Assembly: GCA_903837125.1 (NCBI GenBank)
Contig: CAILTG010000019.1
Span: forward strand, 1 to 37,265
Source: Candidatus Magasanikiibacteriota bacterium
Lineage (GTDB): Bacteria; Patescibacteriota; Patescibacteriia; Magasanikbacterales; UBA922
Reading direction: 5' to 3'
Length of the DNA stretch: 37,265 bases
How positions within the stretch are numbered: position 1 is the stretch's first letter; every line of letters starts with the position of its first letter. This document shows, one piece after another, positions 1 to 37,265 of this stretch. The translations under genes and the position numbers were made by a program. The notes under the pieces were generated by a model. That model worked only from the letters and a program-made list of their open reading frames with translations. It did not search any database and was not told the DNA's origin.

Positions 1-1875
1 ATTATCGAAGGAGGACAACCAAAAGTTTTGGAAAATAAAGAAGGGTTTAGAACTACACCGTCCGTGATTGCGGTGTCAAAAACTGGTGAACGTTTAGTTG
101 GTCAATTGGCCAAAAGACAGTCGGTTACCAACCCTAAGAATACTTTATATTCTATTAAACGTTTAATTGGCCGACGTTTTGAGGATGCTGAAGTTCAGCG
201 CGATTTGAAATTGATGCCCTATAAAATTGTTAAGGCTGGAGATGGTGTGAAAGTGGAAATGAGCAATAAAGAATATACCCCACAGGAAATTTCGGCCATG
301 ATTTTGCAAAAGTTAAAAGCTGACGCAGAAGGTCGATTAGGAGAAAAAATTACTGAAGCAGTAATTACGGTACCAGCCTATTTTAATGATTCACAACGTC
401 AGGCAACTAAAGATGCTGGAGAAATTGCGGGTCTTAAAGTGAGTAGAATTATCAACGAACCTACGGCTGCTGCTCTGGCTTATGGTTTTGATAAAATTAA
501 AGATCAAAAAATTGCTGTTTATGATTTAGGTGGTGGTACTTTTGATATTTCAATTTTGGAGATTGGTCATGATGTAAAAGAAGAACAGTCTACAGTGGAA
601 GTTAAATCTACCAATGGTGACACTCATTTAGGTGGTGATGATTTTGATCAACGGATTTTGGAATATATTTTGGAAGAATTTAAACGCCATGAAGGTGTTG
701 ATTTAAGTAAGGATGCTTTGTCTTTGCAACGTGTGCGTGATGCTGCAGAAAAAGCTAAAATTGAATTATCTAGCACACCAGAAGTAGAAATTAATGAACC
801 GTTTATTACTTCCACAGTTGATGGCCCAAAACATTTGAATTTAAAATTGACTCGTGCCAAATTGGAAGAGTTGATAGGGGATTTAGTAGACAAAACTATG
901 GGACCGGTTAAAAAAGCCATGGAAGATTCTGGTTTTAAAATTTCTGATATTAACGAAGTAATCATGGTCGGTGGTATGACTCGTATGCCACTCGTCTTAA
1001 AAAAAGTGGAAGAATTTTTTGGTAAAAAACCCAATGTTTCTGTAAATCCTGATGAAGTAGTAGCAATTGGTGCCGGTATTCAGGGTGGACAATTACAAGG
1101 TGATCTTGGTAAAGAAATTTTATTGCTTGACGTTACACCTTTATCACTTGGTTTAGAAACTTTAGGTTCAGTCATGACTCCGTTAATTGAACGCAATACC
1201 ACAATCCCAACTAGTAAATCACAAGTATTTTCTACTGCTGCCGATAATCAACCAAGTGTAGAAATTCATGTGCTTCAAGGTGATAGACCAATGGCTGCTG
1301 ATAACAAGACTTTAGGACGCTTTATGTTGGATGGTATTCCACCAGCTCCACGCGGGGTGCCACAAGTTGAAGTTACTTTTGATATTGATGCCAATGGTAT
1401 CGTGAATGTCAAAGCTAAAGATAAAGCTACTAATAAAGAACAATCAATTCGCATCGAAGCTTCTTCTGGTCTTTCTAAAGAAGAAATTGAAAAAATGAAA
1501 AAAGATGCTGAAGCCCACGCTGATGAAGATAAAAAGAAACGAGAATTAATTGAAGTGCGTAATTTGGCCGATACTATGGTTTATACTACGGAAAAAATGA
1601 TGAAGGACGTTGAAGAAAAGAAAATTGCCATAACTGACGAAGAAAAACAAAAAGTTGAAGAAACTTTAAAGGCTGTAAAAGAGGTGAAAGATAAAGATGA
1701 TGTTGAAGCTATAAAAAAAGTTTCAGAAGAACTTTCTAAAGCTGCTCAAGAAGTTGGTAAAAAAATGTATGCTGCTGAATCCGCCTCCGCTAAAGCTGCG
1801 TCGGACAAGCAATCTGAAGAAAAGAAAGATGAAAAGAAGGACGAGGGGCCAATTGAGGGAGAAGTTGTTAAATAG
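1..1875 (+). CDS. dnaK: Chaperone DnaK (Hsp70), 5' end cut off by the window
   Basis: ATP-dependent cytosolic Hsp70 chaperone that works with DnaJ and GrpE. The frame is open from base 1 and reads [20 protein letters not shown], which in Hsp70s follows the N-terminal phosphate-binding loop, so roughly 15 residues lie upstream; the TTG at 28 is internal, not a start. Visible family signatures are the second phosphate loop [12 protein letters not shown] (about nt 515-550), [12 protein letters not shown] (nt 457-492) and [10 protein letters not shown] in the nucleotide-binding domain, then the substrate-binding domain, and an acidic/lysine-rich tail ending GPIEGEVVK. It heads a same-strand run with three unknown genes and dnaJ; grpE, if linked, must be upstream. 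The tail stretch [11 protein letters not shown] resembles a repeat-derived segment seen again in dnaG. Confidence 0.97.
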
Positions 1876-1879
1876 TTTT

Positions 1880-2443
1880 ATGACTCAGAAATATTTAAGA
1901 AATATTGTTGTCATCTATAGAGAGATGCAAAATGATCCAGGAGAACTGTTCAAATATTGTTTGCTTCCGGTTTTAGAAGATCTAATAGCCCAAAGATTAT
2001 TAGAAGCTAATTTAATTACTGAAGATGATGTTGACGCTGCTGATGCTGACGGAAAATTTAAACAATATGTTGGTCATGAAAAAATTGGTATAGTGGTTGA
2101 AAATAAAGTAAAAGAAATATTGAGTTCTGAATCTGCCGAAGAAATTGAGGTAGTTCTTGAATGGTTAGAAGATTATTTGAAAAAGAATGGCATAGAAATT
2201 ACGCTTAAAGACTACGCGTTGTTAGAGTCCAGATTAAGATCCAAAATAAAAACTAGAGAAATGGAAATGATGGCACAACTTGTTCCAGAATCTAAGGCGG
2301 GGAAAACGATTAGGTATGCAGATGATTTAAAATTACCTGATGAAATAATTGTTCCAGCAACAGAGGATGAAATTGTTAGATTTAATGAAAAAGAAAAATC
2401 TGCGAAAGTAGTACCTTTTGATCCAAGCAGGCGGAGAAAATAA
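1880..2443 (+). CDS. Uncharacterised 187-aa protein between dnaK and dnaJ
   Basis: Not recognised. The ATG at 1880 lies 4 nt after the dnaK stop, which fits translational coupling; the open frame extends further upstream but that part overlaps the dnaK tail. The product is soluble, charged and mostly helical in appearance: an N-terminal helical segment (MTQKYLRNIVVIYREMQND), an acidic middle (EDDVDAADADG), then a Glu/Lys-rich part and a basic end PSRRRK. No signal peptide, membrane segment or metal-binding motif is visible. Its position inside the chaperone operon suggests, as inference only, a link to stress response or protein folding. Confidence 0.75.
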   Translation: MTQKYLRNIVVIYREMQNDPGELFKYCLLPVLEDLIAQRLLEANLITEDDVDAADADGKFKQYVGHEKIGIVVENKVKEILSSESAEEIEVVLEWLEDYLKKNGIEITLKDYALLESRLRSKIKTREMEMMAQLVPESKAGKTIRYADDLKLPDEIIVPATEDEIVRFNEKEKSAKVVPFDPSRRRK

Positions 2444-2459
2444 TATTTAGATTTTAACA

Positions 2460-2930
2460 ATGAGAGAATTAACGATTTATTATTTAAAATTAAATTATAT
2501 GCTTGAAGATCCGGAGATGGTACAAGCAGTGGAGGCTTTTAAGGATTATTTTAGAGAAATAATAAAAAATGCTGGTAAAGATGCCACTTTAGCATTGGTT
2601 GAAGTTGATAAATTAACCAGTCAGGAATTAATTTTGTGGAGAGAATATCAAGGGTTGTTGAAATTTTTTAAAGATCACACAAAAAATGATCAAATAGTTG
2701 TTCAAGAAGAAATGGAAAGTTTGTTACAAAGAATAGAAGATTTTTTAAAGAAATCAAAATCTGGATGGAGTCAGACAAAAAATCGTTTTTATCCGTGGTT
2801 TACCAACAGGCTGGGTATTTTACTTAATGGATTACAAGTTATTGTTGACCATGTTGATGATACAGATTTTAAAGAAAATATTAAATTTATTTCGGATGAA
2901 TGTGACAGGTATGCATCCATTATTGTTTAA
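2460..2930 (+). CDS. Uncharacterised 156-aa helical protein
   Basis: Not recognised. The start ATG at 2460 is 16 nt after the previous gene. The protein is soluble and predicted helical, with many Glu, Lys, Asp and Leu residues and no Cys-rich or membrane region. It includes an aromatic/basic patch near the middle (WSQTKNRFYPWFTNR, about residues 101-115) that stands out from the acidic background. Base composition is like the neighbours. It is probably co-transcribed with dnaK and dnaJ. Confidence 0.7.
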   Translation: MRELTIYYLKLNYMLEDPEMVQAVEAFKDYFREIIKNAGKDATLALVEVDKLTSQELILWREYQGLLKFFKDHTKNDQIVVQEEMESLLQRIEDFLKKSKSGWSQTKNRFYPWFTNRLGILLNGLQVIVDHVDDTDFKENIKFISDECDRYASIIV

Positions 2931-2966
2931 TTGGTTTTTAATTATCATTGTCTAATAATTTTTTTT

Positions 2967-3380
2967 ATGGAAAGAATGTATATTTCAGAAATATTTAAAA
3001 GACTTAGATTAACCAAAGATGTTGTTGATAAATTGGGAGGAGTAAAGGAAGTTCAAAAAATAATAAATAAGATATTGTTTGATTTGTTGGATAGGGAGAT
3101 GGAAAACGGCAGGTTGGTGGACTTAAAAGGACACATGAAATTAGCAGAAGATTATGAAATATTTAAAAAACGTTGTTTGAAGGAAATACGTGCTGATAGA
3201 TTAACTAATATGGATGTGCCTTTGTGGGATATGGAATGTTTTTTAGAGGATAATTTTGAATGGGAGAAAGCGGATTTGGCCAATACAGTGGTTGCAGAAT
3301 TTGAAAAAATAAGAGAGGGTAGGGAAAGACCGGAAACAGCGGAACACTTAAGCGGTGGAGAGCATAGGCAAAAAAGTTAA
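2967..3380 (+). CDS. Uncharacterised 137-aa protein upstream of dnaJ
   Basis: Not recognised. The frame is open from 2931, but the ATG at 2967 (or 2976) is a more likely start because the preceding codons encode a poor hydrophobic leader and directly abut the previous stop. The protein begins MERMYISEIFKRLRLT, is charged and helical, and ends in a hydrophilic tail (GEHRQKS). No enzyme motif, zinc site or membrane helix is visible. It lies 28 nt before dnaJ on the same strand, completing a five-gene run. Confidence 0.68.
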   Translation: MERMYISEIFKRLRLTKDVVDKLGGVKEVQKIINKILFDLLDREMENGRLVDLKGHMKLAEDYEIFKKRCLKEIRADRLTNMDVPLWDMECFLEDNFEWEKADLANTVVAEFEKIREGRERPETAEHLSGGEHRQKS

Positions 3381-3408
3381 GTTTAAGCAAAAATTATTTT
3401 GGTAAATT

Positions 3409-4512
3409 ATGTCCAAAGACTATTATAAAATTTTAGGGGTTGAAAAAAGTGCTTCGCAAGATGAAATTAAAAAAGCTTTTCATAAAATGGCTCATAAACA
3501 TCATCCAGATAAAGAAGGTGGAGATGAAACCAAGTTTAAGGAAGTGAATGAGGCATTTCAAGTGGTAGGCAATGCTGAAAAACGCGCTAAATATGATCAA
3601 TTTGGCTCTGATTTTGATCAACAGGGCGGTTTTGGCGGTGGACAGGGCTGGGAAGATTTTATGCGGGCGGCTAGAGGTGGTGGCGGAGGTTTTCAAAATA
3701 TGGACTTTGGTGGGGTAGACTTGGGTGATATTTTTGGTGATATGTTTGGGTTTGGCGGTGGTCGTCGTTCTCGCGGTCGCGGACAATCGCGGGGTAATGA
3801 TGTACAAGTTGATATTGAACTGGATTTTAAAGAAGCAGTTTTTGGTGCAGAAAAAGAAATTAGACTTAATAAAAATAATGCTTGTGATGTTTGTGTCGGT
3901 TCGGGGGTTGAACCAGGCAGTAAAATGACTACCTGTTCAGATTGTAAAGGGCAAGGACAAGTGCGGCGTGTCCAGCAAACAATTCTTGGTGCTATGCAAA
4001 CAGTAGGCGTTTGCCCCACCTGTCAGGGACAGGGGCAAAAGGCAGAAAAGCATTGTAAACATTGTTCTGGTCGCGGTGCTATAAAAAGTGAATCACATTA
4101 TAAAATAAAAATTCCCGCTGGGATTGATGATGGTCAGTCAATTAGACTGGAAGGAAAAGGGGAAAGTGGTGGAGCGGGTAGCGAGGCAGGTGATTTGTAT
4201 GTACGCGTGCATGTAAAAGAAGATAGAAATTTAAAACGTGAAGGTGAAAATATTTTTACTGAATTGCGTATCACTTACCCACAAGCAGTTTTAGGAGACA
4301 AAGTGGAAATTGAGACACTTGATGGTAAAAAGACTATTGTGATTCCTGAAGGCACACAACCGGGGCAACAGATTCGTTTAAAAGAACTTGGTGTACCGAG
4401 TTTGCAGGGTCGGGGGCGAGGTAATCATTACGTGACCGTGATTGTGGACGTGCCAAAAAAAGTGAGCAGGCAAGTAAAAAAATTATTGGAAGAACTGGTC
4501 AAAGAACTTTAG
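3409..4512 (+). CDS. dnaJ: Chaperone DnaJ (Hsp40, type I)
   Basis: Co-chaperone that stimulates DnaK ATPase and delivers unfolded substrates. At 367 residues it has the full type I layout: J domain (1-68) with the HPD triad at 32-34, a Gly/Phe-rich linker (about 68-125), a zinc region with four CxxCxGxG repeats (CDVCVGSG, CSDCKGQG, CPTCQGQG, CKHCSGRG, about 159-223), and C-terminal beta domains. It lies downstream of dnaK with three unknown genes between, which departs from the common direct dnaK-dnaJ adjacency. A strong stem-loop follows at 4526-4552. Confidence 0.98.
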   Translation: MSKDYYKILGVEKSASQDEIKKAFHKMAHKHHPDKEGGDETKFKEVNEAFQVVGNAEKRAKYDQFGSDFDQQGGFGGGQGWEDFMRAARGGGGGFQNMDFGGVDLGDIFGDMFGFGGGRRSRGRGQSRGNDVQVDIELDFKEAVFGAEKEIRLNKNNACDVCVGSGVEPGSKMTTCSDCKGQGQVRRVQQTILGAMQTVGVCPTCQGQGQKAEKHCKHCSGRGAIKSESHYKIKIPAGIDDGQSIRLEGKGESGGAGSEAGDLYVRVHVKEDRNLKREGENIFTELRITYPQAVLGDKVEIETLDGKKTIVIPEGTQPGQQIRLKELGVPSLQGRGRGNHYVTVIVDVPKKVSRQVKKLLEELVKEL

Positions 4513-4525
4513 ATTGTGCTATAAT

Positions 4526-4552
4526 AAACAGTGGTTAATTACCACTGTTTTT
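4526..4552 (+). terminator. Rho-independent terminator after dnaJ
   Basis: A 10-bp stem (AAACAGTGGT with ACCACTGTTT), a 5-nt loop and a short T run lie 14 nt after the dnaJ stop. A TATAAT with the extension TGC sits immediately upstream (4520-4525), so a promoter for the next gene may overlap; its -35 is weak. Confidence 0.8.
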
Positions 4553-4563
4553 AATTAAATTTT

Positions 4564-5073
4564 ATGAATTTTCTTAGTTTGTTTCCTACAATTGACCTGC
4601 TTGTACTTTTCCTCTTTGTCGTAGTGTTTTTAATTGATGCTATTTTTGTTAAAAAAGAAAAATTGTTTATTGATTTTATTGCTATTTACGCCGCATTTAT
4701 TTTAGTAATAATAGTACCAATGTTTAGCACAAAAGTAAATGGATGGCTTAGTCTACATGAATTAGCGCGTTTGGTGGCTTTTTTGGTAGTTAAATTTGGT
4801 TTAATATTCGCCTTGTGGCATAGTAATTTAGGTGAGTTTTCAAGAAGAATTACTCCTACACAAGCGTTCACTTCTTTTGCTTATCGTTTGGCTTTGATGG
4901 GTTTATTTTTTACCACCATAATTTATTTTTTACCGGTATCAATCAAAACATTCTTTGGCCCAATAACTATATTTTTGTTTGGTAATTTGTTTGCTATGTT
5001 GGTCTGGTTTGTTTTACCGTTATTTTTTGCTTTTGCTTACAGATTCAAGACCAGAAGAGGGTGGCTCGCATAA
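4564..5073 (+). CDS. Predicted polytopic membrane protein, 169 aa
   Basis: Not assigned to a family. The hydropathy pattern suggests four or five membrane segments: about residues 8-28, 36-55, 66-86, 103-124 and 135-158, with short charged links (VKKEK, EFSRR) and a basic end FKTRRGWLA. The outline (small, multi-helix, no catalytic motif) resembles CvpA-like proteins, but no diagnostic residue supports that. The gene stands alone between the dnaJ terminator and a convergent inverted repeat that supplies its stop codon region. Confidence 0.75.
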   Translation: MNFLSLFPTIDLLVLFLFVVVFLIDAIFVKKEKLFIDFIAIYAAFILVIIVPMFSTKVNGWLSLHELARLVAFLVVKFGLIFALWHSNLGEFSRRITPTQAFTSFAYRLALMGLFFTTIIYFLPVSIKTFFGPITIFLFGNLFAMLVWFVLPLFFAFAYRFKTRRGWLA

Positions 5074-5170
5074 CACGATACAATATACACATAAAAATAT
5101 ACAACAAAAAATCCCGACTTAACCGGGATTTTATTTTTTGTATTTTATTATGTGTATTTTGTATCATGTT
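5072..5170. repeat. Long imperfect inverted repeat acting as a bidirectional terminator
   Basis: The left arm 5072-5116 and right arm 5124-5170 are near-complementary over about 45 nt. The core is a 9-bp stem (AAAATCCCG/CGGGATTTT) with a 7-nt loop, flanked by A- and T-rich tracts on both sides, as expected of a two-way terminator between convergent genes. The outer arms carry an ATACAATATACACAT-type motif that recurs upstream of lepA near 9797-9835. The stop codons of both flanking genes fall at the edges of the arms. Confidence 0.8.
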
Positions 5171-5570
5171 AGGTGTGTTTGTCTAAGATTTTATTTACTT
5201 CGGCATCGGCTTCTTGATTTTTTTCTCGGAGGACATGTTTGTAGGTAACTTTTTTAAATTGCATGGCGGCATTGTAGGCTTGGACAAATAATTTTTGTAT
5301 ACTTGGTTCACGAACTTTCCAATTTCGGTTTAATTGTTCTACCACTAATTTACTGTCGGTAATACACTGGACCTCAATAGCACCAAGCTCTTTGGTTTTT
5401 TTAAGTCCGGAAATAATGGCCATGTATTCAGCATAGTTATTGGTTTGTCTGCCTAAAAATTCCCCATAAGCGGCAATGGTTATTCCTTTTTCGTTTTTAA
5501 TAACAATACCAGTGGCCGATGGTCCAGGGTTGCCCCGTGAACCACCATCAGTGTAAATGGTTAATTTCAT
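5169..5570 (-). CDS. rnhA: Ribonuclease H, type 1 (RNase HI-like)
   Basis: Cleaves RNA in RNA-DNA hybrids. The 133-residue protein carries the RNase H fold signatures: TDGGSRGNPG with Asp8, the NNYAEYMAI segment with Glu48, TDSKLVVEQL with Asp72, and the late acidic residue Asp122 in EADAEVN, which together give the DEDD metal site. It is of the short bacterial/archaeal form lacking the basic handle of the E. coli enzyme, so the symbol is by function. The ATG overlaps the recJ stop by four bases (ATGA), which points to coupled translation with recJ. Confidence 0.92.
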   Translation of the reverse strand: MKLTIYTDGGSRGNPGPSATGIVIKNEKGITIAAYGEFLGRQTNNYAEYMAIISGLKKTKELGAIEVQCITDSKLVVEQLNRNWKVREPSIQKLFVQAYNAAMQFKKVTYKHVLREKNQEADAEVNKILDKHT

Positions 5571-7339
5571 ATTTTCTTTAAATCTATTATTGTTAGTTGT
5601 AAATCTTTATTTCCATTCCACTCATTCACTTCAATTTCAAATACTAAATCAATTTTGTCACCGGCTTTTAGCACTTTACTCCAGTCTAAACAGTGGTGAT
5701 TATTTTCATTACACAAGTTCCAGCCAATAGTTTTTTTAATTTTATGAGAATTATGTTTAACCATAATTCGTAAATGTTTTTTATCCTTTCCTATTGGCTC
5801 TAAATTGATAATGTTTAAACTTCTAGCCAGAAATTTAGGTTTTTCATTGGTCTGTCCAAAAGGTTCAAATTTTTCCAGCATATTATATAATGGCCAATCA
5901 ATATTATCCAGATCCACTTCTGCGTCTAAGGAAAGAGTAGGAGTTAAATCTAATCCAATAGTTTGTTTTTTAAACTCTTCTATAAAATCTTTTTTAAATG
6001 ATTCTAAATTTGCGTCTGTTTTAAATGAAAATCCACAAGCCATGGGGTGACCGCCGAATTTGTAGAAATATTGTGGTAATTTTTGTAAAGCTTCAATAAT
6101 GTTGAATCCATCCACACTCCGGCCCGAGCCAGTTATTTCTTCCTTATTGATTGCTAATACCAGAGTTGGTTTATAATATTTGTCTTTAATTTTTCCAGCA
6201 ATCAGACCAACAATGCCAGTGGACCAACCGTGTCCCATTATAAATAATATGGGGTTTTCTATTTGTTCTTTTTCAACCTGTTCCACTGCTTCTTTTACTA
6301 GTTTTTCCGTTAGTTTCTGCCGATCCTGATTGTTTTTATTTAAATCATAAGCCAATTCAGCCGCCTCTTCCGGATCAGTAGTGATTAGAAGATTGTAAGC
6401 CACGTTGGCATGATTCATTCGTCCTGCGGCATTGATTCGTGGTGCTATTTGAAAACCAATAGTTCCTGCATCTAATTCTCGTTTGGCTGTGCCATTGGCT
6501 TCAATTAATCTGGCTTCCAATAATAATTTTTGTAGGCCAATTCTTTTGGTTTTGTTTAAAACAATCAAGCCAAATTTAGTTAGTGTTCGTGATTCGCCGG
6601 TTAAAGGCACCATATCAGCCACCGAGGCAATCGCGGCCATATCTAACAGCCACTTCTCAAAGCCTTCGTGGCTTTGGTCAGAATTAAGCGTTAAGCCGCG
6701 TTTTTTGTGTTCAATTAATAATCCTTGCATCAATTTAAAAGCCACACCACCTCCGGCTAAACCTTTATCAGGGTAGTTTTCTCCGGGGACTTTGGGGTGG
6801 ATAATGGCATAAGCTGGTGGTAGTTTTTCGGGCACGGCATGATGATCAGTGACAATTATTTCTAAACCCAGTTGATTAGCAAATTCAATTTCCGGTTCAT
6901 TACTAATACCACAGTCGCAAGTTATAATTAGTTTGGTTTTGTCTTCGGAAAGCATTTGAATAGTTTTTTTGTTCAAGCCATAGCCATCGGTTTCGCGATG
7001 CGGTAAAAATACGAATACATTTTGTATGCCAATGGCTTTAAGAGTTTCATAGAGAATGACGGAAGCGGAAACACCATCAGCATCGTAATCGCCGTGAATA
7101 GTAATTTTTTCTTGTTTATTCAAAGCCAAAAAAATTCTTTCCACTGCTTTGGACATGTCTTTAAAAAGGTAGGGATTGTAAATGTGCTCTGAATAAATTG
7201 GTTCCAAAAATTCAGCGATTTTTTCTTGAGTAACAACACCGCGATGATACAACAAATTCGCCACAGTAGTTGGTAGTTCTGGATATTCATCTAAAAAAGA
7301 TTGTGGTGCCGGGTCTAGCAGTTTCCAGGTTTTTTGCAT
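5567..7339 (-). CDS. recJ: Single-stranded-DNA-specific exonuclease RecJ
   Basis: 5'-to-3' ssDNA exonuclease of recombination and repair. The 590-residue protein has the DHH phosphoesterase motifs in order: GDYDADG (about 83-89), TCDCGISN, TDHHAVPE (DHH about 165-167), and the DHHA1 motif GGHPMACGF (near 443), followed by the C-terminal OB-like domain. ATG 7339 is chosen over the in-frame TTG at 7354 because GGAG sits 9 nt upstream. It starts 2 nt after the stop of the upstream membrane protein and overlaps the RNase H gene, so recJ and rnhA probably act from one mRNA. Confidence 0.96.
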   Translation of the reverse strand: MQKTWKLLDPAPQSFLDEYPELPTTVANLLYHRGVVTQEKIAEFLEPIYSEHIYNPYLFKDMSKAVERIFLALNKQEKITIHGDYDADGVSASVILYETLKAIGIQNVFVFLPHRETDGYGLNKKTIQMLSEDKTKLIITCDCGISNEPEIEFANQLGLEIIVTDHHAVPEKLPPAYAIIHPKVPGENYPDKGLAGGGVAFKLMQGLLIEHKKRGLTLNSDQSHEGFEKWLLDMAAIASVADMVPLTGESRTLTKFGLIVLNKTKRIGLQKLLLEARLIEANGTAKRELDAGTIGFQIAPRINAAGRMNHANVAYNLLITTDPEEAAELAYDLNKNNQDRQKLTEKLVKEAVEQVEKEQIENPILFIMGHGWSTGIVGLIAGKIKDKYYKPTLVLAINKEEITGSGRSVDGFNIIEALQKLPQYFYKFGGHPMACGFSFKTDANLESFKKDFIEEFKKQTIGLDLTPTLSLDAEVDLDNIDWPLYNMLEKFEPFGQTNEKPKFLARSLNIINLEPIGKDKKHLRIMVKHNSHKIKKTIGWNLCNENNHHCLDWSKVLKAGDKIDLVFEIEVNEWNGNKDLQLTIIDLKKI

Positions 7340-7341
7340 AA

Positions 7342-7749
7342 TTATTTTCTCCAAGATAATTTTTTATAGTCCCAGTATCCATCTGCCAAAAATAATGAAA
7401 AAATTATAAAAGCATAGTCAATTGCCCGATAATTTTTTAAATCATTTGGTTGCATGGCCATCATGACTAGAGTTAGCCCTAAAAGTATCCAGTGTATTAG
7501 GTGCCTTTTCAAAGGGTTAAGTTCTTCAACTGGCAGTATTTTAGCGCGTTGTTTTAAACAATAAATAATGTAGAAAGCCATCCAAGGAAAGAAAAAATAC
7601 CATTGCCAAATTTGTCCATCTAGATCAAAATTTTTTATTATTAAATAGAAGGGAAAAAATAAAAAAAACCCAAAAACGAACAAAAAAATTACACTATATT
7701 GGTAATGATGGTGAGGAGAGAGATTGAGGGTTTTGTGTGAGAGATGCAT
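7342..7749 (-). CDS. Small membrane protein upstream of recJ, 135 aa
   Basis: Not recognised. Three or four hydrophobic helices are visible: about residues 17-40 (VIFLFVFGFFLFFPFYLII), 46-65, 83-98 and 105-120. The start ATG at 7749 was chosen because it is 1 nt after the stop of the 31-residue ORF; an upstream in-frame ATG at 7791 would overlap that ORF. The protein ends YKKLSWRK, 2 nt before the recJ start. It may be only a passenger in the recJ operon. Confidence 0.7.
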   Translation of the reverse strand: MHLSHKTLNLSPHHHYQYSVIFLFVFGFFLFFPFYLIIKNFDLDGQIWQWYFFFPWMAFYIIYCLKQRAKILPVEELNPLKRHLIHWILLGLTLVMMAMQPNDLKNYRAIDYAFIIFSLFLADGYWDYKKLSWRK

Positions 7750-7750
7750 G

Positions 7751-7846
7751 TTACTGGAAGGCTGGTAAAGCTGTAAAAAACACCATGGCAATTACGCCAA
7801 TAATAGTGATAACGAGCCAGAGTTTTTTCGCTGTAGTTGATTTCAT
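7751..7846 (-). CDS. 31-residue single-helix membrane peptide
   Basis: This short ORF reads MKSTTAKKLWLV, then a hydrophobic run (ITIIGVIAMVFFTALPAF) and Q before TAA. A positively charged N-terminus followed by about 18 hydrophobic residues is typical of small membrane proteins. It ends 1 nt before the next start, so it fits as first gene of the recJ operon. No good Shine-Dalgarno is visible. The evidence is its composition and tight spacing; the function is unknown. Confidence 0.5.
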   Translation of the reverse strand: MKSTTAKKLWLVITIIGVIAMVFFTALPAFQ

Positions 7847-7855
7847 AGTTTTGGT

Positions 7856-7980
7856 AATTTCGAGCGCAGCGAGAAATCGCTTTTTAATGCGCAGAAAATT
7901 GTATTAAAATAAATTATGTTTAAAGCGGTTTATTATTTCACGAAAAGGGATTTCTCACCCTGTTGGGTTCGGAATTCCGA
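7856..7980. repeat. MITE-like inverted-repeat element, degenerate copy
   Basis: The left end AATTTCGAGCGCAGCGAG and the right end, whose complement begins TCGGAATTCCGAACCCAA, are related inverted ends; the inner ends run into GAGAAATC and CTTTT on both sides. The element is about 125 bp with an AT-rich centre. Two better copies are at 23429-23546 (inside uvrA) and about 30244-30371. No transposase is present, so it is a non-autonomous or RPE-like element by inference. Confidence 0.6.
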
Positions 7981-7983
7981 TGC

Positions 7984-9795
7984 CTATCTTTTTAGCACTG
8001 CTAAGTATGCCTCTGTAGGAATATCCACTTTTCCCTTACTCATGGCCAATAATTTCTTCTTGCCTTTTTTCTGACGGTCTAACAATTTATTTTTACGGGT
8101 TACATCACCGCCATATAATTTAGCCGTTACATCTTTGCGCATGGCCGAAATTCGTTCAGCGGCAATAATTTTTCCGCCGATGGTTGCTTGAATTTTTATA
8201 ACAAACTGTTCACGGGGGAGTGTTTCTTTTAAAGATTCTACTATTTTTTTACCAACACGAAAAGCTTCATCACGCCAAACCAATACCGCCAGGGATTCTA
8301 TCTTTTCATCGGCTACCAAAATGTCTACTTTTACCACGTCGGTGTTTCTGTAATCTTTTAAATCGTAGTTGAGTGAGGCATAGCCGCTAGAAACTGTTTT
8401 CAGTTTATCATAAAAATCAGTAATGAGCGAGGCCAAAGGTATTTCATAGTGCAACATGGCTCGGTGCCCGGCGCCCGTACTTAAATATTCAGTGTTTAAA
8501 TATTTGCCTTTACGTTCTGCTACCAGTCCCATAATATTTCCCAAATAATCTTCTGGAGTAATAAGATCTGCAGTCATCCAAGGTTCTTCAATTTTACTAA
8601 TTTGTGTAGGTTCAGGTAGGTCTTGGGGGCTTTTTACAATAATTTCTTGGCCATTAGTTTTATTTACTTTATAAGCCACGCTGGGCACAGTCACTACAAT
8701 ATGAAGGCCAAATTCGCGTTTTAGTCTTTCTTGAAAAATGTCCAAATGCAACATGCCTAAAAATCCACAACGAAAACCAAAACCTAATGCTTGTGAATGT
8801 TCTGGTTCATAAAATAAAGAAGAATCACTGAGTTTTAATCTATCCATAGCCTCACGGAGTGCTTGGTAATCGTCGCCTTCTTTGGGGAAGATGCCGGCAT
8901 AGACCATAGGTTTAACTTCTTTGTAACCGGGGAGGGGTTCAGTGTTTAATTTCCAATTTCCAATTTCCAATTTCCAATTTTTGTCCGAGGTTATAGTATC
9001 GCCAACACGGATGTCTTTTAAATCTTTTAAGCCTGTAACTACATAACCAATTTGTCCGTTTTCTAAAATTGGGTCAGAAACTAATTTTGGGGCAAAGTGT
9101 CCTAGATCCAAAACTTCGGCTGTGGCACCTGTTTTCATAAAACACACTTTATCGCCTTTTTTTAAATTACCATCAACAATTCGTATTGAAGCAACTACAC
9201 CGCGATAGTCGTCATAGAAGGAGTCAAAGATTAAAGCCCGTAAAGAATCAGCATCGCCTTTTCGAGGTGCCGGCACCCTTTCAATCACCGCTTCTAATAA
9301 TTCTTTTACACCCTCGCCAGTTTTTCCTGAACAATGTAAAATGTCTTTTTCCTCACAGCCCAAAAGATGAATAATTTCTTCAGTAGTTTTTTTGATATCA
9401 GCGCTCGGCATGTCAATTTTATTGATCACCGGGATAATAGTTAAGTTTTGTTCAATTGCTAAATATAAATTAGCAATCGTTTGTGCTTGTACACCCTGAG
9501 TCGCATCAACCAATAAAATAGCGCCCTCTACAGCAGCCAGTGAGCGTGAGACTTCATAGGTAAAATCCACATGGCCGGGAGTATCAATCAGATTAAGTGT
9601 GTATTCATTGTAGTGCATTCTCACTGGCGCTAATTTAATCGTTATTCCGCGTTCTTGTTCTAAATCCATTTGATCTAGTAATTGATCATGCATTTTGCGT
9701 TTTTCCACTGTGCCCGTTAATTCCAAAAAACGATCGGCTAACGTCGATTTTCCATGGTCAATATGGGCGATTATACAGAAATTACGAATATTCAT
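7984..9795 (-). CDS. lepA: Elongation factor 4 (LepA), ribosome-associated GTPase
   Basis: Translational GTPase that acts on stalled or mispositioned ribosomes. The 603-residue protein starts MNIRNFCIIAHIDHGKSTLA (G1), followed by the G2/G3 region including DTPGHVDF, the G4 motif NKIDMP, and the LepA-specific C-terminal half ending in VDIPTEAYLAVLKR. ATG 9795 is used; an upstream in-frame ATG (9828) would add a non-family leader. A segment NWKLEIGNWKLN near residues 280-291 is absent from usual LepA; it is encoded by four tandem 7-bp units (8951-8978) and is an in-frame repeat insertion. It is separated from recJ by a repeat element. Confidence 0.97.
   Translation of the reverse strand: MNIRNFCIIAHIDHGKSTLADRFLELTGTVEKRKMHDQLLDQMDLEQERGITIKLAPVRMHYNEYTLNLIDTPGHVDFTYEVSRSLAAVEGAILLVDATQGVQAQTIANLYLAIEQNLTIIPVINKIDMPSADIKKTTEEIIHLLGCEEKDILHCSGKTGEGVKELLEAVIERVPAPRKGDADSLRALIFDSFYDDYRGVVASIRIVDGNLKKGDKVCFMKTGATAEVLDLGHFAPKLVSDPILENGQIGYVVTGLKDLKDIRVGDTITSDKNWKLEIGNWKLNTEPLPGYKEVKPMVYAGIFPKEGDDYQALREAMDRLKLSDSSLFYEPEHSQALGFGFRCGFLGMLHLDIFQERLKREFGLHIVVTVPSVAYKVNKTNGQEIIVKSPQDLPEPTQISKIEEPWMTADLITPEDYLGNIMGLVAERKGKYLNTEYLSTGAGHRAMLHYEIPLASLITDFYDKLKTVSSGYASLNYDLKDYRNTDVVKVDILVADEKIESLAVLVWRDEAFRVGKKIVESLKETLPREQFVIKIQATIGGKIIAAERISAMRKDVTAKLYGGDVTRKNKLLDRQKKGKKKLLAMSKGKVDIPTEAYLAVLKR
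8951..8978. repeat. Four tandem TTCCAAT heptamers in lepA
   Basis: Four 7-bp units on the + strand (coding strand ATTGGAA), giving NWKLEIG then NWKLN in LepA. It lies in a loop between beta segments of the family alignment as judged by eye. Confidence 0.8.
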
Positions 9796-9796
9796 A

Positions 9797-9850
9797 ACAA
9801 TATACAATATACATGGACTAATATACAATTATGTATATATTTTTTTTGAA
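9797..9850. repeat. AT-rich ATATACAAT-type repeats upstream of lepA
   Basis: Short repeats of the form AATATACA occur three times in direct and partly inverted order, ending in a T run. Related sequence is in the arms of the 5072-5170 inverted repeat. No clear promoter for lepA can be pointed to; a TATAAT on the minus strand (9860-9855) lacks a good -35. Confidence 0.4.
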
Positions 9851-9862
9851 AAAAATTATAAG

Positions 9863-10681
9863 TTATTTTAAAATATTTATTGGTGGTAAATAATTTAATT
9901 TACTCACTACTTTTTTACCGGTTTCTATTTCCATTTTTTTTCTGGCAATGCCAGATACATTACCACCGCGTTTGGCGACTTTCTTATTTTCTACAAAGCC
10001 AATTGGATGTTCGGTTTTGGTTATTTCGGTGGTAGCGGCTTCGCCCAACATAGAAAAAATTAATTCCAAATCATTCATGTGGTCACGCAAGTTTTCTCGT
10101 TTCAAACCTTTTAATTTTTTATGTGTGCTAGGTGTTAATCCAAAAGTCGCTTTGGCGATTTCTGCGGTTAAAATTTCATATTCTTTTTGGCCATTAACAT
10201 TATGCTTTTTCCATTCATCAGTTAAAGTTTCCCTAATTTCAATGCCGCGCATTCTTTTTTCAATCCAGCTATCGGGATAACCTTTTAATTTATATAACAT
10301 TCTGGTGCGCTTTGTTGCTAATTCCGGATTTTCAATTTCCTGTACTCGTTCATAACCAACTTTTGCTAGCCAGCGTTTGAATGGTTCGGCTTTGGGTGAG
10401 GGGATAGATTGAATAACGCGGAAAATTCCTTCGGCGTTGGCACAATCGGTTTCGTAAAATTTATCATCAGATGCTTTTAATTTCAGTCCGTGACAAAATG
10501 TCACGACCTCACTGTTTTCTTCGATTAGCCGTTGTTTCAATTTTCTCCAATAAGCGCCTGCATCTACGCTTTCGGTTAATGCCTCACAGACATTTATTAT
10601 CGAAAACCACCATTCATTTTGATATAAAATCTTTCTAATTTCTTTGCCTTTAAATAAAGCAATTTTGGGTGTGTCCTCCAT
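9863..10681 (-). CDS. Bro-N domain protein, phage antirepressor/DinD-like
   Basis: A 272-residue protein. The N-terminal ~110 residues match the Bro-N (BRO family) pattern: IALFKGKEIRKILYQNEWWF, a WxSIxxVCEALT-type segment, YWRKLKQRL, and the IQSIPSPKAEPFKRWLAKVG motif that is typical of this family. The remainder (KLKGYPDSWIEKRMRGIEIR, FGLTPSTHKKLKGLKRENLR, and GGNVSGIARKKMEIETGKKV at the end) resembles long Bro-N proteins related to DNA-damage-inducible DinD. BRO proteins are usually DNA-binding regulators of viral or mobile origin. It is divergent from the DGR target gene, with both starts separated by a promoter region. A role in regulating the DGR is only a guess. Confidence 0.82.
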   Translation of the reverse strand: MEDTPKIALFKGKEIRKILYQNEWWFSIINVCEALTESVDAGAYWRKLKQRLIEENSEVVTFCHGLKLKASDDKFYETDCANAEGIFRVIQSIPSPKAEPFKRWLAKVGYERVQEIENPELATKRTRMLYKLKGYPDSWIEKRMRGIEIRETLTDEWKKHNVNGQKEYEILTAEIAKATFGLTPSTHKKLKGLKRENLRDHMNDLELIFSMLGEAATTEITKTEHPIGFVENKKVAKRGGNVSGIARKKMEIETGKKVVSKLNYLPPINILK

Positions 10682-10728
10682 ATTTTTAAGCTAAAAATGT
10701 GACTCTATTTTACCCTTTTTTTGTCATC

Positions 10729-10757
10729 TTGACAAGCAGACGATTCTGTACTACAAT
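10729..10757 (+). promoter_or_regulatory. Sigma-70-type promoter of the DGR target gene
   Basis: TTGACA at 10729-10734, a 17-bp spacer and TACAAT at 10752-10757. The start site would be near 10764, leaving a leader of about 205 nt before the ATG at 10971. Confidence 0.75.
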
Positions 10758-10763
10758 ATTTTA

Positions 10764-10970
10764 TTAGTTTCCGCCCCAGGCGGACCAGCCTCGGGCTGGC
10801 TTTTACAATAATTTCCCAGCTTTCTTTTTGTCTAATTTAAGATAAAAATAGGTAAAAAGAAGGTCGGGATGTTTCCCGACTGTTTTCGCCTGTATGGCGT
10901 ACCACTTTTGAGGTTAGACGCCGGTTAGCGTCTTTCGTCTAGGTGGATTACCTACAGGGGAGGAACTGTA
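10764..10970 (+). promoter_or_regulatory. Hairpin-rich 5' leader of the DGR target gene
   Basis: Six stems can be drawn by eye: CCGCC/GGCGG (10771-10783), CCAGCC/GGCTGG followed by cTTTT (10785-10804), GTCGGGA/TCCCGAC followed by tgTTTT (10863-10886), CGCC/GGCG (10887-10899), AGACGC/GCGTCT (10916-10933) and TAGGT/ACCTA (10940-10954). The second and third have terminator-like T runs. The GC-rich part from about 10860 continues the composition of the target gene. A strong ribosome binding site GGGGAGGA lies about 7 nt before the ATG. The leader may be an attenuator or unknown riboregulator; some hairpins are dispersed repeats. Confidence 0.5.
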
Positions 10971-11573
10971 ATGAGCAAGATCACAACGGGTCAGATCAGT
11001 GAGGTGATCCTCAAGGAAGGTCGAGGGGAATTCGGCGGCGAGTCCAGTGAGGACATCCAGTGGCTCATGGCCAATGGTGGTCAGAACTGGCGGAGCCTTC
11101 GGGGACTCCGTACGGGATCTCTCCTCATTGTCGGGGCCACCACCAAGTCGCCCGAACCGCCGCCCGTGAAGGTCGTCTCCGAATGGTCGAAGCTCTTCGG
11201 CCACATGCGGATCTGGGACTCGAACTTTAATGAGGACAACTTCCCGCTCGAGCCGGAGGCCGAGCTCCGTGAGGTTATCACACAAGAATTCGAGGGCATG
11301 GCTACGGGCTACGAGCGACTCGCCTGGGGTGAGTCCCAGGGGCTGGAGCTGTCCCTGCCATGCGCTACGGGCCTGTACCTGAAGGCCCGTCCGCAGCTCC
11401 AGCTGGAGCACCCGGTCATCGGTGGTGGCCGGTGGGCGGGCGGGGACGGCGACGTGTGCGTGCCGATCTTCAGCCGGTGCGACGGTCAGCCGGACGTCGG
11501 CCTGGGCAGGCTGGTCTTCGACTTCGGTCCGGGCTGCGTGTGGCTGTTCTCCCGCAAGTCGTCGGGGGTCTAG
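10971..11573 (+). CDS. DGR variable target protein, 200 aa, VR at its C-terminus
   Basis: This gene carries the variable region of the retroelement. Residues about 152-195 are encoded by VR 11426-11555 and the stop follows at 11571-11573, so diversity is confined to the C-terminal end as in known DGR targets. Compared with TR, 17 codons and 17 residues differ, mostly Asn replaced by Gly, Asp, Ser, Cys or Phe and Tyr by Cys, while the framework VPIF, RL, DF, VWLFSR is kept. The framework resembles the ligand-binding end of C-type-lectin-like DGR proteins (inference). The N-terminal part (MSKITTGQISEVILKEGRGE) is not recognised. There is no signal peptide or membrane helix. The gene is markedly GC-rich against AT-rich neighbours and has a strong GGAGG ribosome binding site. 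Confidence 0.9.
   Translation: MSKITTGQISEVILKEGRGEFGGESSEDIQWLMANGGQNWRSLRGLRTGSLLIVGATTKSPEPPPVKVVSEWSKLFGHMRIWDSNFNEDNFPLEPEAELREVITQEFEGMATGYERLAWGESQGLELSLPCATGLYLKARPQLQLEHPVIGGGRWAGGDGDVCVPIFSRCDGQPDVGLGRLVFDFGPGCVWLFSRKSSGV
11426..11555 (+). repeat. DGR variable region (VR)
   Basis: Homologous to TR 11987-12116. There are 24 differences, each at a TR adenine: 20 read G and 4 read T in VR; none reads C. The last 19 bp (11537-11555, CGTGTGGCTGTTCTCCCGC) are identical in both copies and fit the role of the initiation-of-mutagenic-homology tract. Beyond it the sequences diverge. Confidence 0.95.
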
Positions 11574-11631
11574 GGTTCTCGGAATCTTGGTCGGACGTAA
11601 GTTCGCTCGGGGTTTCGGTCCTGGGTCCCTT

Positions 11632-11686
11632 GGCCCTCGGCGCGTTCGTTGTTTCCTTCATCGGAGACAGCGACGCGCCGGGGGCT
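11632..11686. other. Long hairpin downstream of VR, possible retrohoming cruciform
   Basis: An outer stem of about 13 bp (11632-11644 with 11674-11686; core CCCTCGGCGCG with CGCGCCGGGGG) leads, past one bulged T, to an inner 11-bp stem (11646-11656 with 11663-11673) closed by a 6-nt loop. It lies 76 bp after the end of VR. In phage BPP-1 a DNA hairpin just past VR promotes retrohoming; that this one does so is inference. No T run follows, so it is a poor terminator. Confidence 0.6.
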
Positions 11687-11898
11687 TGTTCGTATTCAAA
11701 AAGTTTTTGGTATATAATACTTTAAGTTTCACAAAATAATGCGGCTTTGGCTGCATTTGAGAAACTTTATTTTTTCTTAATCCAGAATATAGTTTGGCTA
11801 CGGCCAGCTATAGCGTGACAAGAAAAAATGAAACAATAAAGATACTTGGTGACAAAAATCAGCGAATTTAAGATTCGGCATTAGCTACAGCCCGGAGA
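11687..11898. other. Spacer between target gene and TR
   Basis: AT-rich spacer. It has a TGgTATATAAT-like extended -10 (11708-11718, + strand) without a good -35, which might start the TR RNA, and a stem built on TGGC/GCCA near 11805-11820. No convincing gene is present; the overlapping GC-rich frames across 11360-11739 are shadows of the target gene. Confidence 0.4.
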
Positions 11899-11927
11899 GT
11901 CCCGCCTCAGCGGGATCCCGTTTTTTC
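11899..11927 (+). terminator. Terminator-like stem before TR
   Basis: A 6-bp stem TCCCGC-CTCA-GCGGGA, overlapping the palindrome CGGGATCCCG, is followed by TTTTTT. It may end the target-gene transcript before TR. The CCCGCCTC motif also recurs in other repeats of this window, so it may be repeat-derived. Confidence 0.45.
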
Positions 11928-11986
11928 ATTTTAAGGATCGGGATATTCAATGGGCAGTGTTTAGGATGGTATTTGTCATAACTGAA

Positions 11987-12116
11987 TGGCCAGTGGACGA
12001 ACGGGAACGGCAACGTGTACGTGCCGATCTTCAACCGGAACGACAGTCAGCCGAACGTCAACCTGAACAGGCTGGACAACGACTTCAATCCGAACTACGT
12101 GTGGCTGTTCTCCCGC
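11987..12116 (+). repeat. DGR template repeat (TR)
   Basis: The non-coding template for VR diversification. Read in the VR frame it gives an Asn/Tyr-rich sequence (NGNGNVYVPIFNRNDSQPNV and on to NYVWLFSRQ), with AAC codons at the positions that vary; AAC is the codon that yields widest diversity when its adenines change. It is GC-rich like the target gene although the flanks are AT-rich. Its + strand orientation matches both target and RT. It ends 11 bp before the 3' end of the inverted avd gene. Confidence 0.95.
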
Positions 12117-12127
12117 CAGTTTCTTTA

Positions 12128-12541
12128 TTAAGGAAAATTTTTGATTGGCGGTGGCATTTTAAAAAGATTTTGCCAGCCGCCAATCATTTTTCCCACAGAG
12201 AATAAAATTTGGGATAGGGAAGTGTATTTTTGATTATTTAATCCCTTGGTTTCCCAAAGAATTTTTAAAAAGAATTTTAGTGCATCAAATTTGGCACTTA
12301 ATTTTTTTATAAATTGCAATTTTTCTTCTCTGCTAGCATAGCCAGCCATTAAAGCCAGTTCTAAACATTCGGCAAATAAATTATCTATTCTGGTTCCAAG
12401 AGTAAATTTGGTATGTCGGGGAAGATTGTTTAAATAGCCATGCCAGAGTTTATAACCTTTTTCCAATTCTATTAAAATCGGGAAATTATCCTCATTCCGT
12501 CGGGGGGGGGGGCGACTTAAAAGATAAATTTGTATTATCAT
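12128..12541 (-). CDS. avd: Avd-like four-helix-bundle accessory protein (bAvd family)
   Basis: Accessory protein that binds the RT and the TR RNA in DGRs. The 137-residue product has the family pattern: FPILIELEKGYKLWHGYLNN, then LPRHTKFTLGTRIDNLFAEC, then KLDALKFFLKILWE-type and QILFSVGKMIGGW motifs near the end. It lies on the opposite strand from TR and RT. The only in-frame ATG upstream of the conserved part is at 12541-12539, which shares bases with the RT start (TCATGA). Between it and the conserved part the frame crosses 11 consecutive C (12512-12502 on this strand); lengths of 10 or 12 put a stop soon after. There is no clear ribosome binding site. A start after the tract would need a TTG or ATT codon. 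Confidence 0.88.
   Translation of the reverse strand: MIIQIYLLSRPPPRRNEDNFPILIELEKGYKLWHGYLNNLPRHTKFTLGTRIDNLFAECLELALMAGYASREEKLQFIKKLSAKFDALKFFLKILWETKGLNNQKYTSLSQILFSVGKMIGGWQNLFKMPPPIKNFP
12502..12512. repeat. Homopolymer G11 (C11 on avd strand)
   Basis: Eleven consecutive G within the N-terminal codons of avd and 27 nt upstream of the RT start. It is the longest G/C homopolymer seen in the window. By hand translation, only tract lengths with remainder 2 on division by 3 keep avd open. It may be a slippage-prone switch or an assembly/sequencing artefact. Confidence 0.85.
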
Positions 12542-13535
12542 GAAAATCCAGTTGCGTCATACATTTGAAGATATTATTAAATTAGAAAATTTGCTTTCTG
12601 CTTGGCAGGAGTTTATTTTGGGTAAGAAAAAGAAAAAAGATGTCCAAGTATTTTCTCGCGATTTACTGGATAATATTTTAACACTTCAGCAAGATTTAGC
12701 AAATAAAATATATCAGCATGGCGGTTACGAAGATTTTTATGTGAATGACCCAAAACGCCGGCATATTCACAAAGCCAGTGTCCGCGATCGTCTGCTTCAT
12801 CACGCCATTTATCGTATTTTGTATCCGTTTTTTGATAAAACTTTTATTGCTGATTCTTTTTCCTGTCGCAATAACAAAGGAATGCACAAAGCGTTAGACA
12901 GTTTTAGAGCAATGTTTTACAAAGTTAGCAAAAATGATCATTGCACTTGCTGGGTGTTGAAATGTGATATTAGGAAGTTTTTTGATAGTATTGATCATAA
13001 AATACTGTTAAGTATTTTGGCTAATTATATTTACGATAAAGATATTATGGATTTGTTAAGGAATATTGTTGAGAGTTATTCAAACAAGAGTGGAGTTGGC
13101 TTGCCACTCGGCAATCTCACTTCGCAACTTTTTGCCAATGTGTACATGAATATTTTTGATCAGTTTGTAAAACACGAATTAAAAGTTAAACATTATATCC
13201 GTTATGCCGATGATTTTGTTTTTCTTTCTATTGATAAAAAGTATTTGGAAAATTTAATACCAGAAATACAAAATTTTTTGTTGGAAAGATTAAAGTTAAC
13301 TTTACATCCCAATAAAATATTTTTACAAACGGTTGTTTCCGGTGTTGATTTTCTCGGTTGGAAACATTTTACCGATCACCGCCTACTCCGTAAGACAACA
13401 CAAAACAGAATGTTGAGAAGAATTATTGCAAGTCCGACAAAGGAGACATTGCAGTCATATTTGGGTTTACTAAAACATGGAAATACTGCAAAAGTTAGAG
13501 AGGAGTTGTTGAATGAGTGGTGGTTTATGAATTGA
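12540..13535 (+). CDS. DGR reverse transcriptase
   Basis: Copies TR RNA into adenine-mutagenised cDNA that replaces VR. The 331-residue protein has RT motifs in order: KCDIRKFFDSIDH (Asp143), GLPLGNLTSQLFANVYMN (187-204; the LGNLTSQ form is characteristic of DGR RTs rather than group II introns), RYADDFVFL (YADD 222-225), and FLGW (about 271-274). There is no maturase or endonuclease domain. The start MKIQLRHTFED fits the family; the ATG is overlapped by the divergent avd ATG. It is AT-rich like the genome, unlike target and TR. It converges on murJ with a 14-bp gap. Confidence 0.96.
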   Translation: MKIQLRHTFEDIIKLENLLSAWQEFILGKKKKKDVQVFSRDLLDNILTLQQDLANKIYQHGGYEDFYVNDPKRRHIHKASVRDRLLHHAIYRILYPFFDKTFIADSFSCRNNKGMHKALDSFRAMFYKVSKNDHCTCWVLKCDIRKFFDSIDHKILLSILANYIYDKDIMDLLRNIVESYSNKSGVGLPLGNLTSQLFANVYMNIFDQFVKHELKVKHYIRYADDFVFLSIDKKYLENLIPEIQNFLLERLKLTLHPNKIFLQTVVSGVDFLGWKHFTDHRLLRKTTQNRMLRRIIASPTKETLQSYLGLLKHGNTAKVREELLNEWWFMN

Positions 13536-13549
13536 TTTTTAATTTGAAT

Positions 13550-15154
13550 TTACTCATTCTCTCGTATTTCCGGAGTCACATTCCATAATTTTAACCAGCG
13601 GCGTTTGAAACTGCTTTTAAATTTTTCCATTTCTTCTAATTTTAGCAAATGTTCTGCAATGCCAAATACTAAGAGTCCGGCCAAGCCAGAAATTAATCCT
13701 TGAGTAAAGATGCCCCAAAATTTATTCATATCTACAATTTGCGAAAGAGGGAATTTAAGATATTGAATGACTAATGCCATTAAAGTTGCGCCTACAGAAA
13801 GTTTAAGTAAGGTAATAATGACTTTATTTTCCTGCAAACTGCCCAATTTTTTGTGTAGTATAATCCAAAGTAGAGCCATCTGAATAATCATTGATAAAGA
13901 AAAAGACATGGCTAATCCTGAAATACCAAATTTATTTTTTAAAGTTATTCCTAGGATAATATTTACTACGTCGGAGGTTATTCCTACTATAAATGGCCAC
14001 CAAGTATTGTGCATAGCATAAAAAGTGCGAGCTAGAAGTGGAATTAAACATTGAGCAAAAAGCGAAATAGAAAAGAAAGCCAATACGTTGGCAGTATCAA
14101 CGGTGTCATTCCAATCAAATTTGCCGGAACCATAGGTAACGCGCACAATTTGAGCACGCAAAAGTAGAAATAGAATTGTTATAGGAATAATAAAAAATAG
14201 TATTTGCCTAATGGTATTGGATAAATTTTCAATCATTTCTTGTTTTTTATTTTCGGCAAAAAATTCTGAGAGCGTGGGCAGAGCGGCCACGGCAAAGGAA
14301 ACACCAATAATGCCAATGGGAAAGTATTGCAAATTATTAGCTAAATTAAATATAGTAATACTGCCGGTGGCCAAGGTGGAAGATAAAATAGTGATGATTA
14401 ATAAATTTAATTGGTTAGAAGCCAAACCTAAGGTGCGCGGAATCATCAGCTTACCAATCTCTCGTACATTGGCGTCTTTCCATAAAAATAATCCTTGGTA
14501 ATGAAATCCTTGTTTAATGAGGGTGGGTAGTTGTACCGCCAGATGCATTAGTGCCCCCAAGACTACGCCATAGGCTAGAGCTTTGATGCCAAAAATTGGA
14601 TATAAAACAGTAGCACCAATAATTATGCCAATGTTGTACATTATTGGTGTGAGAGAATAAATTAAGAAATTTTTAGTAGATTGCAGTACTCCCCCTACAA
14701 TACCGGAAATTCCCAAAAAAATTGGGCTTAAAAACATTATGCGGGTGAGCATAATGGACATTTTTAATCTTTCAGCATCAAATCCTGGTACCAAGAGACG
14801 GGTAATTTGTGGAGTAAAAATAAATAATACACCACAGACGATCGCCATGGTGATAATTAAAATATTTATTACACTGTTGGTTACTTTCCAAGCTTCTTTT
14901 TTGTCTTTGTTAATTAATCTAATAAATACCGGAATAAAACCGGCCGATAGAGCGCCGACAATTAACAAATTATAAATAAAATCAGGTATACGGAAAGCGG
15001 CATAATAACTATCTAAAATAGTCCCAGCGCCAAACTGATGCGCAAAAATTCTGTCTCTTACTAGCCCCATAAATCGTGAAGCCAAAGACGCCGCTCCTAG
15101 TATAATAGCAGCACCGGTAATGGATTGGGATTTAGAACTAAAGATGTTGGACAT
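13550..15154 (-). CDS. murJ: Lipid II flippase MurJ (MviN family)
   Basis: Inner-membrane flippase that moves lipid II for peptidoglycan synthesis. The 534-residue protein is polytopic, with the MviN pattern: GAAIILGAASLASRFMGLVR then DRIFAHQFGAGTILDSYYAAFRIPD at the N-terminus, followed by about 13-14 hydrophobic helices and a charged cytoplasmic tail. Family residues such as the conserved Arg pair in helix 1-2 (R27, R31 region) are visible. It lies 18 nt after the 216-residue membrane-anchored protein gene on the same strand, so the two are probably co-transcribed. Confidence 0.95.
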   Translation of the reverse strand: MSNIFSSKSQSITGAAIILGAASLASRFMGLVRDRIFAHQFGAGTILDSYYAAFRIPDFIYNLLIVGALSAGFIPVFIRLINKDKKEAWKVTNSVINILIITMAIVCGVLFIFTPQITRLLVPGFDAERLKMSIMLTRIMFLSPIFLGISGIVGGVLQSTKNFLIYSLTPIMYNIGIIIGATVLYPIFGIKALAYGVVLGALMHLAVQLPTLIKQGFHYQGLFLWKDANVREIGKLMIPRTLGLASNQLNLLIITILSSTLATGSITIFNLANNLQYFPIGIIGVSFAVAALPTLSEFFAENKKQEMIENLSNTIRQILFFIIPITILFLLLRAQIVRVTYGSGKFDWNDTVDTANVLAFFSISLFAQCLIPLLARTFYAMHNTWWPFIVGITSDVVNIILGITLKNKFGISGLAMSFSLSMIIQMALLWIILHKKLGSLQENKVIITLLKLSVGATLMALVIQYLKFPLSQIVDMNKFWGIFTQGLISGLAGLLVFGIAEHLLKLEEMEKFKSSFKRRWLKLWNVTPEIRENE

Positions 15155-15172
15155 TTAGAATAATTATGAATT

Positions 15173-15823
15173 TTATTCTTTCGGAATTTTTATGGTTAGT
15201 GAAAAAAAGTCTGTACCATTTTTTGCAGAGTTGTCTGTTAAATAAAAAACTCCTTCAATATTGTCATTTTTAAAGTTGAATTGATAGTTATTTTCATTAT
15301 CACTGATCATTTGTATTTGATATTTATTTTTTGTCAATTCATTTTTATAATATTTTTCTATAAATCGTGGTTCAGCCGAAAGATCTCCCCATTGAATTTC
15401 CACAGTATCACGTAACTCAAGTGGCGGCTCTTTAATAAATTCGCGAAGATTATTCCAAGTGAGTGTTTCTTTAAAATTTAGAGAATGTTTTTCCCACAGC
15501 AATAATCCTGGCGAAAGTATAAATTTGGGAACGAAAATAGCCAGTTTTTTGGGCAAGGATGCTTGATTGGTAGGGGTGAAGATTATTCTATCAATATTGT
15601 CTTTGTCGTAAACGGGTATCGTTTGGGGAAAATTATTAGGAACACTTTTTAATTCAACAGAATGTGACCCATCAGAGAATTTGAGAATAATAAGTGAGGC
15701 AAGAATAATAAAAAAAATACCACCACAACCGGTAAGGCAGCTGTGTTTTAAACAAGACGATTTTTTCTTTAATTCCTCAAGCGGGGGCTCTTTGATTTCA
15801 ATGTTGTCAATATTTCTGCGCAT
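15173..15823 (-). CDS. Single-pass membrane-anchored protein, 216 aa
   Basis: Not recognised. A charged N-terminus (about 35 residues, with EEPPLEEL-like acidic stretch and three Cys: CLKHSCLTGC) precedes one hydrophobic helix (about 34-48, GGIFFIILASLIILKF). The remaining ~165 residues appear extracytoplasmic and contain beta-type segments (PQTIPVYDKDNIDRIIFTPT, DTVEIQWGDL, YQIQMISDNENNYQFNF, FFSLTIKIP). It has no enzyme motif. It precedes murJ in the same operon, so an envelope role is possible but unproven. Confidence 0.72.
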   Translation of the reverse strand: MRRNIDNIEIKEPPLEELKKKSSCLKHSCLTGCGGIFFIILASLIILKFSDGSHSVELKSVPNNFPQTIPVYDKDNIDRIIFTPTNQASLPKKLAIFVPKFILSPGLLLWEKHSLNFKETLTWNNLREFIKEPPLELRDTVEIQWGDLSAEPRFIEKYYKNELTKNKYQIQMISDNENNYQFNFKNDNIEGVFYLTDNSAKNGTDFFSLTIKIPKE

Positions 15824-15868
15824 AGACTTTAATATTATAGCATGGGATTATGATTTTGTGGAGGGTGT

Positions 15869-15897
15869 TTGGTGAAGAGGGAAATTGGTGGTATAAT
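15869..15897 (+). promoter_or_regulatory. Probable promoter for the nuclease-uvrB pair
   Basis: TTGGTG at 15869-15874, a 17-bp spacer and TATAAT at 15892-15897. The -10 is perfect and the -35 is weak. A 20-bp inverted repeat lies between it and the gene. Confidence 0.5.
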
Positions 15898-15921
15898 TTA
15901 ATAGTTCGTATAGATATTACC

Positions 15922-15985
15922 TATCATTTATTATCTATCATATATTTCTGAGTAAAATTAGATAAATGATAGATGATAAATGATA
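15922..15985. repeat. 20-bp inverted repeat upstream of the beta-CASP nuclease gene
   Basis: Arm 15922-15941 (TATCATTTATTATCTATCAT) and arm 15966-15985 are inverted copies with one mismatch and a 24-nt spacer. AT-rich; built of ATGATAGATGATAA-type units. It could be an operator or simply another dispersed palindrome. Confidence 0.6.
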
Positions 15986-16005
15986 TAATTTAATCACATA
16001 AAATT

Positions 16006-17370
16006 ATGCATATTACATTCTGTGGCGCTGACCGTGAAGTTACCGGTTCTTGTCATTTACTAGAAGTTGGTAATAAGAAAATTTTAATTGATTGTGGAAT
16101 GTTTCAGGGTTCTAATTTTAATGAAGGCAAGAATTTTGACCCTTTTCCTTTTAATCCTCAAGAGCTCGATGTGGTGTTAGTAACTCATGCCCACTTGGAT
16201 CATGTTGGTCGATTGCCAAAATTAGTTAAGGAAGGTTTTAATGGCCGAATTTACATGTTGAAAGCTACTGTAGAATTAACAGAATTAATTTGGCATGATG
16301 CTTATGAAATAATGTCTTATAGTCATCGTAAATTTCAAGAACCTTTACTTTATGATACTACAGATATTGCTTCAGCTTTGAGTTTATGTAAAGGTGTAAA
16401 TTATCATGAGCCATTGGATTTGGGCGAGGGGATTTCCGCAGTTTGGAAAGATGCTGGCCATATTTTTGGTTCAGCGTTTATAGAAATAGAGATTAAGACT
16501 AAGATTGAGACTAAAAAAGTAGTGTTTTCGGGTGATATTGGTAACATCAATGAACCGATTGTGAGAGATACTGAGTTAATTAGCCCTAATGTTGATTTAA
16601 TGGTTTGTGAATCTACATATGGTGATCGGCTACATGAACCAATTGATGTGCGAAGGAGCCTAATTTTACAATTATTTAATGATGCTTATAAAAAGGGTGG
16701 AACTTTAATGATTCCGGCATTTTCACTAGAGCGTACGCAGGAATTATTGTATGATCTTAATTATTTGAGCGAGATTGACAAAACTTTGCCGCCCATGCCA
16801 ATTTTTTTGGATAGTCCTTTAGCCATTGATGCTACCAAAGTTTATGAAAGATATCCAGAATATTATGATGCCGAAGCCGCTACTTTGCATAATTTAGGAG
16901 AGGATTTTTTAAAGTTTCATCAATTAAAAATGACTCGCACTAAAGAACAATCAATGGAAATTAATAAAATACGTGGACCAAAAGTAGTGATTGCTGGTGC
17001 TGGTATGATGAATGGTGGACGCATTTTGCATCATGCTTACCGTTATTTGTCTGATGCTAATTCCACTTTATTAATCATTGGCTATCAAGCACAAGGCACT
17101 TTAGGGAGACGACTGTATGAGGGAGCAAAACAGGTAAAAGTTTTTAATGAAGATGTGTTCGTTAATTGTACAATTAAAGCAGTAGGGGCTTTATCGGCGC
17201 ATGGCGATCAGCAAAAATTGTTGAATTGGATTGGCGGGAGTCAATTGCCTAAAGAAATTTATTTTGTGCATGGCGAACCGCATGCGGCTACTGAGCTGGC
17301 ACATAAGGTTAGAGACAAATTTAATTTAAAAACTTTTATTCCGGAAATGGGAGAGACGATTGAAGTTTGA
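16006..17370 (+). CDS. Metallo-beta-lactamase/beta-CASP RNA-processing exonuclease
   Basis: Likely ribonuclease of the CPSF/YSH1-like beta-CASP group. The 454-residue protein has the zinc motif THAHLDHVGR (H61, H63, D65, H66), a further His in AGHIFGSAF (about 153) and Asp in FSGDIGN; the beta-CASP cap contains IPAFSLERTQELLYDL (motif A), GALSAHGDQ (motif B) and YFVHGEP (motif C). These give a complete two-metal site. A segment EIKTKIETKK near 163-172 is encoded by AAGACTAAGATT-type repeats. It ends TGA 10 nt before uvrB. Confidence 0.93.
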   Translation: MHITFCGADREVTGSCHLLEVGNKKILIDCGMFQGSNFNEGKNFDPFPFNPQELDVVLVTHAHLDHVGRLPKLVKEGFNGRIYMLKATVELTELIWHDAYEIMSYSHRKFQEPLLYDTTDIASALSLCKGVNYHEPLDLGEGISAVWKDAGHIFGSAFIEIEIKTKIETKKVVFSGDIGNINEPIVRDTELISPNVDLMVCESTYGDRLHEPIDVRRSLILQLFNDAYKKGGTLMIPAFSLERTQELLYDLNYLSEIDKTLPPMPIFLDSPLAIDATKVYERYPEYYDAEAATLHNLGEDFLKFHQLKMTRTKEQSMEINKIRGPKVVIAGAGMMNGGRILHHAYRYLSDANSTLLIIGYQAQGTLGRRLYEGAKQVKVFNEDVFVNCTIKAVGALSAHGDQQKLLNWIGGSQLPKEIYFVHGEPHAATELAHKVRDKFNLKTFIPEMGETIEV

Positions 17371-17380
17371 AAGTTTTTAT

Positions 17381-19453
17381 ATGAACTTCAAACTAAAATC
17401 ACAATACAAACCAGCGGGCGACCAACCACAAGCTATTGAAAAGCTCAGTTTAGGTTTAGAAAAAGGTTTTAAAAAACAGACTTTACTCGGCGTTACCGGC
17501 AGCGGAAAAACTTTTACCATTGCCAATGTAATTGCCAAAGTGCAAATGCCTACACTGGTTATTGCTCATAATAAAACTTTAGCTGCGCAACTGTGCAATG
17601 AATTTCGGGAATTTTTTCCAAACAACGCAGTGGAGTATTTTGTTTCTTATTATGATTATTATCAGCCCGAGGCCTATATGCCAGGCAGTGATACTTATAT
17701 AGAAAAAGAAGCACAAATTAATGAGGAAATAGATCGCTTGCGTCATGCTTGCACACAGGCTTTGCTTACTCGGCGTGATGTAATTATTGTGGCTTCGGTT
17801 TCCTGTATTTATGGTTTAGGTTCACCAGAAGAATACGAAAAAATTGTTTTGCATTTAGAAAAAGAACAAAAATTAGATCGGCAAGAAATGTTGAAACAGT
17901 TGGTGGAAATGCAATTTGAAAGAACTAATTCAGATTTGCGTCGTGGACAATTTCGTTTACGAGGACAGGTATTTGAAGTAATGCCGGTGAATGAAGAGAT
18001 AATATATCGTTTGGAAATCTCTGATAAAATTAATTTGATTGAAATGGTTGATTCGGTAACGAGAAAAATTAAACATCAAACAAATGATCTTTGGTTATTT
18101 CCTGCTAAACATTATGTGGCTAGTCCCCAAATGAGGGAACGAGCTTTTAAAACTATTAAAGAAGAACTTCAGACACAATTAAATTTTTTTGAAAAAAAAG
18201 GCAAGGTGTTGGAATATGAAAGATTAAAACGACGAGTACGTTATGATTTAGAAATGATAAAAAATATTGGTTATTGCAATGGCATTGAAAATTATTCAAG
18301 GCATTTTGATGGACGGAGCGTGGGTGAGCCGCCATACACACTTCTTGACTATTTTTCGAGAGAGAGAAACCCCTCCCTAACCCTCCCCTTGGCAGGGGCG
18401 GGAAGCTTTTTGACTGTCATTGATGAATCACATGTTACCGTCTCACAAATCGGTGGCATGTATGCTGGTGATAAATCACGTAAAGACACTTTGGTTGAAC
18501 ACGGATTTAGATTACCAAGTGCGCGTGATAATCGGCCTTTAAATTTTCAAGAATTTGAAAAACGTCTTAATCAAACTATTTATGTTTCAGCTACGCCGAG
18601 TGAATTTGAGTTACATGAGAGTGAACAAATAGTGGAACAGATTGTTAGACCGACGGGACTTATTGATCCGGAGGTGATTATTAGACCAGTGACGGGGAAA
18701 GCACAAAATAATTTAAAAATTAAAGGATTGTCACAGATTGAGGATTTAATTTTAAGAATTGATGAACGAGTAAAAAGTAATGAACGGGTGTTGGTAACGA
18801 CTTTAACCAAAAAAATGGCAGAAGATTTAAATGATTATTTACTCAAAAAAAAGTATAAGGTAAGGTATTTACATAGTGATATTCTAACAATGGAGCGAAT
18901 TGAAATTATTACTGATTTGCGTCGGGGCAAAATTGATGTAATTGTAGGCGTAAACTTGCTTCGTGAAGGTTTGGATTTGCCGGAGGTATCACTAGTGGCA
19001 ATTTTGGATGCTGATAAAGAAGGATTTTTACGCTCTGCTACTAGTTTGATTCAAACCATCGGTCGAGCGGCTCGCAATGTTAATGGACAAGTGATTTTGT
19101 ATGCGGATAACATCACCAAATCAATTCAAAAAGCGCTTGATGAAACAAATCGTCGGCGTAAAATTCAATTGGCATATAATAAAAAACATGGTATAACGCC
19201 AAAGACAATTGAGAAAACTATTAGGAATATTTTAGAAGATTTTGGGATACGAAATACGAAAGATACAAAATTAGGAAAACATAATACAAAACGAGAGGTG
19301 CTTGAATTGGATTTGAAAGGGGATAATCGGCCAGTTGAAGAAATTCTTAAAGATAAAGAAAAACAGATGAAAGAGGCAGCGAAAGAATTGCAGTTTGAAT
19401 TGGCGGCAATACTGCGGGATGAAATTCATGAGTTGAAGAAAATTAAAAATTAA
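17381..19453 (+). CDS. uvrB: UvrABC system protein B
   Basis: Damage-verifying helicase-like subunit of nucleotide excision repair. The 690-residue protein shows the P-loop GVTGSGKT (37-44), the beta-hairpin region YYDYYQPEAYMPGSDTYIEK (about 91-110), VIDESHVT, SATPSEFE, the helicase motif VI region QTIGRAARN, and a C-terminal UVR motif. ATG 17381 is chosen because MNFKLKSQYKPAGDQ matches family starts. Before VIDESH there is an extra segment RNPSLTLPLAGAG (residues about 330-342) from a GC-rich hairpin repeat (18370-18402), and near residue 622 an extra segment IRNTKDTKLGKHNTKRE from an ACGAAATACGAAA-type repeat. Confidence 0.98.
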   Translation: MNFKLKSQYKPAGDQPQAIEKLSLGLEKGFKKQTLLGVTGSGKTFTIANVIAKVQMPTLVIAHNKTLAAQLCNEFREFFPNNAVEYFVSYYDYYQPEAYMPGSDTYIEKEAQINEEIDRLRHACTQALLTRRDVIIVASVSCIYGLGSPEEYEKIVLHLEKEQKLDRQEMLKQLVEMQFERTNSDLRRGQFRLRGQVFEVMPVNEEIIYRLEISDKINLIEMVDSVTRKIKHQTNDLWLFPAKHYVASPQMRERAFKTIKEELQTQLNFFEKKGKVLEYERLKRRVRYDLEMIKNIGYCNGIENYSRHFDGRSVGEPPYTLLDYFSRERNPSLTLPLAGAGSFLTVIDESHVTVSQIGGMYAGDKSRKDTLVEHGFRLPSARDNRPLNFQEFEKRLNQTIYVSATPSEFELHESEQIVEQIVRPTGLIDPEVIIRPVTGKAQNNLKIKGLSQIEDLILRIDERVKSNERVLVTTLTKKMAEDLNDYLLKKKYKVRYLHSDILTMERIEIITDLRRGKIDVIVGVNLLREGLDLPEVSLVAILDADKEGFLRSATSLIQTIGRAARNVNGQVILYADNITKSIQKALDETNRRRKIQLAYNKKHGITPKTIEKTIRNILEDFGIRNTKDTKLGKHNTKREVLELDLKGDNRPVEEILKDKEKQMKEAAKELQFELAAILRDEIHELKKIKN
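18370..18402. repeat. GC-rich hairpin repeat in uvrB
   Basis: CCCTCCCTAACCCTCCCC, then TTGGCA, then GGGGCGGG; the last CCCTCCCC pairs with GGGGCGGG with one mismatch. It codes for NPSLTLPLAGAG, placed just before the conserved DESH box. Confidence 0.7.
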
Positions 19454-19461
19454 AATTTTAA

Positions 19462-19491
19462 AACAATCCGCCCAGGGCGGATTGTTTTTAT
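19462..19491 (+). terminator. Rho-independent terminator after uvrB
   Basis: A stem of about 11 bp (AACAATCCGCC with GGCGGATTGTT), a 3-nt loop and TTT lie directly after uvrB. With the A run on the other side it could also serve the convergent lipoprotein gene. Confidence 0.85.
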
Positions 19492-19524
19492 TTAAATCAA
19501 ATTTGTTCAATCTAATTCAATGTT

Positions 19525-19968
19525 TTATTTAATATCAACTTCCAAATCATTACTATAAACTGTACAAATACTGTTTACCATTACACAAGCTCTAATATGA
19601 GATTTACCAATTGGCAAATTGGTCCATTCAAAATCAAAATGGGCCGGACCGCGCTCATACCAGTATCGTCCAGGATAAGTTGGATTGGAGTCGTTGCCTT
19701 GAATTAAGGCATAAGCCGTGGCTTGTTTTTTTAGTTCGTCAGTTACTTGCCAATTTAATTTTACTGTTTGGTTACCAGTGGCTTCGGCGGTAAGTGTAAT
19801 ACCTGTTTGGTTTTGGTTTGTTTGTTCGTTTGTTGCTGTTGTTGTGCTGATGGTGGTGTTTGAGTTGTCAGCTGGTTTGGAGTTTACATCATTATTAGAA
19901 GTTGAACTGCAGGCAGCGCCTAGCAAAAATAAAATTGCTATTGAGCCAAAAAGGATGGTTTTTTGCAT
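19525..19968 (-). CDS. Small lipoprotein with a fibronectin-III-like domain
   Basis: The 147-residue precursor starts with a lipoprotein signal peptide: MQKT, a hydrophobic helix, and the lipobox LGAAC with the lipidated Cys at residue 20. Next comes a low-complexity Asn/Thr/Ser linker (about 21-55) that would hold the domain away from the membrane. The C-terminal ~90 residues read like a beta-sandwich (QTVKLNWQVTDELKK, AHFDFEWTNLPIGKSHIRAC, TVYSNDLEVDI), resembling FN3-type domains; this is inference from pattern. Two Cys there could form a disulfide. The ligand is unknown. Confidence 0.78.
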   Translation of the reverse strand: MQKTILFGSIAILFLLGAACSSTSNNDVNSKPADNSNTTISTTTATNEQTNQNQTGITLTAEATGNQTVKLNWQVTDELKKQATAYALIQGNDSNPTYPGRYWYERGPAHFDFEWTNLPIGKSHIRACVMVNSICTVYSNDLEVDIK

Positions 19969-20043
19969 AGGATTTAAAAGCTAAGATTAAGACTAAGATT
20001 AAGACTTTACAATTATAACAAAAGGGCAAAATAAAGCAAACCC

Positions 20044-20119
20044 AGTCCACTAATTTTTGACACTAATCGCACTAATATATTTAGTATTCGTGTGATTAGT
20101 GCGTTGGATTAGTGGACAC
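20044..20119. repeat. Inverted repeat upstream of typA
   Basis: The left arm starts AGTCCACTAAT and continues with ACTAAT repeats; the right arm carries ATTAGTGCG and ends ATTAGTGGACACT. The pair could form a stem of about 30 bp with interruptions. The right end touches the -35 box of the typA promoter, and the left arm holds a second TTGACA-like sequence. Confidence 0.65.
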
Positions 20120-20148
20120 TTGACAAATAACATTTTTTATAGTATAAT
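20120..20148 (+). promoter_or_regulatory. Consensus sigma-70-type promoter of typA
   Basis: TTGACA at 20120-20125, a 17-bp spacer and TATAAT at 20143-20148, a perfect match to consensus. The leader to the ATG at 20190 is about 35 nt. Confidence 0.88.
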
Positions 20149-20189
20149 TTCGCCAGTTTTACATCCCCAGGTAAGGGGTTATTTAAATT

Positions 20190-21986
20190 ATGGAAATTAG
20201 AAATATTGCAATTATTGCTCACGTTGATCACGGTAAGACCAAGCTAACCGATGCTTTAATGCGTCAAACTGGCATGGTCACGGATGATTCAGTGAGTATG
20301 GATTCAAACGCTTTGGAAAAAGAGCGGGGTATTACGATTTATTCAAAAAATACTAGTGTGTTTTATAAAGGCACAAAAATTAATATTGTGGATACTCCCG
20401 GTCACGCGGATTTTGGTTCGGAAGTAGAGCGGGTACTGCGTTCAATTGATTCAGTGTTATTAATTGTTGATGCTCAAGAAGGACCAATGCCCCAAACTAA
20501 GTTTGTTTTAAAAAAATCTTTGGAATTGGGAATTAAGCCGATTGTGGTAATAAATAAAATAGATAAGGCAGCGGCTCGGCCAGAATGGACGCATGATAAA
20601 GTTTTGGAATTATTTATGGATTTGGGTGCCAATGATGAACAATTAAATTTTACCACGGTGTATGCTATTGCGAAGCTCGGAATTGCTAAAATGCAGTTAA
20701 CTGATGAGTCAACAAATTTAGTTCCGCTTTTGGATACAATTTTGGAAAAAGTACCACCGGTTAAAGCCAATTTGGATTTACCGTTTGCTTTTCAACCATT
20801 TAATTTAGCTTATGATAATTATTTAGGACGTTTAGGAATTGGCCGGGTTTATCAGGGAACCTTAAAAACTGGAGAAAAAGTTTTTGTAAAAAAACCAACT
20901 GGTGAAGTTTTTACCGGAAGTATTACCAAGTTGTTTACTTTTGAAGGAATAAATAGAAAAGAAGTACCAGAAGTGGCAGCTGGTGATATTGTCATGATTG
21001 CTGGATTGCCACAGATTTATATTAGTGATACTGTGTGTACTGATCAAAATCAAGAACTTTTGCCAGCTATTAGAATTGATGAGCCAACTATTTCTTTAAA
21101 TTTTTTGGTGAATAACTCACCATTTGCCGGTCGGGAAGGAAAATTTGTTACTAACAGTCAAATTAAAGAACGTTTGGAAAAAGAATTAGAAGTGAATGTG
21201 GGTTTAAAAATAGATTTTACTCCAGTTGATTATTATAAAGTTTTTGGACGTGGAGAATTGCATATTGCCATTTTATTGGAAAATATGCGCCGTGAAGGTT
21301 TTGAATTGCAAGTTTCTCAGCCTCAAGTAATTATTAAAGAAATTGATGGAGTAAAGTGTGAACCGTTTGAAGAAGTAACTATTGATATAAAAGATTCTTC
21401 GGCTGGAATTGTTATAGAAAAAATGGCCAAAAGAAAAGGTAAAATGTTAGAAATGCGACCAGAACAAAATCATAGTCGTATTATTTATGAAATACCAACT
21501 CGCGGACTTTTGGGTTATCGTAATGAGTTTATTATCGATACCCGCGGTGAAGGAATATTATGTTCGCAATTTTCCGGGTTTAAACCACATGTTGGCGAAA
21601 TTGAAAAACGTGACGTAGGTTCAATGATTTCTGGTGAAAGCGGCAAGGTCTTGACCTATTCCTTATCTAATTTACAAGAACGCGGAACTTTGTATGTTGG
21701 TGCAAATGTGGAAGTATATGTTGGGCAGGTGATTGGTAATACCTCTAAAGGTCAGGAAATGACTGTTAACCCAATTAAAGGCAAGCATTTAACCAATATG
21801 CGCTCAAGTAATTCAGATATTGCCATTCAAATAATTCCGCCTATGGAATTAACTTTGGAGCGCGGTTTAGAAGTAATGGCTGAGGATGAATTTTTAGAAA
21901 TTACTCCTAAATCCGTTCGTTTACGTAAACAATTTCTTACTGAAACTGATAGAGTAAGGGCAGGTAGAAAGATGAATAAAGAGTAA
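20190..21986 (+). CDS. typA: Translational GTPase TypA/BipA
   Basis: Ribosome-binding GTPase involved in stress adaptation and ribosome assembly. The 598-residue protein has G1 AHVDHGKT (10-17), RGITIYSKN (G2), DTPGHADF (G3) and NKIDKAAARPEW (G4, BipA type), then the beta-barrel and BipA-specific C-terminal domain with the TRGLLGYRNEFIIDTRGEG motif. Length is normal. The residue after G1 is Lys (GKTKL) where most have Thr, which should not break the P-loop. It has its own near-perfect promoter and a terminator. Confidence 0.97.
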   Translation: MEIRNIAIIAHVDHGKTKLTDALMRQTGMVTDDSVSMDSNALEKERGITIYSKNTSVFYKGTKINIVDTPGHADFGSEVERVLRSIDSVLLIVDAQEGPMPQTKFVLKKSLELGIKPIVVINKIDKAAARPEWTHDKVLELFMDLGANDEQLNFTTVYAIAKLGIAKMQLTDESTNLVPLLDTILEKVPPVKANLDLPFAFQPFNLAYDNYLGRLGIGRVYQGTLKTGEKVFVKKPTGEVFTGSITKLFTFEGINRKEVPEVAAGDIVMIAGLPQIYISDTVCTDQNQELLPAIRIDEPTISLNFLVNNSPFAGREGKFVTNSQIKERLEKELEVNVGLKIDFTPVDYYKVFGRGELHIAILLENMRREGFELQVSQPQVIIKEIDGVKCEPFEEVTIDIKDSSAGIVIEKMAKRKGKMLEMRPEQNHSRIIYEIPTRGLLGYRNEFIIDTRGEGILCSQFSGFKPHVGEIEKRDVGSMISGESGKVLTYSLSNLQERGTLYVGANVEVYVGQVIGNTSKGQEMTVNPIKGKHLTNMRSSNSDIAIQIIPPMELTLERGLEVMAEDEFLEITPKSVRLRKQFLTETDRVRAGRKMNKE

Positions 21987-22030
21987 CGAAAAATATTGGA
22001 GTGGGCGATCAATTTGACTAAAAAACATAA

Positions 22031-22063
22031 AAATAGTAAGATTAATACAATCTTACTATTTTA
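22031..22063 (+). terminator. Rho-independent terminator after typA
   Basis: A stem of about 12 bp (AAATAGTAAGATT with AATCTTACTATTT), a 5-nt loop and a TTT tail lie 45 nt after the typA stop. Confidence 0.75.
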
Positions 22064-22081
22064 ATTTTAAAATAAAAATTT

Positions 22082-22567
22082 ATGAGAGAAGGGAATTTTG
22101 AACAGTCGGCTTTTGAAGGGCCAGATCGTTCTGGAGAAAAAGATCCCAAAGGTTATGATTTTAACCTTCACCAGGAGGTTAGAGCTTTGAGTAATGAGAA
22201 TTTAGTTAGATTTTTAGAAGAAGAACGTGCTTTGGATAAAAGCAAAGGAAGACACAAAAGTGCTGAAACTAGACAAATTTTAAGAGATAGTAATGGACCA
22301 TCTGAAGATGATGAAGATGATGATCCAAGAATTATTGATGCCTTACAGAAAGCGGCAGAAGGTAGTGTGGAAACAATGGACGAAAGTATTGGTTATGAAA
22401 ATATGAGGGGTAGATGTGTTCATGAATTACATAAAAGAGTGGGACAAATACTGTTTGGAATGGTTGACATATTGGAGGGTGAGAGAAAGCCACTAACAGA
22501 TTTAGAGCTTAAGATGTTGAAAATTGATAATAAAGAACAAGAGGAAGAATTTGAATTAAAATTTTAG
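22082..22567 (+). CDS. Uncharacterised acidic 161-aa protein
   Basis: Not recognised. A hydrophilic N-terminus (MREGNFEQSAFEGPDRSGEK) leads to a helical stretch NENLVRFLEEERALDKSKG, an acidic linker EDDEDDDPRI (about 79-88), and a second helical half with two or three His and one Cys (RGRCVHELHKRVGQILF). No membrane segment or catalytic motif is visible. It sits between two terminators; its own promoter is not obvious. Confidence 0.68.
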   Translation: MREGNFEQSAFEGPDRSGEKDPKGYDFNLHQEVRALSNENLVRFLEEERALDKSKGRHKSAETRQILRDSNGPSEDDEDDDPRIIDALQKAAEGSVETMDESIGYENMRGRCVHELHKRVGQILFGMVDILEGERKPLTDLELKMLKIDNKEQEEEFELKF

Positions 22568-22612
22568 GGTGAGTGGGGGATTAGGTTAGAAATTTAATAT
22601 GTAATAAACATT

Positions 22613-22641
22613 AAAACCAGTGTCAGAAAGCACTGGTTTTG
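22613..22641 (+). terminator. Terminator after the 161-aa gene
   Basis: A perfect 10-bp stem AAAACCAGTG/CACTGGTTTT with an 8-nt loop and ending in TTTT. Confidence 0.8.
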
Positions 22642-22646
22642 TATTA

Positions 22647-22674
22647 TTGACAAATCATACTAGAGTGGTATACT
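22647..22674 (+). promoter_or_regulatory. Sigma-70-type promoter of uvrA
   Basis: TTGACA at 22647-22652, a 16-bp spacer and TATACT at 22669-22674, just after the preceding terminator. The leader of about 100 nt has no recognisable SOS (LexA) box. Confidence 0.75.
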
Positions 22675-22781
22675 TAGAGCATTGATTTAGAAGGATTTAA
22701 ACCAATTGTGAATGAATTTGTTCTTTTTGTGTAATTCATAATTAACCCCTAAAGTGGGCATTTTTGCGTTTAATCAATGCT

Positions 22782-25445
22782 ATGCAAAACAAAATAGTTA
22801 TTAAAGGCGCACGGGAACACAATCTCAAGAATATTAATCTTGAGTTGCCACGCAATAAAATGATTGTGTTTACTGGTTTATCAGGTTCGGGAAAGTCCAG
22901 CCTGGCTTTTGATACTATTTTTGCGGAAGGACAGCGCCGGTATGTGGAATCTTTGTCGGCTTATGCTCGGCAGTTTTTGGGTGGTATGCAAAAACCGGAT
23001 GTAGACGAAATAGAAGGATTATCTCCGGCAATTTCCATTGATCAAAAAGCGCACAGTGCCAATCCTCGTTCTACTGTTGCCACAATTACCGAGATTTATG
23101 ATTATTTACGTGTATTATTTGCGCGCATTGGCCTACCACATTGTCCGATTTGTGGCACGAAGATAGAGAAGATGACCACGGATGAGATGGTGGAGAGGGT
23201 AGTTCATAAAGTTTCTAAAGTTAATAAAGTTCATAAAGTCGACGAATTGATTGTTATGGCTCCCGTTGTTCGTGGTAGAAAAGGGGAATATTATCAGATG
23301 CTTTATGATATGTATAATTCTGGTTTTTTGGAAGTGCGGGTGGATGGAAAAATGTATAGTTTGAAAGAAAGAATAACTTTGAAGAAAGATTTTAAGCATA
23401 CAATTGAGGTGGTGGTGGATCGTTTGGTAATTCCGAGCGAGCCCACAGGCGACGAGGAATCCCTTTCTAACACATCAAAAAATGCAAGTAGTAAAGCGCC
23501 TGGTAAATCCAAAGAAAAGGGATCCCTCGCTTCGTCGCTCGGGATTAACGACCGACTTGCTGAAGCTGTGGAAACGGCTGTTGAATTGTCCAATGGTCTT
23601 TGTACTGTTATTTTTCCCGATAGTGAAGAACAAATTTTTAGCACAGAATATTCTTGTCCTAAAGATGGTTTTAGTTTTCCAGAAATTGAACCTAGACTTT
23701 TTAGTTTTAATAGTCCTTATGGTTATTGTGAATATTGTACGGGTTTAGGGACTAAAGAATTATTTTCTGAAGAAGTTTGTCCAAAATGTAATGGCAAAAG
23801 ATTGAATGACAATGCTTTGAGCGTTAAAATTTCAGAGAAAAGTATTTGGGAAGTTACCAGTATGAGTATTAGTGAAGCTCGAGAATTTTTTGCGGAAACA
23901 GAATTAAGTTTGCCAGAACGCGAACAAGAAATCGCTGGTGCGGTTTTAAAAGAAATTGGCAACCGTTTGCAGTTTATGTACGACGTGGGTTTGCATTATT
24001 TAACTTTGAACCGTCGTGCTGGATCTTTATCTGGCGGAGAAGCTCAAAGAATTCGTTTGGCTTCACAAGTTGGCACGCGTTTGGTTGGTGCTTTGTATGT
24101 TTTAGATGAACCAACTATCGGACTCCATCAAAAAGATAATGCTCAATTGGTTTCTACACTAAGAAATCTTTGTGATGTAGGGAATACCATTATAATTGTG
24201 GAGCATGATGAGGATACAATTTTAGAAAGTGATTGGATTGTGGATTTTGGTCCCAAAGCGGGTGTGCATGGTGGGCACATTGTTTATTCAGGAACAAAGC
24301 AAGACTTGTTGGGTAATAAAATTATTAAAAAAGATCAGAATAATATTGATTGTAAAACATTTGGTAGTGCAGAGAAATCATTGACCGGAAAATACTTGCG
24401 TGGTGAATTAAAAATTCCTCTTCCGGAAAAACGCAGAAAAATAGATAGTTCCACACCAAAGATAAAAATTAAAGGCGCGACTGAACATAATTTAAAAAAT
24501 ATTGATGTAGAAATTCCGCTCCGTCGATTTGTTTGTTTGACTGGTGTTTCCGGTTCTGGTAAATCCACGTTAATGCACGATATTTTACACAAAGAAATTA
24601 ATAATCGTTTTTTTAGAATGAATAAACCAGTGGGTAAGCACAAAAGTTTAACTGGTACAGAATATCTTGACCGCATGATCACTATTGATCAGGGTTCTAT
24701 CGGCCGAACTTCACGTTCTAATCCTGCCACTTATACCAAGGCTTATGATTATATTCGTGGATTATATGCCGAAACTCCTGAAGCTAGAATGAAGGGCTAT
24801 AAATTGGGTCGTTTTAGTTTTAATGTAGCTGGCGGACGTTGTGAAAATTGTGAAGGTAAAGGTATGTTGGAGATTGAAATGCACTTTTTGCCGAGCGTAG
24901 AAATTGTGTGTGATGTTTGTAAAGGTAAAAGATTTAATCAAGAAACTTTAAGTATTCATTATAAAGATAAAAATATTGCTGAGGTTTTGGCGATGACTAT
25001 TGAAGAAGCAGAAGAATTTTTTCAAGACATTCCCTTAATTAATGATAAGTTAAAAATTTTGAATGAAGTGGGTTTAGATTATTTAACTTTGGGGCAATCG
25101 GCCACTACTTTGTCTGGCGGAGAAGCTCAGCGGATTAAATTATCACGGGAATTAGCCAAACATAGTACTACAAAAACTTTGTATTTGCTAGATGAACCAA
25201 CCACTGGACTCCATTATGATGATGTGCGGAAGTTATTATTGGTTTTAGAAAGATTGGTAGGGCAAGGGAATACGGTAATGGTGATTGAACACAATTTAGA
25301 TGTAATAAAATGTGCAGATTGGATTATTGATTTGGGGCCTGAGGGTGGAGATAAGGGCGGAGAAGTGGTGGCCGTGGGGACGCCGGAGGAAGTGGCGAAA
25401 AAGGCCAGAAGTTATACTGGGCAATATTTGAAGAGAGTGTTATAA
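22782..25445 (+). CDS. uvrA: UvrABC system protein A
   Basis: DNA-damage sensor ATPase of nucleotide excision repair, a tandem ABC protein. At 887 residues it is slightly short. Visible are two Walker A loops (FTGLSGSGKSSLAFD and LTGVSGSGKSTLMHD), two ABC signatures (LSGGEAQRIRLA, LSGGEAQRIKLS), two Walker B segments (YVLDEPTIGLH, YLLDEPTTGLH), and the second zinc finger CENC...CDVC. The first zinc finger reads C292-P-K-D295 with C316-x2-C319, so one Cys of the usual CxxC is Asp. Two foreign segments are in frame: HKVSKVNKVHKV (138-152) from tandem repeats, and about 40 residues (216-255) from a MITE-like element. Confidence 0.97.
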   Translation: MQNKIVIKGAREHNLKNINLELPRNKMIVFTGLSGSGKSSLAFDTIFAEGQRRYVESLSAYARQFLGGMQKPDVDEIEGLSPAISIDQKAHSANPRSTVATITEIYDYLRVLFARIGLPHCPICGTKIEKMTTDEMVERVVHKVSKVNKVHKVDELIVMAPVVRGRKGEYYQMLYDMYNSGFLEVRVDGKMYSLKERITLKKDFKHTIEVVVDRLVIPSEPTGDEESLSNTSKNASSKAPGKSKEKGSLASSLGINDRLAEAVETAVELSNGLCTVIFPDSEEQIFSTEYSCPKDGFSFPEIEPRLFSFNSPYGYCEYCTGLGTKELFSEEVCPKCNGKRLNDNALSVKISEKSIWEVTSMSISEAREFFAETELSLPEREQEIAGAVLKEIGNRLQFMYDVGLHYLTLNRRAGSLSGGEAQRIRLASQVGTRLVGALYVLDEPTIGLHQKDNAQLVSTLRNLCDVGNTIIIVEHDEDTILESDWIVDFGPKAGVHGGHIVYSGTKQDLLGNKIIKKDQNNIDCKTFGSAEKSLTGKYLRGELKIPLPEKRRKIDSSTPKIKIKGATEHNLKNIDVEIPLRRFVCLTGVSGSGKSTLMHDILHKEINNRFFRMNKPVGKHKSLTGTEYLDRMITIDQGSIGRTSRSNPATYTKAYDYIRGLYAETPEARMKGYKLGRFSFNVAGGRCENCEGKGMLEIEMHFLPSVEIVCDVCKGKRFNQETLSIHYKDKNIAEVLAMTIEEAEEFFQDIPLINDKLKILNEVGLDYLTLGQSATTLSGGEAQRIKLSRELAKHSTTKTLYLLDEPTTGLHYDDVRKLLLVLERLVGQGNTVMVIEHNLDVIKCADWIIDLGPEGGDKGGEVVAVGTPEEVAKKARSYTGQYLKRVL
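23195..23242. repeat. AAAGTT tandem repeats inside uvrA
   Basis: Five imperfect units of the form CATAAAGTT/TAATAAAGTT in frame, coding for HKVSKVNKVHKV. Similar units occur in uvrC (26766-26802) and just before the ftsL-like gene (about 29370-29395). Confidence 0.7.
23429..23546. repeat. MITE-like inverted-repeat element inserted in frame in uvrA
   Basis: The left end AATTCCGAGCGAGCCCACAG and the complement of the right end, AATCCCGAGCGACGAAGCGA, are inverted relatives; both run inward to ATCCCTTT. The element is about 118 bp. Its left end matches the right end of the copy at 30244-30371 (both contain GAGCCCACAGGCGA), so the two copies lie in opposite orientations. Confidence 0.78.
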
Positions 25446-25645
25446 ATTTCCAATTCACCTAATTCACCTAATTTCTAATAAAATTTCAAATGACAAATTT
25501 CCAATTTTCAATCAAATCCAAAATTATAATGTCAAATTTGATATTTAGATTTTGAAATTTGAAATTGATTTGATATTGGTAATTTAAATTTTGGCATTTT
25601 ATTAGGTGAATTAGAAATTAGACAATTAGGTGAATTTTTAAAAAT
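25446..25645. repeat. AT-rich inverted repeat between uvrA and uvrC
   Basis: A gene-free 200-bp stretch. AATTCACCTAATT motifs occur twice at the left (25450-25480) and, inverted, twice at the right (25603-25636); the middle is built of TTTGAAATTTGAAATT-type units also found in uvrC and before rsmH. No promoter can be chosen with confidence. Confidence 0.65.
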
Positions 25646-26983
25646 ATGGATCTAAAAATAAAATCAAAATCTTTTCCAGATAATCCTGGCATTTATCTTT
25701 TTTATAATTCAAAAAAAGAGCTTATTTATGTTGGCAAGGCAACGAGTTTGAGGAATCGCGTACACTCTTATTTTCGCTACAGTGATCACTCACCCCTTGC
25801 CCCTCTTTACAATAGAGAGGGGAATCGACCGATAGAAGCGATGATTCATGAAGTACAAGACATTAAGACCATTCAGACTGATTCAGTTTTGGAAGCGATT
25901 ATTTTGGAAGCAAATTATATAAAAAAATTTCAACCCAAGTATAATGTGGATTTGAAAGATGATAAATCTTGGGTGCATATTTGTATTACCAAAGATGAAT
26001 ATCCTAAAGTTGTAACAGTTCGGGAACATGAATTAAAAAATTTCCAAATTTTTTCCGCCACAGCGGAATCCCGTCTTCATAGCGGGACAATTTCCAATTT
26101 CCAATACGATTTTGGTCCATATCCAGGATTAAAAACGCGGGAAATGATGAAGTTGTTGCGTAAATTATTTTACATATCCGATTGTCAATCACCTGTAGGA
26201 ACGCGCCATGGCGCGTTCTCGTCAAAACCATGTTTTTACCGCCAAATTGGTCAATGTTTGGGAGTATGTACTGGTGAGATTAGTCCGCAAGATTATAATA
26301 AGAAAGTAATCAGACCGTTGGTGCAATTTTTAAGCGGTAGGAAAAAAAGTTTATTAAAAAATTTAGAAAATGAAATGAAATTGGCTTCAAAAAATCATGA
26401 ATTTGAAGAGGCAGGAAGACTACGGGATCAAATTTGGCAATTAAACAGGATACAAGATATTGCACTACTTAACAAAAATTTTGTTGAGGATAATTTCAAA
26501 TTTCAAATTTCAAATTTCAAATTTTCGCGTATAGAGGGTTATGATATATCAAACTTGGGCTCCTCAAATATGGTTGGCAGTATGGTAGTGTTTGATCAGA
26601 ATGGACCAATAAAAAGTGAATATCGGAAATTTAAAATAAAAAATGTGGTGGGACAGAGCGATGTGGATTGTTTAGGTGAAGTGTTGGAACGACGTTTAAA
26701 TCATCTTGAATGGAAATTGCCGGATGTTATTCTTGTTGATGGGGGATTGTCACAGGTGAACGCAGTTTGTAAAGTTATAAAGTTAAAAAGTTATAAAGTT
26801 CCAGTAATTGGAATTGCCAAGGGGCCGGAAAGAAAGAAAAATGAATTTATTTTAGGAGAAAAAAATAGAAATTTTATAAAATGGGTGAATGAAAATAGAA
26901 ATTTATTAATTCAAGTTCGTGATGAGGCACATAGGTTTGCAATTGCCTTCCATAGACAAAGAAGAGGTAAAATGATAGTATAG
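25646..26983 (+). CDS. uvrC: UvrABC system protein C, short form without C-terminal HhH domain
   Basis: Dual-incision endonuclease of nucleotide excision repair. The N-terminal GIY-YIG domain (NPGIYLFYN, LIYVGKATSLRNRV, about 13-40), a Cys pair (CFYRQIGQCLGVC), a UVR motif (FEEAGRLRDQI, about 254-264), and the RNase H-like domain (EGYDISNLGSSNMVGSMVVF, ILVDGGLSQ, RDEAHRFAIAFHRQRR) are all visible. The protein ends right after HRQRRGKMIV at 445 residues, whereas typical UvrC is about 600 and carries tandem helix-hairpin-helix motifs; these are missing. Several segments are repeat-derived: PLAPLYNREGNR (hairpin), SATAESRLHSG (hairpins), VGTRHGAFS (palindrome), NFKFQISNFKF (7-bp repeats) and CKVIKLKSYKV. 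Confidence 0.95.
   Translation: MDLKIKSKSFPDNPGIYLFYNSKKELIYVGKATSLRNRVHSYFRYSDHSPLAPLYNREGNRPIEAMIHEVQDIKTIQTDSVLEAIILEANYIKKFQPKYNVDLKDDKSWVHICITKDEYPKVVTVREHELKNFQIFSATAESRLHSGTISNFQYDFGPYPGLKTREMMKLLRKLFYISDCQSPVGTRHGAFSSKPCFYRQIGQCLGVCTGEISPQDYNKKVIRPLVQFLSGRKKSLLKNLENEMKLASKNHEFEEAGRLRDQIWQLNRIQDIALLNKNFVEDNFKFQISNFKFSRIEGYDISNLGSSNMVGSMVVFDQNGPIKSEYRKFKIKNVVGQSDVDCLGEVLERRLNHLEWKLPDVILVDGGLSQVNAVCKVIKLKSYKVPVIGIAKGPERKKNEFILGEKNRNFIKWVNENRNLLIQVRDEAHRFAIAFHRQRRGKMIV
25800..25822. repeat. Hairpin repeat in uvrC
   Basis: CCCCTCT pairs with AGAGGGG across a 9-nt loop, within codons of the segment after the GIY-YIG motif. It resembles the CCCTCCCC...GGGG hairpin in uvrB (18370-18402). Confidence 0.65.
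26050..26092. repeat. Twin hairpins in uvrC
   Basis: TTCCGC/GCGGAA with a 4-nt loop is followed by TCCCG/CGGGA; the pair codes for SATAESRLHSG in UvrC. The CCCG/CGGG unit is like that before the DGR TR. Confidence 0.6.
26199..26218. repeat. Perfect 20-bp palindrome in uvrC
   Basis: GAACGCGCCATGGCGCGTTC is its own reverse complement over all 20 bases. It is GC-rich in an AT-rich gene and is translated as part of VGTRHGAFS, a segment that does not match usual UvrC. Confidence 0.8.
26494..26521. repeat. Four tandem TTTCAAA heptamers in uvrC
   Basis: Four exact 7-bp units. Three units equal seven codons, so they give a heptapeptide period (NFKFQIS then NFKF). The same period is seen in lepA at 8951-8978 with unit TTCCAAT. 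Confidence 0.8.
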
Positions 26984-27018
26984 ATATACAATTGTATTTA
27001 TTTTTTTTAATTATTTAT

Positions 27019-27222
27019 ATGCCTGAAGGAAAACCGGAGTTAAGTTTAGATGAAGAAATTTATTGTAGAGGAAAGAGAAAAAAGGTAACTGTAGATAGTT
27101 GTGAAACTAATTTTGTTGATGCCAATGCTTTAGAAGATAAAAACAGTGCTTGTTATAGATGTCCAAAAGGTCGGGAAGTAAGGGTATCATTAGCTGATGA
27201 TGTTAATAAAAAAGATGAATAG
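27019..27222 (+). CDS. Small Cys-containing protein, 67 aa
   Basis: Not recognised. Starting from MPEGKPELSLDEEIYCRGKR, it has four Cys: C16, C28, and the pair C44-x2-C47 (ACYRCPKG), a spacing that could bind one zinc. The rest is charged. ATG 27019 is preferred; the upstream in-frame ATG (26992) would add a short hydrophobic leader and overlap the region just after uvrC. It is 35 nt after uvrC and may be on the same mRNA. A strong hairpin follows at 27271. Confidence 0.65.
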   Translation: MPEGKPELSLDEEIYCRGKRKKVTVDSCETNFVDANALEDKNSACYRCPKGREVRVSLADDVNKKDE

Positions 27223-27267
27223 GGAATGGATTATTTAGTTGAGTAATTTTGTAGAAATATAATCATA

Positions 27268-27600
27268 AATAAAAACCCCGCGTCAAACGCGGGGTTTTTT
27301 CATAAACCAAAAATCACCCCGGAGGCGGGATGATTTTTGGGAAGGGCCAATGCATTGCTCCGTATCTGTAGGTGCGCCTGGCGGTAGCAACTCAGATACT
27401 TAACAATGCATTGGCGGTGGGCCGTTTTTTCGGAGGGTGCGCGAAGCTAATCGCGCTTAAAGCTGACTCGGGTATTTAACCCCTATCCTGCTAGACTCTC
27501 AGAGCCTCTCTGCTTGCAATGGCTTCAGATCACCACAGCAGAAAGACACAACCCATTTTTATTCTCAATTATTGAGTACAAAAATAGGCGTAAAAGTACA
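27268..27600 (-). ncRNA. Candidate structured non-coding RNA, about 330 nt, class unknown
   Basis: A minus-strand unit with a promoter (27635-27607) and a terminator (27299-27271) but no credible ORF. Visible elements, in + coordinates: a 10-bp stem CCAAAAATCA/TGATTTTTGG (27308-27341); a long rod (27346-27415) with CCAATGCATTG/CAATGCATTGG, an internal loop, and GTATCTG/CAGATAC; a stem with GCGCG/CGCGC (27438-27455); and a CTGCT/AGCAG stem near 27507-27540. It is GC-richer than flanks. It lacks the signature sequences of RNase P RNA, tmRNA and SRP RNA. The rod is also followed by TTTTTT on the + strand, so the sense could be the opposite. Confidence 0.5.
27271..27300. terminator. Bidirectional terminator between the Cys-rich gene and the RNA locus
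   Basis: A perfect 13-bp stem AAAAACCCCGCGT/ACGCGGGGTTTTT with a 3-nt loop; T runs on both strands. It would end transcription of the uvrC side and of the minus-strand RNA. Confidence 0.9.
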
Positions 27601-27606
27601 ATATCT

Positions 27607-27635
27607 CTTATAGCAATACTGTTCTGTTTTGTCAA
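27607..27635 (-). promoter_or_regulatory. Promoter of the candidate ncRNA
   Basis: On the minus strand TTGACA (27635-27630), a 17-bp spacer and TATAAG (27612-27607). It matches consensus at 11 of 12 positions and faces the structured region. Confidence 0.75.
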
Positions 27636-27723
27636 GGGACTACTAATCTTAACACTAAATATTTGTACTGCTTTGTACTTCGTAACTTTAGCGAAGGGGT
27701 GTGGATAAAGTGGGGTAGAATAC

Positions 27724-27752
27724 TTGAATTGTGTTTAAGAGTGGTATATAAT
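27724..27752 (+). promoter_or_regulatory. Promoter of mraZ
   Basis: TTGAAT at 27724-27729, a 17-bp spacer and TATAAT at 27747-27752. It is followed directly by the MraZ-box-like repeats. Confidence 0.7.
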
Positions 27753-27776
27753 GGTAGTAGGTGGGAAAAAGTGGGG
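27752..27776 (+). promoter_or_regulatory. MraZ operator boxes
   Basis: TGGTA (27752), TGGGA (27762) and TGGGG (27772) recur with an exact 10-bp period just after the -10 box. MraZ of other bacteria represses its own operon by binding TGGGN repeats separated by 5 bp, so these are probable autoregulatory sites. The first box is degenerate. Confidence 0.65.
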
Positions 27777-27797
27777 AAAGATTTCCATGGATTTCTT

Positions 27798-27866
27798 TAC
27801 ACAGATCACACGGATCACAGAATAAATACTATGCTTGTCTATTTAATCTGTGCTATCTGTGTTAAG
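27798..27866. repeat. Inverted CACAGAT repeats in the mraZ leader
   Basis: ACACAGATCACACGGATCAC at the left faces TCTGTGCTATCTGTGTT at the right (about 27846-27865). It could form an interrupted stem in the 5' leader shortly before the mraZ ATG. Confidence 0.6.
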
Positions 27867-27880
27867 AAATTAGTGGTTTT

Positions 27881-28312
27881 ATGTTTATTGGTGAATACAA
27901 CCACAATTTAGATGACAAAGGACGTTTGGCAGTGCCTAAAAAATTTCGTTCAGATTTGTCAAAAGGTGCAGTGGTTACCAAAGGATTGGATAACTGTTTG
28001 TTTTTGTATACCAAAAAAGAATGGCAAAAATTGGCCGAGAAGCTGGCTAGTTTACCTTTTGCTCAAGCCAACACTCGTGCTTTTGCACGTTTAATGTTAG
28101 CTGGCGCTATGGACGTGGATATTGATAAACAAGGCCGAATTATTTTGCCGGAATATTTACGTGAATTTGCTGGTGTAAAAAAGGAAGTGGTGGTAGCTGG
28201 TTTATATTCACGATTGGAAATCTGGGACAGTCAAAAGTGGGCTGAATATAAAAAGAGAACTGAGGTAGAGAGTAATGTAATAGCTGAGCAAATGGGTGCT
28301 TTGGGAGTGTAA
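27881..28312 (+). CDS. mraZ: Transcriptional regulator MraZ
   Basis: DNA-binding repressor at the head of the division and cell-wall (dcw) cluster. The 143-residue protein carries two SpoVT/AbrB-like half-sites: GEYNHNLDDKGRLAVPKKFR (4-23) and AMDVDIDKQGRIILPEYLRE (about 73-92), each with the DxKGR.xxP core. Length is normal for the family. It is followed by rsmH, the standard partner, after 121 bp of AT-rich repeat. Confidence 0.97.
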   Translation: MFIGEYNHNLDDKGRLAVPKKFRSDLSKGAVVTKGLDNCLFLYTKKEWQKLAEKLASLPFAQANTRAFARLMLAGAMDVDIDKQGRIILPEYLREFAGVKKEVVVAGLYSRLEIWDSQKWAEYKKRTEVESNVIAEQMGALGV

Positions 28313-28433
28313 TAATTAATGTCAAATTTTCAATTTCTAATGTCAAATAAAATTCAAAATCCAAATTAAAAATTTGAAATTTGAGCTTTGACATTAATTG
28401 GAAATTGGATATTGGAAATTTGAAATTGTGAAT
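28313..28433. repeat. AT-rich repeat between mraZ and rsmH
   Basis: TAATGTCAAA (28317-28326) and TTTGACATTA (28387-28396) are perfect inverted ends around TTTGAAATTTGA-type units; TTGGAAATTGGATATTGG follows. The mraZ-rsmH gap is usually short, so this looks like a repeat insertion. Confidence 0.65.
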
Positions 28434-29363
28434 ATGCGCCATGTACCTGTACTACTAACTGAAGTGATTGAATCATTGCAATTAAAATCTGGCATGAACA
28501 TAATTGATTGTACTCTTGGTGATGCCGGACATTCGGAAAAAATTTTGGAAAAAATTTCACCAAACGGAAAATTGTTGGGAATTGACGCAGATCCTGAAGC
28601 GATTTTACGAGCGAAAATGTTTTTACATCAATTTGAAAATCAAATAATTTTTGTTAGAGATAATTTTGTAAATTTAAAACAAACAGTTGTCACAGAAAAT
28701 TTTACCCCAGTAAGTGGAATTTTAATGGATTTAGGCTGGTCTAGTCCACAGTTTGAAGAAAGAGGTCGAGGATTTAGTTTTCAGAATTTGTCCGAGCCAT
28801 TGGATATGCGGTATGAGGGAATTAAGAATTATGAATTAGGAATTAAGAATTTGACGGCGAGTGAATTGGTCAATAGTTTGAGTGAAAAAGAATTAGAAAA
28901 AATATTTAGTGAATATGGTGAAGAGCAGTTGAGTAGAGAAATTGCTGAGGCAATCATTATTGAGAGAAAAGCTGGTAAAGATTTTAAGACAGTTAGTGAA
29001 TTAGTGGAAGTTATTTTGAAGGTTTATCGTCAGAAATTAAAAAGTACTAAAGAAATTCCTTGGGTTGGTGGTTTGCATCCGGCTACCAAAGTGTTTCAGG
29101 CCCTCCGGATTGCCGTAAATGATGAGTTAGGAGTTTTGGAAAAAGTGTTGCCACAAGCAATTGAGGTTTTAGCTACAGGCGGGCGATTGGCGGTAATTAC
29201 TTTTCATTCTTTGGAAGACAGGGTAGTAAAACATTATTTCAAGTCACAGATAGGAAAAACACTTAAACTAATAAATAAAAAACCAATTATACCAACTTCT
29301 GAAGAGGTCAAAAGTAATTCCCGTTCTGCTTCAGCAAAGTTGAGGGTAGTAGAAAAAATCTAA
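28434..29363 (+). CDS. rsmH: 16S rRNA (cytosine(1402)-N4)-methyltransferase RsmH
   Basis: SAM-dependent methyltransferase of 16S rRNA C1402. The 309-residue protein starts MRHVPVLLTEVIESL, with the SAM loop DCTLGDAGHSE, DLGWSSPQFEERGRGFSF, LDMRY, ATKVFQALRIAVNDEL and FHSLEDRVVKHYF, all family hallmarks. ATG 28434 is chosen; an upstream in-frame ATG would add MEIGYWKFEIVN, which is repeat-derived. After LDMRY it has an extra GIKNYELGIKN (about 127-137) encoded by AATTAAGAATTATGAATTAG-type repeats. Confidence 0.97.
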   Translation: MRHVPVLLTEVIESLQLKSGMNIIDCTLGDAGHSEKILEKISPNGKLLGIDADPEAILRAKMFLHQFENQIIFVRDNFVNLKQTVVTENFTPVSGILMDLGWSSPQFEERGRGFSFQNLSEPLDMRYEGIKNYELGIKNLTASELVNSLSEKELEKIFSEYGEEQLSREIAEAIIIERKAGKDFKTVSELVEVILKVYRQKLKSTKEIPWVGGLHPATKVFQALRIAVNDELGVLEKVLPQAIEVLATGGRLAVITFHSLEDRVVKHYFKSQIGKTLKLINKKPIIPTSEEVKSNSRSASAKLRVVEKI

Positions 29364-29401
29364 AATTGCTTTACAAACTTTATAACTTTATAAACTATCA
29401 T

Positions 29402-29746
29402 ATGAGTCCATTCCTTATTCAAAAACCAACTTTAAGAGATAAAAAAACCGCTTTTAAACAATGGGTGTTGGGTGCGTCATTTCGTTTTTCTTTGCTGGGC
29501 TTAATGGTATTTTTGGGTGTGTTGTATGTAGTTCAAACCAGTGCCATTTCTACCAAGGGCTATGAAATTAGAGATTTAAAAAAACAGGTGCAAGATTTAG
29601 AAAAAGAAAATCAGAATATGCAATTTAGTATTGCCAATTATAGTTCTTTAAAGAGTATCCAGGAGAGATTAAAAGGAACAGGTATGGTGGCAGTATCCGA
29701 CGTGCAATATGTTAGATTAGCGGGTCAGGCTGTGGCGATGAAATAA
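29402..29746 (+). CDS. FtsL-like single-pass division protein
   Basis: A 114-residue protein with a basic N-terminus, one membrane helix (about 26-48, FRFSLLGLMVFLGVLYVV) and an extracytoplasmic heptad-like coiled coil (KGYEIRDLKKQVQDLEKENQ). This layout and the place after mraZ-rsmH match FtsL/DivIC-type divisome proteins, whose sequences are poorly conserved. ATG 29402 is preferred over 29366, which would add a leader over the repeat. The expected downstream ftsI is absent; a palindromic repeat and a different gene follow. Confidence 0.72.
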   Translation: MSPFLIQKPTLRDKKTAFKQWVLGASFRFSLLGLMVFLGVLYVVQTSAISTKGYEIRDLKKQVQDLEKENQNMQFSIANYSSLKSIQERLKGTGMVAVSDVQYVRLAGQAVAMK

Positions 29747-29751
29747 CGTAG

Positions 29752-29821
29752 TTTATCCCGATTTCAACTTCGGTTGAAATCGAGGATCCTCGATTTTCTC
29801 GCGAAAGAAAATCGGGATAAA
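29752..29821. repeat. Composite palindrome after the ftsL-like gene
   Basis: Outer arms TTTATCCCGATTT (29752-29764) and AAATCGGGATAAA (29809-29821) pair perfectly over 13 bp. Inside are ATTTCAAC-TTCG-GTTGAAAT (29761-29780), CGAGGATCCTCG (29781-29792) and ATTTTCT/AGAAAAT (29793-29812). It may act as a terminator or be a dispersed cruciform repeat. Confidence 0.8.
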
Positions 29822-29839
29822 GTTTGTAAAGTTGGCCAT

Positions 29840-29868
29840 TTGGTCGGCTTTTTAGTTTGTGGTATAAT
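29840..29868 (+). promoter_or_regulatory. Extended -10 promoter
   Basis: TTGGTC at 29840-29845, a 17-bp spacer and TGgTATAAT (-10 at 29863-29868), upstream of the membrane protein gene at 29898. Confidence 0.65.
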
Positions 29869-29897
29869 AATAACAGTTATAAACTTTTTACTATTGT

Positions 29898-30251
29898 ATG
29901 TGGTTATTAGTTTTTCAACGTTTAGTTTTGGAATTTTTTCTTGATTTGATTTATTTTCCCTTATGGTGGTATACCGGCGGTGTAAAACAAGCGGGTTTTT
30001 TTTGTTGGCAGCTATTGCAGCAGGGGAATTTGCGTTTAGCTCCAGGCCTGTGGTTAAAAAATATTTTTGTACCCATGTTTGGGCAAACTGACCTGCAGGG
30101 AAAATTAATAAGTTTGCTAATGCGTTTGGTTAATATTATCGGTCGTTCAATTGCCCTATTTTTTTGGTTGTTTGTTGTTTTATTTGTTTTTTGTTTGTGG
30201 CTAGTATTTCCAGTGGTTTTGGTTTATATGTTTACATTGTCATTATCCTGA
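29898..30251 (+). CDS. Small membrane protein upstream of the Clp-type ATPase, 117 aa
   Basis: Not recognised. It has an amphipathic/aromatic N-terminal stretch (FQRLVLEFFLDLIYFPLWWY), a middle part with GLWLKNIFVPMFGQTDLQGK, and a long hydrophobic C-terminal region (about 83-115, SIALFFWLFVVLFVFCLWLV). Two or three membrane segments are likely. The TGA stop at 30249 lies at the edge of a MITE-like element, so the original C-terminus may have been altered by insertion. The next gene is also membrane-anchored. Confidence 0.7.
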   Translation: MWLLVFQRLVLEFFLDLIYFPLWWYTGGVKQAGFFCWQLLQQGNLRLAPGLWLKNIFVPMFGQTDLQGKLISLLMRLVNIIGRSIALFFWLFVVLFVFCLWLVFPVVLVYMFTLSLS

Positions 30252-30371
30252 GGAGCGAAGCGACGTAAGGATCCCTTTTAGATACAAATATAAGTGCAAT
30301 AAAATTATTTAATCTTAATGCAAATTAAAACCCGCGGGAAAGGGATCTCTCGCCTGTGGGCTCGGGATTAT
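30244..30371. repeat. MITE-like inverted-repeat element, intergenic copy
   Basis: The left end TATCCTGAGGAGCGAAGCGA runs to GGATCCCTTTT; the right end, from AAAGGGATCTC to GCTCGGGATTAT, is its inverted relative. About 127 bp with an AT-rich centre. It is the opposite-orientation relative of the copy in uvrA and lies immediately before the Clp-type gene start (30379). Confidence 0.75.
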
Positions 30372-30378
30372 AGACACT

Positions 30379-33126
30379 ATGCTTTTTTCCAAAATCCTAC
30401 CTCTAAACATTTTAACTTGTAACACTTGTCAGGGGACAGGTTATCTTAAGTTTAGAAAATGTCCAGAATGCAGAGGCGAGAGTATGGGTATCATGACCAG
30501 AGGTAAATTTTTGTATTGGGGTGAACCATTAAATAATTTTCGCATCAGATTAAGAAAAGCCCGGCGTTATTTAAATAAATTTAGAATTATTGGTGCCATA
30601 ATTTTTGGTAGTGGTTTTTTGTTGTTGTTTTTTTATAATCTCTATCAAAAACATTTGTTACTGGATTTGTTTAATCAAGAATTTTGGTTGGGACAGGGAA
30701 ATATTAATTTAATATCTTTTTGGTTGTCAATTATTTCTTTTGCTTATTTATTTTATCGCTTAGCCATTGCTAACCGTGAGCCGGAAATTGTAGAGTTGAG
30801 AGACTATCGAGATAAAACTTCAGATTTTCAAGATCAGGTAATGGAAACTTGGATTGAGGCAGCCAAAATTCCGCGTCGTCGTAAAAAAGATATTTCCGCA
30901 GTTTTTACTGATGAAGCTAAACAGGTTTTGGAACAAGCTTATTTTTTAGCGGAAAAATTTCAAAGTGCTGAAGTGACGCCATTGCATATATTTTATTCTT
31001 TACTTTCTTCTTCGCAGGTATTTAGTGTCTTCGTGAGATTAGAAATTCCTGTGCAAAAATTACAAGCTTATTTGGCTCGGTTTTTTATTAAGTCTGAACA
31101 AAAAGTGGTGCCGGCTATTTCCGATGATTTTAAACAGATTCTTTTCCAGGCCTACGCTTTGGCCTACGACATTCGCCAAGAATATGTAAATGTAACTGAA
31201 CTTTTGCTTTCTGCAGTCAATCAATCAGAGCCAATTCAGGAGGTGCTTTATGATCAAAAAGTTGACAAGCAAAAATTGGGGAATGTAGTGGAATGGTTGC
31301 GCATTAGAGAAAGATTGCGTCGGCAGTATTTAAAATTTCGTAAAGCAGCGGCTCGGAAAAGTCGTCATGGTATGGATCGCGCTATGACGGCGGTAGCCAC
31401 TCCTTATTTAAATAGTTTTAGTGAGGATCTAACTTTGGCAGCAAAATTTGGTTATTTGGCTCCTTGCGTTGCGCGTGAACAAGAACTAACTGAAATTTTT
31501 CGAATTATTGAAGGTGGGCGTCAGAGTGTGATTTTGGTTGGTGATTTGGGCGTGGGTAAAATGAGCCTTATTGAAGGCATGGCTCAAAAAATGATTGAAG
31601 ATGAAGTACCGGATAGAATTAAAGACAAACGCTTGGTGCAATTGTCAATTTCCTCGCTTCTAGCTGGTACTACCGTGAGCGGTGCCAAAGAAAGAATGAT
31701 TAAAATTTTGAATGAAATTGCCAGAGCCAAAAATATTGTTTTATTTATTAAGGATATTCACGAACTTGCGGGTGCTACTGAAAGTGGCACAGATGGAGTG
31801 GACTTAACCTCGGTAATGACTGAATATTTTGGTCCAGGAATATTTTTAACTTTAGCTACCACTTCTGTTGCAGATTATAATCGTTCTATTGTAAATAAGT
31901 CGTTGGGTAAGGCCTTTGCTAAAGTAGAAGTTAAAGAAATGAATGCTAATCAGGCTATTCAAGTTTTGGAATCAAAAGTCGGGCATGTAGAATATAAACA
32001 TAATGTGTTTTTTTCTTATGATGCTATAGCTGAATGCGTAAAGTTGGCTGGAAAATATCTGCATGATCAAAATTTACCAGAAAGTGCCTTGCAACTTTTG
32101 AATGAGTCGGCTGCCTACGTAAAAAATCATCGTGGTGCCAATCAGTTAGTATTGGCCGATGATGTGGGTATGATTGTTTCAGAAAAAACTGGTGTGCCTA
32201 CCAGTACAGTTTCGGAAAATGAATCAGATAAACTTATGCGTTTGGAAGAAGAAATGCATAAACGAGTTATTGGCCAAGATGAGGCAGTTGATTCAGTGGC
32301 CAATGCTCTGCGTCGGGCTCGGGCTGAAGTTCGTTCCACTAAAAAACCAATTGCTAATTTTCTATTTTTAGGTCCTACAGGTGTGGGCAAAACCGAGCTG
32401 GCTAAAACTATCGCGGAAATTTATTTTGGCGGAGAAAATAAAATGGTGCGTCTTGATATGAGTGAGTATCAAGATAAAAGTTCTATTTATCGTTTGATTG
32501 GTGAAGCAGGTCGCCAGGGTACAGGAATTTTGACCGAGGCAGTAAGACAAACACCTTTTTCATTGGTACTTTTAGATGAATTAGAAAAAGCTGATCCTGA
32601 TGTTTTAAATATATTTTTACAAGTGTTTGATGATGGCCGATTAACGGATAGTGTGGGTCGTACCATTGATTTTACCAATACCATTATCATTGCCACTTCC
32701 AACGCCGGTACCCAATTTGTTCAGGATGAATTAAGTAAAGGGTCTTCGTTGGAAACAGTAAAACAGAATTTAATTAAAAGTGAATTGAAACAATATTATA
32801 AACCAGAATTTTTAAATCGTTTTGATGGGGTAATTTTATTTAAACCATTAAATCGTGAAGATATTAAAAAAGTGGCTACCATGATGCTAAAAAGAGTGGG
32901 TCGGGATTTGGAAACTAGAGGAGTGGAATTGAAAATAGAACCGGCTGGTTTGGAAGCCTTGGCTGAAGCAGGTTTTGACGCCGAGTTTGGTGCTCGTCCT
33001 ATGCGCCGAGCCATTCAGGATAAAATAGAAAATAAATTAGCAGAATTAATTTTAAATGGCAGTTTAAAGAGAAGAGATGTAATTATTGTTGGTGAAAATG
33101 CTGAATTGAGGGTGGAAAGAAATTAA
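30379..33126 (+). CDS. Membrane-anchored Clp-type (ClpC/ClpB-like) AAA+ ATPase with N-terminal zinc motif
   Basis: A 915-residue protein. Order: a DnaJ-like zinc motif CNTCQGTG...CPECRGE (C14, C17, C28, C31); two membrane helices (about 70-88 and 110-131); a Clp-N-like double repeat (about 172-310); AAA domain D1; AAA domain D2 and a C-terminal D2-small domain. D2 is intact: GPTGVGKTE (about 665-673), LVLLDELEK (about 729-737), and arginine-finger region FLNRFD. D1 looks degenerate: Walker A GDLGVGKMS has Met for Thr/Ser and Walker B reads LFIKDIHE instead of hhDE. The loop after SNAG lacks a ClpP-binding [LIV]GF motif. It likely unfolds or extracts proteins at the membrane without ClpP; this is inference. 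Confidence 0.9.
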   Translation: MLFSKILPLNILTCNTCQGTGYLKFRKCPECRGESMGIMTRGKFLYWGEPLNNFRIRLRKARRYLNKFRIIGAIIFGSGFLLLFFYNLYQKHLLLDLFNQEFWLGQGNINLISFWLSIISFAYLFYRLAIANREPEIVELRDYRDKTSDFQDQVMETWIEAAKIPRRRKKDISAVFTDEAKQVLEQAYFLAEKFQSAEVTPLHIFYSLLSSSQVFSVFVRLEIPVQKLQAYLARFFIKSEQKVVPAISDDFKQILFQAYALAYDIRQEYVNVTELLLSAVNQSEPIQEVLYDQKVDKQKLGNVVEWLRIRERLRRQYLKFRKAAARKSRHGMDRAMTAVATPYLNSFSEDLTLAAKFGYLAPCVAREQELTEIFRIIEGGRQSVILVGDLGVGKMSLIEGMAQKMIEDEVPDRIKDKRLVQLSISSLLAGTTVSGAKERMIKILNEIARAKNIVLFIKDIHELAGATESGTDGVDLTSVMTEYFGPGIFLTLATTSVADYNRSIVNKSLGKAFAKVEVKEMNANQAIQVLESKVGHVEYKHNVFFSYDAIAECVKLAGKYLHDQNLPESALQLLNESAAYVKNHRGANQLVLADDVGMIVSEKTGVPTSTVSENESDKLMRLEEEMHKRVIGQDEAVDSVANALRRARAEVRSTKKPIANFLFLGPTGVGKTELAKTIAEIYFGGENKMVRLDMSEYQDKSSIYRLIGEAGRQGTGILTEAVRQTPFSLVLLDELEKADPDVLNIFLQVFDDGRLTDSVGRTIDFTNTIIIATSNAGTQFVQDELSKGSSLETVKQNLIKSELKQYYKPEFLNRFDGVILFKPLNREDIKKVATMMLKRVGRDLETRGVELKIEPAGLEALAEAGFDAEFGARPMRRAIQDKIENKLAELILNGSLKRRDVIIVGENAELRVERN

Positions 33127-33161
33127 AATTTAAACAAAATTCAATTTTTATAGTTTTTTTC

Positions 33162-34196
33162 ATGTTATACTTCTTTTTCTTTTTATTAACTTTTCTCATC
33201 TCACTTTTTCTCACTTTAATAGTCCGCAATATCATGCGGCATTTTAAGATTGTAGACTATCCCAAGTTAGAAAAAAGAAAGATCCATCGCGGTAAAATTC
33301 CTTATGGTGGTGGTTTGGCAATTTATGTTAGTTTTTTTATAGTGGTGGCGATAATTTTTTGGTCCACCAATTATTTTGGACCCAATATTACGAGTAAAGA
33401 ATTGTTAGCGATGTTTTTGGGGGGCCTAGTGTTAATGATTGGCGGAATTTTGGACGACAAATATGTTTTAAAAGCCAAATCACAAATTTGGTTTCCGGTT
33501 TTAGCCGGTTTAATAATGATTTTTTTGGAAATTGGCCCTAGTGTAGTTACCAGCCCTTTTGGGGGAATGATAAATTTAGATAGTTATCATTTGGGAATCT
33601 TAACTCTTGGTAATCTATTAGTCTTTTTTTGGTTAATGGGTATGATGTTTACTACTAAATTTTTGGACGGACTAGATGGTTTAGTTGGGGGGATTATAAC
33701 TATTGGTGCCTTAATGATTGCTTTTTTAAGTTTACAAAAACAATGGTATCAGCCAGATGTGGCACTGCTCTCAATTGTTTTTGCGGCAGCTGTTTTGGGA
33801 TTTTTAGTTTGGAATTTTTATCCGGCCAAGATTTTTTTAGGTGAGGGTGGTAGTTTATTTACTGGTTTTATGTTGGGAAGTTTGGCAGTGATTGCTGGTG
33901 GCAAGATTGCTACGGCCTTACTTGTGATGGGTATTCCCATGTTGGATGTTGGTCGGGTAATTATTCATCGTTTAAGAATAGGTCAGCCAATTTATCAGGG
34001 TGACAGCGAGCATCTACATTTTCAATTGTTAAAATCTGGGCTTAGCCAAAAACAGGCGGTATTTTTGCTTTATTCAATATCTTTTTTGTTTGGCATCGCC
34101 ACCCTGTTTTTACAAAGCGAGCAAAAAATAATGGCCTTAATTTTTTTATTTGTATTGATGATGTTGTTAGGTGTTTGGGTGGGGCGTAAAGAATAA
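33162..34196 (+). CDS. WecA/MraY-family undecaprenyl-phosphate sugar-1-phosphate transferase
   Basis: Polytopic enzyme (344 residues, about 10-11 helices) that would attach a sugar phosphate, probably HexNAc-1-P, to undecaprenyl phosphate for envelope glycan synthesis. Family motifs are KRKIHRGKIPYGGGLAIYVS, GGILDDKY (Asp98-Asp99 region), FLDGLDGL (about 167-173), FLGEGGSLFTGFMLG and DSEHLHFQLL near 281. Two departures: the usual N in NFxDGxDG is Lys (TKFLDG), and the GDxGS motif reads GEGGS. The His motif favours the WecA/TagO side over MraY. It is followed 4 nt later by the DUF192 gene. Confidence 0.9.
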   Translation: MLYFFFFLLTFLISLFLTLIVRNIMRHFKIVDYPKLEKRKIHRGKIPYGGGLAIYVSFFIVVAIIFWSTNYFGPNITSKELLAMFLGGLVLMIGGILDDKYVLKAKSQIWFPVLAGLIMIFLEIGPSVVTSPFGGMINLDSYHLGILTLGNLLVFFWLMGMMFTTKFLDGLDGLVGGIITIGALMIAFLSLQKQWYQPDVALLSIVFAAAVLGFLVWNFYPAKIFLGEGGSLFTGFMLGSLAVIAGGKIATALLVMGIPMLDVGRVIIHRLRIGQPIYQGDSEHLHFQLLKSGLSQKQAVFLLYSISFLFGIATLFLQSEQKIMALIFLFVLMMLLGVWVGRKE

Positions 34197-34200
34197 TATT

Positions 34201-34671
34201 ATGAAAGAAAAAGTGACTATAAAAAAATGGCAGATTATCTTTTTTGTAATTTTGATTGTTTGCTCAGTTGGTTTGTGGCTGTGGCAGAGTCATTGGCCAA
34301 GAGCACTAATTAAAGTTAATGGAGAAGAATTAAATGTTTTGTTGGCTGATACGCCATACCATTACTATGTGGGCTTGGGAGGTAGAAACTCTTGGGGAAA
34401 TTTTGCTGGCATGTTGTTTGTGTTTCCCGATTCATCACAACATGGCATAGTTATGCGAAATATGAATTTTCCTATTGATATAGTTTGGTTAGACCACGGA
34501 CGAATAATTGATTTTGCTCAAAATGTTCCAATCGAGCCTGGAGTTAAAGATGGCGATTTAGTGGTATATTATCCTAGAGTGAATGGTAATTTGGTTTTGG
34601 AATTACCTGCTGGCTGGGTGCTTAAAAATGGTTTGAAAATTGGAGATATTTTGACGATGATCAGTAGATAG
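34201..34671 (+). CDS. DUF192 family protein with N-terminal membrane anchor
   Basis: A 156-residue protein. MKEKVTIKKW then one hydrophobic helix (about 11-30, IIFFVILIVCSVGLWLW) forms a signal anchor. The rest is the DUF192 fold: VNGEELNVLLADTPYHYYVG, the LGGRNSWGNFAGMLFVFPDS motif, IVMRNMNFPIDIVWLD, and a C-terminal LELPAGWVLKNGLKIGD. Function of the family is not established; members are often exported. ATG 34201 is preferred to 34171, which overlaps the transferase gene. It is likely co-transcribed with that gene. Confidence 0.9.
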   Translation: MKEKVTIKKWQIIFFVILIVCSVGLWLWQSHWPRALIKVNGEELNVLLADTPYHYYVGLGGRNSWGNFAGMLFVFPDSSQHGIVMRNMNFPIDIVWLDHGRIIDFAQNVPIEPGVKDGDLVVYYPRVNGNLVLELPAGWVLKNGLKIGDILTMISR

Positions 34672-34700
34672 TAGCTGAAAAAGTTGTTAACAAAGCGGAA

Positions 34701-34729
34701 TTGACAAAAATCTGGCTTTAGTGTAGAAT
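34701..34729 (+). promoter_or_regulatory. Sigma-70-type promoter of rplU
   Basis: TTGACA at 34701-34706, a 17-bp spacer and TAGAAT at 34724-34729. The leader to rplU is about 54 nt; no L21-type regulatory structure is recognised in it. Confidence 0.8.
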
Positions 34730-34789
34730 ATCGTTACTTTTTAAACCTATAGTTTATATCCTAAAAGCTAACATCTAAAATCTAATTCT

Positions 34790-35095
34790 ATGTTTTACGT
34801 AATCGCCACTGGTGGAAAACAATATTTAGTAAAGACTGGTAATACTTTAAAAGTAGAAAAATTACTTGTGGAGACAGGGAAAGAAGCAATTTTTGATAAA
34901 GTATTGTTAACAGCTAATGAAGATGGAACTGAAGTAAAAATTGGTACCCCTTATTTAGAAGGAGTTAGTGTTAACGCTGAAGTATTGTTGCAAGGCCGGG
35001 CAGAAAAAATCCGGGTAGTAAAATACAAAAGAAAAGTTAGATATACTCGTGTGCAAGGTCACCGACAGCCATTTACCAAGATTAAGATCAAATAG
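34790..35095 (+). CDS. rplU: 50S ribosomal protein L21
   Basis: Component of the large ribosomal subunit binding 23S rRNA. The 101-residue protein matches L21 throughout: MFYVIATGGKQYLVKTGN, the DKVLLTANEDGTEVKIGTP centre, VLLQGRAEKIRVVKYKRK and the C-terminal RVQGHRQPFTKIKI. It is usually paired with rpmA (L27), which is not next to it here; it stands alone between its promoter and a terminator. Confidence 0.97.
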   Translation: MFYVIATGGKQYLVKTGNTLKVEKLLVETGKEAIFDKVLLTANEDGTEVKIGTPYLEGVSVNAEVLLQGRAEKIRVVKYKRKVRYTRVQGHRQPFTKIKIK

Positions 35096-35136
35096 TATTA
35101 ATTTAGATAAACTTGTATAGATCAATATTGATAAAT

Positions 35137-35160
35137 AACCCACCTGCTAGGTGGGTTTTG
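35137..35160 (+). terminator. Terminator after rplU
   Basis: A 9-bp stem AACCCACCT/AGGTGGGTT with a 3-nt loop and short T run. It is flanked by inverted TTTAGATAA/TTATCTAAA motifs (35103-35110 and 35173-35181). Confidence 0.85.
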
Positions 35161-35202
35161 AATGCTTGAAAAATTATCTAAATTAGGTTAATCTATAAGT
35201 AC

Positions 35203-37053
35203 ATGAGTGATGTACAGGCTATTAAAGACAAAATTGATGTGGCAGATTTGATTGGTGAATATGTTCAGCTCAAACCTTCTGGAGTGAACAAAAAAGGTTT
35301 GTGTCCGTTTCATCATGAAAAGTCGCCATCGTTTATGGTTAATTCTGAACGTCAGAGTTGGCACTGTTTTGGTTGCGCTAAAGGTGGGGATATTTTTAGT
35401 TTCGTTCAGGAAATTGAGGGAATGGAATTTGTGGAGGCTTTAAAATATTTAGCCAATCGTGCTGGTATACAGCTTGATAATAATTTTCGTTCGGAAATTA
35501 ATTCCAGTCAAAAAAATCGTCTTAAAGAAATTAATAAAGAGGCAGCACGGTTTTTTTATAATTTTTTAATAAAAATGCCGGGTGCTAAGCCAGCGCTAGA
35601 TTATTTGGTTAAGCGTGGATTAAAAGAAGAAACAATTGATGAATGGCAGATTGGTTTTATTCCTGATCAGTGGGATTTGTTGACGCAATATTTATTTAAA
35701 AAAGGATTTTCCATAGATGATTTGGTTGCTTCAGGTCTAACTATTAAGTGCGAAGACGCAAATGTCCAAACTGGTAGGGGGTTCTGGGATCGTTTTCGTG
35801 GGCGAATAATGTTTCCTATTTGGGACATTCATGGCGAGGTGGTGGGTTTTACTGGAAGAATTTTGGTAGAAAAACCCGACTCCGCCAAGGCTACGCCGGG
35901 CAAGGAAAATTTTACGCCAGGCAAGTATATTAATACGCCGCAAACAGTCATTTATGATAAATCACGAGTAATTTTTGGTTTAAACAAGGCTAAACAAGAA
36001 ATTAAAACTAAAGATTTAGTGGTAATGGTAGAAGGACAGATGGATGTGATTGCTTGTCATCAGGCTGGGATGAAGAACGTGGCAGCGTCATCTGGTACTG
36101 CTTTAACTGAACAACAAATTAAATTATTACAAAGATATTCAGCTAATTTAAATTTAAGTTTTGATGCAGATGAAGCCGGGCAAAATGCGGCTAAACGGGG
36201 GATTGATGTGGCATTGTCTATGGGAATGAATGTAAAAGTTATTAAAATACCTGAAGGTGCCGGAAAAGATCCTGATGAATGTTTGAAAAAAAATTCGGCG
36301 ATTTGGTTTCAAGCTGTTAATAATGCCCAAGCAGTAATGGAATGGTTTTTGGAAAAAGTTCTATATGGTCAAGATTTATCTAATCCTCGTTTAAAACAAA
36401 TTGTGGCGAATAAATTTTTGAGTCAAATTGTTTTAATTCCGTATGCAGTGGAACGAGACCATTGGCTAAAGCAACTTAGTGAACGTTTAGGTGTGGAAGT
36501 TAGTGTTTTGCGCGAAGATCAAGAAAAGATTAAGACTAAGATTAAGATTAAAGCTGAAGTTGTTGGATCAAATTCAGAAGAAAAAAAAGTAAGTATTTTG
36601 TCGCCGATTGCTAGTGAAGAAACTCGTTTGGACATTTTAATTGAAAATTTGGTGGCTGGTTTATTACGTTATCCCAAATTATATTCAGAATTGGCAGATA
36701 AAATGCCAGAAGCGGCTTTGTTCGCTTGGCGTTATGGCGGGCTTTACAATGAATTAAAAAAGCAGTATAATGGGGGAAATTTAGAAGCTAACAAACTTCG
36801 TGATTTATCTATATTGGAAAATCAGGAAAACATAGTAGATGTTCTCATGCTAAAGGGTGAGTGGGAATTTTCTGTTATATCAGAATTAGAAGTTAAAAAA
36901 GAATTGGAAAATCTTTGTGAAAGAATTAAAGAGGAATGGGTGAGAAACAGAAGGCACGAAATGCAAACTGAGATTGAAAAAGCAGAGAAAGCAGGGGATA
37001 CTTTTAAGGTAAAATCATTGTTGGGTGAGTTTGAAGAGTTGAATATCAAATAA
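35203..37053 (+). CDS. dnaG: DNA primase DnaG
   Basis: Synthesises RNA primers at the replication fork. The 616-residue protein has the CHC2 zinc finger (C34, H37, C55, C58: CPFHHEK...WHCFGCAKGGD), the N-terminal catalytic part with GRIMFPIWDIHGEVVGFTGR, the TOPRIM motif VVMVEGQMDVIACHQAG (about 273-289) and SFDADEAGQNAAKRG, and a C-terminal helicase-binding-type helical domain. Two in-frame extra segments look repeat-derived: KPDSAKATPGKENFTPG (about 224-240, from a CTCCGCCAAGGCTACGCCGG sequence) and IKTKIKIKAE (about 443-452, AAGATTAAGACTAAG units). The start ATG follows the rplU terminator by 42 nt. Confidence 0.97.
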   Translation: MSDVQAIKDKIDVADLIGEYVQLKPSGVNKKGLCPFHHEKSPSFMVNSERQSWHCFGCAKGGDIFSFVQEIEGMEFVEALKYLANRAGIQLDNNFRSEINSSQKNRLKEINKEAARFFYNFLIKMPGAKPALDYLVKRGLKEETIDEWQIGFIPDQWDLLTQYLFKKGFSIDDLVASGLTIKCEDANVQTGRGFWDRFRGRIMFPIWDIHGEVVGFTGRILVEKPDSAKATPGKENFTPGKYINTPQTVIYDKSRVIFGLNKAKQEIKTKDLVVMVEGQMDVIACHQAGMKNVAASSGTALTEQQIKLLQRYSANLNLSFDADEAGQNAAKRGIDVALSMGMNVKVIKIPEGAGKDPDECLKKNSAIWFQAVNNAQAVMEWFLEKVLYGQDLSNPRLKQIVANKFLSQIVLIPYAVERDHWLKQLSERLGVEVSVLREDQEKIKTKIKIKAEVVGSNSEEKKVSILSPIASEETRLDILIENLVAGLLRYPKLYSELADKMPEAALFAWRYGGLYNELKKQYNGGNLEANKLRDLSILENQENIVDVLMLKGEWEFSVISELEVKKELENLCERIKEEWVRNRRHEMQTEIEKAEKAGDTFKVKSLLGEFEELNIK

Positions 37054-37084
37054 TTTGTAAAGCTCATAGAGAAATTAACGAGTT

Positions 37085-37265
37085 ATGTTTCAAAGAATTA
37101 CAGCAATCTTATTTGGAATATTTGGAGTTACATCTTTTGTGTGGGTGATCATGTTAACATGGGATTTTGTTAGTTATAATTATACTTATTCAACAAAATT
37201 TTTAGTCAGTTTTGTAATGATTTCTTTTATTGCTTTGGTTTTAAATATAACAGGCAGATTATTAG
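37085..37265 (+). CDS. Truncated membrane protein ORF at the window end
   Basis: Starts at ATG 37085 (MFQRITAILFGIFGVTSFVW) and is open to the last base, giving 60 residues. Two hydrophobic helices are seen, about 5-27 and 39-57, separated by a polar loop with YNYTYSTK. Family not recognised. It is 31 nt after dnaG on the same strand, so may be co-transcribed. Confidence 0.6.
   Translation, partial: MFQRITAILFGIFGVTSFVWVIMLTWDFVSYNYTYSTKFLVSFVMISFIALVLNITGRLL

Follow-up and report, generated by a model that had tools for sequence, protein, structure and literature searches.

The described systems that come closest to the locus considered here are the regulatory small RNAs encoded between bacterial genes, with which it shares a sigma-70 promoter, a series of stem-loops, an exposed linker, a Rho-independent terminator, the lack of an open reading frame and a narrow phylogenetic range. 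Bacterial SRP RNA (RF00169 and RF01854) is also similar in its approximate length and in forming a rod-like hairpin. A third likeness is to a group of small genes that occupy the same chromosomal spacer in related genomes and which share with the locus their strand, a TTGACA-17 promoter, a terminator on the uvrC side and a raised GC content. Hardly any work exists on the small RNAs of Patescibacteria; our literature search revealed no paper combining the terms "Magasanikbacteria" and "small RNA", and neither "noncoding" nor "small RNA" occurs in the text of a 2024 perspective on the Patescibacteria. A unit consisting of promoter, RNA and terminator, and having no relatives, would exemplify an orphan small RNA of this group, and the locus described below constitutes, at present, a single unconfirmed case.

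The locus is located in a genome of Candidatus Magasanikbacteria, which are tiny bacteria dependent on a host, within a stretch of 37,265 nucleotides (contig CAILTG010000019.1) referred to as the window. It is set between uvrC, which is followed by a small open reading frame on the plus strand (27019-27222) yielding no Pfam match, and mraZ (Table 1). The closest UvrC sequences found were those of Magasanikbacteria. The hallmarks of a small RNA, its own promoter, an intrinsic terminator and the absence of an open reading frame, are present as sequence signals. We consider the chances about even (a probability of roughly 0.5) that the locus is a real, transcribed non-coding RNA constituting a stand-alone unit on the minus strand. 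Probably it represents a small RNA that arose recently within one lineage, or else what is left of an inserted gene; a new class is not proven.

Table 1. Features of the uvrC-mraZ region, with positions given for the whole window
Feature	Positions	Strand	Basis or details
uvrC, convergent neighbour	25646-26983	+	Pfam UvrC_RNaseH_dom, UVR, GIY-YIG
Inferred non-coding transcript, about 270-330 nt	27271-27602	-	Placed between the promoter and the terminators; folding z -10.1; lacks a credible ORF; predicted start near 27602-27600, predicted end at either terminator (27307 or 27271)
Intrinsic terminator	27271-27299	both	Hairpin/terminator scan; perfect 13-bp stem (27271-27283/27287-27299) and T tract
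First terminator-like hairpin	27307-27340	-	Hairpin scan; 15 bp, 93% paired, T-rich, CCAAAAAUCAUCCCG/CGGGGUGAUUUUUGG
Central rod	27346-27415	-	Fold, z -7.8 alone; 12-bp outer stem, 7-bp inner stem, apical domain
Single-stranded C-rich linker	27432-27438	-	ACCCUCC; largely open, unpaired with a probability of 0.68 on average, 1.4 kcal/mol needed to open it
Middle region, P2, P3 and P4	27440-27550	-	MFE and partition function; weakly more stable than shuffles
P2, long hairpin	within 27440-27550	-	CUUUCUGCU.../AGCAGAGAG
P3, hairpin	within 27440-27550	-	GGGU-UAAAU-ACCC with 2x2 internal loop
P4, hairpin	within 27440-27550	-	GCGCGA/UUCGCGC
5' A/U-rich hairpin	27551-27590	-	MFE and partition function; GCCUAUUUUUGUACUCAAUAAUUGAGAAUAAAAAUGGGU
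Sigma-70-type promoter	27607-27635	-	Sequence, 11/12 scan; -35 TTGACA 27635-27630, 17-nt spacer, -10 TATAAG 27612-27607
mraZ, divergent neighbour	27881-28312	+	Pfam MraZ

Transcription signals and predicted fold

A first-pass annotation of this DNA had described a GC-rich, stem-rich region devoid of open reading frames, faced by a promoter agreeing with the consensus at 11 of 12 positions and ended by a 13-bp terminator, and these elements were all recovered. The promoter, TTGACA-17-TATAAG on the minus strand, shows the agreement claimed for it and is passed over by a promoter scan demanding T at the last position of the -10 box. The window contains six sites that match at 11 or more of the 12 positions, where Markov shuffling yields 2.0 on average. 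Of the five besides this one, three are found 70-120 nt ahead of starts resembling those of typA, uvrA and rplU. In view of these numbers, the match is suggestive; it would lend good support to a transcription unit but is not decisive. At the opposite end, the 13-bp stem is perfect and is associated with a T tract, and a further hairpin of 15 bp lies at 27307-27340. The 13-bp hairpin probably also terminates the transcript arriving from the uvrC side, as judged from its sequence.

GC content reaches 45-51% at the RNA locus against about 30-35% in its surroundings. There is no credible open reading frame on the minus strand of the locus, where nothing exceeds 36 codons or carries a good start; the two longest frames, of 35 and 36 codons, both begin with TTG and one of them starts inside the -35 box itself.

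When folded as RNA, the minus strand between 27268 and 27600 attains -149 kcal/mol (z -10.1), with none of 100 shuffles being equally stable, while the plus strand of the same region yields z -5.6. The strand bias becomes clearer when the terminators are left out, with values of -7.2 for the minus strand and -2.2 for the plus strand. Across the 37 kb, a survey of 188 segments of 200 nt gave a mean z of -0.6 (sd 2.0), and the minimum, -8.3, was that of the minus-strand segment at 27341, a position which had been added on purpose. The second strongest signal in the survey came from a region, 10971-13535, which on its sequence features is likely to be a diversity-generating retroelement. It includes a variable repeat (11426-11559), a template-like copy that is 81% identical (11987-12120) and a reverse transcriptase gene (12540-13532) matching Pfam RVT_1, and the target gene at 10971 is GC-rich, carries a Shine-Dalgarno motif and has strong hairpins on its flanks.

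The predicted fold of the RNA is a chain of separate hairpins over which the signal is unevenly distributed, most of it residing in the hairpins. Thus, the rod taken alone gives z -7.8, but segments 27423-27560 (z -2.8) and 27423-27530 (z -1.7) surpass shuffles in stability only slightly. The rod had earlier been placed at 27346-27415 and assigned perfect stems of 11 and 7 bp; both the rod and its inner stem of 7 bp were confirmed, whereas the outer stem proved to consist of 12 perfect base pairs rather than 11.

The outer arms of the rod contain a 10-bp palindrome, CAATGCATTG, which occurs at these two places (27348 and 27404) and nowhere else in the window, and since DNA, like RNA, can adopt such a rod, the paired palindromes might act at the DNA level, as operators, a cruciform or a mobile hairpin, with the RNA fold arising as a by-product. 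We consider this improbable because the rod is present as a single copy in the genome and is without a match in viral contigs, while the strand bias in folding and the pairing of a promoter with a terminator point to RNA.

Comparison with known RNA families and search for relatives

No Rfam family attained its gathering score anywhere in the window and, when the threshold was relaxed to E<=10, the locus produced only terminator-shaped or chance matches that were far under the cut-off. Nearly all of these low-scoring matches, including STnc370, Leu_leader and rnk, fell on terminator hairpins and were rejected. The covariance search therefore bears out the earlier statement that the structured RNA is unassigned and shows no match to RNase P RNA, tmRNA, 6S RNA or SRP RNA.

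Its length of 270-330 nt, and possession of its own promoter and terminator, would be compatible with a very divergent form of one of these housekeeping RNAs. RNase P RNA (RF00010) and tmRNA (RF00023) of this genome are, however, encoded on other contigs, C21 (157.7 bits) and C38 (125.8 bits), respectively; the RNase P model has no match at the locus and ARAGORN detected no tmRNA in the window. There is likewise no Rfam match to 6S RNA at the locus, and the separate hairpins do not conform to the shape of 6S RNA, which is one long rod interrupted by a central bubble.

SRP RNA was examined hard because neither SRP model detects one in the genome or the family. At the locus, RF00169 and RF01854 both gave no match at E<=10. 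The former yielded none in the whole genome even at this threshold, and was absent from the family (46 genomes) and from 115 genomes drawn across the class, while the latter was found in none of 39 genomes. Moreover, no Ffh M domain (PF02978) was found in this genome, which is 98% complete, while 14 of 14 controls have one. The SRP pathway has apparently been lost here, in agreement with the remark that SRP subunits are missing in many CPR bacteria (PMC8080830), and taken together these results imply that no SRP RNA is to be expected. The plus strand of the rod does show a faint AGG...AGCA likeness to the SRP apical loop; no good plus-strand promoter faces the rod, and with neither a model match nor an Ffh M domain we exclude SRP RNA with good confidence. 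The lack of any homologue in related genomes is itself unlike a housekeeping RNA, and we regard an origin from any of these families as very improbable. The suggestion in the first-pass annotation that a known RNA might be present in unusual form is unsupported, given the lack of Rfam matches, the presence of RNase P RNA and tmRNA elsewhere and the exclusion of SRP RNA.

Searches for relatives were equally negative. BLASTn against 144 related genomes returned the locus itself and short matches only, and the short matches that were inspected, A/T-rich stretches or generic terminator hairpins, were attributed to chance. Two covariance models, R1 for the 139-nt 5' part and R2 for the 82-nt rod, each built from one sequence and of limited sensitivity, yielded no credible relative in the same genomes, a single match appearing at E 0.3. 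Neither search therefore detected a homologue with covarying base pairs among the 144 relatives, and covariation support for the fold is zero. Phage records, plasmid records and viral contigs were also searched without a match to the locus, and a viral, phage or plasmid origin was rejected.

A lack of conservation, which the earlier annotation had itself named as counting against its proposal of a new class, was encountered everywhere searched, and the proposal gained no support from either BLASTn or covariance models. The set of 144 genomes is without congeneric species, such that a genus-restricted RNA would escape it, and negative homology from such a set cannot separate an orphan RNA from a remnant. 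We consider it unlikely that the locus represents a new structured RNA class that is confined to a single small branch of the Magasanikbacteria, occupies a chromosomal insertion site as cargo and has its own function in these host-dependent bacteria.

The uvrC-mraZ spacer and its cargo

Fourteen of the examined genomes, that of the window among them, have mraZ next after uvrC. Seven of the intervening spacers (L040, L041, L043, L044, L056, L063 and L065) are near-empty, extending over 210-330 nt, and the remaining spacers, of 700-1025 nt, carry differing cargo located mostly on the minus strand. L039 and L049 contain Ala/Glu-rich, GC-rich (65%) minus-strand genes, L047 and L048 a Nudix-like gene (named from its sequence), and L061 another gene encoding 163 amino acids. 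The place of the RNA is taken in L039 by unrelated GC-rich coding cargo; the RNA locus shows no similarity to the spacer cassettes of its relatives, and a synteny search of their uvrC-mraZ spacers revealed no sequence resembling the RNA. From 27703 to the start of mraZ, in contrast, promoter and leader are closely similar in sequence to their counterparts in L039, and the flanks are therefore conserved while the cargo is variable. In Magasanikbacteria, the spacer thus acts as a site where insertion of minus-strand cargo is tolerated, situated after the uvrC terminator and before the divergent mraZ promoter, and it illustrates how reduced genomes take up unrelated cargo without interrupting either neighbour.

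Small GC-rich genes, such as those of L039 and L049 (about 65%), form islets in the AT-rich genomes of Magasanikbacteria (L039, L049/L069, L072 and L002), and some of them carry Shine-Dalgarno motifs and TTGACA-type promoters. A structured 3' region is common to L039 and L049.

Several sequence elements also accompany mraZ, which has its own promoter (TTGAAT-17-TATAAT, 27724-27752). Repeats of the form TGGK-N6-TGGG-N6-TGGG, together with AAAGTGGGG, surround this promoter (27703-27776) and are kept in relatives; they resemble the sites of MraZ-box autoregulation. Between promoter and start lies an inverted repeat of 25 nt (84%), ACACAGATCACACGGAT/ATCTGTGCTATCTGTGT (27791-27870), also present in L039. 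The motif TGCTTGT(C/A)T upstream of mraZ (27831-27880 in the window) occurs in all 14 uvrC-mraZ spacers and in L074. It opens a short reading frame, (M/V)-L-V-(Y/F/S/C)-(L/I), and may represent a leader peptide, or a leader element, conserved ahead of mraZ.

The cargo bears directly on the main rival to a functional RNA, namely that a cargo gene once stood here and has left behind a region that is transcribed but untranslated and functionless. This would comprise the promoter, 5' leader, structured 3' tail and terminators of a GC-rich minus-strand cassette, its coding sequence having disappeared or decayed. Minus-strand TTGACA promoters with 17-nt spacing precede the spacer genes of L039, L049 and L061, the first two GC-rich and the third encoding 163 amino acids, and the locus matches these cassettes in its position, its strand, the type of its promoter and its elevated GC content. 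It shares no sequence similarity with them, however, no longer reading frame can be traced in it, and a near-perfect rod is not expected to survive in decaying sequence. We regard a cargo remnant as possible, though on balance doubtful.

A possible mode of action and comparison with known systems

If the locus does encode a functional small RNA, it would most likely act as a lineage-specific regulator, perhaps by base pairing, a tentative model in which we place little confidence. RNA polymerase would start near 27600 on the minus strand and generate, in order, the 5' hairpin, a run of stem-loops, the stable rod and the two terminator hairpins, with the rod and terminator hairpins shielding the 3' end. 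Exposed stretches, for example ACCCUCC (27438-27432) or the P2 loop, could then pair with target mRNAs, ACCCUCC being a candidate seed for GGAGG-like sites. As Shine-Dalgarno-like motifs are found at few gene starts (two of the 20 examined in the window, one being that of the retroelement target gene at 10971), a C-rich seed could, speculatively, be selective for genes bearing them. A duplex scan of the exposed segments against the gene starts of this window only gave scores not clearly beyond background.

Compared with known systems, the locus differs from the minus-strand cargo genes of L039, L049/L069 and L061, which encode proteins of about 100-163 amino acids, in having neither an open reading frame nor sequence similarity to them. 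It is distinguished from bacterial SRP RNA by the absence of a covariance-model match and by a host genome without a detectable Ffh M domain. Relative to known regulatory small RNAs, the predicted RNA belongs to no conserved family and is longer than most, and its host is a Patescibacterium with genes mostly lacking Shine-Dalgarno motifs.
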